Below are positions 1-64,000 of a DNA stretch of 64,000 nt, one piece after another. Origin of the DNA: Flavobacterium sp. 90 (GTDB taxonomy: Bacteria; Bacteroidota; Bacteroidia; Flavobacteriales; Flavobacteriaceae). Numbering within the stretch: the first letter of the stretch is position 1; every line of letters starts with the position of its first letter. A program made the position numbers and the translations under genes. The notes under the pieces are model-generated. The model was not told the DNA's origin and made no database searches. It saw only the letters and a list, made by a program, of their open reading frames with translations. The DNA lies in contig NZ_SMGE01000001.1 of the NCBI RefSeq assembly GCF_004339525.1, positions 6,014,001 to 6,078,000 of the forward strand, written 5' to 3'.

Positions 1-2
1 GA

Positions 3-275
3 GTTGGTGTTGATACCAAATTTAATAATCCGTTATTATTTGAAGCGGCGCAAAATTTATCTCAAAAATTCACTTTGGGTTTAACCAATATCATTAACGA
101 TGGTATTTCTAATAATGAAATTCAATCTAATATTGATGCTGTTAAATATGCAAAAATAATATTATCGCTTATTGAAGGAAGTTCGCTTCTTGCCTTTACT
201 CATAATGATCAAAGCTATATAAACAACTCAATGGATTTTATAGATCATACAATAATTGAAAGCTTCAGGAAGTAG
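3..275 (+). CDS. TetR-family regulator, C-terminal part (partial)
   Basis: The reading frame is open from the left edge of the window to a TAG stop, giving about 90 residues; the start lies outside. The helical segment (LFEAAQNLSQKFTLG, then KIILSLIEGSSLLAF) resembles the ligand-binding C-terminal half of TetR regulators. No DNA-binding domain is visible because the N-terminus is missing, so the family call rests on this similarity and on context: a perfect 24-bp palindrome starts 20 bases after the stop, just before the thioesterase gene. I infer a ligand-responsive repressor of the downstream pair and possibly of itself. Confidence 0.6.
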   Translation, partial: VGVDTKFNNPLLFEAAQNLSQKFTLGLTNIINDGISNNEIQSNIDAVKYAKIILSLIEGSSLLAFTHNDQSYINNSMDFIDHTIIESFRK

Positions 276-294
276 AAGAAAAATTTTTTAACCT

Positions 295-318
295 ATCAAA
301 TACCGATCGGTATTTGAT
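295..318. promoter_or_regulatory. 24-bp perfect palindrome, likely TetR operator
   Basis: Arms ATCAAATACCGA and TCGGTATTTGAT are exact reverse complements with no spacer. The site lies between the TetR-like stop (275) and the thioesterase ATG (335). The TACCGATCGGTA core is like many TetR-family operators. There is no T-run behind it, so it is not a terminator. Confidence 0.75.
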
Positions 319-334
319 GTAATATATTCGAAAA

Positions 335-826
335 ATGGAAAAAGTATTAAAAACAAAAAGAAAAGTCAGATTTCAGGATTGTGATCCTTTTAATCATTTA
401 AACAACTCCAAGTATTTAGAATATTTCCTTAATACGCGCGAGGATCAAATTGCAGAACATTATGATCTTGATGTGTTTAAATACATGCATTCTACAGGAC
501 TTAGCTGGGTTGTTGCTTCTAATCAAATCAGTTATATAAAACCGGCTTTTACAATGGAAACCATATTAATTGAGTCACAATTGATTCAATATACTGATAA
601 TCTTTTGTTGGTTGAAATGAAAATGTGGAATGAAAATGAAACCGAATTAAAGGCAATTCTATGGATAAAATTTATTCCGTATAATGTTCAGACAAAAAAA
701 TCGGCAAGTCATTCTGATGATCTAATGAAACTCTTTCAATCTGTTGTTGTTCCTGTAAATCAGTCCATTTTTGAAAATAGATATATAGAAACTATTCAAA
801 ATTTAAAAGCCAGAACTCATGCCTAA
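335..826 (+). CDS. Acyl-CoA thioesterase, hotdog (4HBT) family
   Basis: A 163-residue single-domain protein. The N-terminal motif RFQDCDPFNHLNNSKYLEYF (residues 12-31) is the 4HBT/YbgC active-site signature, with D17 as the expected catalytic acid and H21 following. The length is normal for a stand-alone hotdog thioesterase, which would hydrolyse acyl-CoA thioesters in the cytoplasm; the substrate cannot be told from sequence. It is preceded by a palindromic operator and overlaps the next gene by 8 bases, so the two are probably co-transcribed under the TetR-like regulator. Confidence 0.85.
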   Translation: MEKVLKTKRKVRFQDCDPFNHLNNSKYLEYFLNTREDQIAEHYDLDVFKYMHSTGLSWVVASNQISYIKPAFTMETILIESQLIQYTDNLLLVEMKMWNENETELKAILWIKFIPYNVQTKKSASHSDDLMKLFQSVVVPVNQSIFENRYIETIQNLKARTHA

Positions 827-1187
827 AGTAGAAACAATAGAACGGTTTATCGCAATGGTCGAATCTAACGAACATGACAAAGCGATTGAAAAATTTTATA
901 CGATTGATGCTTCGATGCAGGAAAATCAATCTGAACCAAGAATAGGCAGAGATCTTCTTGTAACTAATGAAAAAAACACTCTTTTGAAGGTTAAATCATT
1001 AGTATCTAAATGTGTTCGCCCCTATTTTATCAACGGTGATTCTGTTGTTATTCAATGGTTTTTTAGATTTGAATGGAAAGATGGACGTGTTTCTGAAATT
1101 GAAGAAATCGCTTATCAAAACTGGGAAAATGAACTTATAAAGAAAGAGAAGTTTTTTTATGACCCAAAACAATTTACAGGTTCATAA
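819..1187 (+). CDS. SnoaL-like / NTF2-fold protein
   Basis: A 122-residue protein with the layout of the SnoaL-like NTF2 superfamily: an N-terminal helix (VETIERFIAMVESNEHDKAIEKFY), a strand-turn segment with EPRIGRDLL, and a C-terminal sheet (VVIQWFFRFEWKDGR, then EEIAYQNWENELIKKEKFFYD). Such proteins can be isomerases, hydrolases or binding domains, and nothing here fixes the function. It overlaps the thioesterase by 8 bases and is followed by a hairpin terminator, so it ends this short operon. Confidence 0.7.
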   Translation: MPKVETIERFIAMVESNEHDKAIEKFYTIDASMQENQSEPRIGRDLLVTNEKNTLLKVKSLVSKCVRPYFINGDSVVIQWFFRFEWKDGRVSEIEEIAYQNWENELIKKEKFFYDPKQFTGS

Positions 1188-1218
1188 TCTTAATTATTTA
1201 CTTTTAATAAATAGAATT

Positions 1219-1252
1219 AAAAAAGCCCATTCCTTTCGGTTTGGGCTTTTTA
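1219..1252. terminator. Bidirectional hairpin terminator
   Basis: Stem AAAAGCCC (1221-1228) pairs with GGGCTTTT (1243-1250). A-run and T-run flanks let it serve both the SnoaL-like gene and the convergent M56 gene. Confidence 0.85.
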
Positions 1253-1277
1253 GTCTTACAACTCTGATTGTTTTGTA

Positions 1278-3374
1278 TTAATTACCAAGAACGGATTTTA
1301 ATTCAATATACTTATTTAAGTCATTAAAATTATGTCCTTTACCTTTCATCGATTTTATGAAAGATGGTGTTGTACCAGTTGCTTTAGCGCCAATAATATC
1401 GTCAATACCCAAATTACTGAAACCAAGATCTTTGTATTGTTGTAATAATTCCGGTGTAATATTTTGAGATCTCAAAGCAACCAAATCGTCTGGTTTTATG
1501 TTGTTATATCCTGCTTTTTGAAAATCACTTACATATTCAGGCGTTACATTCAGAGATTTCATTGCAATAAAATCGTCTATTTTAATGTTTTTGTAACCTG
1601 CTTTTTGAAAACTGCTTACATATTCGGCAGTTACATTTAAAGATTTCAACGCAATTAAATTACTGTTTGAAATATCATTATATCCTATTTTTTTAAACGA
1701 ATTAATAAAGTCCTGATCGATATTCATAGATTTAAAAGCAATGATATCATCATCAGCGTCTTTGTCGTTTTCGGCACCTGAAGAATTTCGAACATCAGCA
1801 ATATATTTTCCGTCAATTCCCTGAGATTTCAATGCTATAAGATTACCCGGACTAACATCTTTGTAACCTGCTTTTTTGATCTCTTCGATAAAAGCTTTGT
1901 CTATTTCTAATGATTTAAAAGGAACAAGATTGTCTAAATCAATATCCGGAATTGCCTGTTTGATAGAAGTTATATACGCTTCATTTACGTCTAAAGCAGC
2001 AAGTGGAATAACCTGATCTTTGTCAATGTTATTGAAACCTTTTTTCTTTAGCATTTGAACATAAGATTTTTTGATGTTTATCATAAAGAAAACCATAAGA
2101 TCACTGTCGTCTTTAAGTACAACTCCTTCTTTAGACATTGCTTGACTATAATCCTTATTAGGCGTAAACTTATAAGTTCCCATACCTTTGTTTCCTTCAA
2201 ATTTTCCAACAAAAGACATTGTTCCTGCTTCGCGTGTTAAGGTAAATGTCCCTTCTTTGTCTCTTGGTAAATTTGAAAATTCACTCACTTGAAAAGTGCT
2301 GTTAGAATTGTTATGTTCGTCATTTTTAAATTGAATATTGATTGTATTCTCTTTAATTGTAGCAAACCAATCTCCTTCAGTTCTTACACTGCTGTGAATG
2401 TTTATATTCTTTTCTGGTTCTTCTTCTTTAGAAGTAAGATTTTGACTTTGCGCTGCCGGTTGATTAAAAAGGCACGCAAACAACACCAATATTGGCAATA
2501 GGAAAAAGTATTTCCAAGTGGTGTGCACGTTTGATTTTTTCGAGTTCATCATGATGATTCGTTTTTTTAATAATGATTGATTATAGTTGGTTGTAAGACT
2601 CAAAGGGAATTGTGGCGCAGCTACTTTTAGTAAACTAAATTGGTAGCTTTCTTTTTCGACAGTATCTTGCTGAAGCATTTGATCGTCTGTCAAAAATTCA
2701 AGGTTAATTTCTAATGCTTTTCTCCATTGCCAGGCAAACGGATTAAACCATTGAAAGATCAAAACCATCTCTGCAAGCAAAAGATCGATGGTGTGTTTTT
2801 GCTCAATATGAATTTTTTCATGTAGCAAAATCTGATTGTAGGTTTCCCATTCATATTTCTCCGGATTGATAAAGATATTATTACCAAAAGAACACGGCGC
2901 TTTATCGTCTGTAATCTCGATAATACGAAACTTCCCATCCTGAATAACTGATTGTGAATAAGCTCTGTAAAGCAATATAACGACTTGCATCAAAAAGTTA
3001 AGTGCAAAAACGATTACTCCAAACCAATACAAATAAACCAACCATTTAAGTATTGATTCAATTTTAAAGGTTTCTTTCGTTTGCTCTACAACTGTTGATT
3101 CTACAGGTTGTATTTGTGGTTTTGTGGTTTCAATTTTTTCAACTGTAGTTTTATCAACCGTAGTTTTGGCAATTACAACTGTTTTTTCAACCGCTGTTTT
3201 TCTCAATGATAATTCTTGCGGAACCGGAACGAGTGGCAAAATAAAAGCCATAATCATACAAGCCAACAATATATATCTGTTGAGATAAAAGAAGGTTTCC
3301 TTTTGCAAAAGCAATTTATAAAATACAAAACAAGCTGCAAGAATAAGGGCTGTGTATAAAATATATGGTATCAT
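1278..3374 (-). CDS. BlaR1/MecR1-type M56 metallopeptidase with tandem C-terminal repeats
   Basis: A 698-residue membrane protein. Hydrophobic segments lie near residues 3-20, 33-50, 110-137 and 288-305. The zinc-protease motif HEKIH (H185, E186, H189) and the following ALEINLEFLTDD helix define family M56, the sensor proteases that inactivate BlaI-type repressors. There is no penicillin-binding sensor domain. Instead, after about residue 440, there is a series of roughly 27-residue repeats of the type LIALKSLNVTAEYVSSFQ followed by KAGY. It overlaps its repressor gene by 4 bases. What it senses is unknown; a beta-lactam is not implied. Confidence 0.85.
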   Translation of the reverse strand: MIPYILYTALILAACFVFYKLLLQKETFFYLNRYILLACMIMAFILPLVPVPQELSLRKTAVEKTVVIAKTTVDKTTVEKIETTKPQIQPVESTVVEQTKETFKIESILKWLVYLYWFGVIVFALNFLMQVVILLYRAYSQSVIQDGKFRIIEITDDKAPCSFGNNIFINPEKYEWETYNQILLHEKIHIEQKHTIDLLLAEMVLIFQWFNPFAWQWRKALEINLEFLTDDQMLQQDTVEKESYQFSLLKVAAPQFPLSLTTNYNQSLLKKRIIMMNSKKSNVHTTWKYFFLLPILVLFACLFNQPAAQSQNLTSKEEEPEKNINIHSSVRTEGDWFATIKENTINIQFKNDEHNNSNSTFQVSEFSNLPRDKEGTFTLTREAGTMSFVGKFEGNKGMGTYKFTPNKDYSQAMSKEGVVLKDDSDLMVFFMINIKKSYVQMLKKKGFNNIDKDQVIPLAALDVNEAYITSIKQAIPDIDLDNLVPFKSLEIDKAFIEEIKKAGYKDVSPGNLIALKSQGIDGKYIADVRNSSGAENDKDADDDIIAFKSMNIDQDFINSFKKIGYNDISNSNLIALKSLNVTAEYVSSFQKAGYKNIKIDDFIAMKSLNVTPEYVSDFQKAGYNNIKPDDLVALRSQNITPELLQQYKDLGFSNLGIDDIIGAKATGTTPSFIKSMKGKGHNFNDLNKYIELKSVLGN

Positions 3375-3733
3375 ATTTTTCCTTTTTTAATGATGTCTAC
3401 GATTTCATCTAAATCATTTTCGGTAAGCTTTTGTTCTTTTGCAAAAAAGGCAAGCATTCTTGGGTACGAATTATCAAAATATTGACTAACAATATCCTTC
3501 AATGCAAATTGTTGGTATTCTTCTCTACTAATCACCGGAAAAAAGCAATGCATATTCCCCGCTGTTTCACTATTCAGGAATCCTTTGTCTTTAAGAATCT
3601 TGACTATTGTTGCTACACTATTATAATGTGGTTTTGGATCTGGCAATAATGGAATTATATCTCTTATAAAGGCTTTGTCTAAATCCCAAAACACTTGCAT
3701 GATTTGTTCTTCTCTTTTGGCTAGTTTTATCAT
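3371..3733 (-). CDS. BlaI/MecI/CopY-family transcriptional repressor
   Basis: A 120-residue winged-helix protein of typical BlaI length. The N-terminal REEQIMQVFWDLDKAFIRDI and HYNSVATIVKILKDKGFL match the family's DNA-binding wing, and the C-terminus forms the dimerisation helices. The adjacent membrane protease gene starts within its last four bases, the classic repressor-protease pairing. Three phased palindromes lie just upstream (3757-3812), so autoregulation is expected. The regulated process in this organism is unknown. Confidence 0.9.
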   Translation of the reverse strand: MIKLAKREEQIMQVFWDLDKAFIRDIIPLLPDPKPHYNSVATIVKILKDKGFLNSETAGNMHCFFPVISREEYQQFALKDIVSQYFDNSYPRMLAFFAKEQKLTENDLDEIVDIIKKGKI

Positions 3734-3756
3734 CGTTAAATCTTTTTACGAAGATA

Positions 3757-3812
3757 CTACTAATTAATTAGTAGACAAACTAATTGATTAGTATTTTTAC
3801 TAATAAGTTAGT
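3757..3812. promoter_or_regulatory. Three phased BlaI-type operators
   Basis: Dyads at 3757-3774 (perfect, CTACTAATTAATTAGTAG), 3779-3792 (ACTAATTGATTAGT) and 3799-3812 (ACTAATAAGTTAGT, imperfect). Their centres are exactly 20 bp apart (3765.5, 3785.5, 3805.5). They lie 24-79 bases upstream of the repressor start. Confidence 0.8.
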
Positions 3813-4343
3813 AATTGGATTACTTTCTTAGAAAAAAACAATCAAACAAAGTTATTAAAATCAAGTATATCAACAACTTAAATATAATTATCTAAAAATA
3901 ATAAATTTCTAATAATGAAGAGGTTCCTGTTCATTATTTTGAATTTGAGCGAAAAAAAACTCTTCGCGACAAGAAGAAATCACTTTTTTTAAAGCCAGAT
4001 TAACCAAAGGTTGTTTAATTTTTAATTAAAAGTTAACGAATTCTACAAGCTATAAGCAACACAAATAGTAGCGTCAGGCGGAATCATTTCGAACAAAATC
4101 ATATTCTTAACAATTCTATAATTCAATCATAATTTTGTCTGAGCAGCCAGAAACAGAAGTTTTAAAAGAACTAAATAAACTCAAATCTTAAAAATTTAAA
4201 CATAATTACAAGATTTGGTTATCTACATGTAAAATCTCTTAAAATTTAACATTACAAACACAATACATTAATCAGTTCATGTTATTAAGGTAATGTTGCG
4301 ATTCTATCTTCGCAACTTAAATAACACAAAAAAACTGTCAAAA
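3813..4343. other. Intergenic region, nothing further recognised
   Basis: AT-rich spacer between the BlaI operators and the exported Ig-like protein gene. I see no convincing ORF, RNA or repeat in it. Confidence 0.5.
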
Positions 4344-7271
4344 ATGAAACTAAAACTACTATTAATCTTTGCAATTACTTTAATTTGCAATAATGCCTTT
4401 TCACAGAAAGGTTTGCTTATCTCAGAGATTCTGACAAATCCCAATGGCGATGATTCTCCATTAGAATATGTCGAACTTGTAGCCACAACTACAATTAATT
4501 TTGCAACTACACCTTATACGGTTGTTTTTACAGACAATGGTACTGCAACTTCAAACGGATGGAAAGCCGGAAGTTCTGTTACTTATGCTTTCTTAATCAA
4601 CTCAGGTTCTGTTACGGCGGGACAAGTTGTTTATGTTGGAGGTTCTTCGATGTTGCCTTTAAGCCAAAGTGGAATTGCTTTAAAAACTAAAAACACCGGA
4701 ACAACTGCCGGAGATAGTTTTGGTTCTAAAAATACTGCCGGAGTTTTAGGAAACGGCGGTAGCAATGCTGATGCTGTTGCAGTATTTGATGTAACAGCTT
4801 CTTCAATCTCCTCTTCTACAGTTCCTGTTGATGCTGTATTTTTTGGTGATGCTGTAGGAAGCGCTTTCAAAAGCTCAAGTTCTGGTTATCAATTGCCTGT
4901 AAATGATAAATATAATGGAGGAAAACTACAAACTTCTTCTTATTTGGCGCCAGATCCTGGAAGTGATGAATTAGTAAAAGCAACTTCTGGTGTTTACAAT
5001 ACTTCAACTAATACTTTTACAACAGCTCGTACATGGGCTTTAACAACTACTACGAGTTATAATTCGACTTCAATAACTATTGCAGGAACTCCGGTTGTAA
5101 ATATTAATCCAACAATAACTTTGGCAACACCAACCGTTTCCGGAAATGCTCCTGCAACAGTAAGTTTATCTGCAACAGCAACAGATTCTGACGGAACGAT
5201 TTCTAAGATTGAATTCTTTAACGGATCTACTTTGTTAGCTTCTGTAACTTCTTCTCCATACACGTATTCCTGGATAAATGTTGCTGCGGGTTCTTATTCG
5301 ATTACAGCAAAAGCAACTGATAATAGCGGAGCATCAACAACTTCTACAGTTCAAGCTGTAACGGTAAATAACGGAACTCCAACAAATGCTGCGCCAACAG
5401 TAACTTTGGCTACCCCAACAGTTTCCGGAAATGCTCCTGCAACAGTAAGTTTATCTGCAACTGCAACAGATTCTGACGGAACGATTTCTAAAGTTGAATT
5501 CTTTAACGGATCTACTTTGCTGGCTTCTGTAACTTCTTCTCCTTATAACTATTCCTGGACAAATGTTGCGGCAGGTTCTTATTCTATTACTGCAAAAGCA
5601 ACTGATAATAGTAATAATACAACAGTTTCTTCTGTAAAAACGGTAACGGTAAACAGTGCTGTAAATGTGGCGCCAACTTTAGTTTTTAATACTACGGCTT
5701 CAAAATTTGTGAGTTTATCAGCTACTTCTGCAAAAGTAGGTTGTGTGATGAACAACAACACTGATCCTTTTATTGTTTCAGGTCTTGATATTACAGTTAC
5801 CGATGATAATCTTGACGGATTAACATTCTCTATGACGAGTTCTAAAACAAGTGTGGTTCCAAACGCTAATTTTACCATAACCGGAACTGGCAATGCACGT
5901 AAATTCAGAATTAATCCAACAGGAGTTGGATATTCGACTTTAACCTTAAAAGTGACTGACGCTCAAGGCGGAAATAAATCTATAACTGTAAATGTTGCCG
6001 TTTCTCAGGCTTTGGCTACAGCTTCACTTAAAGATATTTATAATGCTGGTGTAGCCGATGGTTCGACTGCAATTCCTATTGATGAAAATTATATGTTTGC
6101 TGCCGATGATGAAACAAATGTGATTAAATTATTCAGCAGAAACAATTCAGGACTTTCTGTTTATCAATTTGATGTGAATCCATATTTAGCTTTAAGCGGA
6201 ACTGAAGTTGATATTGAAGCGTCTTTTAGAAGTACAACAAAACCAAATCGTATTTACTGGATTGGCTCTTTGAGTAATTCTAAATCAGGAGAAGCAAGAG
6301 CGGACAGAAACCGAATTTTTGCTACGGATATTGTAGGAACCGGAGCTAATGCAACGCTTGTTTTTGTTGGATATTACAGCAACCTTAGAAGTAAACTTAT
6401 TACTTGGGGAAATAATAATGGTTACAACTTTACAGCAAAAGCAGCTACAGGAATTGAGCCAAAACGTATAGACGGTTTTAATATTGAAGGTCTGGAAATG
6501 GGTCCTGACGGAACAACATTATATATTGGTTTTAGAGCGCCGTATGTTGGAAGCGGAACTAACAAAGCATTAATTTGTCCTTTGCAAAATTTTGAATCTT
6601 GGTTTGGAAACGGAAGTCCTTCTGCTAATCCTGTTTTTGGTTCGCCAATCGAATTAAATCTGAACAATCACGGAATTAGAAGTTTAGGTAAAAATGCTTC
6701 CAATAATTACATCATTGTAGCCGGAAGTTATGCTGGAACTGGAACTTTTGAATTGTACTCGTGGAATGGTCAAAGTGCAACTGCTCCGGTTTTACTAAAT
6801 GCTAATTTAGCGAGCCTTAAACCGGAGGGAATTGTTGATGTTCCAGCTGACATTTCGGGATCATTTACTTTAGATTTAGTATCAGATTTGGGGTCAGATA
6901 TTCCGTATAATGATGGTTTAGAAAACAAAGATGTTGTAGAACCAAATCACCGTAAATTTTTAACGTCAACTATTAGCGTAAGCGCTCCATCAACAGCTAG
7001 AAAAGCTACTGTTCAGGAAGAATCTGTTGCTCAAATCACCGCAAATGAAGTAATCGCGTATCCAAATCCTTTTACTTCTGTACTAAATATTGATTTTTAT
7101 GATCTTGCGCCCGAAAGCATTTCGGTTTACAGCCAGAATGGTTCGCTTGTAAAAGAAATACATTCGGTTACAAAAGGTTTAAATACATTTGATTTTAATA
7201 ATTTAAGAACCGGAATCTACTTTATTACTTACACGGGAATGCAAAAAGCAATTACAGTTATTAAACAATAA
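4344..7271 (+). CDS. T9SS-exported Ig-like/DUF3616-like surface protein
   Basis: The ATG at 4344 gives a clear signal peptide (MKLKLLLIFAITLICNNAFS); a start 51 bases upstream would bury it. The 975-residue product begins with a lamin-tail-like segment (GLLISEILTNPNGDDSPLEYVEL). Two nearly identical Ig-like modules follow (both containing ATDSDGTISK and EFFNGSTLLASVTSSPY), then a cadherin-like domain. A region like DUF3616 follows (FNIEGLEMGPDGTTLYIGFR). The C-terminus (IAYPNPFTSVLNIDF to the final KAITVIKQ) is a type A T9SS sorting domain. It should be secreted or surface-anchored; the ligand is unknown. Confidence 0.8.
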   Translation: MKLKLLLIFAITLICNNAFSQKGLLISEILTNPNGDDSPLEYVELVATTTINFATTPYTVVFTDNGTATSNGWKAGSSVTYAFLINSGSVTAGQVVYVGGSSMLPLSQSGIALKTKNTGTTAGDSFGSKNTAGVLGNGGSNADAVAVFDVTASSISSSTVPVDAVFFGDAVGSAFKSSSSGYQLPVNDKYNGGKLQTSSYLAPDPGSDELVKATSGVYNTSTNTFTTARTWALTTTTSYNSTSITIAGTPVVNINPTITLATPTVSGNAPATVSLSATATDSDGTISKIEFFNGSTLLASVTSSPYTYSWINVAAGSYSITAKATDNSGASTTSTVQAVTVNNGTPTNAAPTVTLATPTVSGNAPATVSLSATATDSDGTISKVEFFNGSTLLASVTSSPYNYSWTNVAAGSYSITAKATDNSNNTTVSSVKTVTVNSAVNVAPTLVFNTTASKFVSLSATSAKVGCVMNNNTDPFIVSGLDITVTDDNLDGLTFSMTSSKTSVVPNANFTITGTGNARKFRINPTGVGYSTLTLKVTDAQGGNKSITVNVAVSQALATASLKDIYNAGVADGSTAIPIDENYMFAADDETNVIKLFSRNNSGLSVYQFDVNPYLALSGTEVDIEASFRSTTKPNRIYWIGSLSNSKSGEARADRNRIFATDIVGTGANATLVFVGYYSNLRSKLITWGNNNGYNFTAKAATGIEPKRIDGFNIEGLEMGPDGTTLYIGFRAPYVGSGTNKALICPLQNFESWFGNGSPSANPVFGSPIELNLNNHGIRSLGKNASNNYIIVAGSYAGTGTFELYSWNGQSATAPVLLNANLASLKPEGIVDVPADISGSFTLDLVSDLGSDIPYNDGLENKDVVEPNHRKFLTSTISVSAPSTARKATVQEESVAQITANEVIAYPNPFTSVLNIDFYDLAPESISVYSQNGSLVKEIHSVTKGLNTFDFNNLRTGIYFITYTGMQKAITVIKQ
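5104..5645 (+). repeat. Two in-gene copies of an Ig-like module, 285-bp offset
   Basis: The DNA encoding the two Ig-like modules is nearly identical, for example TCCGGAAATGCTCCTGCAAC occurs in both. The offset is 285 bp, exactly 95 codons, so the frame is kept. Confidence 0.85.
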
Positions 7272-7292
7272 TTGTCTTAAAAATAATTAATT

Positions 7293-7337
7293 AGCCTAAA
7301 TCGGAACAAACGAATTCTGTTCTGATTTAGGCTTTTT
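7293..7337 (+). terminator. Hairpin terminator
   Basis: Stem AGCCTAAATC (7293-7302) with GATTTAGGCT (7324-7333), extended by GAACA/TGTTC, followed by T5. It ends the Ig-like protein gene and may also serve the convergent amidohydrolase gene. Confidence 0.85.
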
Positions 7338-7368
7338 ACATTTTATCCATTTCAATAATACTTGCTAT

Positions 7369-8637
7369 TTAAGGATAATACTTGCTTTTCAAATATTTAT
7401 TAATGTTGTCTCTCGCCATTTTATCCCAAAGTGATTTTTTTTCTGAAATCATCGCTTTTGTAGCATAATTTCTAAATCCTTTGACAGCATCTTCTTCTAA
7501 ACTATTTGTTTCGGTCATAAAATAATCTGTACCAAAAAGTATTTGCTTTCCATAAGATTTACTTGCCTCCTCAAAAAAAGTTTTATATAGCTCATTATTT
7601 TCTTTTTCCAGACACTCGGCCACACTATAAGATATATCCGTATAAACATTTGAATATTTAGTCATCAAACGTTGTATTTGATTGAACCAATTTTCATCTA
7701 AAACCCCATAAGGTTTAGCATATTTATTTTCTTTATTTGGATCCGTTGCTTCTTTTATTTGAGGTACACCGCCAAAATGCGCAAAACATATTTTAAGATT
7801 TTCAATTTTTTCAAGCATCGTTTCATAAGAATGAGGTTCTAAGAAATACGAACAAGTCTTTTTGCAATTTTCTCTCTCTACCAATCCAAGAAGTCTGTTT
7901 CTAAAGGTTCCTTTTTCATTAATAAATTCAGGTTTATCATAAACCTTTCCCGTATACGGATCAATTGGGTTAAGATTATTGACAATATAGTTTTTACTAA
8001 AATTATAAATTCCGCCCATATAATAAGTATGCGTCATTACAGGAACACCATTAGCAGCAGCCCATTCAAAGGTTTTTTTAAGCTTTTTGTCAAAAGCATA
8101 ATGCCCGGTACTTGGATAGATTTTTAAACCCTGAAAAGGATAAACATATGTTCCGCCAACTTCAATTTTAGTTTCAAAATAGCGTTCTACAGTCTTCTGA
8201 ATTTCATCTTCGCTGCCTTTCCATCTTGGATCAAGTCCAAAAAAAGGTAAAATACTGGTTGGATAAGTTCTTTTTATCTGAATCACTTCTTCAATTTGAC
8301 CTTCAAATCCGCTTACAGATCTGCCAACACCAAGGTATTCCAGATTTTGACACAGCGTAACAAATTCAAATGTTTCGTTAGGATATCGGGACATTAAGTT
8401 TTCAAAAACAGCCGCCTGATCTTTACTTTTGCCAATTTGCAGAAACGTCGCATACCTTTTAGCTTTTACTATGTCACTTCCAGCTATACTTTTAACGATC
8501 CAGGCGCCCAGATCAGTATTGGTAAAATTATCAACTGGTTTTGCTAAAAATGCAGGTAAATATAGTTTCAGAAAATCTTTTGGAGCATTATTCATCGTGA
8601 ATATATGCGTGTGAGCATTTTTATAAGTATCCTTCAT
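7369..8637 (-). CDS. Amidohydrolase-superfamily metal-dependent hydrolase
   Basis: A 422-residue protein with an N-terminal HxH metal motif (AHTHIF, H9 and H11), a strand-end histidine (VPVMTHTYYMGG), a second (ICFAHFGG) and a late aspartate in LFGTDYFM. This is the order expected for an amidohydrolase TIM barrel (Amidohydro_2 type). There is no signal peptide. It lies 3 bases downstream of an unrecognised membrane protein gene on the same strand, so the two form an operon. The substrate cannot be read from sequence. Confidence 0.75.
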   Translation of the reverse strand: MKDTYKNAHTHIFTMNNAPKDFLKLYLPAFLAKPVDNFTNTDLGAWIVKSIAGSDIVKAKRYATFLQIGKSKDQAAVFENLMSRYPNETFEFVTLCQNLEYLGVGRSVSGFEGQIEEVIQIKRTYPTSILPFFGLDPRWKGSEDEIQKTVERYFETKIEVGGTYVYPFQGLKIYPSTGHYAFDKKLKKTFEWAAANGVPVMTHTYYMGGIYNFSKNYIVNNLNPIDPYTGKVYDKPEFINEKGTFRNRLLGLVERENCKKTCSYFLEPHSYETMLEKIENLKICFAHFGGVPQIKEATDPNKENKYAKPYGVLDENWFNQIQRLMTKYSNVYTDISYSVAECLEKENNELYKTFFEEASKSYGKQILFGTDYFMTETNSLEEDAVKGFRNYATKAMISEKKSLWDKMARDNINKYLKSKYYP

Positions 8638-8640
8638 GAT

Positions 8641-9765
8641 CTATACTTGTTTAATTACTGTTTGAGCTGTAGAAGTGGCCTTTCTTAAAAGATCAAACCA
8701 AAATGGAGCTCCCAAACTCGCCACAAAAGCCGAGATAATCAACCCTAATATTTTAAGAAAAATACAGGAAAATGTAATCTCGTGTTTAGAACATGATGTC
8801 GCCTTTTTTTCTGATTTATTATTAGAAGTAGTCGCACTGGCTTTTGCTGATTTGCAGGCACATTTTGTAGTGTCTTTGGTATTCAAACAGATAGGTTTAT
8901 TCCACCCAATAGGCAAATCAAGATTGTTTTTTAAACTATCTATTTGTTTCGATAATTTTTTAATGTCTTTTTTAGTCGAATCGATAGCGGCTTTATTGAC
9001 AATAGTGACTTTTTTCATAGTGTCATATTTTGCACTAAGACCTTCTAATTGTACTTGATTCTTTAAATAATAATTAATCATTCCTGCTCTTCCCGTTGGA
9101 TTACTTTCATAATATTTAAACAAAGCAATACTATCTACATTAATAGCCAGACTTACAAAAAGACCAATAAAAAACAAACGTTTTCTCGAAAGCTTTTTAT
9201 ACCACGCACTGGTTCTGTCATTAAATTGGTCAAACCAAGTTGTAACTTCGGTAACCAATTGGTCATAAAGTGTTGTCTCATTGCAACCGTCATTACTTAC
9301 AGCTTTAAGTTTTGCTTTAGTGAGAGCATTTCGCAACATTATAATCAAATCACTTTGCCCTAAATAAGTAACAGAGAATTCAAAATTGTTCAGTAAATCA
9401 TTTTTGTACTTTGGCACCTTAGCCGAAGCTTTTGGGTGAAGTATTTTAGCCGCCTGAACATTCGCAACGGTGTCAATTAATACTTCCGCCAAAGTTTTGG
9501 AACAGATTTCTGTTGGAGGTGCTTTTTCAGATTTAGTCAGTAACTTGATATTACTGTTATTGTACATCAATAATCCCCAATTAATCTGATTAGAAAAATC
9601 GAACAGTTTTTCAATAATTTTATTTCTGAAAAACCTTCCTCTTTCACTTTTAATCTGTACTCCTACTTCAAGAATCATACTGCAAAGAAGTGCAAACAAA
9701 GCCCAACTAATGACTATTGAAAGAGCAACCTGAACAATTGTAGAAGAAAAAAAACTTACATCCAT
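8641..9765 (-). CDS. Unrecognised membrane protein with coiled-coil segment
   Basis: A 374-residue protein that I do not recognise. There are hydrophobic segments near residues 8-32, 198-218 and 328-350, the last followed by GAPFWFDLLRKATS. Between the second and third lies a charged helical stretch (KKDIKKLSKQIDSLKNNLD) and a lysine/cysteine-rich loop with several Cys (CLNTKDTTKCACKSAK). It is the first gene of a two-gene operon with the amidohydrolase, 3 bases apart, suggesting a membrane-linked role for that enzyme. Confidence 0.55.
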   Translation of the reverse strand: MDVSFFSSTIVQVALSIVISWALFALLCSMILEVGVQIKSERGRFFRNKIIEKLFDFSNQINWGLLMYNNSNIKLLTKSEKAPPTEICSKTLAEVLIDTVANVQAAKILHPKASAKVPKYKNDLLNNFEFSVTYLGQSDLIIMLRNALTKAKLKAVSNDGCNETTLYDQLVTEVTTWFDQFNDRTSAWYKKLSRKRLFFIGLFVSLAINVDSIALFKYYESNPTGRAGMINYYLKNQVQLEGLSAKYDTMKKVTIVNKAAIDSTKKDIKKLSKQIDSLKNNLDLPIGWNKPICLNTKDTTKCACKSAKASATTSNNKSEKKATSCSKHEITFSCIFLKILGLIISAFVASLGAPFWFDLLRKATSTAQTVIKQV

Positions 9766-10066
9766 TATCTCTAAGTTTTAAAGTTTTGCTTACTCTTTAA
9801 AGGATTTTTAGCCTACTCCTTATGGATTTATATAAAACAAATTCTTTATTTTCCTGACATTACCGAATAACAACTTATAATCAAGCAATTAACTCTAAAA
9901 AAAACAGAACAAGTTATGCAAAAAAAAGCATTTTTTCATAAGTAAATACCCCTGTTTTTGAGTTATTTAATCAACTGAAGCTTTAAAGTTTTCTCTTTAT
10001 AATTACTGGATTTCATTCAGAAACTAAAACAGGTATTTATACTTTAGATAGAAAACTAATAATTGC

Positions 10067-10074
10067 TATTTTTG
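10067..10074 (+). promoter_or_regulatory. Bacteroidota -7 promoter element
   Basis: TATTTTTG matches TAnnTTTG. A TTTA sits 20 bases upstream as a near -33 element (10043-10046), and the PhyH start codon is 33 bases downstream. The rest of the 9766-10106 gap shows nothing else. Confidence 0.5.
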
Positions 10075-10106
10075 AATAAGCAGATTCTTATTCTAAATCT
10101 ATCCAA

Positions 10107-11033
10107 ATGAAAGAGACTTTTACTATTCTTGAAAAACTATGGGAACGTACTTTAAATCCTTCCAATGCTTCTTCTGCGAATGAAATTCAAAATTGGGACG
10201 ACGAAATAAAAGCTTTATATCAATTGGGTATTGGTATGGAAGATGCGCTGCAATTTTTATACTTTGAAAAACCTGATTTCGAAACATTTAAAACCTGGGC
10301 AAACAATAAAAATAAAAGCAACAAATCTGAATCTAATGGTTTTGAAGTTGATGTTCTTTCAAAGGAAGACCTAGAATTTTGGGATAATAACGGCTATGTA
10401 ATTTTAAAAAATGCAATCCCAAAAGAAGATTGCGAAGCTACACAACAAGCAATTTGGGATTTCTTAGAAATGGATCCCAACAACAAAAAAAGTTGGTATA
10501 ACAGACATGAAAATCAAAAAGGTTTAATGCTTAATTTTTCGGATCACGAAACCTTAAATAAAAACAGATTTTCGCCAAGAATAAAAAAAGCATACGAACA
10601 GCTTTATAAAACAGATAACATTTACAAAACTATTGATAAAGTAAGCTTTAACCCTCCTGAAACCTCAGAATTTACTTTTTTAGGAAGTCCGCTTCATTGG
10701 GATACGAGTTTAAAACAACCTATAAAATTTGGGCTTCAGGGACTGCTCTATCTCACAGATTGCAACATTGATGAAGGAGCTTTTCACTGTGTTCCGGGAT
10801 TTCACAACGAGATAAATCATTGGCTTGACAATCTACAGCCAGACGAAAATCCGCGAGATAAAGCTATTGCGACATTACAACCGAAACCTATTGCAGGAAA
10901 TGCCGGCGATTTTATAATCTGGAATAATACTTTGCCGCATTGTGCTACAGCAAACAAAGGAAAAAATCCAAGAATGGTGCAGTATCTTACCTATTTACCA
11001 AATGAATATAATGCTGATGGAGAATGGATCTAA
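10107..11033 (+). CDS. Phytanoyl-CoA dioxygenase (PhyH) family protein
   Basis: A 308-residue protein with the Fe(II)/2-oxoglutarate facial triad visible: H197-x-D199 in LHWDTSLKQP and H278 in LPHCATANKGKNPRM, with R289 placed to bind 2-oxoglutarate. The N-terminal 75 residues are an extra helical region. A typical PhyH entry motif (FWDNNGYVILKNAIPKE) starts near residue 91. The enzyme would hydroxylate an unknown small molecule in the cytoplasm. It converges with the MFS gene, with only 11 bases between. Confidence 0.8.
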   Translation: MKETFTILEKLWERTLNPSNASSANEIQNWDDEIKALYQLGIGMEDALQFLYFEKPDFETFKTWANNKNKSNKSESNGFEVDVLSKEDLEFWDNNGYVILKNAIPKEDCEATQQAIWDFLEMDPNNKKSWYNRHENQKGLMLNFSDHETLNKNRFSPRIKKAYEQLYKTDNIYKTIDKVSFNPPETSEFTFLGSPLHWDTSLKQPIKFGLQGLLYLTDCNIDEGAFHCVPGFHNEINHWLDNLQPDENPRDKAIATLQPKPIAGNAGDFIIWNNTLPHCATANKGKNPRMVQYLTYLPNEYNADGEWI

Positions 11034-11044
11034 ATCTTAGAAAG

Positions 11045-12226
11045 TTACGCTTTTTCGACTTTTCGCAAACGGATCAAAACATATCCTAAAGCAAGGAAAA
11101 CCATTGCTGCGCTGGCATACATAAGCATTGGGATTTTTGCAATCACATCCTGATACATCCATCCTGCAATAAGTGCTCCAAGACCAATTCCGGCTTCAAG
11201 AGCAATATACATTGTTGCCATGGCTTTTCCGCGATGATCGGCGAAACTCATATCAACCGTCCAGGCGTTTAAAGCCGGAGAAACAATTCCGGTAGAAACT
11301 CCGTAAAGCGCAGATCCAACTAAAAGTCCTGTGATTGAAGTCGAAAATCCAACGATGAATAGTGATATAATCAAAAAGAACAATCCAATTGCTATTATAT
11401 GCAAACGGCCGTATTTGTCTGATGCTTTTCCGGCTCCAAAACGAATCATTACCGAAGTAATTGTAAAGACCATAAAAAACAAGCCTTTATTGGCGATTCC
11501 TAAATGCTGACTCCAATCCGGAATTAATGTCAAAATCACGCCATAAGCCATATAAGAAAGAAATGTCACAATAGCTGCCGGCAAAACTTCTACGGCTATA
11601 ATATCATTTCTTGAAATCCTTAGAATACGCAAACTAAAACGTTGTTTGTTTTTTAAAGTTTCTTTCATGTTCATCAAAATTACAATCGACATCAAGGCAA
11701 AAACAGAAGATGCGTAGAAAAGCATGTTCATCGAAGAATATATTTTAATTGTACTTCCAATCGCTGGTCCTAAAGCCATTCCGATTGAGAAACAAAGTCC
11801 GTGCAATCCTAAAGCTTCTCCCCAACGCTCTCTTGGAACAATATCTGCAACATAAGCTGCCGTTGCTGTAGGTTTAAATCCTGTAGAGAATCCATGAATT
11901 AACCTCAAAAATAAAAACCCCGAAACGGTTCCTAAAACCGGATAAAGAATACCACACACAAAACAAACAATCGATCCAACAGCCATAACAGGAACTCTGC
12001 CTAAAGTATCTGTCAATCGACCGCTAAAAGGTCTTGAAATTCCTGCCGTTAACGTAAAAAGCGCAATAATTAATCCTTTATACTCCGCTCCGCCCATATT
12101 ACTCAAATACTCAGGAAGTTCCGGAATCAGCATATTAAAACTTGCCGAAAACAGTAAGGAACTTAAACAAACTAATCCAAACTGAAGATTATAGATTGGG
12201 TGAATGGCTTTGATTGGGGAATTCAT
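11045..12226 (-). CDS. MFS transporter, drug/metabolite efflux type
   Basis: With the start at 12226 the product is 393 residues, with about 12 hydrophobic segments and the MFS loop motif GRLTDTLGRVPVM between segments 2 and 3. A second, related loop (GKASDKYGRLHII) follows segment 8. An upstream start at 12280 is in frame, but a good promoter (-7 element 12245-12252) lies between, so the inner ATG is preferred. It is probably a proton-driven efflux pump; the substrate is unknown. Confidence 0.85.
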   Translation of the reverse strand: MNSPIKAIHPIYNLQFGLVCLSSLLFSASFNMLIPELPEYLSNMGGAEYKGLIIALFTLTAGISRPFSGRLTDTLGRVPVMAVGSIVCFVCGILYPVLGTVSGFLFLRLIHGFSTGFKPTATAAYVADIVPRERWGEALGLHGLCFSIGMALGPAIGSTIKIYSSMNMLFYASSVFALMSIVILMNMKETLKNKQRFSLRILRISRNDIIAVEVLPAAIVTFLSYMAYGVILTLIPDWSQHLGIANKGLFFMVFTITSVMIRFGAGKASDKYGRLHIIAIGLFFLIISLFIVGFSTSITGLLVGSALYGVSTGIVSPALNAWTVDMSFADHRGKAMATMYIALEAGIGLGALIAGWMYQDVIAKIPMLMYASAAMVFLALGYVLIRLRKVEKA

Positions 12227-12244
12227 GAAGTGATTTTTGAAGCG

Positions 12245-12272
12245 CAAAGATAGAGAAAACTCTAATTTCAAA
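12245..12272 (-). promoter_or_regulatory. Promoter of the MFS gene
   Basis: On the minus strand TTTG (12269-12272), 16 bases, TATCTTTG (12245-12252). The spacing is slightly short for the TTTG/TAnnTTTG consensus. It decides the start at 12226. Confidence 0.55.
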
Positions 12273-12483
12273 CTAATCAATCACAAAGCTAATTGAGTAA
12301 AGATTAACGCTAAATCAATTTTAAACCTTTCCTGAAACACACTGATAAAAGTCTGATATTGATTATTATATGGCTTATCATGGTCATAATAAGAAGCAGA
12401 CACATTGTAATTTTGCGCCGTTATAATAAAAAGGAAATTACATAAGTAATAACCTAAATAACAAATCATTAACTCTTATAAAT

Positions 12484-13824
12484 ATGAAAACAAAAAATAC
12501 CACACTGTACTTTTATATCCTATTCTTAATTCCATTCTTTTCGCAAGTAATTGGTCAGAATAAGGCAATCAATTTAAAAGAGAAAAACAATACTTACCTC
12601 GACTCTGTAAAAAAGACATTTGTCAGGAATAATATGTCTGCTCGTGTTGACAGCTTGTGGATGAAGGAATTAACAAATCTGGATGCTTTTAATACGCTTA
12701 CAACCGAAATTGAAAACGGTGCCGTGGATCAAAAAATTGATTTAGAATTGCCTACTGAATTACTTAAATCGAGACTAACTGCGATGAATGCAAAATCGCC
12801 TTTCAATATTGAATACAATCCACAGCTTGAAACCGTTATTAAATCTTTTCTTAAATACAGAAAGAAATCATTTGGTAGATTAATGGCTGCTTCTGAATAC
12901 TATTTCCCTTTGTTTGAGGAAGCTTTGGCAAAAGAAAAAATTCCACTTGAAATCAAATATCTGGCTGTTGTAGAATCTGCATTAAATCCAAAAGCGGTTT
13001 CGAATATGGGAGCAACAGGACTTTGGCAATTTATGTATAATACCGGAAAACAATACAAGCTTGAAATCGATTCTTATGTTGATGAACGTCACGATCCTCT
13101 AAAATCTACAGAAGCTGCCGCAAAATACATGAATAGTATGTATAAAGCTTTTGGTGATTGGGATTTGGTTTTAGCCGCTTACAACTCAGGGCCCGGAAAC
13201 GTTTCTAAAGCGATCAATCGTTCTGGCGGACAAAAAAATTACTGGAACATTAGAAAAAATTTACCAAAAGAAACACAAGGTTATATTCCCGCATTTCTTG
13301 CTACAATGTACCTTTATGAATATCATGCCGAACACGGGATTCAGCCTGAAAAAGCATTAGTAAAACATTTTGCAACAGATACAATAATGATCAAAAAACA
13401 AATGAGTTTCAAGCAAATTTCTGACTTGATCGACATTCCAATTGCGCAATTAGAATTATTAAATCCTTCGTATAAACTGAATATTGTTCCGGTTTACGAC
13501 AAACAAAAACATTTTCTAAAATTGCCTCAGGATAAAATAGCCGTTTTTACTTCGAATGAAGAAAAAATTTATGCTTACGCCGAATATCAGGCAAATTTAC
13601 GGGAGAAACCTTCTCAAAATTCTATGATGATTGCGTCTAAAACGACTAACCCAAAAAAAACTGCAACATTTGAAAAAGCAAAATATTATGTTATTCAAAA
13701 AGGAGATACTCTGGGCAGCATCGCAAGAAAATATTCTGTAAGTGTTTCTGATCTAAAAAAATGGAATAAAATAAATACTGAATTATTGGCATTAGGCAAA
13801 AGCTTAAAAATAACAGCAAAATAG
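12484..13824 (+). CDS. mltD: MltD-like lytic transglycosylase with LysM
   Basis: A 446-residue periplasmic enzyme that cleaves peptidoglycan glycan strands. It starts with a signal peptide (IPFFSQVIGQ region). The SLT domain runs from about residue 150 to 270, with the catalytic glutamate E164 in VVESALNPKAVS and the GATGLWQFM and AAYNSGPGNV motifs. One clear C-terminal LysM (YYVIQKGDTLGSIARKYS) binds peptidoglycan, and a weaker LysM-like segment precedes it. A -7 element (TAATTTTG, 12408-12415) lies upstream. A hairpin terminator follows the palindromic repeat downstream. Confidence 0.88.
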   Translation: MKTKNTTLYFYILFLIPFFSQVIGQNKAINLKEKNNTYLDSVKKTFVRNNMSARVDSLWMKELTNLDAFNTLTTEIENGAVDQKIDLELPTELLKSRLTAMNAKSPFNIEYNPQLETVIKSFLKYRKKSFGRLMAASEYYFPLFEEALAKEKIPLEIKYLAVVESALNPKAVSNMGATGLWQFMYNTGKQYKLEIDSYVDERHDPLKSTEAAAKYMNSMYKAFGDWDLVLAAYNSGPGNVSKAINRSGGQKNYWNIRKNLPKETQGYIPAFLATMYLYEYHAEHGIQPEKALVKHFATDTIMIKKQMSFKQISDLIDIPIAQLELLNPSYKLNIVPVYDKQKHFLKLPQDKIAVFTSNEEKIYAYAEYQANLREKPSQNSMMIASKTTNPKKTATFEKAKYYVIQKGDTLGSIARKYSVSVSDLKKWNKINTELLALGKSLKITAK

Positions 13825-13871
13825 TATTAAATAGAAGTTTTTATTAGAAATACGAATCAAAGGTTAAAATT

Positions 13872-14024
13872 TGCCGTTAGGCACTAAATCTTGGTAGAAA
13901 ACAGGAATTAGAATAAATTTAGCGTGCCGCAGGTACGCAATAATTATCATTTTGTCGCGTACCTGCGGCACGCCAACGTATTTTGAATCTACAATGACTA
14001 CCAATATTTAGTGCCTAACGGCAC
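13872..14024. repeat. Nested-palindrome repeat, family 1, copy A
   Basis: Outer arms 13872-13897 and 13998-14023 (25 of 26 bases complementary; TGCCGTTAGGCACTAAAT at the left end). They enclose a perfect 17-bp inner inverted repeat, GCGTGCCGCAGGTACGC (13922-13938) with its complement (13957-13973). Related copies lie near 26.4, 35.1 and 51.4 kb. Confidence 0.9.
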
Positions 14025-14056
14025 AAATTATAGAATTTCAACTCTTGATTGGTATT

Positions 14057-14106
14057 AAAACTACTTTTATAAAGTGTTTCATCACATAATAAAAGTAGTT
14101 TTTATC
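14057..14106 (+). terminator. Hairpin terminator
   Basis: AAAACTACTTTTAT (14057-14070) pairs with ATAAAAGTAGTTTT (14089-14102) around an 18-base loop, followed by T residues. It probably ends the mltD transcript. Confidence 0.6.
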
Positions 14107-14278
14107 AGTTTTGAAACTTCTAAACCAACGTTATTTATTGTAAAAGTTTTTTAAAATTTGCCTTTTTTATACAGCTCTTTAAAAAGTTTAAAATATATTT
14201 ACGTTTTGGTTAATAGAATTACGCATCGCAAATAATGAATTAATGCAGCGTCAAGCCAATTAATTTTAAGCAGTCAGA

Positions 14279-15016
14279 ATGGAAAAATATAACGTATCAG
14301 TAGTGTCATCAACTTTAGAGGATAATACAATACCCAACGATAAAATAAAGAAAGTCGATTTATTACCAGATCCTGAATCTCGTTTAGATTCAATGGAAAT
14401 GAAAGAAAAACCTCTTATGGATTCTACTATTCCGTTTAGAGATTTAACAAATGTTGCGACTAAAAAAGAAAGCATTACCAAACTGATTGACAAACTTGAT
14501 GTTGAAACTAATATTAGATATCAAAGAACTGTAGAAGATACGTATTGCAATGTATATTCATACGATTATTGTTATTTTTCGAAAGTATATCTGCCAACGG
14601 TTTGGTGGACAGATGAATCTCTTGAAAAAGTATTAAACGGGCAAGAAGTTGAGCCTGTTTTTGAAGAAACTGTTGATCGCATTTACTCCAGCGCCATACA
14701 CGATTGGTTTTTAGAATGGGGAGTTAGTTTTGGCTGGGAAAGAATCCTTACTGTTGATGAACTTCAAAATAAGGTAAACGCTAATGGCGGAATTGGAATT
14801 ATTTGTGCCAAAAGAAAAGAAAAAGGACTTTCTGGTCATATTGTTCCTGTTGTTCCCGAAACAGATTTACATAAAGCGTATCGAGAAAATGGTATAGTAG
14901 TATATCCGCTACAATCACAAGCCGGAAAATTAAACTATAATTACTTTTCAGAAGTTAGAGAAGACTGGTGGAATGACGAGCTATATTCCTCTTATGTCTT
15001 ATATTACCATGAATAA
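14279..15016 (+). CDS. Putative papain-like (NlpC/P60-like) amidase or peptidase
   Basis: A 245-residue protein with no signal peptide or membrane segment. By eye, its second half follows the order of papain-like peptidoglycan amidases: a Cys-Asn at a helix start (TYCNVYSYDY, C90), a Trp-rich middle (HDWFLEWGVSFGWERI), then NGGIGIICAKRKEKGLSGHIVPVVPE with candidate catalytic H187, and PLQSQAGK, like the usual late Gln-Ala-Gly element. Residues 1-75 are an unrelated charged region. The call is inference, not a database match. The gene is followed by a candidate amidoligase, which suggests the two make and break amide bonds on one substrate. Confidence 0.5.
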   Translation: MEKYNVSVVSSTLEDNTIPNDKIKKVDLLPDPESRLDSMEMKEKPLMDSTIPFRDLTNVATKKESITKLIDKLDVETNIRYQRTVEDTYCNVYSYDYCYFSKVYLPTVWWTDESLEKVLNGQEVEPVFEETVDRIYSSAIHDWFLEWGVSFGWERILTVDELQNKVNANGGIGIICAKRKEKGLSGHIVPVVPETDLHKAYRENGIVVYPLQSQAGKLNYNYFSEVREDWWNDELYSSYVLYYHE

Positions 15017-15081
15017 ATAAAAACAATTTCCTTAATTGTTTAAACTTCTAAAAACTTTATTGATTTTCAATGTGTTAACTA

Positions 15082-15113
15082 TTTGTAAATCACATAATAA
15101 AAAACTACTTTTG
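15082..15113 (+). promoter_or_regulatory. Strong consensus promoter
   Basis: TTTG (15082-15085), 20 bases, TACTTTTG (15106-15113): an exact match to the Bacteroidota TTTG/TAnnTTTG pattern. It lies 66 bases after the amidase-like gene and about 350 bases before the next start codon, so it would give a long 5' leader or drive a small RNA. The rest of the 15114-15460 gap shows no convincing gene. Confidence 0.55.
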
Positions 15114-15460
15114 CAACTTGGAAAAAAACAGGAATAGTAAAAGTTGTCATTCGGCTATTCATCTTCTTAAATTATTGATATAAAAGTAATTAACATCAAT
15201 ACTAATTTTATAACCTACTTATAAAATTATATTGATTTTATCAATCATTCAGTCGATACAAGTGCAAAATTTCTAAAACTAATATAAATTCATACAATTT
15301 TAAAAGTAAATCAAGACTTTTTTAATGGATGCAACCAATTATGCTTTATCCGTTAAAAGATTTCTTGCCTCTGATTGTTAGCAGATTAGTTTTTTTTTCC
15401 GAATAAAAAAGCAGTGATTTTAAACAATTAAATTAACCATAAAAAAGACAATTAGTATAA

Positions 15461-17002
15461 ATGAAAGACAATCAGACACAAAAATATTATTGGGGAATAG
15501 GATTAGAAAACGAAACCTACATGCAATTTGAAGAATCCCTAATTGTCTCTGGTGAATTTATACAAGAAAAAATTGGCTTTGAGAAATATAGTATTGACTA
15601 TAGAAAATGCTACAAACCAGAGAGTTTAACTCCTGTCTTGAAAAAAGCTTTTGATATAAACGAAAACTACACAGTAAGCAGAATGATGAACAGTCATTCG
15701 CTTGAAAAGCTGGATATTAATTTTCAGCATAAAACATTATCGCCTGTAAAACCATTAATAGATACTGAAACTGGTGAAGTGATTGCAAAACCAATCGAAA
15801 ATCCGGATTATCTTGGGCAATCTATCATGGAAGTTTTTCTTGAAGATCAGCCTTATAACATTCAAAGTATGATTACCCAAAGAAACAAAACGATGGGTTC
15901 TGTACATTTTGATGGTGATTCGATCGAATTTGTAACTAAATATTTTGAAAATAGAACAATAGCTGATTCTTGCAAAGAACTAAAAGCTACTAAAAAACTA
16001 TTTCTTGATAAAATCAATGAATCTGCTGTTTTAGACGGAAAATTAAGTTTTCCGGATTACAACAATGGTCTTAATATGTTCATGACAAATCAGGAAAATC
16101 TTGTTTTGTTCAACAACGGAACGTACCACTTTCATATTACATTGCCGTCATTGACAGAAGATAGCCGAATTGTAGATTATAATGAGTTTAATAAAACGCA
16201 TGGTAACGCAATTTATTTACTGCAATGGTTTGAACCTTTCTTTATTGCAACTCTTGGAAGCCCGGATATTATGGGAGTCATAAGTGACAAATATAGTCTG
16301 GACAAAAAATTTACTTTGGGTTCTATGAGAAATGCCATGTCTCGCTACATAGGTGTCGGAACTTATAATAAAGCAATGCCAAAAGGTAAAATCCTGACTT
16401 ATAAAGTGGACGATTTTAGAAAATTGCTAAAATTTGAAAAAGAAGAAAACATTTGGTGGCGTGATCAAATTGAAGCTGACATGGAATATGAAATGCTCTC
16501 TGAAGTTGGTCTTGATTTTAATCAGGAAAAAATGTACCAAAGCGGATTTGAATTTAGAAGCTTTGACGAGTTTCCTGCTGAATATTTAAATGATGTTCTT
16601 TTTTCTATCATCTTAATATGTGAGCATTCCTTAAATCTGCCTGATGTTCAATGGGCGCATGATAGTAAAGCCTGGAATAATTTAGTTTTTAAAACTTTAA
16701 AAATGGGTTATTCGACTGAAATTAATGAAGATGAAAAGAAAGAAGTTCTGGATTTACTACAAATATTAAATCCATCAGATTCTAATTATGACACTCTAAA
16801 ATCTGAATTTGAAGCAATCGTTTTATTAGACGAATTTTTCTTTAAAATCCTGGCTGTTTTACACGATAAATACAAAGACAACAACGTTTGTCTGGATGCA
16901 ATGTACGGACAAAAAACAAGTTCTCCGCCTAAATGGGATAACTTTAATAAATACCAAACAGAGAAACATTTACAGCAAATTGGTGATTTTTGCGAAAACT
17001 AA
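15461..17002 (+). CDS. Putative amidoligase (GCS/COOH-NH2 ligase fold)
   Basis: A 513-residue cytoplasmic protein. The N-terminus YYWGIGLENETYMQF (E16 and E18) resembles the first metal-binding strand of glutamate-cysteine-ligase-like amidoligases. Later elements fit the fold: GDSIEFVT (residues 152-159), NNGTYHFHITLPS with H223 and H225, WFEPFFIATLGSPD (256-269) like the family's substrate-side helix, and SMRNAMSRY with R290. Such enzymes use ATP to join a carboxylate to an amine. The C-terminal 200 residues are not recognised. The assignment is by eye and tentative. A terminator follows at 17029. Confidence 0.5.
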   Translation: MKDNQTQKYYWGIGLENETYMQFEESLIVSGEFIQEKIGFEKYSIDYRKCYKPESLTPVLKKAFDINENYTVSRMMNSHSLEKLDINFQHKTLSPVKPLIDTETGEVIAKPIENPDYLGQSIMEVFLEDQPYNIQSMITQRNKTMGSVHFDGDSIEFVTKYFENRTIADSCKELKATKKLFLDKINESAVLDGKLSFPDYNNGLNMFMTNQENLVLFNNGTYHFHITLPSLTEDSRIVDYNEFNKTHGNAIYLLQWFEPFFIATLGSPDIMGVISDKYSLDKKFTLGSMRNAMSRYIGVGTYNKAMPKGKILTYKVDDFRKLLKFEKEENIWWRDQIEADMEYEMLSEVGLDFNQEKMYQSGFEFRSFDEFPAEYLNDVLFSIILICEHSLNLPDVQWAHDSKAWNNLVFKTLKMGYSTEINEDEKKEVLDLLQILNPSDSNYDTLKSEFEAIVLLDEFFFKILAVLHDKYKDNNVCLDAMYGQKTSSPPKWDNFNKYQTEKHLQQIGDFCEN

Positions 17003-17028
17003 GATTTCGCATTTTAACTATACAATTA

Positions 17029-17063
17029 CGGGACAAAGAAGCTTTTTCTTTGTCCCGTTTTTA
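17029..17063. terminator. Hairpin terminator between convergent genes
   Basis: CGGGACAAAGAA (17029-17040) with TTCTTTGTCCCG (17046-17057), then T5. It ends the amidoligase-like gene. Confidence 0.85.
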
Positions 17064-17080
17064 TTACTTAATAATATTAT

Positions 17081-17521
17081 CTAATTCGCGATTATTCGTG
17101 ATTCAACAATTATAAAATATCCCACACGTTTTTTTATAAGCCATTTTCCGTTTTGATATACGTACTGATCTTCATACTTCACGCTATAATCAGTAAGTAC
17201 ATCCTTGCCTTCAGATTCGCTTATCATTTTTATCTGAGAAAAAGAAACACCAGATGCATGCTCTTTATCTATAGTAACATTATGTGGTCCGTTTAATGTA
17301 AAATAAGTTTTAACCTGAGAAGCATGTCCGTTAAATTCTTTTTCAAGATTCTCTCTTCCTGAAACATTTGCCGCTAAAAAGTCATTCATATAAGCCTGAT
17401 AAATAACATCTGATGTGAAAACACTCATTTGTTCAACAATCTTTTTTTCATCGCCTAAGATTGCATAAGCATCAATTAATTGTCTTAATTCTTCTTTTGT
17501 TCTTAAAATTTCTAGTGTCAT
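17081..17521 (-). CDS. SnoaL-like / NTF2-fold protein
   Basis: A 146-residue protein with the usual order of the SnoaL_4-type NTF2 fold: LRQLIDAYAILGDEKKIVEQMSVF, then TSDVIYQAY, GRENLEKEF, and a closing sheet with DYSVKYEDQYVYQNGKWLIKKR. It may be a small binding protein or an isomerase; no catalytic residue can be named. It is divergent from an HxlR regulator, with a 17-bp dyad in the shared promoter region, so it is a likely target of that regulator. Confidence 0.75.
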   Translation of the reverse strand: MTLEILRTKEELRQLIDAYAILGDEKKIVEQMSVFTSDVIYQAYMNDFLAANVSGRENLEKEFNGHASQVKTYFTLNGPHNVTIDKEHASGVSFSQIKMISESEGKDVLTDYSVKYEDQYVYQNGKWLIKKRVGYFIIVESRIIAN

Positions 17522-17552
17522 AATTTTGTATTTATTATTTGAAAATTCTTTA

Positions 17553-17591
17553 CTGTAAATGATTTACAGATTCAAAAATAATTTATATTTG
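17553..17591. promoter_or_regulatory. Divergent promoter region with 17-bp dyad
   Basis: Perfect dyad CTGTAAAT-G-ATTTACAG at 17553-17569. Next to it lie a minus-strand -7 element (CAAAAATA on the plus strand, 17573-17580) for the SnoaL-like gene and a plus-strand -7 element TATATTTG (17584-17591) for the HxlR gene. The dyad is a candidate HxlR operator. Confidence 0.6.
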
Positions 17592-17648
17592 CTTACATTT
17601 TATTACTAGTTACTAAAAGGTTATCTAGTTATTTTTTAGAACCACTAC

Positions 17649-18047
17649 ATGAAAGAACAAAAAGAAAACTTAGCAACCAATAAAGAATTTACCAATGAAT
17701 GTACTACAATGCTTGCAGCAGTAAGTGATGCCTTATACTCTATTGGTGGAAAATGGAAATTAATGATAATCATTGCAATGGCAAGAGGAAATAATAGATT
17801 TAGTGAGCTTCAAAAACAAGTTACCGGAATTTCAGCAAGAGTTTTATCGAGTGAACTCAAAGAACTTGAGCTCAACGGATTTATTATAAAAAAAGTTTCA
17901 GTTGGATATCCTGTACTAATTGAATACGAACTTCTGCCTTATAGTCACACACTTGAAGAACTTGTTGGAGCAATGACCAGGTGGGGAATTCAGCATCGCC
18001 AAAAAATTAAAAACGATCGTTCTGGTGATGTTTCATCTAATAAATAA
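17649..18047 (+). CDS. HxlR-family transcriptional regulator
   Basis: A 132-residue winged-helix protein. ALYSIGGKWKLMIIIAMARG and NNRFSELQKQVTGISARVLSSELKELELNGFI are the HxlR signature blocks. A single N-terminal cysteine (C18 in TNECTTML) precedes them, the position used for thiol sensing in several family members. Divergent from a SnoaL-like gene, with a dyad between. Probably an autoregulated redox or electrophile sensor; the effector is unknown. Confidence 0.88.
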   Translation: MKEQKENLATNKEFTNECTTMLAAVSDALYSIGGKWKLMIIIAMARGNNRFSELQKQVTGISARVLSSELKELELNGFIIKKVSVGYPVLIEYELLPYSHTLEELVGAMTRWGIQHRQKIKNDRSGDVSSNK

Positions 18048-18048
18048 T

Positions 18049-18087
18049 AAAAACATCCCATTAAGAATATTCTTTTTGGGATGTTTT
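18049..18087 (+). terminator. Hairpin terminator
   Basis: AAAACATCCCA (18050-18060) pairs with TGGGATGTTTT (18077-18087). It ends the HxlR gene. Confidence 0.8.
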
Positions 18088-18170
18088 ACATTTAAAAAGT
18101 ACGTTATGGTACTTCTTCTGTTTTTAAATTGTCTTTTATAAAAGATCGCTTTACAACATTATCTTAAACA

Positions 18171-19268
18171 TTAAGGAATTATTTTATCATTTCGTAATTG
18201 CGCAAACAATTCAAAAAATGAATCTTTACTTTCTTTATAGGTTGTAAAACCAAGCTTTCTACTTTTCGACATATCTGTTATTACTTCCAGAGGTAATCCT
18301 AAATCAAGATCTGTATGCCAAGCAGAAGCCAATTGCCCCAAATCTTCTTCTATTAATTGATGTTCTTTGCTAATTTCTTTCCAAATAGCATTCTTATTTT
18401 CTAATGCTGCCTCAAGTGGTCTAATACTTCCATTATATCCTTCAAATTCAATATCGAACCATTCTGCGATTTTCGGCCACAGCCATTTCCATCTAAAAAA
18501 ATCTCCATTTATAACATTAAAACCCTGATTTTGAACTTCAGTACTAGTTGCTGCCCAAATAATTTGATCTGCTAAAACCTTTGCATCAGTAACATCAGAC
18601 AAACCGTTCCATAATATATCAGAACCTGGCCAAATAAAAGGAGTTCCTTCATACTTGCAAATACTGGCATAAACCGCCAATGTTGTTCCCATATTCATGG
18701 CATTACCAATAGTTTTACCAATTAAAGTATGCGGTCTGTGTACGTTCCAGGCAAAACCATCTCTGGCAGCAGCTGCATAAACTTCATCTTCTTGTGCATA
18801 ATAAAAATTAGGAAGATTTAAGCGAGGTTGCTCTTCTCTTAAAGGTGTTTCCGGTAAAGTTCCCGCTGTAGCATAAGCATCAAACGGTCCTAAATAATGT
18901 TTTAAACCCGTAACTAACGAAACATGTTTTACTGACTTTTTAGGAGATAATACATTTAGTAAATTCCGAACCATAGCACTATTAACTCTGATATTTTCTT
19001 CTTCAGTATCATTTCGCATCCATGTTGTAAAAAAAACATGTGTTGGCGCAACATTTGCTAAAGCTGTTGCTAATGATTCTGTATTCAGCAAATCCGCTGC
19101 AATTGGGCGTAAACCTTCAATATCATTTTTCGGATTTCGGGACAATCCATAGACAGTCCATCCATTTTCTAAAAGTTTTAATGCCAGATTACTTCCAGCA
19201 ATACCAGTCGCTCCGACTACTAAGGCAATCGTATCTTTTTTTTCTTGTGTTGATTTTTGAAAATTCAT
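18171..19268 (-). CDS. Extended SDR, PRISE-like NAD(P)H-dependent reductase
   Basis: With the start at 19268 (MNFQKSTQEKKD) the product is 365 residues. The Rossmann motif VVGATGIAGSNLA sits near the N-terminus, followed by YGLSRNP (NADP-type arginine) and the long insertions typical of progesterone-5-beta-reductase/iridoid-synthase-like (PRISE) SDRs, such as WNVHRPHTLIGK and FIWPGSD. These reduce enone double bonds; the substrate here is unknown. A promoter whose -7 element is 19287-19294 excludes the longer in-frame start at 19313. A Crp/Fnr-type gene lies upstream on the same strand. Confidence 0.8.
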   Translation of the reverse strand: MNFQKSTQEKKDTIALVVGATGIAGSNLALKLLENGWTVYGLSRNPKNDIEGLRPIAADLLNTESLATALANVAPTHVFFTTWMRNDTEEENIRVNSAMVRNLLNVLSPKKSVKHVSLVTGLKHYLGPFDAYATAGTLPETPLREEQPRLNLPNFYYAQEDEVYAAAARDGFAWNVHRPHTLIGKTIGNAMNMGTTLAVYASICKYEGTPFIWPGSDILWNGLSDVTDAKVLADQIIWAATSTEVQNQGFNVINGDFFRWKWLWPKIAEWFDIEFEGYNGSIRPLEAALENKNAIWKEISKEHQLIEEDLGQLASAWHTDLDLGLPLEVITDMSKSRKLGFTTYKESKDSFFELFAQLRNDKIIP

Positions 19269-19286
19269 AAGATGTTTTATTTTTTT

Positions 19287-19314
19287 CAAAATTACGCTCA
19301 GGATAAAGCTCAAA
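19287..19314 (-). promoter_or_regulatory. Promoter of the SDR gene
   Basis: Minus-strand TTTG (19311-19314), 16 bases, TAATTTTG (19287-19294), placed 19 bases before the ATG at 19268. It sets the start. Confidence 0.55.
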
Positions 19315-19354
19315 ACGATGACCTAAAACAAGAAATTAGCTTGATATAAATCAA

Positions 19355-19939
19355 TTATTTCTGATCTAAAATGATATTCTTTTTAAGCCTGCTCAATGTT
19401 TCGGGCGAAAGACCAAGATAAGACGCTAATAAGGTTTGCGGTATTCGCTTGATTAAATCCGAATTATTTTCTAAAAGATGTTTGTATTTTTCTTCTGCAG
19501 TATGTGTATGCGAACTTATTAATCTTCTCTCTTTTGTAATTAAGCTATTTTGAAAAAGTAATCGGAAATACCGATCCATTACAGGAACTTGCAAAGTTAA
19601 ATTTTCGAAATCTACACTCGTAATCAACAATACTTCCGAATCTTCCATCGCATCAATACTATAAAACGAAATTCCTCCGCCAAAAAAGCTGCTCATGTCA
19701 GATGTCCACCATCCTTCGGGAGAAAACTGATTGATGTGTTCATTTCCTCTGTCATCAACATTATACGCTTTTAAAAGCCCTTTTGATACAAATATCAAAT
19801 AATTACAAACATGACCTTCAACTACCAGAAATTGCTTTTTCTTTAGTTTTTTAGATTTAAAAAAAATCTTTATTAGTTCCTTTTCCTCTTGGGTAAGTTT
19901 GACTTTTTCTTCAATATGTTTGAAAATTATATCGTACAT
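19355..19939 (-). CDS. Crp/Fnr-family transcriptional regulator
   Basis: A 194-residue protein. The N-terminal cyclic-nucleotide-binding beta-roll is visible (KKKQFLVVEGHVCNYLIFVSKGLLKAY), and a short C-terminal helix-turn-helix (IPQTLLASYLGLSPETLSRLKK) binds DNA. The ligand-site residues for cAMP are not convincingly conserved, as in most Bacteroidota members. It lies just upstream of the PRISE-like SDR on the same strand, a plausible target. Confidence 0.85.
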   Translation of the reverse strand: MYDIIFKHIEEKVKLTQEEKELIKIFFKSKKLKKKQFLVVEGHVCNYLIFVSKGLLKAYNVDDRGNEHINQFSPEGWWTSDMSSFFGGGISFYSIDAMEDSEVLLITSVDFENLTLQVPVMDRYFRLLFQNSLITKERRLISSHTHTAEEKYKHLLENNSDLIKRIPQTLLASYLGLSPETLSRLKKNIILDQK

Positions 19940-20048
19940 TTTTATTACTTTACTTTAATGAATTATGAAGTCTAACAAATGTATGCTATTTATTTTTTAA
20001 CTTTCGTCATCTGAAAAACAAAGCAATTGAATATTAAAAAACTATAGA

Positions 20049-20606
20049 ATGGTTTTAGATTTTAAAAATTTCCCACAACTCCTGACAAATCGACTAATAT
20101 TGCGAAACATCGACAATAGTGATGCAGTCTTAATTCATAAACTGCGTTCGGATGAAATTGTAAATGCATTTGTAGGCAGAGACAACTCCTCTACTTTAGA
20201 AAAAGCAAAAGATTATATCCTGAAAATAAAGAATTTAATACAGAAAAATGAATGTATTTATTGGGTTATCAATTTAAAAGAAAACAAAGATCTGGTTGGA
20301 TGTGTTTGTTTGTGGAATTTTGATCCTAAAAATGAAATTGTTGAAATTGGATACGAAATGCTGAGTGAATTTCAAGGAAAAGGAATCATGGGCGAAGCCC
20401 TCAAAAAGGTAATCGAATATGCATTTGAAGAAATGAAAGCAAAAATAATAACTGCATTTCCATCCTCTGATAATGATAGTTCTGTTGCAATTCTAAAAAA
20501 GTTAAATTTCGAATTCGAAGAGAATAAATACAATAATACTCATGAAAATGTAAAAAATCTCGTCACTTATACGTTAAGAAATCCTTCCATTCTAAAAGCC
20601 ATTTAA
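20049..20606 (+). CDS. GNAT acetyltransferase, RimJ/RimL type
   Basis: A 185-residue protein with the RimJ-type opening (LTNRLILRNIDNSDAVLIHKLRSDE) and the acetyl-CoA-binding segment EIGYEMLSEFQGKGIMGEALKKVIEYAF. It would transfer an acetyl group to an amine, often a protein N-terminus or an antibiotic; the target is unknown. First of five consecutive plus-strand genes; the next begins 19 bases after its stop. Confidence 0.85.
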   Translation: MVLDFKNFPQLLTNRLILRNIDNSDAVLIHKLRSDEIVNAFVGRDNSSTLEKAKDYILKIKNLIQKNECIYWVINLKENKDLVGCVCLWNFDPKNEIVEIGYEMLSEFQGKGIMGEALKKVIEYAFEEMKAKIITAFPSSDNDSSVAILKKLNFEFEENKYNNTHENVKNLVTYTLRNPSILKAI

Positions 20607-20624
20607 TAAAGTAAAAAAAACACT

Positions 20625-21230
20625 TTGAAACTACAATTCTCTTATTACCTCAATCAGGATGTGCTTTTTCTGGCTAAAGATCTTTTAGGTAAGGTTCTTT
20701 TCACTCATATCGACGGAGAAATTACCGCGGGCATAATCGTAGAAACCGAAGCTTATTTTGGTGTTCAGGATAAAGCTTCTCATGCTTACGGCGGGCGTCG
20801 CACCGATCGAACGGAAACTTTATACAATCAAGGCGGAATTTCGTATGTCTATCTTTGTTACGGAATTCATAATCTGTTTAATATCGTGAGTTCTGTCGAA
20901 GGAGAACCACATGCCGTTTTAATTCGGGCAATTGAACCTTTAATTGGCAAAGATATTATAGAATTAAGACGTAAAATGGCAATTACTAAAGCGGCGATTT
21001 CATCTGGTCCGGGTTCCGCTGCCAAAGCTCTGGGAATTGATCGTTCTTTTAACGGAAAAGATTTAGCCGGAGAAGAAATCTGGATCGAAGATCACGGAAT
21101 TCGATATACTGACAATCAAATCTTGGCAGTTCCTCGCGTAGGTGTTGCATATGCTCAGGAAGATGCACTTTTACCTTGGCGTTTTTGTATAAAAGACAAC
21201 AAATATGTGAGTAAACCTAACAAGTTTTAA
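20625..21230 (+). CDS. 3-methyladenine DNA glycosylase (AAG/MPG family)
   Basis: A 201-residue base-excision repair enzyme that removes alkylated purines. The active-site block VETEAYFGVQDKASHAYGGR holds the family residues (E42, Y44, H53), followed by VYLCYGIHNLFNIV and the late AVPRVGV segment. It appears to start at a TTG (20625), since no in-frame ATG or GTG lies nearby upstream. It follows a GNAT gene and precedes mug, giving a small DNA-repair pair. Confidence 0.92.
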   Translation: MKLQFSYYLNQDVLFLAKDLLGKVLFTHIDGEITAGIIVETEAYFGVQDKASHAYGGRRTDRTETLYNQGGISYVYLCYGIHNLFNIVSSVEGEPHAVLIRAIEPLIGKDIIELRRKMAITKAAISSGPGSAAKALGIDRSFNGKDLAGEEIWIEDHGIRYTDNQILAVPRVGVAYAQEDALLPWRFCIKDNKYVSKPNKF

Positions 21231-21255
21231 ATTATTAAAATCAAAGAACACTAAA

Positions 21256-21762
21256 ATGCTAACCGATATTATTGCCAAAGATCTTAAAGTACTTTTTTGC
21301 GGAATTAATCCCGGTTTAAAATCGGCTTCAGACGGTCATCATTTTTCAGGAAGAAGCAATCGTTTCTGGAAAGTTTTACATCAGGCCGGTTTTACGCCAC
21401 AACAAATCGAACCCGAAAATGACTTCATAATTCTTGAATTAGGATACGGATTAACAACTGCAGTCGCAAGACCTACAACGCGTGCTGACGAACTTTCGAA
21501 AGAAGAATTTAGCGATTCTATCCAAATTTTTAAAAGCAAAATAAACCAATTTCAACCTCAATATATTGCTTTTCTTGGTAAAGCAGCTTACAAAGCTTTT
21601 TCGGGCAAAAAGCAAATTTTATGGGGTTTACAAGAAGAGGAATTCTGTGGTTCCAAAGTTTGGGTTTTACCAAATCCAAGTGGTTTGAATCGAGGTTTTA
21701 TGTTAGATGATCTTGTTAGTCATTATACCGAATTATATTTGGTTATTGCAAATCAAGTCTAG
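21256..21762 (+). CDS. mug: G/U mismatch-specific DNA glycosylase
   Basis: A 168-residue protein of normal Mug/TDG length. VLFCGINPGLKSASDGHHFSGRSNRFWKVL holds the GINPG catalytic loop (Asn that activates water). The late PNPSGLNR is the intercalation loop. It removes uracil or thymine from G mismatches. It starts 26 bases after the alkyladenine glycosylase gene, so the two are probably co-expressed. Confidence 0.92.
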   Translation: MLTDIIAKDLKVLFCGINPGLKSASDGHHFSGRSNRFWKVLHQAGFTPQQIEPENDFIILELGYGLTTAVARPTTRADELSKEEFSDSIQIFKSKINQFQPQYIAFLGKAAYKAFSGKKQILWGLQEEEFCGSKVWVLPNPSGLNRGFMLDDLVSHYTELYLVIANQV

Positions 21763-21824
21763 CAAAAATCCAAATCACATCAATCCTATGTTGCCTTTTT
21801 AATTATTTTAAATACATTTGAGAT

Positions 21825-22301
21825 ATGGATATAAATAATAAAAACATACTTATAAGACCGGCTGCAAACACAGATTTACCGCAGCTTAATGAGTTTCTGC
21901 AATTTCTCGTTGAAGCAGAACGTCCTTTTGATCCAACCTTAAAAGAGGGAAAAATTTTCTATTATAATATTCAGGATTTTATCTCAGACGAACAAACAGA
22001 ACTTTTGGTAATCGAAGAAGATAATGAAATTATTGGATGCGGATATGCGCAAATTCGATCTGCAAAACCTTATAAAAATTATGAGCTTTTTGGATATCTT
22101 GGCTTTATGTATGTAAAACCCGAATTTAGAGGAAGAGGCATCAATAATTTATTAATGAACGATCTTAAGAAATGGATTTTATCAAAAGGAATCTCTGAAA
22201 TCCGACTTGAAGTTTATTCCTATAATGAAGCCGCCATTCGTGCTTATGAAAAAGCAGGCTTCAAAAAAATAATGACCGAAATGCGTTACGAGATTAACTA
22301 A
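21825..22301 (+). CDS. GNAT acetyltransferase
   Basis: A 158-residue protein with the GNAT core: IRPAANTDLPQLNEFLQFL at the start, YLGFMYVKPEFRGRGINNLLMNDLKKW as the acetyl-CoA loop and LEVYSYNEAAIRAYEKAGFKK at the end. Substrate unknown. It is followed after 8 bases by an unrecognised gene. Confidence 0.85.
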   Translation: MDINNKNILIRPAANTDLPQLNEFLQFLVEAERPFDPTLKEGKIFYYNIQDFISDEQTELLVIEEDNEIIGCGYAQIRSAKPYKNYELFGYLGFMYVKPEFRGRGINNLLMNDLKKWILSKGISEIRLEVYSYNEAAIRAYEKAGFKKIMTEMRYEIN

Positions 22302-22309
22302 TTACATAT

Positions 22310-23023
22310 ATGGAGATTGAAAAAAACGAAGGAATTGCAGAAATTTTAAATAGAGAATTTGCTAAAATTAATTCAACTTTAAAAGTTTTAATTTCAGAAA
22401 ACCCAAGTAAAGTATCTCAGAATTCAGCAATAGTTGAAAACGGAAATAGATTTTCGCAAATAAATATTATTGAAGAGGAAAAAATTTATAGATCTGATTT
22501 TTGGAGAGATGGCGTCTATTTAGCATCCGGAAAAGCACCAAATATTACAGAATTTGTAAAAGCCCTAGATTATTGGTTGTGTCAGGATGTAACCACTAAA
22601 ATGTTTTCTGAAAAATTTAAATTTATTAACACTAGTGAAAGATCTTTTGCTTTTGACGAGGGAAGAGAAATTGAATATCAATGGGAAGATTTATTACAAG
22701 ATAATAATGATTGGAATCTTAGAGAATTTGTTAGCTTAGCAATTAATGATGAAATTTTAAGTAATCTTTTTCCATTTACAAGTCATGGTACTTTATGTTT
22801 TAGCAAATGTACGGGCTATCCTTATGATTATGAAGGCTTACCACATGTAACACCCAAAGAATTTGAAAAGAAATCAGGAATTACAAATGAAAAACAATTT
22901 ATAGTGACAATAAATAATATGGAATATCTTGGTGAAGGGAATGCTGTTACTGCTCTAAAAATTGTTAAAGCTAATTTACCAAAAGGCTTGGAACGCGCCA
23001 GAAAAGGAGTCGCAAAAGATTAA
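22310..23023 (+). CDS. Unrecognised 237-residue protein
   Basis: I do not recognise this protein. It has no signal peptide or membrane segment. It is mixed alpha/beta, with a Trp-rich acidic middle (YQWEDLLQDNNDWNLREF) and a notable block LSNLFPFTSHGTLCFSKCTGYPYDYEG near residue 155. The start 8 bases after a GNAT gene suggests co-transcription. The C-terminus is basic (LPKGLERARKGVAKD). Confidence 0.5.
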   Translation: MEIEKNEGIAEILNREFAKINSTLKVLISENPSKVSQNSAIVENGNRFSQINIIEEEKIYRSDFWRDGVYLASGKAPNITEFVKALDYWLCQDVTTKMFSEKFKFINTSERSFAFDEGREIEYQWEDLLQDNNDWNLREFVSLAINDEILSNLFPFTSHGTLCFSKCTGYPYDYEGLPHVTPKEFEKKSGITNEKQFIVTINNMEYLGEGNAVTALKIVKANLPKGLERARKGVAKD

Positions 23024-23495
23024 AGAAACATTTATTACACCTTTGAAAAAGATTTAAGTTCAAATTGACGTGTGATTTTTTTTCGAAAAGTTCCGCAGGA
23101 ACAAAATATATTGTAGCCATGGATTAAAATCCATCATTCTCAATCGGAACCCAATCTTGTCATTTCGACGGAGGAGAAATCACACTCTCAGATCGACAAA
23201 GATTGGTGATTTTGATTGTGGAATTTCGAGTGTGATTTCTCTTTCCTCGAAATGAAAAAAATGACTATTCTGTTTACTAAGAATCGATTAATTTTGAAGC
23301 TTCGGGATTAACCCATCGAAAAAGAATCAAAAAATAAAGTTTTTTTTCTTTAACAAAATCACTAACTTGTATATAATTACTACAATATATAGTATTAATC
23401 TTGTTTTAATTCTTTCTATTTCCCCACTTTTTTCAGAACAAAATTGTACGTAGTATATCTGAAGTAATTTTTCTAACATAAAAAAAAGATTTATT
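23024..23495. other. Intergenic region with palindromic repeat family 2
   Basis: It holds an imperfect palindromic repeat at about 23150-23260 whose arms begin GTCATTTCGACGGAGGAG and end in CTCGAAATGA, a diverged copy of the one at 34.3 kb. Nothing else is recognised. Confidence 0.7.
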
Positions 23496-24962
23496 ATGCG
23501 AGTACCAGTCATCCGAAAAAATATATTATTTTGTCCAGATTCTAAAAGAGTTGTTGCCCGATATTTTATGAATGGTGATGAACGAACCCAACAAATGGTC
23601 CTTCGTATAATGATGCTCGATGAAAAACAAGTTCTCGAAACCTTAGAACAAACACTTCGCGAGTTTGCGAGACGTCATCGAAATATTTCGGCTATATTTT
23701 TTAAACATTGCGAACGAATAAGACCTTTAATCGAGGCTTTACAGATTGATTATGAAGCCATGTCTCTGGACAGAAAAATGCTTATAGGTTCTTATTGCAC
23801 AATGGAATATGCTATAGAATCTGCCGCAATTTTTAATCCGTCTATTGTCGAGGATTTTGATCAGTCAGGACTTGAAGAAGGCGAAAAACGTGTTATTATT
23901 TCTTTTAGAGCAACGGGTGAAGGTCATATCTCATCCATTGTTTTTAGACGAGGAATTCTCGACAAAAATAATAACCTGCAAGTCATGAAAATTGGTCATA
24001 ACATTGACAAGGCCGAGATTAATCATAAATCGACTTTCAATAAAGAGCGATTCCTGTTGAAATTATCTGAAATGCACACACAGGACAAATACATCACGCA
24101 AATCATGCAGGAATTACCGAATGATTTTGAGTATGCTGTTCTGAAAAACCTGGTTACGGTTGCTTTAAGTGATCCTTCGATTCGTGAAGAAAGAAGAACT
24201 GCACTAACCGAAATAATGTGGCTCGCGAAATCATTCTACGATTTAGAATTCAAGCATGATTCTGATATTACGGAGCGTGTTATATTTCCAATCTCTGAAT
24301 CTGAAAGCCGCGGTATCGAAGATGCACGTTTTGTCCGTTTTACAGATGATGACAATTCTACCCGAGTTATGGCAACTTACACCGCTTACAACGGTCACGC
24401 GATATTACCTAAACTTATTTCTACAGAAGATTTCTATACTTTTAGAGTAATGCCCTTGCATGGTGTTGGCGCTCAAAATAAAAACTTAGCATTATTTCCA
24501 AAAAAAATAAAAGGCAAATTTGCCATGCTCGCCAGAATTGATGGTGTTAATAATTACATCATGTATTCTGATCGAGTTACACAATGGAATACTCCTGTTT
24601 TGCTACAAGAACCACGTTATACTTGGGAATTTACACAAATTGGAAACTGTGGATCTCCACTTTGGACAGAGGAAGGCTGGCTTGTAATCACGCATGGCGT
24701 TGGAACAATGAGACGTTATTGCATTGGCGCTTCGTTATTTGATCTTGAAGATCCAACAAAAGAAATTGGAAGACTTAAAGAACCTCTACTTTCACCACTA
24801 GAAGACGAACGTGAAGGTTATGTACCAAATGTTGTCTATTCTTGTGGCGCAATTATTCATAACAATAGTCTAATTTTACCTTATGCCGTATCTGATTATT
24901 CTTCGACTTATGCTATTGTTGATATGGTCGAATTGTTGGATGCATTGAGAAAAAGTAAATAA
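23496..24962 (+). CDS. GH130-family glycoside phosphorylase
   Basis: A 488-residue cytoplasmic protein with a five-bladed-propeller-type sequence. Recognisable blocks are SESESRGIEDARFVRFTDDD, TYTAYNGH, NLALFPKKIKGKFAMLARIDG, GNCGSPLWTEEGWLVITHGVG and YSCGAIIHNNSLILPYAVSD. These match GH130 enzymes, which phosphorolyse or hydrolyse beta-mannosides. The N-terminal 120 residues are an extra helical region seen in longer members. No SusC/D or other CAZyme lies next to it. A strong terminator follows. Confidence 0.85.
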   Translation: MRVPVIRKNILFCPDSKRVVARYFMNGDERTQQMVLRIMMLDEKQVLETLEQTLREFARRHRNISAIFFKHCERIRPLIEALQIDYEAMSLDRKMLIGSYCTMEYAIESAAIFNPSIVEDFDQSGLEEGEKRVIISFRATGEGHISSIVFRRGILDKNNNLQVMKIGHNIDKAEINHKSTFNKERFLLKLSEMHTQDKYITQIMQELPNDFEYAVLKNLVTVALSDPSIREERRTALTEIMWLAKSFYDLEFKHDSDITERVIFPISESESRGIEDARFVRFTDDDNSTRVMATYTAYNGHAILPKLISTEDFYTFRVMPLHGVGAQNKNLALFPKKIKGKFAMLARIDGVNNYIMYSDRVTQWNTPVLLQEPRYTWEFTQIGNCGSPLWTEEGWLVITHGVGTMRRYCIGASLFDLEDPTKEIGRLKEPLLSPLEDEREGYVPNVVYSCGAIIHNNSLILPYAVSDYSSTYAIVDMVELLDALRKSK

Positions 24963-25022
24963 TATTGGATTTACAACTTTTAAATAGTCTCAAGCTTTAG
25001 CTGGAGTTATAAATTAAATCAG

Positions 25023-25073
25023 AAAAAAGGCTTTAACCAAAATGTTTTTATCATTTGGCTAAAGCCTTTTTTA
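25023..25073 (+). terminator. Hairpin terminator
   Basis: AAAAAAGGCTTTA pairs with TAAAGCCTTTTTT, extended by CCAAAATG/CATTTGG. It ends the GH130 gene. Confidence 0.85.
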
Positions 25074-25096
25074 TTATCAATTCTTCAATCATATTT

Positions 25097-25180
25097 CAAC
25101 CATAGCCCAAGGTTTCAACCTTGGGTACTTTTGATTATAACATATTGCGTTCCCATGGTTGAAACCACGGGTTATGGTTG
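25097..25180. repeat. Imperfect palindromic repeat
   Basis: Arm 25097-25125 (begins CAACCATAGCCCAAGGTTTC) pairs with arm 25152-25180 (ends CGGGTTATGGTTG) at about 25 of 29 positions. It has no T-run. Single copy in this window. Confidence 0.75.
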
Positions 25181-25316
25181 ATTAATTGTACGATAAAAAT
25201 CGTAATAATTTATTGTGTTCTCATGATTGAAAATGTACGTTATCTCTAATTTTGAAAATGAAAGTTTAATAACTTCAACTAATATTTTTCTATCTTTATA
25301 TAAAAATTTTATAAAG

Positions 25317-26282
25317 ATGACCATTCAGCAATTAAAATATATAGTCGCATTAGACGAAGAGCGCCATTTTGCCAGAGCTGCAGAAGTTTGTATGGTAACA
25401 CAACCCGGACTGACGATTCAGTTAAAAAATTTGGAAGAAGAAATTGGAATCAAAATTTTTGATCGGAATAAAGTGCCTTTAACACCTACTCTACTTGGAA
25501 TTGAGATTATAAATCGCGCCAAAAAAATTCTTCGTGAAGCTGATGAAATTCGGGATTTTGTGGTTAATGAAAAAAATAAACTTGAAGGTGAAGTCAAAAT
25601 CGGTATTATTTCGACATTATCACCCTATCTGATTCCGCTTTTTATTAAGGCAATGAAAATAGCAACTCCCAAAATGCAATTCATTATAAAAGAAGCTAAT
25701 ACAGGTCAGCTTATGAATGATGTTATGACCGGAGCGCTCGATGTAGCAATTATGGCAACTCCAACAGGAAATCCGCATTTAATAGAACATCCGGTTTTCA
25801 AAGAGCCTTTTGTTGCATATTTAAATACCGTTCATCCTATGGCAGCAGAATCTCATTATGAACTACAGCCGTCAGACAGAGCCGAATTACTTTTACTCCA
25901 AAATGAATATTGTTATAATGCACAACTATTGGACATTTGCGACATAAAAAATCCAGGCAAAATAAAAGAACAATTCAGTTATGATATCAGTTCGATTGAA
26001 ACCTTAAAAAATCTGGTTCGAGCACAATTAGGATTTGCAATAATACCGGAACTTTCAATGATTAATGAAGTCGAAACAGGCCTTTTTAAACATTTTAAAG
26101 AACCAAAACCTGTTCGCGAAATCAGTCTTGTGGTTTCAGATACTTTTTCGAAAAAATTACTTCTCGAAAAAATGAATGAAGCAATTTGGAATTGCCTTCC
26201 GGAATCCTTACAGCAAAATTTTGCCTATAAAAAGATAAAATGGAACGATTCTCCTTATTTTATTAAAGCAACCACGAGATAA
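25317..26282 (+). CDS. oxyR: OxyR, LysR-type hydrogen peroxide sensor
   Basis: With the ATG at 25317 (MTIQQLKYIVALDEERHFARAA) the product is 321 residues. The N-terminal winged HTH is of the OxyR subgroup, followed by a periplasmic-binding-protein-like sensor domain. Cysteines C199 and C208 (CYNAQLLDIC) reproduce the C-x8-C redox pair of E. coli OxyR at the same numbers. Thus it should sense H2O2 by disulfide formation and activate antioxidant genes. An in-frame start at 25227 is less likely because it adds a non-homologous N-terminus. An osmC-type gene lies 1.4 kb away. Confidence 0.92.
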   Translation: MTIQQLKYIVALDEERHFARAAEVCMVTQPGLTIQLKNLEEEIGIKIFDRNKVPLTPTLLGIEIINRAKKILREADEIRDFVVNEKNKLEGEVKIGIISTLSPYLIPLFIKAMKIATPKMQFIIKEANTGQLMNDVMTGALDVAIMATPTGNPHLIEHPVFKEPFVAYLNTVHPMAAESHYELQPSDRAELLLLQNEYCYNAQLLDICDIKNPGKIKEQFSYDISSIETLKNLVRAQLGFAIIPELSMINEVETGLFKHFKEPKPVREISLVVSDTFSKKLLLEKMNEAIWNCLPESLQQNFAYKKIKWNDSPYFIKATTR

Positions 26283-26780
26283 GTTTTTTATAGAAAGTTA
26301 AATTGTGTGCATAAAGAATTGGGTTGTGCCGTTAGGCACAAAACGTCGGTAGAAAAGTTAAAGACGTCAAATCAAAGATCGAAAGTCAGAATAATGTGCC
26401 TTTAGGCACTAAATGTTGGTAATAAATAGGTTCGGAATCCGTTGGCGTGCCGTAGGTACGCAACAAAACGAAACTTATTGCATACCTACGGCACGCTAAA
26501 CCTGTTCCAAATTCATATTTTCTACCAACATTTTGTACCTAACGGCACAACCTAATTCGTGATTCATATTAATCATAAAAAAAACTGTTTCTACCAACGA
26601 TTTATACCTAACGGCACAATCCAACTTCTATATCCGTCTTAATCATAAAAAAACTGTTTCTACCAACGTTTTGTACCTAACGGCACAACCCAAATTCTAT
26701 ATCCGTCTTAATCATAAAAAAACTGTTTCTACCAACGTTTTGTACCTAACGGCACAATCCAATTCTTGATTCATATTAAT
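26283..26780. repeat. Nested-palindrome repeat, family 1, copy B, with 69-bp tandem amplification
   Basis: A full unit lies at 26395-26549: left arm TGTGCCTTTAGGCACTAAAT, inner pair GGCGTGCCGTAGGTACGCAA against CATACCTACGGCACGC, right arm ending TACCTAACGGCACAA. A lone left arm precedes it (26325-26355). The right arm is then repeated three more times, with CTACCAAC at 26522, 26591, 26660 and 26729, exactly 69 bp apart. This fills the gap after oxyR. Confidence 0.9.
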
Positions 26781-26784
26781 CATA

Positions 26785-26823
26785 AAAAAAGCCTAAATAC
26801 TTTACAGTATTTAGGCTTTTTAT
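26785..26823 (-). terminator. Hairpin terminator
   Basis: AAAGCCTAAATACT with AGTATTTAGGCTTT and a 4-base loop. It ends the minus-strand alpha/beta hydrolase gene. Confidence 0.85.
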
Positions 26824-26839
26824 AAGTAAGATGTTTGAA

Positions 26840-27637
26840 TTATTTTTTGCTTAAATCTTTAGCTGCGCCAATAATTACGTTAGCAACTGCATCAGGTTGA
26901 GAGATGAAAACACAGTGGCTTCCTTTAACTTCTGTAACTTTAGTATTTGAACGTTTGTACATTGCACGTTGAATAGAAGGATCAATACTTTTATCTTGTG
27001 TTGCAAGAACTGCATAAGCCGGTTTATCTTTCCATGCTGCTTTTGTTATAGGTGTTCCAAATCCTTTTGCATAAAAAGCTCCTTGAGATGCGTACATAAA
27101 TACAGCCAGTTCTTTACTTACATCGGCACAAAATCCTGCGTGAAATTTAGCTTCATCATAATAAACAATTCCTTTATCATTTGGAGGTAAAACACCGTTT
27201 TCCGGAGCTGGAGGTGCAGTTTGTAACCATTGTACAGTATTTTCTCCGTTATCAGGCTGAAAAGCCGCTACATAAACCAATCCAACAACTTTTGGGTGAT
27301 TTCCAGCTTCAGTAATTACAGTTCCGCCCCAAGAATGTCCTACCAAAATTGTTGGTCCGTCTTGATTATCAAGTACTACTTTTGTTGCTGCAACATCATC
27401 TTCAAGAGAACTTAAAGGATTTTGAACGATTGTTACTTTATATCCTTTTTTAGAAAGTATATCATATAAATTTCTCCATCCGGAACCATCGGCGAAAGCT
27501 CCGTGTACCAAAACTACATTTTTAACCTTTGTTGGCGCTGTTTGCGCGCTTACATTTGCTACCGCTAAAAGACTTAAAATTAATGCTGCAGACATGAATA
27601 TACGATTCAATTGTCTTTTTAAAATTGCTGTTTTCAT
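26840..27637 (-). CDS. Exported alpha/beta hydrolase
   Basis: A 265-residue protein with a signal peptide (MSAALILSLLAVANVSAQ). The alpha/beta-hydrolase elements are VVLVHGAFADGSGW (oxyanion loop), the nucleophile S102 in GHSWGG and the late histidine in GSHCVFISQPD. It resembles salicylate-esterase/RsbQ-like members; the substrate is unknown. It lies 55 bases downstream of an OsmC-type gene on the same strand, suggesting an operon induced under oxidative stress. Confidence 0.85.
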   Translation of the reverse strand: MKTAILKRQLNRIFMSAALILSLLAVANVSAQTAPTKVKNVVLVHGAFADGSGWRNLYDILSKKGYKVTIVQNPLSSLEDDVAATKVVLDNQDGPTILVGHSWGGTVITEAGNHPKVVGLVYVAAFQPDNGENTVQWLQTAPPAPENGVLPPNDKGIVYYDEAKFHAGFCADVSKELAVFMYASQGAFYAKGFGTPITKAAWKDKPAYAVLATQDKSIDPSIQRAMYKRSNTKVTEVKGSHCVFISQPDAVANVIIGAAKDLSKK

Positions 27638-27692
27638 TTGTTTATTTTTTAAGATGTTATGATTTAATTTAATTGTGGTTATTAGAAATTAA

Positions 27693-28112
27693 TTAAGATA
27701 TTAGAGTTGATTTTAAAACGATTTCTGTATTAAGTAATTTTGAAATTGGACAAATTTCTTTTGCTTTTTGAGCTGTTTTTTCAAAATCTTCAACAGAAAT
27801 TCCAGGAACTGAACCCGAAAGTTCCAAAGTGATTAAAGTAATTGTACCATCTTCAAAAGTTACTTTTGCAACTGTGTTAAGGTCTTCTGGCACAAAACCA
27901 GTTTCTGATAATAAAAAGCTCAATTGCATTGTAAAACATCCTGCATGTGCCGCGGCGATCAATTCTTCAGGATTTGTTCCTACTCCTTCTGCAAAACGAG
28001 TTTTAAAAGACAGTTGTGCGTTGTTTAATGTTGTACTTTGAGTTGTAATGGTTCCGTTTCCTTCCATTCCTGTACCTTTCCAGTTTGCGTTTGCGTTTCT
28101 TGTAAATTTCAT
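27693..28112 (-). CDS. OsmC-family peroxidase
   Basis: A 139-residue OsmC/Ohr-fold protein. The two catalytic cysteines are visible: C59 in AAHAGCFTMQLS and C121 in EICPISKLL. It reduces organic hydroperoxides in the cytoplasm. The AHAGCF block is closer to OsmC than to Ohr. A consensus promoter lies 62 bases upstream. The nearby oxyR gene makes peroxide control plausible, but no OxyR site was identified. Confidence 0.9.
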   Translation of the reverse strand: MKFTRNANANWKGTGMEGNGTITTQSTTLNNAQLSFKTRFAEGVGTNPEELIAAAHAGCFTMQLSFLLSETGFVPEDLNTVAKVTFEDGTITLITLELSGSVPGISVEDFEKTAQKAKEICPISKLLNTEIVLKSTLIS

Positions 28113-28173
28113 GACTAAAGTTTTTAATGTTATAAATTTTTGATTTTCAAATAATTGTTCTGATTTGATGAGA

Positions 28174-28205
28174 CAAATGTATAGCGGTTATCCTCATTAA
28201 TCAAA
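28174..28205 (-). promoter_or_regulatory. Consensus promoter of the OsmC gene
   Basis: Minus-strand TTTG (28202-28205), 20 bases, TACATTTG (28174-28181), an exact consensus match. The remaining 28206-28697 shows no gene that I can support. Confidence 0.65.
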
Positions 28206-28697
28206 TTGATAATTTTGTAGTCTTATAAATAAAATTTATAATATTGGATTTTTAATTTTAGTAACGGTCTATCTTTTATGGCGCCGAGCTTACTATTGCT
28301 TTTAAAGATTTAAACGCTTACTTTCTAATTATTTTAGCCAACATATGTGCCATGATCAAAATCTCCTTATAAAATGGATATTGAAACTAAAATCTGATCT
28401 AGAAACTTGCCGTATTTCGCTATAACATTCTAAGGAATATTGATATCTCGTCATAAACAAAATAAACCCTAAAGTGAATTTTCTTTAAATACAACTTCAA
28501 ACAGACTTCTACTTATAAAGCATTCGTATTCAAAAATTTACTAACTTTAGAATATAAGTTCAGATCGTATTCTCTTGGCAGAAAGTCTAATTTAGAAGAC
28601 AATTAATTCTCGCCGAATGCAATAAACATCCATTAATAAATGTTATCTACATAGGCATTAATACGTTTTTAATGCTTTAAATAAATTACAAGGAAGT

Positions 28698-29291
28698 ATG
28701 AAAAAAATAATGTTTATAATTATAATAACCGGGATTTGTCTACAAGGATATGCTCAAAAAGAAGTGAATGGTAAATACAAACCAATTCCGGCCAACAATT
28801 CTGAAATAAAAGAAAATCTACCGCCAACAGAAATACCTCCAAAGACAGATACGCCGCCGGTAAAAGATCCAACGGTTTTAAAAATCAATCCGGATGACCT
28901 TTATAAAAATAATAGTCTCTATAAAAAAGAAGCTAATGTTGAAGGAATTTTCTATAGAAGAAATGAATATTTAGGCGGTTATGTGACCAATACAACCGTT
29001 TCGTCAGTTCGATATCGTGATGCTGCTTTTGTAGATGGAGACAAAATCAGAGTTTATCTGAATGATAAAGTGATTGAAAAAGAAGTAAGTCTAAATGGAG
29101 AATTTCAGGGTTTCAAAATAACGCTGGTAAAAGGAATCAACAAAATTGATTTTGAAGCTTTAAACGAAGGTTCTGCATCACCAAATACAGCCGAATTTCA
29201 GGTTTATGATGAAAAAGGCGAAGTAATCAAAGCCAGCCAATGGAATGTTGGAACTGGTTACAAGGCAACTATTATATTGTATAAAGAATAA
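28698..29291 (+). CDS. Unrecognised exported protein
   Basis: A 197-residue protein with a signal peptide (MKKIMFIIIITGICLQGYAQ), a Pro/Thr-rich linker (NLPPTEIPPKTDTPPVKDP) and a C-terminal beta-rich domain starting near residue 80 (GIFYRRNEYLGGYVTN through GYKATIILYKE). I know no function. The repeated strand pattern (DGDKIRVYLNDKVIEKEVSL) looks like a small Ig-like or lectin-like sandwich. It stands alone and ends in a strong terminator. Confidence 0.6.
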   Translation: MKKIMFIIIITGICLQGYAQKEVNGKYKPIPANNSEIKENLPPTEIPPKTDTPPVKDPTVLKINPDDLYKNNSLYKKEANVEGIFYRRNEYLGGYVTNTTVSSVRYRDAAFVDGDKIRVYLNDKVIEKEVSLNGEFQGFKITLVKGINKIDFEALNEGSASPNTAEFQVYDEKGEVIKASQWNVGTGYKATIILYKE

Positions 29292-29315
29292 ATTTGTTCT
29301 GCAATCTAGAAAAAC

Positions 29316-29355
29316 AAACCCGACAAGCTTTCAAAAACTTGTCGGGTTTACTTTT
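29316..29355. terminator. Bidirectional hairpin terminator
   Basis: AAACCCGACAAG (29316-29327) pairs with CTTGTCGGGTTT (29338-29349). It lies between the exported protein gene and the convergent B12 operon. Confidence 0.85.
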
Positions 29356-29386
29356 TAATTGAATCTATAAGATTCTGAATAATAAT

Positions 29387-30523
29387 TTACGGTAAATTCA
29401 AATCTTTAAATCCTGCAACTTCTGTAGAAACTTCTCCTAACCAACCCGCTTCTGCACGATTCGAATTATAAACTTTTACAAAGTCAATTCCTTTTAGTTT
29501 TACCGATTCTCCTTTTGAGTTTACAGCCCAATCGATATTAATTTGCGCTTTGTCATCAGCATTAGACCAGTTGTCTGCGTAACCCCAATCGTATGCCGGA
29601 CAAACCCAATAACTTCCTGTTCCTGATTGATCGAATGCATTAGATTGCAAAAATGTTCCTTTAAAAGTAATCGTATTTCCTTTCCAAGATGGATAAAAAG
29701 GCTGACTGTGAAAAGGATTTTTAGAAACATAACCTGTTTTTCCCTGATTATCCGTCCAGCGAATATAATTTGGCTCACTTGGATCTTCCGGTTCTGTAGC
29801 TGGTTTGTAATACGTTAGCTCGTAATTTTTAATTGTAGTTGCTTTGTTATGCTCAGAACCGGCAATTTCGAACCATTCATCGTCCGGTTTTCCATTTCCG
29901 TTAGCATCGATAGAAACCATTATAATTCCAGGTTCAGCCCAATTCGAAAATGCATTTCCAAGTACAATAAAATCACTTCCTTCTTTATTAATAACGGTAT
30001 GATCAAAACCGAACGTTACATAACCTCCAAATCCTCCAAGGCTAATCATACTATTATCAGTCGTGATTGCTTTTTCAGCTTTTGCTCGCATGGTTTCATC
30101 TGTATCTCCCGCTTCATATTGCGGTAAACCATTTGTAAATTGTCCCGGCGCAGGAAAGAAATCGAACACATTTTTGATTCTGTTTAAATACGCCTTATCG
30201 TTTACTGTAACCGTAAATGATTTCGAACTTTCGCCTACTCCATTTTTAGCTTTAAATTCAATATTATAAGTTCCAGCTGTTGCAAATACATAAGATAAAT
30301 CAGCAGTTGTTGAAACTTCCTTGTTATTTACGAACCATTTATAGGTATTCTCGATCTCACTTCCCACTTGAGGTTTAACACTGAACCATTGCATTTTATC
30401 TGCAACGAAACCATTTGCAGGAATAGTAATTTCAATTTTTGGAGGATTCTGTACAGCATCATCATCTTTAGAACATCCCGCCAGGAACAGGACAATTGAC
30501 AAGGTAAATAAAATCTTCTTCAT
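29387..30523 (-). CDS. Surface lipoprotein with PKD domain, B12 operon
   Basis: A 378-residue lipoprotein: signal peptide with lipobox LAGCSKDDD. A PKD/Ig-like domain (residues about 30-110, ending TYNIEFKAKNGVGESSKSFTVTV) is followed by a large domain with MISLGGFGGYVTFGFDH and DANGNGKPDDEWFEIAGSEH. Last gene of a three-gene operon behind a cobalamin riboswitch, after a TonB receptor and a beta-propeller lipoprotein. I infer an outer-membrane surface accessory to vitamin B12 capture; its biochemical role is unknown. Confidence 0.7.
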   Translation of the reverse strand: MKKILFTLSIVLFLAGCSKDDDAVQNPPKIEITIPANGFVADKMQWFSVKPQVGSEIENTYKWFVNNKEVSTTADLSYVFATAGTYNIEFKAKNGVGESSKSFTVTVNDKAYLNRIKNVFDFFPAPGQFTNGLPQYEAGDTDETMRAKAEKAITTDNSMISLGGFGGYVTFGFDHTVINKEGSDFIVLGNAFSNWAEPGIIMVSIDANGNGKPDDEWFEIAGSEHNKATTIKNYELTYYKPATEPEDPSEPNYIRWTDNQGKTGYVSKNPFHSQPFYPSWKGNTITFKGTFLQSNAFDQSGTGSYWVCPAYDWGYADNWSNADDKAQINIDWAVNSKGESVKLKGIDFVKVYNSNRAEAGWLGEVSTEVAGFKDLNLP

Positions 30524-30546
30524 TTTTCTTTTTTTAATTTTAAAGG

Positions 30547-31707
30547 TTATTTATTGTTTTTGATAGTTTTCTTTAGTTTAAAGGCAAAGTGAGCCGGAAT
30601 ATCTCCTGTAATTACAGTAAACTTATTTTCTCCGTTTTTATCGATACAATACAGTTTTCCGGGTGACACATAATCACCGGCATCTGTTATGTAAACATTT
30701 AGCGAGAAAGGATCAACAGCAAGTCCGTAAGGTGTTTTTATTTGATCGCTAACGGCTTTCGGTAAAAAACTTCCTTCAAGCAAAGTCTCTTTTTTTACAT
30801 CGATCATTGAGTAATTTATTTTCCATTTGAAAGTGACATAACTAAACTCAGATCCAATTATATAACCTTTATCGCCCACAATAGAAAGATTGGCACAAGC
30901 GATATCAAAGGTTTTCTTGACTTTATCTGTTTTGGTATCAATGACAAAAAGTTTAGACGGAATACTATAATAATCGCCGCGAGAACTTACATAAATATCG
31001 CCATCTGCATCTGCTTTAAGTCTGTGAAGGTTTATTGCAACATCAATATCTTTGATTTTTGTAAAGGTTTTTAAGTCTATTACAGAAACTGTTCTTTCGT
31101 AATTTGGCGGACTATATCCTCCGGAATTTGCGATATACAATTTGTCGCCTACAATTGCCATTTCTTCAGGCTGACGTCCTACTTTTACAGTTCTTGTAAT
31201 CTTAAGTGATGTAGTATCGATTTCGGCAACAAAACCATTTGGAGAATTTTCTCCCAATTGTACTTCGCCATCATAAGCGCTTGCATAAGCTTTTCCGTTT
31301 GCGAAAGTCACGTAACGACAGTTTTTTATATCAATAACTTTAAGACGTTTCGTCGTTGAAGCATCCATAACTTCGATCTTATTTGAGTTATTGATTACTG
31401 CATAAACTTTTGATCCGTAGATACCAATATCATTTCCCACATCTCCCAAACCTAAAGTCGCTTCGGGATTTGCCTGACCGTAAACATTTCGTCTGTAAGT
31501 CCCGGATTGATAGTCATAATAGTCTAATGACGATTTGTTCATATTCATATTTCCTTCGTTAAGAAGATAAAATCCGTCGACTGTTGTAACCGTTTCCGGA
31601 GGCAATACGACAACTTCTTCAGGGATAATAGGATCATCTTTCTGACACGCCTGAAAACTCAAGGTTATTAAAACCAATACGATCAAAAACTTGAAGTTTG
31701 TTTTCAT
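30547..31707 (-). CDS. YncE-like beta-propeller surface lipoprotein, BtuG-like
   Basis: A 386-residue lipoprotein (lipobox SFQACQKDD). Repeats such as VDGFYLLNEGNMNMNKSSLDYYD, KVYAVINNSNKIEVMDAST and TVSVIDLKTFTKIKDIDV mark a DUF5074/YncE-like seven-bladed propeller. In Bacteroides, BtuG is a surface propeller that binds B12 and caps BtuB. Placement directly downstream of a TonB receptor under a cobalamin riboswitch supports the same job here. The BtuG comparison is by architecture and context only. Confidence 0.75.
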   Translation of the reverse strand: MKTNFKFLIVLVLITLSFQACQKDDPIIPEEVVVLPPETVTTVDGFYLLNEGNMNMNKSSLDYYDYQSGTYRRNVYGQANPEATLGLGDVGNDIGIYGSKVYAVINNSNKIEVMDASTTKRLKVIDIKNCRYVTFANGKAYASAYDGEVQLGENSPNGFVAEIDTTSLKITRTVKVGRQPEEMAIVGDKLYIANSGGYSPPNYERTVSVIDLKTFTKIKDIDVAINLHRLKADADGDIYVSSRGDYYSIPSKLFVIDTKTDKVKKTFDIACANLSIVGDKGYIIGSEFSYVTFKWKINYSMIDVKKETLLEGSFLPKAVSDQIKTPYGLAVDPFSLNVYITDAGDYVSPGKLYCIDKNGENKFTVITGDIPAHFAFKLKKTIKNNK

Positions 31708-31739
31708 AATAGAAAATTTAATTATTAGTATCTTTTACA

Positions 31740-33791
31740 TTAAAAATTTACGGACAGACTCAGGCGATAATTTCTTCCGGGCATCGGAAAATTTAAAACC
31801 ACATCATAATATTGATTGAAAAGATTGTTAACCTCCGCTCCTATTTTCGTTGGAAGTTTTAAGAATTTCCCATCCCAAATCAAAGCCACATCGCTGGTAT
31901 ACCAAGGCTTTACATAATTTACAGGAATATTGGCTTTCTGACTGTATCGTTCTCCGGTATAAATAAAGCTGTAGTTCAACTGCCAGTTTTTACAGCTTAT
32001 AGACGAAGTTGCCGTTCCGCTGTTCATTGGCGTATACGGAATCTGATCTCCATAAGTCGTGCCTTGTGGCGTAACATCGATTGCTTTTTGATAGGTATAA
32101 CTTAAACCTAAATCCAAAAATATATCTTCCGGAAAACGAAATACGAAGTTGGTATTTAATTCAAAACCTGTAATATCAACTTCGCCAAGATTCATCATCG
32201 TCCAGCGAAATAAATTTGCAGAAGGCATCGCAACAATTTTATCTTTTACGTGATTATAATATACATCAGCCTGAAAAGACGCTGATTGCAGAAACTTTTT
32301 TGGTTCGATTATATAAGTTGAACCAAAATCGTATTGTGTAGTAAATTCAGGCTTTAAAGAGCTGTTTCCGATAAAAGTATAATACAAATCATTGAAAGTT
32401 GGCATTCTGAAAGATTCTTTATAAAATGCTCTGACTCTGAAATTTTTACTATCGAAAGGCTGATAAGAAGCCGATACAACCGGACAAAAAACATGCTGAC
32501 TGTCTCCTTGCTGATAATATTTTACTTGTTCGTCAACGTAAGCACCTAATAAATTTGCCTGAATATCAAGTCTTGACCAATGCATTTCTGTAGATAATGC
32601 GGCCAAATAAGAATATCGGGTTGGATATGGAAATCGGTATAAATTAGCAGTAAGTGTATTGATCGAAAAATCTGTTGCCAAAGAAACTTTCCACCATTCT
32701 TTAATCGTGTATTGGTTTACAACAGAAGCATAAAATTCATTTTGATAATATTTATTATCCAGCGCTCCCTGAAGTGTTTTATAATCCGGATCAATGTACC
32801 GATTATAATCTCTGCTGAATTTTATATTCGCCAATAATTCGTATTTCTTAGAAAAAGAATTTTGATAAGAGCCGTGAACAAAAAAGTTTCTGTCCCATTG
32901 TCGCTGCACATATTCATATTTATTGGCTAAAATTGCTCCCGGAAGTCCGCGTTCAGAATCATAATAATACGCTTTTAACGAGGTTTGACCAGTGTTTCCA
33001 AGTTTTCCCTGAAATGTCAATTCGCTTCTTAACGCTGTAATATCTCCATTTTGACGAACTGCCGTTGTATCATAACCATTTGTTTTTTGGTATCTGTACC
33101 TATATTTTCCATCGGCTTTAAGCCATTCAGTACTTGCTGTAAGAGAGAATCTGGAAGATAATTTTTGCTGATATAGAAAAGAAGGATTAAAAAGTCCGAA
33201 GGAACCTGTTTTTACGCCAACTCTTATTTTTGTATTTTTTCCGGAGGAGAAATCGGGAATTTTTGTCTTTAAGAAAAGTGTATTCGAAGCGAAAAAACCT
33301 CTTGCTGGCTGAAAAATAGTCGATTTCTGTCCGTTATACAATTCAATGGCTTCGATATTATCCAGCGAATATTTCCCAAGATCTACTTGTCCGTTTTGAG
33401 CATTTCCAACGGTCATTCCATCATAAAAAACCGCCGTATGAGCGCTTCCTAAACTTCGGACATTGATAGTTTTCAAACCGCCAATTCCGCCATAATCTTT
33501 CAATTGCACTCCAGAAAAATAACGCACAGCATCTGCAACAGAAAGACTATTTAATTTTTCGAGCTGTTTTCCTGACAATATCTGTACAGGCATAGGAGAT
33601 TCGACCTTAAACTCACGCTTGCTTGTGGTTACAATAACCTCATTCAATTGATGTTTCTTTAAAGAATCTGATTCCTTATTATTTTTCAGCGGATTATCCT
33701 GTGCATACATCGGATTCAAAAATAAAATCCATGCCAATACAAAAAATCCACTATGTATTAGGCGAAAACGCCTATGTTCACATAAGTGCAT
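31740..33791 (-). CDS. btuB: BtuB-like TonB-dependent cobalamin receptor
   Basis: A 683-residue outer-membrane receptor. The signal peptide ends near NPMYAQD. The plug domain (QLNEVIVTTSKREFKVESP through VNVRSLGS-type block, DGMTVGNAQNGQVDLGKYSLDNIEAIELYNG) is followed by a 22-strand-type barrel ending YRLSLSVNF. It has no carboxypeptidase-like N-terminal extension, as in BtuB. First gene of the operon, with a cobalamin riboswitch in its leader, so B12 import is the well-supported role. Confidence 0.85.
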   Translation of the reverse strand: MHLCEHRRFRLIHSGFFVLAWILFLNPMYAQDNPLKNNKESDSLKKHQLNEVIVTTSKREFKVESPMPVQILSGKQLEKLNSLSVADAVRYFSGVQLKDYGGIGGLKTINVRSLGSAHTAVFYDGMTVGNAQNGQVDLGKYSLDNIEAIELYNGQKSTIFQPARGFFASNTLFLKTKIPDFSSGKNTKIRVGVKTGSFGLFNPSFLYQQKLSSRFSLTASTEWLKADGKYRYRYQKTNGYDTTAVRQNGDITALRSELTFQGKLGNTGQTSLKAYYYDSERGLPGAILANKYEYVQRQWDRNFFVHGSYQNSFSKKYELLANIKFSRDYNRYIDPDYKTLQGALDNKYYQNEFYASVVNQYTIKEWWKVSLATDFSINTLTANLYRFPYPTRYSYLAALSTEMHWSRLDIQANLLGAYVDEQVKYYQQGDSQHVFCPVVSASYQPFDSKNFRVRAFYKESFRMPTFNDLYYTFIGNSSLKPEFTTQYDFGSTYIIEPKKFLQSASFQADVYYNHVKDKIVAMPSANLFRWTMMNLGEVDITGFELNTNFVFRFPEDIFLDLGLSYTYQKAIDVTPQGTTYGDQIPYTPMNSGTATSSISCKNWQLNYSFIYTGERYSQKANIPVNYVKPWYTSDVALIWDGKFLKLPTKIGAEVNNLFNQYYDVVLNFPMPGRNYRLSLSVNF

Positions 33792-33904
33792 AAAAAAATA
33801 CTCTATTTAACTAAATAGTTGTTAACGGTAAAATCGAAATCAAATGTTAGTTTGATATTTGTGTTTGTCTCAAAACTCTGGTCCGCGAGAGCTTGAAATT
33901 ATAC

Positions 33905-34115
33905 GCATTGGCAGGTCTCCTGACTTATTCCCATTTTGATCAGCCTTCCCACATTTAGAAAAAATGCAGTGGCAAAAGATTCGATTTCAAAGGCTTAAAA
34001 AAGCGATTAGATCAGTCAAAATGTTGCATGGAATTTACAGTAACGGGCTTGTTCAGGATTTGCACCTGATTCCCTCTTCGTCAGCTAAACTCGAAAAGAA
34101 TAGCTAAACCATTGC
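33905..34115 (-). ncRNA. Cobalamin riboswitch
   Basis: On the minus strand the conserved elements appear in order: GGTGCAAATCCTGAACAAGCC, then CGTTACTGTAA, GCCACTG, GGGAAGG and AGTCAGGAGACCTGCC. The closing P1 stem is GCAATGG (34109-34115) with CCAATGC (33905-33911). It lies 114 bases before the btuB-like start. Adenosylcobalamin binding should shut down the operon. Confidence 0.93.
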
Positions 34116-34120
34116 GAGCG

Positions 34121-34128
34121 CAAAGATA
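34121..34128 (-). promoter_or_regulatory. -7 promoter element of the B12 operon
   Basis: TATCTTTG on the minus strand, immediately 5' of the riboswitch. The -33 element is not clear. Confidence 0.6.
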
Positions 34129-34329
34129 CATAAACACACCAGTTAATACCTATTTTCTGATAAAAAACAGAAAACAGAAGGGTATATAACTATAAAACAG
34201 ATGTTTTTAATTACAATTGTTTTTATTAGAAATAATTAATTTAATACAAAATCCCGAAGTTAAATATCATTAAGCTTCGGGAATAATTATAATATTATGT
34301 TGAAGAAATCTCTCCTTAAGACGTAGCTT

Positions 34330-34440
34330 AACCCCAATCTTGTCATTTCGACAGAGGAGAAATCACACACGGAACTCGACAAAGATTGGCGATTTTGATT
34401 GCGGATTTTCTAGTGTGATTTCTCCTCTGTCGAAATGACA
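34330..34440. repeat. Palindromic repeat family 2, intact copy
   Basis: Perfect 27-bp inverted repeat: arms 34342-34368 (starts GTCATTTCGACAGAGGAG) and 34413-34439, with a 44-base loop. A diverged copy lies at 23150-23260. The rest of 34129-34666 shows no gene. Confidence 0.9.
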
Positions 34441-34666
34441 AAAACTTTGTGTCTTTGCGCCTTTGCGAGATTAATTATATTTTTAAAAAAGCTTAACGAA
34501 TAGCGGGATCAGCTCCTGAAAAAAAAATACTTTTATCATAGAAATCAAAAATGACAATATTGTAGTCTCTTTATAATATTAATTTTAATTAGCTTTCTTT
34601 TAAACTAATATCCAACACTTAAAAAAATTAAGAGTAACTTTATAATTCTAAAAATTAATAAAAGAA

Positions 34667-34885
34667 ATGGAAAATAACAGAGAAAACAGCAATCTTTCAG
34701 ATTCTAAAAACTGGAAATGGGGATTTTTCTATTATAACAAAAATGACAAAGATTTATTTCCACCTAAAAGAAATGGACAAGCAGGATTTACAATAAATTT
34801 CGCAAATCCTCGCTCCGTAATTCTATTTCTTGTGTTTATAATTTTACTTTTAATTCCAATGTTTTTTATATTTTCTAAAGTATAA
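34667..34885 (+). CDS. DUF5808-family small membrane protein
   Basis: A 72-residue protein. WKWGFFYYNKNDKDLFPPKRNGQAGFTINFANP is the DUF5808 signature (residues 17-49). A single C-terminal membrane helix follows (SVILFLVFIILLLIPMFFIF). The function of the family is not known. It stands alone between repeats. Confidence 0.8.
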   Translation: MENNRENSNLSDSKNWKWGFFYYNKNDKDLFPPKRNGQAGFTINFANPRSVILFLVFIILLLIPMFFIFSKV

Positions 34886-35490
34886 AATATAACTTTTACA
34901 AGAAATACATACCTCTTCAATATTGGATTTTTTTACATTACTTTTTGTGAAAAAAGCATAATAATGCTTCTCTATCAAATACAAATTAAGTCAATTACAT
35001 AATTTAAAATATCATACCAATCAAGAATTGAAATGTGCCGTTAGGTACAAAATATTGGTAGAAATTAGATTATAAATACATTGGCGTGCCGTAGGTACGC
35101 AACGAAACGCTAATCATTGCATACCTACGGCACGCTAAATCAATTCCAATTGATGTTTTCTACCAACATTTTGTACCTAACGGTACAAGTTGCAGACTTT
35201 CAACTCTTGATTTCTACAAATATTTTTTTGCTAACAACATCAATTGCTGGCTTTCACTCCGTGATTATTATGTATAATTATGTATTTAATTGTCTTCGTT
35301 TTTTAAACATTAATAAAATGGACTTCCTCAAACATTATCAATAACACATAAACACATACCATAATTAACTCATTAAAAAATAAGTAAATCATTTATTTTT
35401 TAACATTATATACATCATATTAATATTTTTCTTATCATTGTAGCACAGTATAGTATAGTACTGCATCTTAACTATTTAAAATAAATTATT
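34886..35490. other. Intergenic region with repeat family 1 copy C
   Basis: It contains the nested palindrome at 35034-35188 (listed separately). A short open frame at 35117-35344 runs through that repeat and is not taken as a gene. Otherwise AT-rich with nothing recognised. Confidence 0.5.
35034..35188. repeat. Nested-palindrome repeat, family 1, copy C
   Basis: Outer arms TGTGCCGTTAGGTACAAAAT and TTTTGTACCTAACGGTACAA. Inner arms GGCGTGCCGTAGGTACGCAA and TGCATACCTACGGCACGC. Same layout and length as copies A and B. Confidence 0.9.
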
Positions 35491-38169
35491 ATGCAAGAAA
35501 AAATTACAAGAGAAAAATTTTCGGTTAAAGGATTTCTTACCGTCATACTATTATTATTTGCTTTATGCAGTTTTGCACAAACCTATGAATTCGAGAATGG
35601 AACGCGCACCAATAGCGCCAACATTCAAAACTGCGATGCTTGTTCCAACAAAATAGTTGGGAATTTAGGAGGTGATAGCAGTGTTTCTGTCAACGTTTCT
35701 GTAACGACAACTGGCTGGTACAATCTGCAATTGTTTTATTGTACGGGCGATCCCAGAACCATTCGTTTAACGGCAGGTTCCGCAACAGCCATATCGATTC
35801 CGTGTGATCCTAGCGGAGGCTGGAGTACTGCAGCCTCAAAAAACATCAGTGTCTATTTAAACAGCGGAACCACTACTCTGCTTTGGGATAACACGAATTC
35901 CTGGGCGCCAAATTTAGACAAGTTTGTTTTGACTCCAATGGCGGCATCAACGACTCAAACAGTGAATTTTGGAACCAATAACAGTGTGGTTTACAATTTA
36001 ACCAACAAGACTTATAACGTAAAATTCAATGGCGCAACAGTAATTACTAATGCATCTGCTTATGCGTCTAGCGATCAGCAATATGTGAGCAGTAATTTTG
36101 CTTCGGCGGTTTACTCTACAGAAGCGTTTACAGATAATATCGGTAGTGGTACGAAGCATATTTTCACTTTAAGTGGAAATTATACGTTGGGAATGCAACA
36201 GATTTTCTACACTTATACCAATAAAAATTATCTTGCAGTTCAGGTTGTCCTTACGGGAAATGGCTCGAATTGCTACAAAATGTCGCCTTTGACAAGTTAT
36301 CAGGTAACGCCAAATTTTGGCACAGGAGATACTAGAGCCGTTTTTGTGCCTTATGATAATGATGCTTGGGTTCGCTATAATGCTTATCCGCTTAATGCTG
36401 CAGATTTTACAGCGTCTGAGGTTACTAACATTTACAACAATACGAATCGAAAAGGATTAGTTATTGGTTCTCTTGAACACACAAAATGGAAAACCGGAAT
36501 TACGGTAAACGGTGGCGGAACCTCATCTGCTTACGTTTCGGTTATTGCAGGATGGACAAAAAAGGAAGTTACGAGAGATACTCGTGGTCATGGTTGGGTA
36601 AATGTTGGGCAAACAAGTTGTCCTTCGCCTAAAGTGATTATAAGTGCAAATGACGATTGGCGAACTGGTTTTGAAGAATTTGCTCAGGCAAACGCAGCGC
36701 TTCAACCTAAATATATTTTCGATTGGACGGCACCAAAACCAATGGGTTGGAATAGTTGGGGCGCCATGCAGACTTCTATTAATCTAACGAAAGTCAATGC
36801 CGTTGTAGACTTTTTCAAAAACGATTGTCCGGCTTTCAAAACGGAAGACAATACTTTATTCATCGATCTTGATTCGTATTGGGATAATATGTCTGATGCA
36901 CAACTGGCACAATTTGTTACTTATGCTAAAAGCAAAGGTTTTAAAGCCGGTATTTACTGGGCTCCATTTGTAGATTGGGGAAAATATAATCGTCAGGTCG
37001 AAGGTAGTTCGTACAACTACAATCAATGTTGGACGACGGTTAATGGTGCTCCTTTTGAATTGGATGGCGCATATGCCATGGATCCCACAAGTCCGGGAAC
37101 TAAGGCGAGAATACACTATTTTATCAATCGTTTTAAAGCCGCTGGTTTTGAGATGGTAAAAGTCGACTTTTTGACGCACGCCAGTATTGAAGCCGATAGT
37201 TTTGTGAACTATCAATTACATACAGGAATGGAAGCGTATCAGGAAGGAATGAAATATTTAGTCGACGAAATTAATGGTACAATGTTAGTCGAAGCAGCGA
37301 TATCTCCAAATATTGCAACAGGTCCGTATGTGCATATGCGTCGTATTGCCTGCGATGCTTATAGCAGTATTGGAGATAGCGATTATACACTTAACAGCAC
37401 AACTTATGGCTGGTGGCAAAATCAAATTTATGATTATCTTGATGCTGATCACGTTGTATTTGGTACTGTTACTGCAGGAGAAAATCGTGCGAGACTTTTA
37501 GGTAGTGTCGTAACGGGAACGATTACAACTGGTGATGATTTTTCTGTTGCGGGAGCCTGGAAAGCAAAAGCACAATCACTTTTACAAAATACTGATGTTA
37601 TGAATGTTGCCAAAGCTGACGTGCAATTTCGCCCTGCTGATGGAAATACAGGTTATAATGCTGCCAATGTTTTTTCAGCTACAAAAAACGGAGTTACTTA
37701 TGTAGCTGTTTTTAATTATAGCAATGCAGCAGTAACCAACAATGTCAATTTAAGCCGTCTTGGCTTGGGTTCCGGAAATTATACGGTTAAAGAATTGTAT
37801 TCTGGTGCAACAAGCACAACACAAGGAACTTTGAGTGTTCAATTGCCTCAGGCCGATGCAGCTTTATATGCAATTTCGGTGGCAACGAATTTAAGTACGC
37901 CTAATTATTTTAAAACTGCTGCGACCAATTATGTGTTTCCAAATCCGGCATCAAGTACTTTCAGAATAAAATTTGATCATACTATAAATGGTCCAGTTGC
38001 GCTTTCTATGTATGATACAGCCGGAAAAGAAGTTTGGAAAACGATTATTATTGCCGAAGACATGATTACTTCTGAAGTTCCTGTAAATGGTCTTGCCAAA
38101 GGTGTTTATATGATAAAAGCTTCAACAGAAGGGAATTCGGTACAAAACTTTAAATTTGTTAAGAATTAG
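35491..38169 (+). CDS. T9SS-exported GH27 alpha-galactosidase-like enzyme
   Basis: An 892-residue protein with a signal peptide (FLTVILLLFALCSFAQ). An N-terminal CBM35-like beta-sandwich covers about residues 30-150. The GH27/GH36-clan barrel starts at PKPMGWNSWGAM near residue 412. The expected nucleophile is D559 in EMVKVDFLTH and the acid/base is likely D622 in RRIACDAYSS. After a beta domain, the C-terminus (YVFPNPASSTFRIKFDH to VQNFKFVKN) is a T9SS sorting domain. It probably releases terminal galactose or a related sugar from glycans outside the cell. Confidence 0.82.
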   Translation: MQEKITREKFSVKGFLTVILLLFALCSFAQTYEFENGTRTNSANIQNCDACSNKIVGNLGGDSSVSVNVSVTTTGWYNLQLFYCTGDPRTIRLTAGSATAISIPCDPSGGWSTAASKNISVYLNSGTTTLLWDNTNSWAPNLDKFVLTPMAASTTQTVNFGTNNSVVYNLTNKTYNVKFNGATVITNASAYASSDQQYVSSNFASAVYSTEAFTDNIGSGTKHIFTLSGNYTLGMQQIFYTYTNKNYLAVQVVLTGNGSNCYKMSPLTSYQVTPNFGTGDTRAVFVPYDNDAWVRYNAYPLNAADFTASEVTNIYNNTNRKGLVIGSLEHTKWKTGITVNGGGTSSAYVSVIAGWTKKEVTRDTRGHGWVNVGQTSCPSPKVIISANDDWRTGFEEFAQANAALQPKYIFDWTAPKPMGWNSWGAMQTSINLTKVNAVVDFFKNDCPAFKTEDNTLFIDLDSYWDNMSDAQLAQFVTYAKSKGFKAGIYWAPFVDWGKYNRQVEGSSYNYNQCWTTVNGAPFELDGAYAMDPTSPGTKARIHYFINRFKAAGFEMVKVDFLTHASIEADSFVNYQLHTGMEAYQEGMKYLVDEINGTMLVEAAISPNIATGPYVHMRRIACDAYSSIGDSDYTLNSTTYGWWQNQIYDYLDADHVVFGTVTAGENRARLLGSVVTGTITTGDDFSVAGAWKAKAQSLLQNTDVMNVAKADVQFRPADGNTGYNAANVFSATKNGVTYVAVFNYSNAAVTNNVNLSRLGLGSGNYTVKELYSGATSTTQGTLSVQLPQADAALYAISVATNLSTPNYFKTAATNYVFPNPASSTFRIKFDHTINGPVALSMYDTAGKEVWKTIIIAEDMITSEVPVNGLAKGVYMIKASTEGNSVQNFKFVKN

Positions 38170-38198
38170 ATTTTACAATTTGCCTCAATTATAAACTT

Positions 38199-38231
38199 AA
38201 AATCCCATTCGCTTCTGTGAATGGGATTTTT
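38199..38231 (+). terminator. Hairpin terminator
   Basis: AAAATCCCATTC (38199-38210) pairs with GAATGGGATTTT (38219-38230). It ends the GH27-like gene. Confidence 0.85.
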
Positions 38232-38239
38232 GATTTTGA

Positions 38240-38337
38240 AGACGAATTTCACTAATTGCCACTAATTAGTTTGTGGAATTAATTTCACAAACTAAGCAAA
38301 TCCTTTAAATTTGTGAATATTAGTAAAATTCGTGTTT
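38240..38337. repeat. Palindromic repeat family 3, copy 1
   Basis: Arms around a core at 38269-38292 (GTTTGTGGAATT with AATTTCACAAAC, one mismatch). The flanks ACGAATTTCACTAATT and AAATTCGTG match a second copy at 55.9 kb. It lies between convergent genes. Confidence 0.8.
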
Positions 38338-38399
38338 AAATTGATTCAGAATATTTGCTCCAGATAACATTTCGATGGATTTATTATGACTCTTCTGAA

Positions 38400-39725
38400 T
38401 TAAATATAACGATTAATTATATTCTCAAAAAACTCTTGTTTTCCGCTTTGTAGTTCCAGTTCGCCGTTTTCAATTGCAATCGTGTACAAATCTTTAAAAT
38501 TCAGTTTACCCTGTTCGAACTGTTTCCCTTTTCCGCTATCAAAAGAACTATAGCGTTGTTTTCTTAAATTTTCATATTGTGACGAACTAATAATTTGATC
38601 AGCAGTCAATAAAGCTCTTGCAAAAACATCTGCGCCACCAATATGTGCCAGAAAAATATCCTCCATATCTGTAGAGTTTCTTCTAATTTTTGCATCAAAA
38701 TTTACGCCGCCACCATTAACTCCGCCCGCTTTAAGAAAAACCAGCATCGCTTCTGTAACATCCTGAATGTTATTTGGAAACTGAGAAGTATCCCAACCAT
38801 TCTGGCTATCTCCTCTGTTGGCATCAATACTTCCTAACATCCCTGACATCGCTGCTACATCAAGCTCATGCTGAAAAGTATGCTGTGCTAATGTTGCATG
38901 GTTTACTTCTATATTTATTTTAAAATCTTTCTCTAAACCATGTTGGCGTAAGAAACCAATTGTCGTGGCGCAATCAAAATCGTATTGATGTTTTGAGGGT
39001 TCCATAGGTTTTGGTTCTATTAAAAAATTTCCTTTAAAACCTTGTCCTCTTGCATAATCTCTTGCTTTAGTCAAAAACGTTCCCATATGATCCAGTTCGC
39101 GTTTCATATCCGTATTTAATAAGCTCAAATAACCTTCGCGCGCTCCCCAAAAAACATAGTTTTCGCCTCCAAGCGCAATAGTTACATCCAACGCTAATTT
39201 TACCTGAGCCGCAGCTCTGGCAACTACTTTAAAATCCGGATTTGTAGCAGCTCCGTTCATATATCGCGGATTCGAAAAACAATTGGCAGCTCCCCAAAGC
39301 GCTTTAATTCCTGAGATTGCTTGTTTTTCTTTTAAATAATCTGTCATGGTTGCCAATCGCAATTCCGTCTGGGTAAAAGTCTGTCCTTCCTGAACCAAAT
39401 CATGATCGTGAAAACAATAATAATCGAATCCCATTTTGCTTATAAATTCAAAAGCGGCATCGGCTCGATTTTTTGCAGACTGAATAGGTTCTCTTAATTC
39501 GTTCCAGGCAAGAGTCTGAGTTCCTTGTCCAAAAGGATCTGAACCATTACCTCCAAAACTGTACCAATAAGATATTGCAAATTTAAAATGCTCTCGCATA
39601 GTTTTGCCAGCAACAATTTGGTCAGGATTATAATATCTGAATGCCAAAGGATTGTCTGAATCCTTTCCTTCAAAATTGATTTTACCAATTCCTTTATAAT
39701 ACTCTTTGTCTCCTAAAACTACCAT
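38400..39725 (-). CDS. xylA: Xylose isomerase
   Basis: With the start at 39725 (MVVLGDKEYYKGIGKINFEG) the product is 441 residues, the class II length. Family blocks: FAISYWYSFGGNGSDPFG, YYCFHDHDLVQEG (catalytic His), WGAREGYLSLLNTDMKRE, EPKPMEPSKHQYDFD, EVNHATLAQHTFQHEL and SIDANRGDSQNGWDTSQFP. It converts D-xylose to D-xylulose using divalent metals. A frame extension to 39785 would begin inside the -7 element (39783-39790), so it is rejected. No xylulokinase or xylose transporter lies in this window. Confidence 0.95.
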   Translation of the reverse strand: MVVLGDKEYYKGIGKINFEGKDSDNPLAFRYYNPDQIVAGKTMREHFKFAISYWYSFGGNGSDPFGQGTQTLAWNELREPIQSAKNRADAAFEFISKMGFDYYCFHDHDLVQEGQTFTQTELRLATMTDYLKEKQAISGIKALWGAANCFSNPRYMNGAATNPDFKVVARAAAQVKLALDVTIALGGENYVFWGAREGYLSLLNTDMKRELDHMGTFLTKARDYARGQGFKGNFLIEPKPMEPSKHQYDFDCATTIGFLRQHGLEKDFKINIEVNHATLAQHTFQHELDVAAMSGMLGSIDANRGDSQNGWDTSQFPNNIQDVTEAMLVFLKAGGVNGGGVNFDAKIRRNSTDMEDIFLAHIGGADVFARALLTADQIISSSQYENLRKQRYSSFDSGKGKQFEQGKLNFKDLYTIAIENGELELQSGKQEFFENIINRYI

Positions 39726-39782
39726 TTTTCTTGCTTTATTATTAACCTGATTTCCTTTTCCAACCCTTGCTATATCAAGATC

Positions 39783-39790
39783 CAAATATA
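39783..39790 (-). promoter_or_regulatory. -7 promoter element of xylA
   Basis: TATATTTG on the minus strand, 57 bases before the chosen ATG. No clear -33 box. Confidence 0.5.
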
Positions 39791-39878
39791 TAGTTTAAAT
39801 GACCATTTGAAAATAAAAAAACGTTTGAATTGTTACTTTAGAATAGATTTTTGTTATAAAAGACTAACCCCTTAGAAA

Positions 39879-42800
39879 CTAATCTAATGAACTCACATTT
39901 CCGGTTCTGGTCAATACTCCCCAACTCTGACTTTCTCCTTTTATGGCTCTTCTAATGGCTCTGAACAATATCACATACATTAATTGACGATACACAAATC
40001 GTTGTGGAATAAGCCATATTAATTTACTTAATCGCTCTTTTTCAAAGACAAAAGCAATTACACTCACTAACATATCGACAAGCATAAATACCAAGTAATA
40101 AATCGCAATTTTATGAAGACTGTCCGGATCATTATGATTCCAGATTAAACTTAAAATCAAGATTAAATCTGCCAGTGGAGCAAATATTGGAAGCAGAATC
40201 TGAAATATCAGCACATTTGGTAGCGAAATCATTCCCAAACCTTTATATTTTGGATTAAAACAAGCATCGCGATTTTTCCAGAATGCCTGCATGATTCCGT
40301 AGCTCCAACGAAAACGCTGTTTCATAAACTCATTCAAAGTTTCCGGAGCTTCTGTAACCGCAACGGCTTCAACACAATTGACAATGCGGTAGTTATTTCG
40401 CAAAATTCTAATCGTCAAATCACAATCTTCGGCTAGAGTATCTGTTGTAAATCCTCCGGCATTTTCTATCGCTTCTTTTCTAAAAGCTCCAATTGCGCCA
40501 GGTACAACCGTAATTCCATTAACTAAATCAAAAGCTCGTCTGTCAAAGTTTTGTGCAGTTGTATATTCAATACTTTGCCATCTTGCCAACATCGTATTTT
40601 CGTTACCCACTTTTACATTTCCGGCAACAGCGCCAACTTGCTGATTGTTTTTAAATTGTAGTCTGAAACACTTCATTAATTGCGAAAGCGCGTCGGTTTT
40701 TAATTGCGTATCGGCATCAATACAAACTACAAAATCACTATTTGTAATGGAAATTCCATAGTTTAAAGCAGAAGCTTTTCCGCCATTCACTTTAGTGTGT
40801 ACTTTTACAATATGATGATCTTTATATTCTAAATCTACTTTAGAAAAAGTGCTGTCTTTTGAACCATCATCAACAAAAATAATATCGAAACTTGGGTAAT
40901 CTTGGCGCAACAAATTCTGAATTGTTTTTACCGCATTTACTTCTTCATTATATGCCGGAACAATAATACTTACTTTAGGATAATTTTCTCCTTCTGTAGT
41001 ATAAGACAATGGATGTTTGTAGTCTTTCCATTTCTTGTAAAAAGCCATAATTGCCATCAGTAAAATACGAAAGAATCCTAACAGAATTGCAATCCAGAAA
41101 ACAGCCGTAATAAAATGTCCAAACCAATATCCCAGACCAAAAATAATATTGTCAAGCGTCATTAAATTCCCTTTGGCTTTGGGCATGATTTCGTTTTTAC
41201 TTTTTCCTAATAACTTAGAAACAGTAGTAAATTTAACACCTTTGTCTTTAAAATATTTAATAATTCGGGGCAAAGCTTCTACAGTTTGTTGCCTGTTTCC
41301 GCCCGCATCATGAAGTAAAATGATTCCTTTGGTTGGATCTTCTTCATATTCTCTGATGGTTCTGGCATAAATACTGTCAGCGATAATTCCTTTTTCCCAA
41401 TCGTTGGGATCGATACTTTCTCCAACCGTATAATAATTCTGCGCTTTACTCAACGCAACAGGTCTTAGTTCCGCTTCTGTTGTAGGTTCTGCATCTGCAT
41501 TATATGGCGCTCTAAAAAGTACGGTGCTTCTGCCAGTAACGGCTTCGATCAGCAAACGCGTAGTTTCCATTTCTGCCGAAGCCCTTTCTTTACTTACCAA
41601 TGCAATATTTGGATGCGTAAAAGTATGATTCCCAATTTCGTGACCTTCGGTATAAATTCGCTGTAAAAGCGGAATATTATTTTCACCCTGAAGTCCCACA
41701 ACAAAAAAAGTTGCAGGTACATTTTCACGTTTCAAAATATCCAGAATTTGTGGTGTATAAGTTGGATCAGGACCATCATCAAAAGTCAAAACAACCTCAT
41801 TATGTACATTCCCAAACTTGCTGATTACATACTTTGTTGGCAGTTCAAGATAACTTTCCTCGGTTATTATCGATTCTTTCGGATCTGCCTGAAGTTTAAT
41901 TTTCCCTGGCTGAGGATCTGTCAAAACATTCAAAACTTCGCCTTCTCCAATATAATCCGGAGTCGAAAAACTCATGTGTACTTTTTCTAATGTTCTAAAA
42001 TCAAAGCTGTTTTTTGCAACACTTTCGTTCGTCAAACTTCGATTATAATAATGCCACAATCTGCCGTCTTCGCTCCCTAATCGCCATAATGCCGTGCCCG
42101 CGGTTCCATATTCATCTGCAAACCGAATCGTATTAAAATTCGTCGCTGCATCTGTAAAATACACCTGATGTTTGTTCCCTCTTCCGTCTTTATAACTAAA
42201 AGAATTGTTATAAGTATTATTATCGAAAGTAATCGTTGCGCCATATTGTTTTGCGAGCGATAAAGCTTCATCATAAGTCACGGTTATGGCTTCTTTATTT
42301 TGTTCCCAATCATAACCATATCCGGCAAAACAGAGAATAATTTTGTTTGATGGAATTTCTTTCGCAATCTGATCAAGGATTCTTTCTGTCCATTTCTGAC
42401 TGCTTATTGCTCCCGGAACACTTCCTGCATAATGCTCGTCATATGCCATCAAAAACATATAATCATTGTATTTTGCCAATGCTTTTATATTAAAATCGCC
42501 ATTGTCAGCCATGATATCCTGCGTGACAATAAAGCCTTGTGCATGCAATTTTTCGTAAAGTTCCTTCTGAAAAGCGATTATTGGTTCGTCGCTGCTTTCT
42601 TTAAATTCCTCAAAATCAATATTAATTCCCTGAAGTTTATATTGCTTAAGATTCTTTACAATATCATTTATCAGTCTTTCTCTTTTTACATCGTCATGCA
42701 GAATTCGGTGCACCAAATCTCCATCAAAATCTCCACCTTTCGATTCATTTATATTGTTGATTATTGGAATAATTTTGATTCCGGCTTTCTTCATAATCTT

Positions 42801-43265
42801 CAAAGCTGCCGTATCAATTTCTGTCCGAAGTAAATCAGTTTTAGGATCTATAAAAAACCATTCGGGAATCACCATATTGAGTTTATCAATATTTTTTTGA
42901 AGCGAAAACAAACTCTGCGGATCCCAATCTACATAAAAAGCGGCACGGATTTCCTGAAAATCAACGGCCTGATTTTGCTTTTTCAACTCTTCCATTTTTG
43001 ATTTTGATCTCAGGAAACTATCAAAACCTTTGTATTTTCTAAGATCTTTTGCGCTAAGTTCCTGCGGAATTGTTGGACTTAATAATTTTTGTGTCGAAGG
43101 ATCATTACCCAAAATTGGCAATACAGGTTTTAAACCTCTTTGCAATGTGATAATAAAGACAGGAATTAGCATTAATAAGAAAAAAATAATCAATCGTGTT
43201 GACCATTGAAAAGTTCGCCAGCGTAATTTTGTTTCCGTCTGAAATACTTGTTTTTTATCTTCCAT
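39879..43265 (-). CDS. GH18-like / polysaccharide deacetylase (CE4) / GT2 fusion
   Basis: An 1128-residue membrane protein with three enzyme modules. A membrane segment (residues 23-41) leads to a GH18-like barrel (about 105-440), where LQGINIDFEEF keeps D217 and E219. The NodB deacetylase follows: TFDDGPDPTYTP near residue 494, NHTFTHP near 543 and ILLHDAGG. After another membrane segment, the GT2 synthase has SIIVPAYNEE near 763, DADTQL, TLAEDCDLTIRIL and QRFRWSYG near 981, then terminal membrane helices. I infer synthesis, deacetylation and trimming of a beta-linked aminosugar polymer, combining PgaB- and PgaC-like functions. Divergent from an MprF-like gene. Confidence 0.85.
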   Translation of the reverse strand: MEDKKQVFQTETKLRWRTFQWSTRLIIFFLLMLIPVFIITLQRGLKPVLPILGNDPSTQKLLSPTIPQELSAKDLRKYKGFDSFLRSKSKMEELKKQNQAVDFQEIRAAFYVDWDPQSLFSLQKNIDKLNMVIPEWFFIDPKTDLLRTEIDTAALKIMKKAGIKIIPIINNINESKGGDFDGDLVHRILHDDVKRERLINDIVKNLKQYKLQGINIDFEEFKESSDEPIIAFQKELYEKLHAQGFIVTQDIMADNGDFNIKALAKYNDYMFLMAYDEHYAGSVPGAISSQKWTERILDQIAKEIPSNKIILCFAGYGYDWEQNKEAITVTYDEALSLAKQYGATITFDNNTYNNSFSYKDGRGNKHQVYFTDAATNFNTIRFADEYGTAGTALWRLGSEDGRLWHYYNRSLTNESVAKNSFDFRTLEKVHMSFSTPDYIGEGEVLNVLTDPQPGKIKLQADPKESIITEESYLELPTKYVISKFGNVHNEVVLTFDDGPDPTYTPQILDILKRENVPATFFVVGLQGENNIPLLQRIYTEGHEIGNHTFTHPNIALVSKERASAEMETTRLLIEAVTGRSTVLFRAPYNADAEPTTEAELRPVALSKAQNYYTVGESIDPNDWEKGIIADSIYARTIREYEEDPTKGIILLHDAGGNRQQTVEALPRIIKYFKDKGVKFTTVSKLLGKSKNEIMPKAKGNLMTLDNIIFGLGYWFGHFITAVFWIAILLGFFRILLMAIMAFYKKWKDYKHPLSYTTEGENYPKVSIIVPAYNEEVNAVKTIQNLLRQDYPSFDIIFVDDGSKDSTFSKVDLEYKDHHIVKVHTKVNGGKASALNYGISITNSDFVVCIDADTQLKTDALSQLMKCFRLQFKNNQQVGAVAGNVKVGNENTMLARWQSIEYTTAQNFDRRAFDLVNGITVVPGAIGAFRKEAIENAGGFTTDTLAEDCDLTIRILRNNYRIVNCVEAVAVTEAPETLNEFMKQRFRWSYGIMQAFWKNRDACFNPKYKGLGMISLPNVLIFQILLPIFAPLADLILILSLIWNHNDPDSLHKIAIYYLVFMLVDMLVSVIAFVFEKERLSKLIWLIPQRFVYRQLMYVILFRAIRRAIKGESQSWGVLTRTGNVSSLD

Positions 43266-43493
43266 AATCTTCTCAAAATAGATGCATAAATGTACATCAA
43301 AAATTTTATTCGATTAAATTATTATCAGCATATTAACAATTTTCACGTTCTAAAACAGATTTTTATTATAATTCTTTTACGAATCTAAAATTTCGGCATA
43401 CAATTCTTAATTCACTGACTTTTAAACAATCAACCATCTCAAATAACAAATAATTGTGGTATTTTTATAACAACGTAAATAAGTAAGCTTATT

Positions 43494-46118
43494 ATGACAG
43501 AAACAAAAGACACGAATACCGAACTAAGTTTTTTCAAAAAAAGAGTATTTAATTTCTTTTCGAAAAAGGGTAAATTATTAGGTCAGATTGTCTTGACGCT
43601 TATTTTTTTTCTAATTGCTTTTTGGTTTATAAAACAAGAACGAACCGAACTTTATCAAATCAAAAACAGCATTAGCGAAGCAAGTCCGTTATGGATCTTA
43701 ATTGGTTTTTTAGTTACTATATCCTATATCTTTCTGCAAGGATTAATGTATGTCGTTTCATTTTCGGCGATTGGTGCCAAAATCACTTTGAAAGATGCTA
43801 CAAATTTGTTCTTGAAACGTAATTTTATTAGTGTATTTATTCCTGCTGGCGGTATTACCTCGCTTCTATTTTTTACAGAACCTTTGCTAAAAAAAGGCGT
43901 AACTAAAACAGATGTTCATTTATCATCGGCACTTTACGGTTTCACAGGTATTCTTTCCGTTGTTCTTTTTGCAATACCATTGTTTCTTTTTTCTCTGCTA
44001 AAAGGTGATATTGGTTATAACGAATGGTTGGTTTTTGGTCTTGTAATCGTCATAATTCCATTATTTTTTCTATTGTTTAATTCTTTACTTCAAAAGGGAA
44101 AACTCTATAGATTTATATTGAGAAATTTTCCCAAAATCGAACCGTTTTTACTTGATTTACAAGAACACAAAATAAACAAAATCGGCTTTTTCAAGATAGT
44201 CTTATGCTCCGTTATAATTGATGCAGTGGGAATTTTACATATTTACATTGCCATGAAGGCGCTTCAATTTGAATCGTCTCTTTTTGCAGCAACAATGGCT
44301 TATATTATCGCCGTAATTTTCCTAATTATTTCTCCATTTTTAAGAGGTTTGGGCGCAGTCGAAGTTTCTATGGGATATATTTTAATTCGGTATGGTTTTG
44401 ATAATATGCAAGCCGTTGCTATCACTTTATTTTATCGCTTTTTTGAATTTTGGCTTCCTTTATTAGCGGGTATTATTCTTTTTGTTTCCAAAATTCAGAA
44501 GCTCTTATTACGCGTTATTCCTGCTTTACTTCTGCTGATTCTTGGTATTGTCAATATAATTTCTGTGCTCACGCCTGCAATTCATAGCCGTTTACATCTT
44601 CTAAAAGATTTTCTGCCAATTGAAGCTATAAGTACCTCAAATTATTTGGTACTTACAACCGGATTATTTCTATTGGTTACGTCAGCATTTATGCTAAAAG
44701 GACTCCGAATGGCATGGTGGTTTGCTGTGCTTTTATCGGTAATTTCTTTAATAGGAAATCTAACAAAAGCAATCGATTTTGAAGAATCTACGGTTGCGCT
44801 TCTGGTACTTTTTGTTTTAATCGCTACACGAAAAGAATACTATATAAAAACAAATCCAAAGCTTGGTATTATTGGGTTACAAACTTCGTTATTGAGTATT
44901 CTTGCCGTACTTATTTATGGCGTTCTTGGCTTTTATTTCTTTGATAAAAAGCATTTTAATATCGATTTTAGTTTAGTAGAATCGATTCGATATACACTCC
45001 AGAATTATTTTCTGATTGGAAGTGATAACCTGCATCCAACAGGAACTTTTGCTACACATTTTCTAATTTCGCTGAAGATTAGCGGATTCCTTTCTTTTGG
45101 CTTTTTAATCTATACTTTGGTAAAACCTTCGATCTTAAAAAATACGCCAACAGACGAAGAAAAAGAGATTGCAACTAACTTAATGCAGCAATACGGAAAC
45201 TCAAGTCTGGGTTATTTTAAAACCTATTTTGATAAATCATTCTTTATTTCGAAAAGTAAAAATGTCTTTATTTCGTATCGGTTAGCAGGCAATTTTGCTG
45301 TTGTTTTAGAAAATCCTGTCGGAAGTTCCAGCGAAGAAATCAAACTTTGCATTCTTGAATTTGATCAATTTTGTTACGATTTTGGACTTAGAAGTATCTA
45401 TTACCGAATTCCGGAAGCAAGTCTAAAAACATACACAGATATTGGCAAGAAATACTTCTTTCTTGGACAAGCTGCGGTTGTTGATCTTGGAGAATTTCAT
45501 CTCGAAGGACAGAACCGAAAATCGTTGCGAAATGGTTTAAAAAAGATTATAGATCTTGGTTTGCAATCCATTGTAAATGATCCTCCAATAAAAGACGGAT
45601 TATTGCAGCAAATAAAAGCGGTCAGCGATCAATGGCTTCAGGAAACTTCGAGAAAAGAAATCCTTTTTTCTCAGGGAATTTTTCTGTGGGAAGAACTCAA
45701 ACAACAAACCATTATTACAGTCGAAAACAGCGAAGGCAAAATTCTTGCATTCATAAATATCATTCCTGATTATGCAAAAAATGAAAGCACTTACGATTTA
45801 ATCCGAAAAACTGATGATGCGCCAAATGGCATCATGGACTTTATTATGGTTGCGCTGTTTAATTATCTCAAATCAAAAGACATTACTAATGTCGATCTTG
45901 GTTTGGCGCCAATGAGCGGAATCGAAAATCCACAAACCATTCAGGAAAAATCAATGAAATACGCTTACGAAAAAGTAAAATCATTTTCTCATTATAAAGG
46001 TTTGCGCAATTTCAAAGACAAATTTTCTCCTTCGTGGCACAATCAATATATTGTTTTTGAAGATGATTATGATTTAATTCAAATACCCCGAATTTTATCT
46101 AAAGTGATAAAACCTTAA
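43494..46118 (+). CDS. mprF: MprF-like phospholipid flippase and aminoacyl transferase
   Basis: An 874-residue protein. The N-terminal half has the UPF0104-type flippase helices (FLKRNFISVFIPAGGITSLLFF, then FLRGLGAVEVSMGYILIRYGF), about 13-14 membrane segments in all. The C-terminal DUF2156 GNAT-like domain (from about residue 545) has FISYRLAGNFAVVLENPVG, RKSLRNGLKK and VDLGLAPMSGIENP. It would attach an amino acid, usually lysine, to phosphatidylglycerol or a similar lipid and flip it, making the surface less negative. It is divergent from the GH18-CE4-GT2 gene, with 228 bases between. Confidence 0.88.
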   Translation: MTETKDTNTELSFFKKRVFNFFSKKGKLLGQIVLTLIFFLIAFWFIKQERTELYQIKNSISEASPLWILIGFLVTISYIFLQGLMYVVSFSAIGAKITLKDATNLFLKRNFISVFIPAGGITSLLFFTEPLLKKGVTKTDVHLSSALYGFTGILSVVLFAIPLFLFSLLKGDIGYNEWLVFGLVIVIIPLFFLLFNSLLQKGKLYRFILRNFPKIEPFLLDLQEHKINKIGFFKIVLCSVIIDAVGILHIYIAMKALQFESSLFAATMAYIIAVIFLIISPFLRGLGAVEVSMGYILIRYGFDNMQAVAITLFYRFFEFWLPLLAGIILFVSKIQKLLLRVIPALLLLILGIVNIISVLTPAIHSRLHLLKDFLPIEAISTSNYLVLTTGLFLLVTSAFMLKGLRMAWWFAVLLSVISLIGNLTKAIDFEESTVALLVLFVLIATRKEYYIKTNPKLGIIGLQTSLLSILAVLIYGVLGFYFFDKKHFNIDFSLVESIRYTLQNYFLIGSDNLHPTGTFATHFLISLKISGFLSFGFLIYTLVKPSILKNTPTDEEKEIATNLMQQYGNSSLGYFKTYFDKSFFISKSKNVFISYRLAGNFAVVLENPVGSSSEEIKLCILEFDQFCYDFGLRSIYYRIPEASLKTYTDIGKKYFFLGQAAVVDLGEFHLEGQNRKSLRNGLKKIIDLGLQSIVNDPPIKDGLLQQIKAVSDQWLQETSRKEILFSQGIFLWEELKQQTIITVENSEGKILAFINIIPDYAKNESTYDLIRKTDDAPNGIMDFIMVALFNYLKSKDITNVDLGLAPMSGIENPQTIQEKSMKYAYEKVKSFSHYKGLRNFKDKFSPSWHNQYIVFEDDYDLIQIPRILSKVIKP

Positions 46119-46294
46119 TTCTTTGGCGTGATTTTTATTTAAGTATAATCCCGAAGTTTCTGGATCGAGAGCAAATATTAAAAGTAGTAGTGCTTTACTA
46201 AAAAGTGCTCTCATAAGCCCCTTTTTAGATTAAAGACTTAATTTTAAATGTATTCTCCTTTCCCAAATTTAATTCTTTTCAATATGTAATTCAT

Positions 46295-46325
46295 AAAAAA
46301 AGCGATCCAATAGATCGCTTTTTTA
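46295..46325. terminator. Bidirectional hairpin terminator
   Basis: AAAAAGCGATC with GATCGCTTTTT around CAATA. It lies between the mprF-like gene and the convergent small gene. Confidence 0.85.
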
Positions 46326-46342
46326 TTAATATTTTGACAAAC

Positions 46343-46513
46343 TTAAATAGGTAAAGATTTTATATGTTCTAAAGTTTTTTTTGCAAGTTCTATTTTCTCA
46401 GTAAACAAATTTCTACCATTTATCTCACGAGCAACTTCAGATAACTTTTCCTTTGTCTCACTTGACATCGCAATAATTTTTACCTCTTTCAGTGTTTTAT
46501 TATCTTTTCTCAT
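46343..46513 (-). CDS. Unrecognised 56-residue protein
   Basis: With the start at 46513 (MRKDNKTLKEVKIIAMSSET) the protein is 56 residues, helical and charged; an in-frame start at 46555 is possible but adds a poorly charged tail. It lies 59 bases downstream of the DUF6934-like gene on the same strand, so it may be its operon partner. The size and position resemble the second member of small two-gene modules. No function can be given. Confidence 0.5.
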   Translation of the reverse strand: MRKDNKTLKEVKIIAMSSETKEKLSEVAREINGRNLFTEKIELAKKTLEHIKSLPI

Positions 46514-46572
46514 AATCACTTTATTTAATTGATTATTAATACATATCAAAATCAATTATTATACAAAATTAT

Positions 46573-47109
46573 CTATTTTTTCTTGTAAACAAGTATTCCA
46601 ATGTATTTATTTTTTGGGAAATATTGTACAAAATCTCTTTGCTCTTCATTCAAACCAAAGAAAATATAATTCTTTGAAAGTTCTTTAAAATATTTGTCTA
46701 CAAAATAAGTATAAGTTCTTATTCTTCTACTTTTGTTTTTACAAGTTCCTAAACATTTTTTAGAACATGATTTTTTACATTCTTCCGCAAATGAATCTGA
46801 ACTATCACTGCCTTGCACATATATGGGAAATCCGGGATTATCATTAAAAAATTTAGGCACAGTACTTAAGACCGTATTAAATACATTCCACATATCACCA
46901 TTATTACTATTTTCTTTATCAGAAATACTTTTAGTTTCAGAATTATAATTTCCAAATCCTAAATTATAAATTGTTGCGCCGCTCTGTGTTTCGAAAGCTG
47001 AATATTGAACTGCTTTGATGATTTTTTTTTCACCCGTACTTTCAAAAAGATACTGCAGGATAGAATTTTGTATTGATAAGTTCGTTTCATAAATATCAAT
47101 ATTATTCAT
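46573..47109 (-). CDS. DUF6934-like protein with Cys insert
   Basis: A 178-residue protein. KIIKAVQYSAFETQSGATIYNLGFGNYN and NNGDMWNVFNTVLSTVPKFFNDNPGFPIYVQGS follow the DUF6934 pattern (YNLGFG, then NGD and VLxTV, then a GS loop leading to an R-x-R-x-Y segment, here RRIRTYTYF). Unusually, the loop between GS and RIRTY carries an insert with C111, C115, C119 and C123 (CKKSCSKKCLGTCKNK), a regular C-x3-C-x3-C-x3-C. DUF6934 has no known function. It is followed by a 56-residue gene. Confidence 0.65.
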   Translation of the reverse strand: MNNIDIYETNLSIQNSILQYLFESTGEKKIIKAVQYSAFETQSGATIYNLGFGNYNSETKSISDKENSNNGDMWNVFNTVLSTVPKFFNDNPGFPIYVQGSDSSDSFAEECKKSCSKKCLGTCKNKSRRIRTYTYFVDKYFKELSKNYIFFGLNEEQRDFVQYFPKNKYIGILVYKKK

Positions 47110-47261
47110 AGGTTTTTTCTTTCAAAATTACCAAATATTATATGAAGTATGGCAGTATTTAAAATTCAACAATCTTTTATTTTGTACAACACTAAACATC
47201 AATACTTTATAATATTTTCTTTGAAATTCACTTGCAAAATCTTACAATTCCTTTTAAAACA

Positions 47262-47290
47262 AAAAACTCACCAGATTATGATGAGTTTTT
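47262..47290 (-). terminator. Hairpin terminator
   Basis: AAAAACTCA (47262-47270) pairs with TGAGTTTTT (47282-47290). It ends metQ. Confidence 0.75.
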
Positions 47291-47318
47291 AAATTGAAAA
47301 TATATAGTAAATAAGAAA

Positions 47319-48137
47319 TTACCAGCCTTTTACCGCTCCGCCTTTAAACTCGCGAACGGCTGCCTGCTCTACTTCTGCAGATTGAAAAGCTTTTACAAAC
47401 TGTTGTATTTTCTCTTCTTTTTTATTGTCTTCACGACTTACGATAAGATTTACATAAGGAGAATCTTTATCTTCAACAAATAAAGCATCACGCGCAGGAA
47501 CTAATCCGGCTTGTGAAGCAAAAGTATTATTGATAATCGCAATCGTTACGTTTTGATCGTCTAAAGCTCTTGGTAATTGTGGCGCTTCAAGTTCTAAAAT
47601 CTTAAGGTTTTTAGGGTTTTCTACGATATCAGTTACTTTAGGCAATAAACCTACATTTGGACGCAATTTCAATAATCCGTTTTTTTGTAAAAGCAACAAC
47701 GAACGTCCACCGTTTGTTGGATCATTTGGAATAATAATCGTGCTTTCGTTTTTTAATTCCGAAAGGTTTTTGATTTTCTTCGAATAAGCAGCAATTGGAT
47801 AAATGAAAGTTTTTGCGATAATTGCTAATTTATATCCGCGTTGTTTTGATTGTTCGTCAAGATAAGGTTTGTGCTGAAAAGCATTTGCATCAATATCTCC
47901 CTGACTCAAAGCCTCATTTGGAATTACATAATCGTTAAACGAAACCAACTCTACATCTAAACCATATTTATCTTTGGCTACTTTTTGTGCTGCCTGCGCC
48001 ACAGCATATTCCGGTCCAGCAGCTACACCAACTTTTATGTGATGCGGATCGTCGTTTTTACTTTTTCCGCAATTAGCCAATGATAATGACAAGGCTATAA
48101 TTCCGGCTGCTTTTAAAAAATTTATTTTCGTATTCAT
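47319..48137 (-). CDS. metQ: Methionine-binding lipoprotein MetQ
   Basis: A 272-residue NlpA-family lipoprotein (lipobox SLANCGKSKND). HIKVGVAAGPEYAVAQAAQKVAKDKYGLDVELVSFNDYVIPNEAL and the block IIIPNDPTNGGRSLLLLQKNGLLKL are typical of MetQ. It captures methionine outside the inner membrane for MetI/MetN. It is separated from metI by 504 bases filled with two repeat copies, so it may depend on readthrough or have its own promoter. Confidence 0.92.
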   Translation of the reverse strand: MNTKINFLKAAGIIALSLSLANCGKSKNDDPHHIKVGVAAGPEYAVAQAAQKVAKDKYGLDVELVSFNDYVIPNEALSQGDIDANAFQHKPYLDEQSKQRGYKLAIIAKTFIYPIAAYSKKIKNLSELKNESTIIIPNDPTNGGRSLLLLQKNGLLKLRPNVGLLPKVTDIVENPKNLKILELEAPQLPRALDDQNVTIAIINNTFASQAGLVPARDALFVEDKDSPYVNLIVSREDNKKEEKIQQFVKAFQSAEVEQAAVREFKGGAVKGW

Positions 48138-48641
48138 TCTTTTATTTTTATAATTAATATCTATTCTGTGTGTTTGTTTTAATTCTTAATTTATATTTAT
48201 CTGTTCACTGTGTGTATTTTACCGCAAAGTGCGCTAAGATTTTCGCAAAGTTTACTAAGATTTGGTTGTGTAAACACAATTTAAAGTACGCAAAGCTTTG
48301 CGAACTTTGCGTTTTTAACAAACTTAGCAGAGTAAAAAACTTTGCGCACTTTGCGGTAAAATCTCAAAGTTATTCTCCTATTTTTTAATTTTTAATTCCT
48401 GATTTTTAATTGAAATCTGAGTGTTCTCTGTGTGTTTTTTACCGCAGAGTTCGCAATCCCGATAGCTATCGGGATTCGCAAAGTTCACTAAGATTTGATT
48501 GTGTAAACACTTTATAAAGTACACAAAGCTTTGCGGGCTTTGCGTTTTTAACAAACTTAGCAGAGTAAAAAGCTTTGCGAACTTTGCGGTAAAATCTCAA
48601 AGCTATTTTTTAATTTTTAATTTCAAATTTTTAATTGAAAC
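48138..48641. repeat. Two tandem palindromic repeats (family 4) inside the met operon
   Basis: Copy 1 is at 48211-48369, bounded by a perfect 17-bp inverted repeat: TTTACCGCAAAGTGCGC (48218-48234) and its complement (48344-48360). Copy 2 is at 48431-48602 and has the same arms in weaker form. It also carries a 22-bp perfect palindrome (48455-48476; arms AATCCCGATAG and CTATCGGGATT) within its left arm. Offset 220 bp. No gene lies in the gap. Confidence 0.85.
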
Positions 48642-49295
48642 CTATCTATGATCAAATCGTTTTGATAAAAAATCACCCACAAACTGTATCAGAAACACTA
48701 ACAAAACAAGCAATCCCAAAACTGAATTCATCGTTACCGCATCATAACCAATATATCCGTATTGATATCCAACTTGTCCTAAACCGCCTGCTCCCACAGC
48801 TCCACCCATCGCCGAATATCCAACAAGTGTGATTAAGGTGATTGATGCTGCGTTTATTAATGATGGCAAAGCTTCCGGAAGTAACACTTTATATACAATT
48901 TGAAAAGGAGTTGCTCCCAAAGCTCTTGCAGCTTCAATTAATCCGGCAGGCAAACCTAACAGACTATTTTCTACAAGTCGTGCTATAAATGGTGCGGCTC
49001 CAATACTTAAAGGCACTAATGCTGCACTAACACCAATCGAAGTTCCCACAAGTGCACGTGTAAACGGAATCATCCAAACGATCAAAATAATGAACGGAAT
49101 TGAACGAAAGATATTCACCAAAACTGATAAAACTCTGTTTAAAACCGGTTGTTCTAGGATTTGATTTTTACGAGTTAGAAAAAGCAAAATTCCTGTTGGA
49201 AGTCCCAGCGCAAAGCCAAAAAAACCAGAGACAAATGTCATAACGATAGTTTCCCAAGTGCCTTTTAATAATAATTCAAAAATGGATTCAGACAT
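48642..49295 (-). CDS. metI: Methionine ABC transporter permease MetI
   Basis: A 217-residue permease with five hydrophobic segments and the EAA-loop signature [48 protein letters not shown] and [19 protein letters not shown] are typical of MetI. It overlaps metN by 8 bases, so translation is coupled. Confidence 0.95.
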
Positions 49296-50319
49296 AACCT
49301 ATGATTTCAGTTTTAATATGTTTAGAAATAAAATATTGGATTGCAGCTTCGTAATTCTCGCGTTTACCGGATAATTCGATCAGCATAACTCCGAAATTAA
49401 CGTCTCCGGCCTGATCCATTTGTGCGCTTACAATTTTAAAATTGGTGTCGAATAATCTCGAAACTTCAGAAATAACAGGTTCATTTACTGATTTTCCGGT
49501 CATTTCAAGTCTTAACAAAGGGCTTAAACCTTCGCCATCTTCCTTTTGAAGCTTTTCCAGATAAACCGTCGGAATATCAAGATGTAACGATGACGAAATA
49601 AATTCTTTTGTCAATTCATGCTTTGGATCTGCAAAAATTTCACCAACACTTCCCTGCTCTATTAATTTTCCGTGACTGATTACGGCTACCTCATCACAAA
49701 TAGATTTTACAACTTCCATTTGATGTGTAATCAATAAAATGGTAATATTAAGACGACGATTGATATCTTTTAATAAGTTTAAAATTGATCTTGTTGTCGC
49801 CGGATCCAATGCGCTAGTAGCTTCATCGCATAATAGCACTTTCGGATTATTGGCTAATGTTCTCGCAATCGCAACTCTTTGTTTTTGACCACCCGAAAGA
49901 CTTGCAGGATAATCGTTTGATTTTTCGGCTAAACCTACTAATTGCAATAATTCTAAAACTCGTGTCTGAATTTCTGATTTTGAAACTCCAACAAGTTCCA
50001 ACGGAAAAGCAACATTCTCAAAAACAGTTCTCGATGAAAGCAGATTAAAATGTTGAAAAATCATTCCAATTTGTCTTCTTTCAATTGCAAGCTGCGCATT
50101 TGAGAGTTGTATTAACGGTTTTCCATCTACTATAATTTCTCCCGAAGTTGGTCTTTCTAATAAATTTACACATCGAATTAATGTGCTTTTTCCTGCTCCG
50201 GAAGTTCCTATTACACCAAAGATTTTCCCTGGAGGAACTTTAAGTGAGACATCTGATAAAGCCGAAACAATTCGGTTTTTCTGATGGAAATTTTTAGTTA
50301 CATTTTTTAATTCAATCAT
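49288..50319 (-). CDS. metN: Methionine ABC transporter ATPase MetN
   Basis: A 343-residue ATPase: Walker [11 protein letters not shown]-loop [12 protein letters not shown], signature [16 protein letters not shown], Walker [14 protein letters not shown] and the H-loop LLITHQ. The C-terminal NIL domain (about residues 265-343, ending TEIIGYV) is the methionine-sensing regulatory module. It drives uptake of methionine through MetI. Its 5' region holds a terminator hairpin and a short Met-rich ORF (50452-50532), so transcription is probably attenuated by methionine supply. Confidence 0.95.
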
Positions 50320-50382
50320 TTTTTTTATTCAAGTTTATTTGGGGTAATAAAATGTTTCATTGCTTTAGAATTTGATAAATTT

Positions 50383-50420
50383 TAAAATAAAAAGACCTTT
50401 CAATTGTTTATGAAAGGCCT
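50383..50420 (-). terminator. Attenuator terminator upstream of metN
   Basis: On the minus strand GGCCTTTC (50412-50419), a 10-base loop, GAAAGGTC (50394-50401; one G-U pair), then T5ATTTT. It lies 64 bases before the metN ATG and 32 bases after the leader ORF stop. Confidence 0.7.
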
Positions 50421-50451
50421 TAAAATAAATTCATTTTTTATATCAGCCAGA

Positions 50452-50532
50452 TCAAAACATACGCATAGCAACATCACAACACATCATCATGTTGCAGCTA
50501 TAATACATTCTATTCTGGTTATCGTTTTTCAT
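50452..50532 (-). CDS. Putative Met-rich leader peptide of the metNIQ operon
   Basis: A 26-codon ORF starting at ATG 50530-50532 (minus strand) and ending at TGA 50452-50454. Its second half reads MMMCCDVAMRMF, so 7 of 26 residues are Met and 3 are Cys. The run of three Met codons lies inside a hairpin with a perfect 7-bp stem (GCAACAT/ATGTTGC, 50468-50495). The ORF is followed by a terminator hairpin and then metN. This is the layout of a ribosome-mediated attenuator: stalling at scarce Met-tRNA would favour readthrough into metN. No SAM riboswitch was seen. Translation is not proven. Confidence 0.6.
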   Translation of the reverse strand: MKNDNQNRMYYSCNMMMCCDVAMRMF

Positions 50533-50540
50533 TTCTGGGG

Positions 50541-50548
50541 CAAATTTA
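50541..50548 (-). promoter_or_regulatory. Possible -7 element for the met leader
   Basis: TAAATTTG on the minus strand. It is only 8 bases before the leader ATG, so the transcript would be nearly leaderless; an upstream promoter is equally possible. No -33 box. Confidence 0.35.
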
Positions 50549-50858
50549 AAGAGTTATTTTTAATTTTTATGCATAAAACCATAAAACTTTTATTATCCTA
50601 TCAATGTAATAGGTTAATAAGCGCCAAACATTGCAGAATCATTAAAAAAATCAGATAATTTATATATTTTTTCTCGCCTCTTTTTATTACAAAAAACACC
50701 AAACAACCTACAAATCAGACACATACACTCTAAAAACAATACTTTCATGCTAAAAGTCTGTTAAATAACAGGTTCTTTATAAAACTAAACTGTCAAATAT
50801 TACGTATGTACGGAAATACGATAGTCTGGAATGGTATATATTCAAATGGTATTGGTTT

Positions 50859-51191
50859 TTGGAGCATATTGAATTTTATCACACTCCAGATTATCGTTTT
50901 TTATTTAATTTTAAAATTGTAGTAGAATTGGAAGAATTAGACGTTCAACGGTTAAAAAAAGCTTTAGATTATCTGGAAAGCAAACAAAGAGAATTAAAAA
51001 AACATCATCAAAATGACACCCGAAGTATTGAATCTCTTATAAAATACTTAAAAAGAGATATGCTCGAACAGTTTCATTTATCAGCTTATGATCATGAAAT
51101 TAAACCCGAAATCAAGAACACCGAAAATTTTATTAGCAATGTAAAAAATATACTTGAGAAGTATTCCGTAGGATATACAGAGGAAATATAA
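50859..51191 (+). CDS. Unrecognised small helical protein
   Basis: A protein of about 110 residues, helical and charged (VELEELDVQRLKKALDYLESKQRELKKHHQ, then ENFISNVKNILEKYS), with no signal peptide. No ATG lies in the frame; the TTG at 50859 is the best start, and an earlier alternative start cannot be excluded because the frame stays open from about 50669. Function unknown. It stands alone, divergent from the met operon. Confidence 0.5.
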   Translation: MEHIEFYHTPDYRFLFNFKIVVELEELDVQRLKKALDYLESKQRELKKHHQNDTRSIESLIKYLKRDMLEQFHLSAYDHEIKPEIKNTENFISNVKNILEKYSVGYTEEI

Positions 51192-51199
51192 ATTTCTTT

Positions 51200-51542
51200 C
51201 ACGCTAATTATTGGTAATCATAAACTTCAAAATTCGTTCGCTTGTGATAGCAGAGCAACAACGAATAATCCCCTTGCGTACCTACCGCACGCTAAATACA
51301 CTCGTATTTTTATTTTTTCTACCAATGTGTTGTACCTGACGGCATAAAAGGCAGATTTTGTTCATTTAGATAAAGTTTTTAAAATGTGCCTTAGGCACTC
51401 TAAAGGTTGGTAATAATAAACTCTGAAATTCGCTGTCGTGCCGTAGGTACGCAACAAAACGACTTGCATTGCGTACCTACAGCACGCTAAATACATTCGC
51501 ATTTCTATTTTTCTACCAATATGTTGTACCTGACGATACAAT
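51200..51542. repeat. Nested-palindrome repeat, family 1, copies D1 and D2
   Basis: D1 (about 51200-51346) has a decayed left arm but a good inner and right half. D2 (51385-51542) is intact: TGTGCCTTAGGCACTCTAAA, inner GTCGTGCCGTAGGTACGCAA with TGCGTACCTACAGCACGC, right arm TGTTGTACCTGACGATACAA. D2 ends directly at the stop codon of the TonB receptor gene. Confidence 0.85.
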
Positions 51543-53747
51543 TTACCAACTATATTTTAAAATTAGTCTTGCGCTAAAAGGAGTTCCTGCCGTAAAGTGA
51601 ATTTCTTCTACAGGATCCGCTTCATTTGCCAATCTTGATTCAGTCAGGAATTGAGTTTCTTTCCATTTTGTATTAAAGATATTGTCGATATTCATTCCTA
51701 TTGATACTTTTTTAATTTGATAATTTACCGAGAAATCAGTGATACAATATCCTTTTGCAACTACCGAATTATCTTCATTTGCAGGTCGGTCACCCAAAAA
51801 TCTTGTTCTCAAACTTCCTGAAAAACCTTTTAAATCTTTAACCGAAATTCCGTTTGTCAAAGTATTAAGCGGAGCAAGCGGCAAATAGTTGTTTCCTTTA
51901 GGTTCATCAATCGAGCGTGCATGTGTGTATGTATAATCAGTATTCCAAAATAACCAATTGGTTAATTGATATCTAAAACCAAAATCAAATCCTTTTCTTT
52001 CTGTTTTACCACTTGGTTCAACAACGGCTTCGTCTCCAACATACACAAACTCTTGTGCTAAATATAAATACCAAATTGCTGAGTTAATTATCATTCTTGG
52101 AAAAGGTTTCCAGTTAATTCCTAAATCTGCGCCATAGGTTTCCGGAAGAATTTTTTGTCCCTTTTGCGCCACGACAACACGAGTATCATTGCTATGAAAG
52201 CCTTTTCCAATTTTAAGAAAATATTGCAAAGTATTGTCTTGTGTGTACAAAAAGTTAAGCTTCGGACTTACTATAGATTTGCTTTGAGTTTGATTGCTAT
52301 AAACCGGAAGTAATTGATCTTCGTAACCAAATTTAAAATAATCCAAACGCAAACCAGCGTTAATAAGCCATTTTCCAGACGTAAAATCAAAACTCGTATA
52401 AGCAAAAAGATTACTCTGATTGATATTACCCAAACTTAAATATTCTAAAACAGTTTTACGATTTAAGGTATGCGATAACTCAATATCTTTATTATTGTCA
52501 TTTCGCAATCCTGCACCCAATTTAAAAACCCACTTTTCATTTAATTTTCGATCATATTCAGATTGAAAACCAATTATTGTTCTGTTTTCCTTCTGTTTAA
52601 TCTGATCACCATTAACGGGATCATTCAGAAAAAAAGTAAAATTAGAATACAATTCAAAATCATATTTACTAAGATATGCCGTGTTTTTAATTTGAGAATA
52701 TTCATCAATTTTTGAATCGTATTGCAAATTAAAATTCGTTCTTCCGGTATTTCCGCCTTCGTTTGAATCAATAGCTCCAAAATGAGAAATCATTCCGCTA
52801 TTTACGGCACGATCCGGAATTTGACCGCTGGCATCCCATTGGCTTGTAAAATGCGATAAAGAAATTGCTATTTTGTCATTATTATTTATTCTAGCCGAAT
52901 ATTTAGCAAATAAATTGATTCGGTTAAAGTTCTGCGGAGCATCAAAATAACCGTCTGTCATCATGTATTCTCCGGCAAAATAAGCTGATTGATTTTCTTT
53001 ATTCAAAAGATTAAATAACGCAACGGTTCTGTAGCTATTAAACTGTCCCAATTCAAAAGAAACAGAGCTATTGTCTAATGCATTTTTAGTACTGAATCCT
53101 ATATATCCTGCGGTGGTAAAATCGCCTTTATCGGCAAAATAAGATCCTTTATCAAAATCTATTTTATCTACCGTTTCCGGAATCACAAAATGTAAATCGG
53201 CGTAACCTTGTCCATGAGCGTGAGAAACCATATTTACAGGCATTCCATCAACAGAAACATTAATATCTGTTCCATGATCGCAATCAAATCCTCTTAGAAA
53301 AATTTGTTCTGCTTTTCCTCCGCCCGCATGTTGTCCGATAAAAAGTCCCGGAACTTTGCGCATTAAATCCTGTGAATTTGAAATGGGCTGAATTTCTAAA
53401 TCTATTTTAGAAATTGTATTTAAATATTTTAAACTATTGGTAATCTTTACTTCTTCAAGTAAAAAAGGTTTCTCGTCAAGCGAAATGCTTATAAAATCAA
53501 AATTGACAACCTTAATCTTTTGCGTTATATATCCTTGTTTTGATACTTGTAAACTATCTTCTGTATGAACTCCTTCGAGTATAAATTTTCCATTTATATC
53601 TGTATGCGCGTGCGATTTAGAGTTTAAATTACGAATCATTACATCCATAAGAGGTTTTCCATCCTCAGCATTAACAACTCCATTAACTGATTGTGCATTT
53701 ATAGAAAAAGACAATATAAAAATTCCGAATACAAATAATAATCTCAT
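51543..53747 (-). CDS. TonB-dependent receptor with carboxypeptidase-like domain
   Basis: With the ATG at 53747 (MRLLFVFGIFILSFSINAQS) the product is 734 residues; a longer TTG start would lie inside a -7 element (TATATTTG, 53763-53770). A carboxypeptidase-D-like regulatory domain (GVVNAEDGKPLMDVMIRNLNS) precedes the plug, which has a His-rich block FDCDHGTDINVSVDG and VSHAHGQGYADLHF. The barrel ends SARLILKYSW. The substrate is unknown; the histidines suggest a metal or metal-chelate, as inference only. No SusD-like partner is present. Confidence 0.85.
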   Translation of the reverse strand: MRLLFVFGIFILSFSINAQSVNGVVNAEDGKPLMDVMIRNLNSKSHAHTDINGKFILEGVHTEDSLQVSKQGYITQKIKVVNFDFISISLDEKPFLLEEVKITNSLKYLNTISKIDLEIQPISNSQDLMRKVPGLFIGQHAGGGKAEQIFLRGFDCDHGTDINVSVDGMPVNMVSHAHGQGYADLHFVIPETVDKIDFDKGSYFADKGDFTTAGYIGFSTKNALDNSSVSFELGQFNSYRTVALFNLLNKENQSAYFAGEYMMTDGYFDAPQNFNRINLFAKYSARINNNDKIAISLSHFTSQWDASGQIPDRAVNSGMISHFGAIDSNEGGNTGRTNFNLQYDSKIDEYSQIKNTAYLSKYDFELYSNFTFFLNDPVNGDQIKQKENRTIIGFQSEYDRKLNEKWVFKLGAGLRNDNNKDIELSHTLNRKTVLEYLSLGNINQSNLFAYTSFDFTSGKWLINAGLRLDYFKFGYEDQLLPVYSNQTQSKSIVSPKLNFLYTQDNTLQYFLKIGKGFHSNDTRVVVAQKGQKILPETYGADLGINWKPFPRMIINSAIWYLYLAQEFVYVGDEAVVEPSGKTERKGFDFGFRYQLTNWLFWNTDYTYTHARSIDEPKGNNYLPLAPLNTLTNGISVKDLKGFSGSLRTRFLGDRPANEDNSVVAKGYCITDFSVNYQIKKVSIGMNIDNIFNTKWKETQFLTESRLANEADPVEEIHFTAGTPFSARLILKYSW

Positions 53748-53841
53748 GCGCTTAAAAAAATGCAAATATAGCGCAAAATAATTGTAAAAATAATACTACA
53801 ATATTTTATTATATATTCTACAACAAAAAATATTTTATAAA

Positions 53842-53876
53842 AAAAAAGAGCTAATTTTTATAATCAGCTCTTTTTG
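53842..53876 (-). terminator. Hairpin terminator
   Basis: AAAAAGAGCT with AGCTCTTTTT around a 13-base loop. It ends the NmrA-like gene. Confidence 0.8.
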
Positions 53877-53882
53877 TGTTAA

Positions 53883-54761
53883 TTAGAAATTAGCAGCAAA
53901 TTCTTTTGCAAAATCTTCTAATTTTGTCGTTCCATCAACAGAAACTTTATTCTTTAAGAAATCTTCCTGAATTTTTCCGCTTCTTAAACCAGATCCCATT
54001 TCGGTATATAATTCGGCTATTTCTTCCGGTAATCCGGCTTCTTTCATTCCGCCAAGAGATTGTTCATCTGTAAATTCTACCCACGGTAATTCTGGTTTAT
54101 CAATTGCCAAACCTAAAACCTTTGCAACATCATTTGGCGTGCGGATATCACTAATAATATAGCGAATATTTTTTCCTCTTGAAGTTTTTACCAATTCTGC
54201 TGCTGCTGCAGTTGCAATGTTTTCAGGATGTACAAACGGCATTACAGTTTCTCCTGCATAATTTGAACCAATAATCCCTGCTCCTTTTATCATCGGAACA
54301 TTAGCATATAAATTATTATAGAAAAATCCGGCACGAAGAAAAGTAACAGACACATTATCTAATGTTTCGTAGATTTTTTCGATGTTATAAAGTCCCGTAA
54401 TCGGACCAGTTCCACCAGGTAGATCAGCACCAATACTACTTAACATAACCACACGTTTTACTCCTGTTGCTGCAATTGCTGTTGCGATCGCTTTGCCGGC
54501 ATCTGTAGTATTTGCAATGATATTTGATCCTCCCATATTTGGTGGAGTCAATGCAAAAACAGCATCAGTTTCTGCAAATGTTTTTTTCAAAAAGTCAGCA
54601 TCACTAACAGATCCTATTGCTGCTTTTGCGCCCAAAGCCTCAATAGCTTCTACTCTGTCTGAGCTGCTGCTCACAACTGTTACCTGATTTCCTGACGCAA
54701 TAAGTTTTTGAGCCAATGGTTTTCCTATATTTCCTAATGAACCTAAAATTGTAATTTTCAT
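53883..54761 (-). CDS. NmrA-family NAD(P)H-binding reductase
   Basis: A 292-residue atypical SDR. The Rossmann motif ITILGSLGNIGKPLAQKL starts at residue 3; further blocks are VFALTPPNMGG, VVMLSSIGADLPGGTG and FLRAGFFYNNLYANVPMIKG, as in NmrA/HSCARG and QorB-type quinone reductases. It would reduce a quinone or sense NADP. It is divergent from an HxlR regulator, the usual neighbour of QorB-like genes, with a shared operator. Confidence 0.85.
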   Translation of the reverse strand: MKITILGSLGNIGKPLAQKLIASGNQVTVVSSSSDRVEAIEALGAKAAIGSVSDADFLKKTFAETDAVFALTPPNMGGSNIIANTTDAGKAIATAIAATGVKRVVMLSSIGADLPGGTGPITGLYNIEKIYETLDNVSVTFLRAGFFYNNLYANVPMIKGAGIIGSNYAGETVMPFVHPENIATAAAAELVKTSRGKNIRYIISDIRTPNDVAKVLGLAIDKPELPWVEFTDEQSLGGMKEAGLPEEIAELYTEMGSGLRSGKIQEDFLKNKVSVDGTTKLEDFAKEFAANF

Positions 54762-54789
54762 AGCTTTATTATTTTTTTATTATCTGAAA

Positions 54790-54824
54790 CAAAGGTATAT
54801 TTGTACTTACTTTTATACAAGTAC
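54790..54824. promoter_or_regulatory. Overlapping divergent promoters with HxlR-type operator
   Basis: Minus strand: TTG (54818-54820), 20 bases, TACCTTTG (54790-54797). Plus strand -7 TATATTTG (54796-54803). An imperfect inverted repeat GTACTT...AAGTAC (54803-54824) and direct repeats GTACTTAC (54803, 54821) overlap both. Confidence 0.7.
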
Positions 54825-54844
54825 TTACCCTAAAGTATGCACAA

Positions 54845-55225
54845 ATGACAGCGATTAAAGAATCTTCTACTATTCAGGAAAATAAGCAATATGCCTTAGA
54901 AAAATGCCCAGTAACCTATGTTATGGAAAAAATTGGCGGCTATTGGAAACCTATTATTATCTATCATCTTTCCGACGGAAGTAAACGCTATAGCGAATTA
55001 AAAAGAGCGATTCCCGCTGTGACCGAAAAAATGTTGATTCAGCATTTAAAGCAGCTCGAAGCTGATAATCTTGTTATTAGAGAAGCCAAACCTGTTGTTC
55101 CGCCGTATGTAACTTATCGTCTCAGTGCAGCAGGAAATGGTTTAATGCCCGTTATAGAGGCAATGGCAATATGGGCTTTTAAAGATAAAGAAGATGGGTT
55201 TAATGACACTTCATCTGGACTGTAG
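54845..55225 (+). CDS. HxlR-family regulator, QorR/YodB-like
   Basis: A 126-residue winged-helix protein: KCPVTYVMEKIGGYWKPIIIYHLSDGSKRYSELKRAIPAVTEKMLIQHLKQLEADNLV is the HxlR domain. The N-terminal C21 precedes it, in the position used for quinone/thiol sensing in QorR and YodB. Divergent from an NmrA-type quinone reductase and followed by an azoreductase, so it likely responds to quinone or electrophile stress and represses its own promoter through the operator at 54803-54824. Confidence 0.9.
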   Translation: MTAIKESSTIQENKQYALEKCPVTYVMEKIGGYWKPIIIYHLSDGSKRYSELKRAIPAVTEKMLIQHLKQLEADNLVIREAKPVVPPYVTYRLSAAGNGLMPVIEAMAIWAFKDKEDGFNDTSSGL

Positions 55226-55242
55226 TTTTTATATAAATTGGT
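55212..55242 (+). promoter_or_regulatory. 31-bp element shared with the mocR/doxX promoter
   Basis: It differs from 58034-58064 at only two of 31 positions; the core TTTTTATATAAATTGGT (55226-55242) is identical. It overlaps the HxlR stop and lies upstream of the azoreductase -7 element (TACTTTTG, 55268-55275). Confidence 0.65.
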
Positions 55243-55292
55243 ATAGAAAATCAGTCCACTATAATTTTACTTTTGCTTAAAAATTTATTCAA

Positions 55293-55934
55293 ATGAAGAA
55301 AGTATTAGTTTTAAATTCAAGTGCCAGAAAGCAAAATTCTAAAAGCAGAAAACTTACCGAAGTATTTACAGATCATTGGAAAAGCATCCAAAATAATGCT
55401 CTTATTAATTATCGTGATTTAGGCGAAAGTCATGTTCCTCATATCAACGAAAATTGGATTGCAGCGGCTTTCAAACCTCAAAACCTGAGATCTTTGCAAG
55501 AAGTTGAAGCTTTAAAAACAAGCGACGAATATATTGCTGAATTACGCGAAGCCGATGTAATTGTAATTGGTGCTCCAATGTACAATTGGTCAATTCCAAG
55601 TAGTTTAAAAGCTTATATTGATCAGGTCTTAAGAGTTAATGAAACGTGGAAACTAAATCCTGAGAATATTCAGAATCCATATATTGGTTTACTTCAAAAT
55701 AAAACTGTATTTCTTTTGCTTTCAAGAGGCGCTCAAGGTTATGAAAAAGGAGAATATAACGAGCATATGAATTTTCAAAGCAACTATCTAAAAACCGTTT
55801 TCAATATTATTGGTATTACCAACATTCATATGATTGCCGTAAACGGAGAAAGTTTTGATCCCGAAAAATATCAGGAATCTATAAATAATTCGCATCAAGC
55901 GATAAGAGATTTGATCGAAAAAGAATTGAATTAA
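55293..55934 (+). CDS. azoR: FMN-dependent NADH-azoreductase
   Basis: A 213-residue flavodoxin-like quinone reductase. VLVLNSSARKQNSKSRKLTEVF is the FMN phosphate loop. Later blocks are ADVIVIGAPMYNWSIPSSLKAYIDQVLR, FLLLSRGAQGY and YLKTVFNIIGI, all typical of AzoR. It reduces quinones and azo compounds with NADH, preventing thiol damage. It follows an HxlR regulator and shares a 31-bp promoter element with the mocR/doxX pair. Confidence 0.92.
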   Translation: MKKVLVLNSSARKQNSKSRKLTEVFTDHWKSIQNNALINYRDLGESHVPHINENWIAAAFKPQNLRSLQEVEALKTSDEYIAELREADVIVIGAPMYNWSIPSSLKAYIDQVLRVNETWKLNPENIQNPYIGLLQNKTVFLLLSRGAQGYEKGEYNEHMNFQSNYLKTVFNIIGITNIHMIAVNGESFDPEKYQESINNSHQAIRDLIEKELN

Positions 55935-55942
55935 TTTTATTG

Positions 55943-56040
55943 AACACGAATTTCACTAATTTTCACTAATTGAAATGATTAAAATAGTTTGTGAAATTAA
56001 TTTCACAAACGAATTAGTGCAAATTCGTGAAATTCGTGTT
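55943..56040. repeat. Palindromic repeat family 3, copy 2
   Basis: Perfect 24-bp palindromic core at 55987-56010 (GTTTGTGAAATT with AATTTCACAAAC). Outer arms are AACACGAATTTCACTAATTT and AAATTCGTGAAATTCGTGTT. It lies between convergent genes, like copy 1 at 38.2 kb. Confidence 0.85.
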
Positions 56041-56047
56041 TAAATTA

Positions 56048-56485
56048 TTATTTTAATCTGTTTGATAAATGAACCGCTGTCAATTCAAAACCGTTTTTTA
56101 AATATACTTTTTGGGCTGTATTATTCGTAAAACCAGTATCCAGAACTACAGCTTCTTTGCCAAGCGAAATAGCTATTTCTTTTATGTGATTTAATAATTG
56201 AGTCGCAAAACCTTTTCCTCTGTAATTTTCAAGCGTACACAAATCATCAATATAAATGATATTTCCGCTGTGCAAAGAAGTCATAACACGATATCCGGCA
56301 AAAGCAACAACTTTATCTTTATCCATGATTCCAGCGATGCTGTACTTTTCGTTTTGCATCATTTCTGTAATCGTCGCATTCCAGTTGTTTTTATTCAAAT
56401 GTGGTCTTAATACATACGCTACATCCCAACATTGTTCGATTTCTTGTGTTGTTTCGATTTTTTTAATCTGATAAATAGACTCCAT
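56048..56485 (-). CDS. GNAT acetyltransferase
   Basis: The ATG at 56485 (MESIYQIKKIETTQEIEQCWDVAYVLRPHL) gives 145 residues; an in-frame start 21 bases upstream is possible. The GNAT core is IIYIDDLCTLENYRGKGFATQLLNHIKEIA (acetyl-CoA loop) and VVLDTGFTNNTAQKVYLKNGFE. Substrate unknown. It lies 84 bases downstream of the MocR gene on the same strand, so it may be transcribed with it. Confidence 0.85.
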   Translation of the reverse strand: MESIYQIKKIETTQEIEQCWDVAYVLRPHLNKNNWNATITEMMQNEKYSIAGIMDKDKVVAFAGYRVMTSLHSGNIIYIDDLCTLENYRGKGFATQLLNHIKEIAISLGKEAVVLDTGFTNNTAQKVYLKNGFELTAVHLSNRLK

Positions 56486-56569
56486 AATTCTGTGTTTTTT
56501 ATACAAAATTAGAACAGTAATCAGAATGTAAAATACCCCAATTCTAAAATCGATAGTGGTCCAGAAGTC

Positions 56570-58036
56570 TTATTGAAGTACGTTTTTGAGGATTGCTAAA
56601 GCTTTTTCCATTTCATTTTCTGTCAAGGAAGCAAAACCCATTCGTATTGCATTTGGAGAGAAATAATCGTTTTTATAAAAAGTCCCGTTATTAATAGAAA
56701 GTCCTTTTTTACCAACTTCATCAGCCATTTTTATTAAATTAATTTTCTCCTTAAAATTTGCCCAAACTGCCAATCCGCCTTCAGGAATTCTAAAGTCAAT
56801 TTCGTTTTTAAAATCAGAAGTCAGAATTTCGCAAAAATGATTTCGGCGTTGTTTGTAGATTTTTAATGATTTTCTAAAATGCCTGTCCATTTCTCCATTT
56901 TCGAACATAATAGCAAAAGCTTCTTCCAATAATGTATCGCCTTGTCTGTCAATCATTTTTCTTAAAGATGCCGTTGCTTCAATAAAAGCGGAAGGTCCAA
57001 CCATAAAACCAATTCGCAAAGCAGGCGCAAAAGTCTTTGAAATTGAGCCAATATAAATCACATTCTGATTGTGATCAATACTTGCCAGTGGCAAATAAGG
57101 CTTATTATCATAGTGAAAATCAAAATCGTAATCGTCTTCTATAATCGCAAAACGATATTCTTTAGCAAGATTCAGCAGCTTTAATCGGCGTTCCATACTC
57201 ATCGTAACGCCAGTTGGGCAATGATGATGCGGAATTATATATACGGCTTTAATTTTTTTATGTTTCAGAATTTCCTGCAAATAATCAACATCCATTCCGT
57301 TATCATCTATGGGAACTCGTTCTAAATTTGCTCCACAGTATTTAAACGTATCATCGGCAGTTGCAAAACTTGAAACGCCGACAACTATAGTATCATTTGG
57401 ATTTAAAATTAATTGAGACGCAAGATAAATTCCCATTTGGCTGCCTTTTGTAATGATAATATTTTCGGGCGAAACCACTAATCCACGTGTATTTGAGAGA
57501 TAATTACAAATCGCAATTCGAAGATTTTCAGATCCTAATGTACTTCCATATTTCAGGAAGTTTTTGCCATAAAATTTTCTGGATAAACTTCTATATTCAC
57601 GCATCAATTGATCTATTGGTGCCAAGCGAACATCGGGAAAACCATCGTCTATAACAATTGGATCTTTATGAATGTTTTTACCGTAAGAGTTTATTTCTTT
57701 CTCAAAAGTATTGGTCCAGATAAAACCTTCCTGAAACTGCTTTTTATTAGTTTCCGGTAATTTTACTTTAGAAATTATAGGCAATTTCGAAAGTACAAAA
57801 ACACCTTTCCTATCTACAGATTCTGCCCAACCCTGACTAATTAATTCTTCGTAAGCCAATTTGACCGTATTTCTATTAATGCCTATGAGTTCTGATAAAA
57901 CACGCGAACTTGGCAATGCATCTGACGGTTTCAAAGTACCATTTGTAATCAACGAAATAAAAGTATTGCACACTTGTATGTAAAGTGTTACTGACGATTC
58001 ACGATCAACTATAATTAAGGTTTTATATGGTAGCAT
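56570..58036 (-). CDS. MocR/PdxR-family GntR regulator with aminotransferase domain
   Basis: A 488-residue protein: an N-terminal GntR winged helix (TLYIQVCNTFISLITNGTLKPSDALPSSRVLSELIGINRNTVKLAYEEL) fused to a fold-type-I aminotransferase domain. The PLP-lysine motif is YIGSISKTFAPALRIG. Such regulators bind PLP or an adduct and control nearby genes from direct-repeat sites. It is divergent from doxX, and a 31-bp element that overlaps its start recurs before azoR, suggesting both are targets. Confidence 0.9.
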   Translation of the reverse strand: MLPYKTLIIVDRESSVTLYIQVCNTFISLITNGTLKPSDALPSSRVLSELIGINRNTVKLAYEELISQGWAESVDRKGVFVLSKLPIISKVKLPETNKKQFQEGFIWTNTFEKEINSYGKNIHKDPIVIDDGFPDVRLAPIDQLMREYRSLSRKFYGKNFLKYGSTLGSENLRIAICNYLSNTRGLVVSPENIIITKGSQMGIYLASQLILNPNDTIVVGVSSFATADDTFKYCGANLERVPIDDNGMDVDYLQEILKHKKIKAVYIIPHHHCPTGVTMSMERRLKLLNLAKEYRFAIIEDDYDFDFHYDNKPYLPLASIDHNQNVIYIGSISKTFAPALRIGFMVGPSAFIEATASLRKMIDRQGDTLLEEAFAIMFENGEMDRHFRKSLKIYKQRRNHFCEILTSDFKNEIDFRIPEGGLAVWANFKEKINLIKMADEVGKKGLSINNGTFYKNDYFSPNAIRMGFASLTENEMEKALAILKNVLQ

Positions 58037-58064
58037 CTGGGCTGTGGTTTTTATATAAATTGGT
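58034..58064. promoter_or_regulatory. Candidate MocR-binding element between mocR and doxX
   Basis: The second copy of the 31-bp element. It contains CTGGGCTG and TTGGTCTG-like repeats; core TTTTTATATAAATTGGT at 58048-58064. Near -7 boxes for both directions lie beside it. Confidence 0.6.
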
Positions 58065-58114
58065 CTGTAAAGTTACCCAACATCTTTATACATTTACATA
58101 AAAATTTAATCCAA

Positions 58115-58558
58115 ATGAAAAATATAACAATACCACAAGCAGGTTTAATTCTAAGAATTGTTTTAGGAATCACAATGTTATCAGCCGTTGCAGATCGTTT
58201 TGGACTTTGGGGCGCGCCCGGAGATCCTGGTGTTGCCTGGGGAAACTGGGATAATTTTATTGCTTATACACAAACACTAAACTCTTTTGCCAGTAAATCT
58301 GTAGCCGGAATATTAGGTGCTTTGGCTACCTTTTTTGAGATTCTGTTTGGTTTATTCTTAATCATCGGTTTCAAAACCAGAATCGTAGCTTTTGGAACTT
58401 CCGGATTAATGTTGCTTTTTGCGCTTAGTATGGCGATTTCGGTTTCGATAAAAGCACCATTTGATTATTCAGTTTTAACAAGTTCTGCCGCGGCATTACT
58501 GCTTTCAACTATCGAAAGAACTTCTTTTGCTTTTGATAATAAATTTAGAAAAATATAA
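58115..58558 (+). CDS. DoxX-family membrane protein
   Basis: A 147-residue protein with four membrane segments. RIVLGITMLSAVADRFGLWG, FASKSVAGILGALATFFEILFGLFLIIGF and VAFGTSGLMLLFALSMAIS match DoxX. Family members link quinone or thiol redox steps in the membrane. Divergent from mocR, with a strong terminator behind it. Confidence 0.85.
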   Translation: MKNITIPQAGLILRIVLGITMLSAVADRFGLWGAPGDPGVAWGNWDNFIAYTQTLNSFASKSVAGILGALATFFEILFGLFLIIGFKTRIVAFGTSGLMLLFALSMAISVSIKAPFDYSVLTSSAAALLLSTIERTSFAFDNKFRKI

Positions 58559-58576
58559 AACAAAAAAATACTTCTG

Positions 58577-58611
58577 AAAAATCCCTCAAGAATCAATTCT
58601 TCAGGGATTTT
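58577..58611 (+). terminator. Hairpin terminator
   Basis: AAAATCCCT and AAGAA pair with TTCTT and AGGGATTTT, one C-C bulge. It ends doxX. Confidence 0.85.
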
Positions 58612-58813
58612 TTTATTTCATATAGCTACCCATAAAAATATGATATTAAGATATTTACAAAATAAATTATCCAAAAAAACGTACTTAATCTAATATTATT
58701 TTGATAATTTTAACAGTAAATTCTGAGGCACTCAATCTGCCATTTGAATCTTTTTACAAAATATCCTTTATTTCTCCCTAAACATAAGCCAATAAATTAA
58801 AAATTTTAGATTT

Positions 58814-60415
58814 ATGAAAAGAACTATTTTGATTAAAAAAATTTTTTTAGCCTTCCTTTTTATTTTCTTCTGCCAAAAAATATCGGCGCAGGCAACACCT
58901 TTAAGTAAAGCAAAACCAATAGCCGGAAAAGAAAACTGGCAATCCGCAATTCCAAATCCTGAACAGGATAAAATAGCCACCGATAAACTGGCTGCACTTA
59001 AAAAGAAAACTGGAAAAAAGCCCAATATAGTTTGGTTTCTAATTGATGATATGGGTTTTGGAGATCCCGGATTTAATGGCGGCGGAGCTTCAATTGGTGC
59101 TGCAACGCCTAACATGGATCGATTGGCAAAAGAAGGATTATTATTGAGTTCTACCTATTCTCAACCAACTTGTACACCTACCCGATCTGCAATTTTAACC
59201 GGACGTATTCCCGCGCGAACCGGCCTTACAAGACCTATTTTAGCAGGAGACGTACTTACTGCAAATCCCTGGGCAGACGAGATTAGTTTACCCAAAATAC
59301 TGAGTCAATCCGGTTATAAAACAGTCCTTACCGGAAAATGGCACGTAGGCGAATTAGAAGGAATGCGTCCATTTGAAATTGGTTTTGACGAATACTACGG
59401 CTATTATGCTGCCGAAAAAGAAATCACACAATCTTTTGACAAAAGACGTTATCCTGACTTGGTTTTAGATCCTTTTAAACTGGATGCTTACAATAAAATG
59501 GGAGCTTCTAAAGATCTGGTTTATGGAAAAAAAGGTGGAAAAGAAGAATTAATTAAAGCAACAACCAGCACAGAAGATATCGCAGAAGCTGATCAAACTC
59601 TGGAAGCTTTTTCGATTAAAAAAATTAAAGAGTTTGCCAAATCCGGAGAACCTTTCTTTTTGGAGCATGCTTTTATGAAAGTACATACCGATAATTGGGC
59701 TTCGAAAAAATATGAAGGAAAAAGTGACAGCAAATATCCATATAAAGATGCTGTTGTTGAAGTTGATGCTATTATTGGTGAAATTGTAGCCGAACTTGAA
59801 AAAAATGGATTACTTGAAAACACCTTCATCTTTATCACCTCTGACAATGGTCCGCAAGGAGATTCCTGGCCAGATGGCGGTTATACACCTTTTAGAGGGA
59901 CAAAAGGATCTGCCTGGGAAGGCGGAACACGTGTTCCTGGCGTTGCATACTGGAAAGGAATGATCACACCGGGACGTCAAAGTGCTCAATTGTTTGACTT
60001 AATGGATTTGTACAATACAAGCGCTTACATTGGTGGTGCTTTTGATAAAATCCCAACTGATCGCCCTATTGACGGCATTAATCAGACTTCATTTTTACTG
60101 ACCGATAATGGCATTTCGAATCGTGACCGAGTTTATACATGGGTAGAAACGCAATTAATGTCAATTCGTCTACACGAATATAAAATGTACTTTAATATCA
60201 CAGAATCTGAAGATCCACATTTAATGATCGATCAGTCTACAGTAACCAAAACCGGATTGGCTCCGTGGTTATTTAACCTCTACATAGATCCCAAAGAAAC
60301 CAGAGTTGTGGGTCATGCTCTCAACGCGTGGACGGCTCCAATGGCAGCAGAAGCAAAATATCATGCAGCCTCTTTTGTTAAATTTCCTCCTAAAAAAGTG
60401 GGATTAGGACAGTAA
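58814..60415 (+). CDS. Exported arylsulfatase
   Basis: A 533-residue sulfatase with a signal peptide (FLAFLFIFFCQKISAQ). The metal site begins at NIVWFLIDDMGFGDPG (D78, D79). The formylglycine motif C120-TPTR is in SQPTCTPTRSAILTGR, so the cysteine would be converted to formylglycine. Later come TGKWHVGEL and FITSDNGPQGDSWPDGG. It would hydrolyse sulfate esters outside the cytoplasm. No maturation enzyme is encoded nearby. A terminator follows. Confidence 0.92.
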   Translation: MKRTILIKKIFLAFLFIFFCQKISAQATPLSKAKPIAGKENWQSAIPNPEQDKIATDKLAALKKKTGKKPNIVWFLIDDMGFGDPGFNGGGASIGAATPNMDRLAKEGLLLSSTYSQPTCTPTRSAILTGRIPARTGLTRPILAGDVLTANPWADEISLPKILSQSGYKTVLTGKWHVGELEGMRPFEIGFDEYYGYYAAEKEITQSFDKRRYPDLVLDPFKLDAYNKMGASKDLVYGKKGGKEELIKATTSTEDIAEADQTLEAFSIKKIKEFAKSGEPFFLEHAFMKVHTDNWASKKYEGKSDSKYPYKDAVVEVDAIIGEIVAELEKNGLLENTFIFITSDNGPQGDSWPDGGYTPFRGTKGSAWEGGTRVPGVAYWKGMITPGRQSAQLFDLMDLYNTSAYIGGAFDKIPTDRPIDGINQTSFLLTDNGISNRDRVYTWVETQLMSIRLHEYKMYFNITESEDPHLMIDQSTVTKTGLAPWLFNLYIDPKETRVVGHALNAWTAPMAAEAKYHAASFVKFPPKKVGLGQ

Positions 60416-60445
60416 TTTTTTTTTTCATCTTCTTTATATAATTAT

Positions 60446-60471
60446 AAAAGCTTCCTTTTTGGGAGCTTTTT
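60446..60471 (+). terminator. Hairpin terminator
   Basis: AAAAGCTTCC with GGGAGCTTTT (one G-U pair) and T-run. It ends the sulfatase gene. Confidence 0.75.
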
Positions 60472-60631
60472 GTTTGTTGTTACAATTACTAAAATAAATT
60501 TTATTTGATTATGGATTTCCGTAAAACAACTGATTATTAAATAGTAACCTTTGTTTTCAAAGGAATTAGCATTATTGAGATTTTATAATAGAAAATTCCG
60601 TAACTATTTATTAATTAAAATAAAATCAAAA

Positions 60632-60922
60632 ATGGGACTTATAGCAAAAGCCGATTTACATTACAAAGATTACTCATGGACTGTACTAGCCGGAGACGAT
60701 CCAAGAATATCAGGAGAACCTGATAGTACTTTACTTAATAGAAAAGAAGGGTATGAAATTTTATATTTCATAAATAAATTTTCTGAGCAAAATAATTTCA
60801 AACAAAAAAATTCTGCCTTAAAGGTAGAAAAAATGATTCGAGAAGAAGTTCCAAATGAAAAAAGAAGTCAAGAAAACATTAAGACTTGGATTGAACAGAA
60901 TTGGAATAAAAGTAAATTTTAA
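60632..60922 (+). CDS. Unrecognised 96-residue protein
   Basis: The ATG at 60632 (MGLIAKADLHYKDYSWTVLAG) is preferred over one 81 bases upstream, whose extra residues are basic and unlike a signal peptide. DDPRISGEPDSTLLNRKEGYEILYFINKFSEQN and KVEKMIREEVPNEKRSQENIKTWIEQNW suggest a compact helical protein. I sense a conserved family of this form but cannot name it or its function. Confidence 0.55.
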   Translation: MGLIAKADLHYKDYSWTVLAGDDPRISGEPDSTLLNRKEGYEILYFINKFSEQNNFKQKNSALKVEKMIREEVPNEKRSQENIKTWIEQNWNKSKF

Positions 60923-60972
60923 AAAGATTAATCAATAACAAAATTTACACCAACAGTATATTATTTTGCTCC

Positions 60973-61002
60973 AAAAAGAGACAGTTTAGTGCTGTCTCTT
61001 TT
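60973..61002 (+). terminator. Hairpin terminator
   Basis: AAAAGAGACAG pairs with CTGTCTCTTTT around TTTAGTG. The remaining 61003-61330 shows nothing recognised. Confidence 0.85.
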
Positions 61003-61330
61003 ACATAACATTTAATTTTCCAATCATCTACGTTCAAAACATGGGGATTATATAACATATTATTGAAATTATGTAAATACTTCAAAAAGCTAAATTCTAA
61101 AATTACACATTGCTTTGAAGATCCGCTAATTCATAGAAACCAATTCTTGAAGTTATACTTTAGGAATTGATTTTTCTAATTTAAAAACAGATAGGCTAAA
61201 TTCTGTCAAAGTTGCCAAACATAACTCTCTGATTTAGTAGTTATTTCCTTTTTTAAGGTTTTTTTAAGCCCTCAAATATCTTTCTACAAAATTTCTATTC
61301 GTAAATTAGCGCCAAACAAAATTTATCCGA

Positions 61331-62167
61331 ATGACAGTACTTACATTTACCCTGATTATGATTCTTGGCGCTTTTTTAGCAGGTTTTATTGGCTCATTAT
61401 CAGGTTTAGGTGGCGGAATCATAATTATTCCGCTTCTAACAGTCGTTCTTGGAGTTGACATTCATTATGCAATTGGTGCCGCTTTGGTTTCTGTAATTGC
61501 CACTTCTTCAGGTTCAGCTTCGGCATATGTCAAGGAAGGAATCACCAATATGCGACTGGGAATTTTTCTTGAAATCGCCACAACAATTGGTGCCGTTTGC
61601 GGAGCTTTACTTTCTACAATTGCGCCAACTTCGTTTATAGCGATATTATTTGGTCTTACTTTAATTTTCTCTGCTATAAATTCTCTTCGAAAAAAAGAAG
61701 AACATATTGTTTTAGAATCAAGTCCTTTGGCAAAAAAACTCCGCTTAAACGGAACTTATCCCACACATGATGGCGAAGTCGTAAGCTACGGAACCAAAAA
61801 CGTCGTTGGAGGTTTTGGTATGATGGGAATTGCCGGAATGATGTCGGGATTATTAGGGATTGGTTCTGGTGCTTTTAAAGTGATTGCAATGGATAATATC
61901 ATGAGAATTCCGTTTAAAGTGTCTACCACAACCAGTAATTTTATGATGGGAGTTACCGCAATGGCGAGTTCTGTAATCTACATTCAAAAAGGATATATCG
62001 AACCCGGAATTTGTATGCCTGTTGTTATTGGTGTTTTATTTGGAGCTATGGCTGGAGCCAAAGTATTAGTGCGAACAAACCCTAAAAAACTAAGAATATT
62101 TTTTGCCTGCCTGATTTTTGTACTTGCAGTGAATATGATTTATAACGGAATTAATGGAAAAATCTAA
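61331..62167 (+). CDS. TauE/SafE-family sulfite exporter-like permease
   Basis: A 278-residue membrane protein with about eight hydrophobic segments in two related halves. The family motifs LAGFIGSLSGLGGGIIIIPLL and MGIAGMMSGLLGIGSGAFKVIAMD are clear. Such proteins move sulfite, sulfoacetate or other anions across the inner membrane. It overlaps the DUF1634 gene by 14 bases, the usual partner. Confidence 0.88.
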   Translation: MTVLTFTLIMILGAFLAGFIGSLSGLGGGIIIIPLLTVVLGVDIHYAIGAALVSVIATSSGSASAYVKEGITNMRLGIFLEIATTIGAVCGALLSTIAPTSFIAILFGLTLIFSAINSLRKKEEHIVLESSPLAKKLRLNGTYPTHDGEVVSYGTKNVVGGFGMMGIAGMMSGLLGIGSGAFKVIAMDNIMRIPFKVSTTTSNFMMGVTAMASSVIYIQKGYIEPGICMPVVIGVLFGAMAGAKVLVRTNPKKLRIFFACLIFVLAVNMIYNGINGKI

Positions 62168-62561
62168 GGTTATGCAAAACGAAAAATTTGGAGAAAAAGA
62201 CTTTCAGTATATAATTGGTAATTTATTGCGTTATGGCGTTTGGACGTCATTGTCTGTCGCTTTTATAGGTGGAATTGTCTATTTATTCGGACATAGTACA
62301 GATATTGAAAACTACTCTGTATTTCATGAAAATGATCGTAATATATTCGAAGTAATTTCGGCTGTTTACAATGGTGCGATTCAGGGAAATGGAGAATCTT
62401 TGATCTTTGTTGGAATTATTCTGCTATTTCTAACGCCTGTTTTACGTGTGATACTTTCATTATTTTCTTTCCTTTTAGAAAAAGATTATCTTTATGTTGG
62501 CATTACGCTAATCGTGATTCTGATCATATTAATTAGTGTCTCTTTTGGTTTTTCACATTAG
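62154..62561 (+). CDS. DUF1634 membrane protein
   Basis: A 135-residue protein with three hydrophobic segments (LLRYGVWTSLSVAFIGGIVYLFG; FVGIILLFLTPVLRVILSLFSFL; YVGITLIVILIILISVSFGF). It matches DUF1634, repeatedly found next to TauE/SafE permeases. Its start overlaps the permease end, so translation is coupled. It may be a permease accessory subunit. Confidence 0.85.
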   Translation: MEKSKVMQNEKFGEKDFQYIIGNLLRYGVWTSLSVAFIGGIVYLFGHSTDIENYSVFHENDRNIFEVISAVYNGAIQGNGESLIFVGIILLFLTPVLRVILSLFSFLLEKDYLYVGITLIVILIILISVSFGFSH

Positions 62562-62641
62562 AATGTCGCTTTAGGCAATATACTTTTTTTGAAAACGCTT
62601 AAAATATGTTATTACTAACGCTATAAGCTAAATAAAAAAAT

Positions 62642-63664
62642 ATGGAAATAGGAATAGACAGTTTTGCTTCGGCGATGTACGGAGATAACAATACTTTGAG
62701 TAGTGTTGATGCAATGGAACAATTACTGCAAAGAATTGAACTGGCAGATCAAGCCGGACTTGATGTTTTTGGAATTGGAGAACATCATAAAAAAGAGTTT
62801 CTAGATTCGGCTACAGTTGTTATATTGAGTGCTGCTGCTGCAAAAACAAGCCGCATTAGGTTATCAAGCGCCGTTTCGGTTTTAAGCGCTGCAGATCCTG
62901 TCAGAGTTTATCAAAGCTTTGCAACTTTAGATTTAATTTCGAAAGGAAGAGCCGAAATCGTCGTAGGCCGCGGATCTTCTATTGAAGCTTATCCCCTTTT
63001 TGGTTTTAACCTGAATGATTATGATGCACTTTTTAAAGAAAAGCTTGAACTATTTCTACAAATCAGAGACAATGAATTTGTAACGTGGTCAGGGAAATTT
63101 CGTCCCGCATTGAATAATCTTCCTGTTTATCCGAGAGCAATCCAAGAAAAATTACCGGTTTGGCTTGGCGTTGGTGGAACTCCGGAATCTTTTGTAAGAG
63201 CCGGAAGTCTTGGTTTACCTTTAATGGTTGCTATTATTGGAGGACAAACACATCGTTTTCGACCTTTAATTGATTTATACCGTGAAGCCGGAAAAGCCGC
63301 AGGTTTCAAACGCGAAGAACTAAAAGTAGGAATACATTCGCCAGGTTTTGTTGGAACTACAACCGAAAAAGCAATCGAAGAATATTATCCGGGTTACGCT
63401 GAACTTTGGACAAAATTAGGACTCGAACGCGGTTGGCCACCCGTTACAAAAGCCAAATTTGACGGACTTATCGACGATTTGGGTGTTTTAATCGTTGGAG
63501 GTCCGGAACGTGTTGCCGAGAAAATCTTAAAACACAGCGAAGCACTTGGAGGAATCTCAAGATTTACATTCCAAATGGATAATGCCGGACTTACACATAC
63601 TCAATTAATGAATGCGATCGAACTCATCGGATCAAAAGTAATTCCGTTGATACGTAAAGGATAA
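62642..63664 (+). CDS. LLM-class flavin-dependent oxidoreductase
   Basis: A 340-residue luciferase-like monooxygenase. MEIGIDSFAS, DVFGIGEHHKKEFLDSATVVILSAAAAKTSRIRLSSAVSVLSAADPVRVYQSFATLDLISKGRAEIVVGRGS and the late LIVGGPERVAEKIL blocks are typical. It would use reduced FMN; the substrate is unknown. It begins 80 bases after the DUF1634 gene and ends before a palindromic terminator. Confidence 0.88.
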   Translation: MEIGIDSFASAMYGDNNTLSSVDAMEQLLQRIELADQAGLDVFGIGEHHKKEFLDSATVVILSAAAAKTSRIRLSSAVSVLSAADPVRVYQSFATLDLISKGRAEIVVGRGSSIEAYPLFGFNLNDYDALFKEKLELFLQIRDNEFVTWSGKFRPALNNLPVYPRAIQEKLPVWLGVGGTPESFVRAGSLGLPLMVAIIGGQTHRFRPLIDLYREAGKAAGFKREELKVGIHSPGFVGTTTEKAIEEYYPGYAELWTKLGLERGWPPVTKAKFDGLIDDLGVLIVGGPERVAEKILKHSEALGGISRFTFQMDNAGLTHTQLMNAIELIGSKVIPLIRKG

Positions 63665-63675
63665 ATATAAATTAT

Positions 63676-63748
63676 GAGTTATGAGTTATGAATTGTTAGG
63701 TAAAAATTATAGCCACTAATTCATAATTCATAACTCATAACTCTTTTT
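63676..63748 (+). terminator. Long hairpin, likely terminator
   Basis: Perfect 19-bp inverted repeat GAGTTATGAGTTATGAATT (63676-63694) and its complement (63725-63743), followed by T5. It lies between convergent genes. Confidence 0.7.
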
Positions 63749-64000
63749 AGAATTTATAAGTTACGCCAACTCTAAAATTTCTTGGCGCTTCTGTTTGCCA
63801 ATAATAAGCAGTAAGCCATTCATAATAAGATCCGCTGTAAAGGTATTTATCCAAAATATTGAATACGTTAGCCGTAACTTTTATCTTTCCGGTTTCATAA
63901 GATAAACCTCCGTCAAGTTTGAAATAGTTTGGCAACTTTTCTCCGCCTTCGCTCCAAGTATCCGTTTGGCGACCTGCAAGATAAGTACCTCCAATAGATG
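63747..64000 (-). CDS. TonB-dependent receptor, C-terminal end (partial)
   Basis: The frame runs off the right edge of the window. The visible part (LPNYFKLDGGLSYETGKIKVTANVFNILDKYLYSGSYYEW to the last residues FRVGVTYKF) is the terminal barrel of a TonB-dependent receptor. The NVFNILDKYLYSG and terminal aromatic residue fit siderophore receptors of the FhuE/FpvA type. The rest of the gene lies outside the window. Confidence 0.8.
   Translation of the reverse strand, partial: SIGGTYLAGRQTDTWSEGGEKLPNYFKLDGGLSYETGKIKVTANVFNILDKYLYSGSYYEWLTAYYWQTEAPRNFRVGVTYKF

Follow-up and report, generated by a model that had tools for sequence, protein, structure and literature searches.

To our knowledge, leader-peptide attenuation keyed to methionine has hardly been described, and a search of openly licensed literature turned up no Bacteroidota leader peptide for either Met or Cys. 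The closest described system upstream of the same genes is metL, a leader predicted before metNIQ in Streptomyces lividans TK24 (PMC8079986): in the sections of that paper used here it is a short ORF, transcribed leaderlessly, whose end holds a cluster of Met and Cys (CMCRRMCAF), but it is actinobacterial, lacks a typical Rho-independent terminator according to its authors, and is noted by them for Met and Thr rather than Cys. The leaders of mycobacterial cys operons likewise combine runs of Cys codons with a short ORF preceding sulfur-metabolism genes, but they belong to another phylum; the 2005 analysis gave no terminator hairpin conserved among them, and its considered parts make no mention of Met codons (PMC1262725). 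Both metL and these mycobacterial cysteine leaders are likened to the Flavobacterium leader described below by eye only. A 2020 study of the latter by Canestrari et al. is said to carry the words 'leaderless' and 'cysteine-responsive' in its title. Closer in phylogeny, 'strong clues' for leader-peptide attenuation at amino-acid operons come from F. psychrophilum, a member of the same genus with the same type of mechanism, in which pheA, hisG, and alaS are preceded by conserved 5′ elements, but the main text of that report contains neither 'methionine' nor 'glutamate dehydrogenase' (PMC9723704). In the same phylum, Bacteroides thetaiotaomicron has long 5′ UTRs with small ORFs 'reminiscent of leader peptides' and suspected attenuation, but in the portion of the source considered the example is a hypothetical protein gene and methionine figures only in a medium recipe (PMC7366714). 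The E. coli trp leader (trpL) offers the mechanistic parallel, with hairpins that exclude each other, control codons ahead of segment 2, a 3:4 terminator, and like folding behavior, but it serves a different amino acid and a biosynthetic operon. It is also led by a Shine-Dalgarno sequence. Messenger RNAs in the Bacteroidota naturally go without Shine-Dalgarno sequences, according to the part of the source drawn on (PMC6847099). The original prediction, which knew of no described methionine leader in Bacteroidota, therefore stands for the phylum as far as our search extended, but it has to be set beside the Streptomyces metNIQ leader and the attenuation reported in F. psychrophilum. Since leader peptides have been suggested or predicted in F. 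psychrophilum, B. thetaiotaomicron, and S. lividans, and cysteine leaders in Actinobacteria, the kind of system is already known. What appears new is the sensor core in this phylum, together with the additional targets and the tandem layout reported below.

The locus lies in a window of 64,000 nt (the whole stretch of DNA analyzed) from Flavobacterium sp. 90 (GCF_004339525.1, NZ_SMGE01000001.1, positions 6,014,001–6,078,000, forward strand). On its minus strand we recovered a metNIQ operon, as originally predicted, comprising genes for the methionine ABC transporter ATP-binding protein MetN (49288..50319; TIGR02314, 543 bits against a cut-off of 499.7, with a NIL domain, PF09383), the permease MetI (48642..49295; NF008049, 376 bits, cut-off 212), and the methionine-binding lipoprotein MetQ (47319..48137; NF008285, 427 bits, cut-off 374). 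Upstream of metN, on the same strand, is the proposed Met-rich ORF of 26 codons (50532–50452), which encodes MKNDNQNRMYYSCNMMMCCDVAMRMF followed by a stop codon and contains seven Met and three Cys, including the run ATG ATG ATG TGT TGT (MMMCC) at 50476..50490. It is followed by a terminator at 50420–50389 (AGGCCTTTCATAAACAATTGAAAGGTCT, then T to 50389; predicted fold –13.1 kcal/mol), which begins 31 nt past the leader stop codon and whose T-run ends 69 nt before the metN ATG; both elements had been correctly recognized, with distances given as 32 and 64. The perfect 7-bp hairpin claimed around the Met codons is present as complementarity (GCAACAT/ATGTTGC), but the predicted fold uses another register, within an extended hairpin that takes in most of the ORF (z=–3.96 relative to dinucleotide-shuffled sequences). 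The ORF is unusual in composition: it is the only one with at least seven Met among the window's 435 ATG-initiated ORFs of 15–60 aa, and first-order resampling of the 180-nt leader (20,000 replicates) gave an ORF with at least seven ATG codons only 12 times. Eight nucleotides before the leader ATG is a predicted Bacteroidota sigma-A –7 box of the form TAnnTTTG (TAAATTTG; 50541..50548, minus). As such boxes are placed at –12 to –5 in the considered part of the F. psychrophilum report (PMC9723704), transcription is predicted to start at about 50536, so that the 5′ UTR would be only some 4 nt long. We interpret this arrangement as a ribosome-mediated transcription attenuator that probably reads the charging of both Met-tRNA and Cys-tRNA, and place the probability of this reading at roughly 0.7.

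Consistent with the original prediction, neither a SAM riboswitch nor a T-box was detected in the window at Rfam gathering scores, and no SAM-family or T-box model was among the matches in 50300–50700 at E-values up to 10. As for a known RNA family covering the leader itself, none reached its gathering score, and the 11 weak matches at E up to 10 fell far below cut-off. The sole gathering-score match in the window is a cobalamin riboswitch at 33893–34128 on the minus strand (89.5 bits). Elsewhere in the genome, away from metNIQ, three SAM-I riboswitches exceed the cut-off: the first downstream ORF of at least 100 aa encodes, respectively, a MetX-like protein (L346), a protein of 334 aa that matches methionine synthase MetH over its N-terminal part (L347), and a TlpA-like protein (L345), all below curated cut-offs. 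Hence, the notion that the leader acts in place of a SAM riboswitch fits the metNIQ operon alone; because the genome possesses SAM-I riboswitches, the leader would supplement them with another kind of signal instead of standing in for one that is absent.

MetN searches were positive in 74 of 398 sampled Flavobacterium genomes (E ≤ 1e-120), and we read the upstream regions of 73 of these, omitting one with metN at a contig end (G390/L023). The leader is present in all 62 upstreams with a MetN of 90–100% identity (61 by an initial pattern, and one, L102, which has lost most of the Met/Cys core, by separate reading), and was not found in the other 11 of the 73, where MetN is 65–75% identical. All 62 leaders also retain the TAnnTTTG-N8-ATG spacing. 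Across the 62 peptides (59 distinct), the positions kept besides the start are M16 (47/62), M17 (58/62), C18 (60/62), C19 (56/62), and M23 (56/62), together with a Gln at position 6 (56/62), while positions outside the Met/Cys core are freer to vary. By this alignment the conserved core is Met-Met-Cys-Cys, with Cys kept no worse than Met; two leaders have NNCC and one NICC, thereby losing the Met pair and retaining the Cys pair. The codons at C18 vary (42 TGC and 18 TGT), a sign that selection acts on the amino acid. Relative to window ORFs of at least 200 aa, Met is enriched 6.6-fold and Cys 12.6-fold. The Met codons and the terminator being conserved in related Flavobacterium bears out the original expectation, but a sensor keyed to Met-tRNA proved too narrow a description: Met is indeed part of the core, but so is Cys, and the best reading of the codons is that the leader responds to both. 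The MMCC-encoding sequence does not serve as a standalone motif: ATGATGTGYTGY occurs five times in the genome (the reversed control does not occur), and the other four occurrences are not in leader ORFs. Outside the genus, 3 of 11 Chryseobacterium metN loci have a similar leader with the core MMMYCC; no leader was found at metN in the other eight or in Dyadobacter (1 locus), Pedobacter (2), and Apibacter (1). As a control, an M(x)CC ORF with at least six Met plus Cys occurs in 0 of 60 metN upstreams from outside Bacteroidota, a filter that itself picked up 6 of the 19 Bacteroidota loci but not an NNCC leader (L020). In a family-level sample of 299 genomes, MetN was recovered at E ≤ 1e-105 only in the window's own.

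A covariance model built from the metN leaders (R1) and run on 299 Flavobacterium genomes retrieved 42 metN leaders and 58 other matches at E ≤ 1.8e-5. We fetched 57 of the latter, leaving out a second match in one genome (G202), and found a leader ORF with an MCC-type core at every one of them (counting the variants ICC, LCC, MCR, and MCY). The implied restriction of the leader to metNIQ is therefore refuted: the genes that follow encode glutamate dehydrogenase (51 loci), an EamA transporter (3, two of which also have an amino-acid permease within the fetched stretch), a permease alone (1), and CpeT-family proteins (2). Glutamate dehydrogenase, EamA, and CpeT pass Pfam cut-offs, while the names MetX-like, MetH part, YedA-like, BcaP-like, and glutamate dehydrogenase as used here are NCBIfam matches below the curated cut-offs. 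Three further weak R1 matches (L215–L217) show neither a leader nor any of the target genes. The window's own genome has such a leader before gdhA (MKNYSLYIIPFMCCSEICCMSNDAMKWR; G000:C1:4634334-4634497, L205), and a mixed covariance model (R2) gives two strong matches there, at metN and gdhA, with the next at E 3e-4 or weaker. When R2 was run on the 299 family genomes, many of the matches listed covered the terminator end only, and an ORF scan of 28 loci from other genera (L226–L253) found an MCC-type core, promoter, and terminator together in none, though Met- or Cys-rich ORFs passing part of the filter occur at L233, L235, and L237. R2 is too narrow for its negatives to rule out relatives, since a Chryseobacterium leader already known scores no better than E 0.004 with it; apart from the Chryseobacterium metN leaders, a spread of the leader beyond the genus is unproven. 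Glutamate dehydrogenases found in 21 other genomes of 100 from the family are 41–44% identical.

Several of these loci carry leaders in tandem. In the window's own genome, a second Met/Cys-rich ORF, MRSNRNTNIMMQCCLMKIPCWRMQ, lies between the first terminator and gdhA, with no second terminator evident at that locus. Such a second ORF was found by pattern at 49 of the 51 gdhA loci (47 with CC; a stricter listing missed a few) and by eye at the other two (L218 and L344). At these two loci the second ORF is followed by what appears by eye to be its own terminator; in the same two genomes metN has no leader, yet gdhA keeps the leader pair. In other Flavobacterium genomes, each of the three eamA loci (L208, L211, and L224) has two such units in tandem, the second ORF coming with a terminator of its own (–15.2 to –18.7 kcal/mol). 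The composition of the tandem ORFs bears on the possibility that cysteine is the main signal, with the Cys pair doing the sensing and the adjoining Met codons mattering little: in 20 second gdhA leader peptides Cys (14.7%) exceeds Met (8.9%), which agrees with C18 being the best-kept position after the start of the metN leader, with the retention of the Cys pair in the NNCC and NICC variants, and with the cysteine leaders known from Actinobacteria, as far as the considered parts of that source describe them (PMC1262725). However, M17 and the later Met of the metN leaders are kept almost as faithfully, the first gdhA leaders have the core MCCM in 36 of 41 distinct peptides, and the operon downstream of the leader in the window imports methionine; we accordingly regard cysteine as the main signal as unlikely.

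The recurrence of one short motif before unrelated genes is poorly explained by a pure starvation signal and raises the alternative of an arrest peptide, in which the nascent MCC chain would detect a drug or other small molecule from within the ribosome tunnel, much as TnaC detects tryptophan, and stall without starvation; that the best named match of one target transporter is the exporter YedA (below cut-off) points the same way. Arrest peptides usually require several fixed residues. Most positions around the MCC motif vary instead, the two enriched amino acids are chemically related, and a downstream importer fits starvation, all of which makes a tunnel sensor distinctly improbable in comparison with an attenuator reading tRNA charging.

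The RNA architecture expected of such an attenuator was analyzed in an alignment of 60 leaders (A1), from which two (L137 and L138) were omitted as identical in leader DNA to a third (L133). Four segments, all on the minus strand, can be delineated in the window: segment 1 (CCAGA; 50514..50518), which would form a protector hairpin with segment 2; segment 2 (TCTGGCT; 50445..50451), right after the leader stop codon; segment 3 (AGGCCTTTCA; 50411..50420), at once the 5′ arm of the terminator and the partner of segment 2; and segment 4 (TGAAAGGTCT with the T-run; 50389..50402), the terminator 3′ arm. Three alternative pairings are conserved: 1:2 is paired in 91% of alignment cells, with both sides changed in three of its five pairs; 2:3, the antiterminator, is paired in 99.6% of cells over GGCT:AGCC, with GGC/GCC invariant in 60/60; and 3:4 is paired in 99.8% of cells over 10 pairs. 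Pairings 1:2 and 3:4 together have 9 double-changed cells against a shuffled mean of 1.8, counts that overstate independence because the sequences are related, while covariation is uninformative for 2:3 because its pairs hardly vary. Segment 2 lies inside or overlaps the ORF end in 50 leaders and lies past the stop codon in 10, including that of the window; since its GGCT is invariant (60/60) both within the ORF end and beyond the stop, it is kept as RNA. Thus, the layout of ribosome-mediated attenuation put forward in the original prediction is conserved across the 62 upstreams in its ORF, core codons, protector, antiterminator, and terminator, with the pairings counted on the 60 aligned. When 30 leaders from both classes, metN and non-metN, were aligned together, an antiterminator (TGAAA(T)GGC with GCCTTTCA) was 88% paired, with covariation not beyond that of shuffles.

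Folding simulations were consistent with these pairings being used as alternatives. The free full-length RNA formed the terminator in 60/60 leaders, as did the RNA with a ribosome at the stop codon; with a ribosome on the core and the polymerase just past segment 3, the antiterminator formed in 58/60 (the exceptions being L146 and L161). The corresponding figures for the non-metN leaders, covering 51 of the 57 loci (the remaining six, two of them with MCY cores, were read separately), were antiterminator in 51/51 with the ribosome on the core, terminator in 51/51 with it at the stop, and, for the free RNA, terminator in 49 and antiterminator in 2. The mutually exclusive antiterminator anticipated in the original prediction was thus recovered in the stalled partial transcript but in 0/60 with the full transcript, where the terminator formed in 60/60 despite the stalled ribosome; antitermination therefore has to be kinetic. 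With the full transcript the terminator also wins under stalling in the trp leader of E. coli, so that this test does not decide the matter. In the protector test segment 2 was paired upstream in 60/60, but with the polymerase just past segment 3 and no ribosome the antiterminator was already folded in 11/60, a sign of imperfect protection in the model. The antiterminator also comes out weak, averaging –6.0 kcal/mol against –12.8 kcal/mol for the terminator. Composition accounts for part of the leader pairing: segment 3 was still paired upstream in 857 of 1200 cases with shuffled spacers, segment 2 was hidden in 1481 of 2400 with shuffled ORFs, and the z-score of the ORF fold against shuffles lies below –2 in only 30/60 leaders (median –2.0). 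In sum, by sequence and folding the locus has the codon-rich ORF, intrinsic terminator, antiterminator, and protector that characterize trp/his-type attenuators, and its nature as an attenuator is well supported by the comparison of leaders.

We infer the following course of events. The polymerase would start about 4 nt before the leader AUG, and because of this short distance a ribosome would load almost immediately. With ample Met and Cys, the ribosome would proceed to the stop codon and cover segment 2, leaving segment 3 to pair with segment 4, and transcription would terminate before metN. With either amino acid scarce, it would stall in MMMCC and open the protector hairpin, segment 2 would stay free to capture segment 3 as it emerges, the terminator would fail to form, and metNIQ would be made. 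With no ribosome, the 1:2 hairpin would hide segment 2, making termination the default. The leader's translation, the stalling, the coupling, the response to Met and Cys, and the direction of control are accordingly those that the codons and pairings suggest.

The related attenuators before gdhA, the eamA-permease operon, and the CpeT-family gene make the metNIQ leader look like one member of a sulfur-amino-acid attenuation regulon. More tentatively, and with somewhat less than even confidence, we propose that Flavobacterium has a regulon-wide dual switch responding to Met and Cys charging, in which near-leaderless MCC leaders, some in tandem, would make methionine import, amino-acid transport, and glutamate dehydrogenase depend on the supply of sulfur amino acids, with these serving as a proxy for general amino-acid supply. 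There is no obvious physiological reason for Met/Cys control of glutamate dehydrogenase, and this counts against the attenuator reading. If the attenuator reading is right, a genome bearing SAM-I riboswitches uses another signal, tRNA charging, for methionine uptake, and sulfur-amino-acid supply would be tied to a central nitrogen enzyme. The tandem layout and the constant TAnnTTTG-N8-ATG spacing would also make this a simple system for studying how transcription and translation are coupled in Bacteroidota.

Further upstream is a palindrome, CCTATTACATTGATAGG (50597..50613), which starts 81 bp upstream of the leader ATG and is a candidate transcription-factor site. By raw count, 61 of the 62 leader-bearing upstreams have a palindrome of the CTAY...GATAGG type, placed –77 to –81 relative to the leader ATG, and 8 of the 11 leader-less ones have a similar site (CTACTT...CYATAG or CTACTT...CTATAG). 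On these counts a transcription factor may act too, in which case metNIQ may be under two layers of control; but that regulation rests with the promoter through this palindrome, the terminator being constitutive and partial and the ORF an incidental or functional small Cys/Met-rich protein, is very improbable given the conservation of segments 1 and 2, the invariance of GGCT in and outside the ORF, and the recurrence of this architecture ahead of four further gene types. Two sets of repeats were also noticed. The gap between metI and metQ (48182–48640) contains duplicated repeats (one of 149 nt with 89% identity and two shorter families) that include inverted repeats of 20–28 nt. A 44-nt plus a 28-nt repeat occurs in two copies, about 195 nt apart, at 51274–51535, in the stretch that separates the leader region from a TonB-dependent receptor gene.
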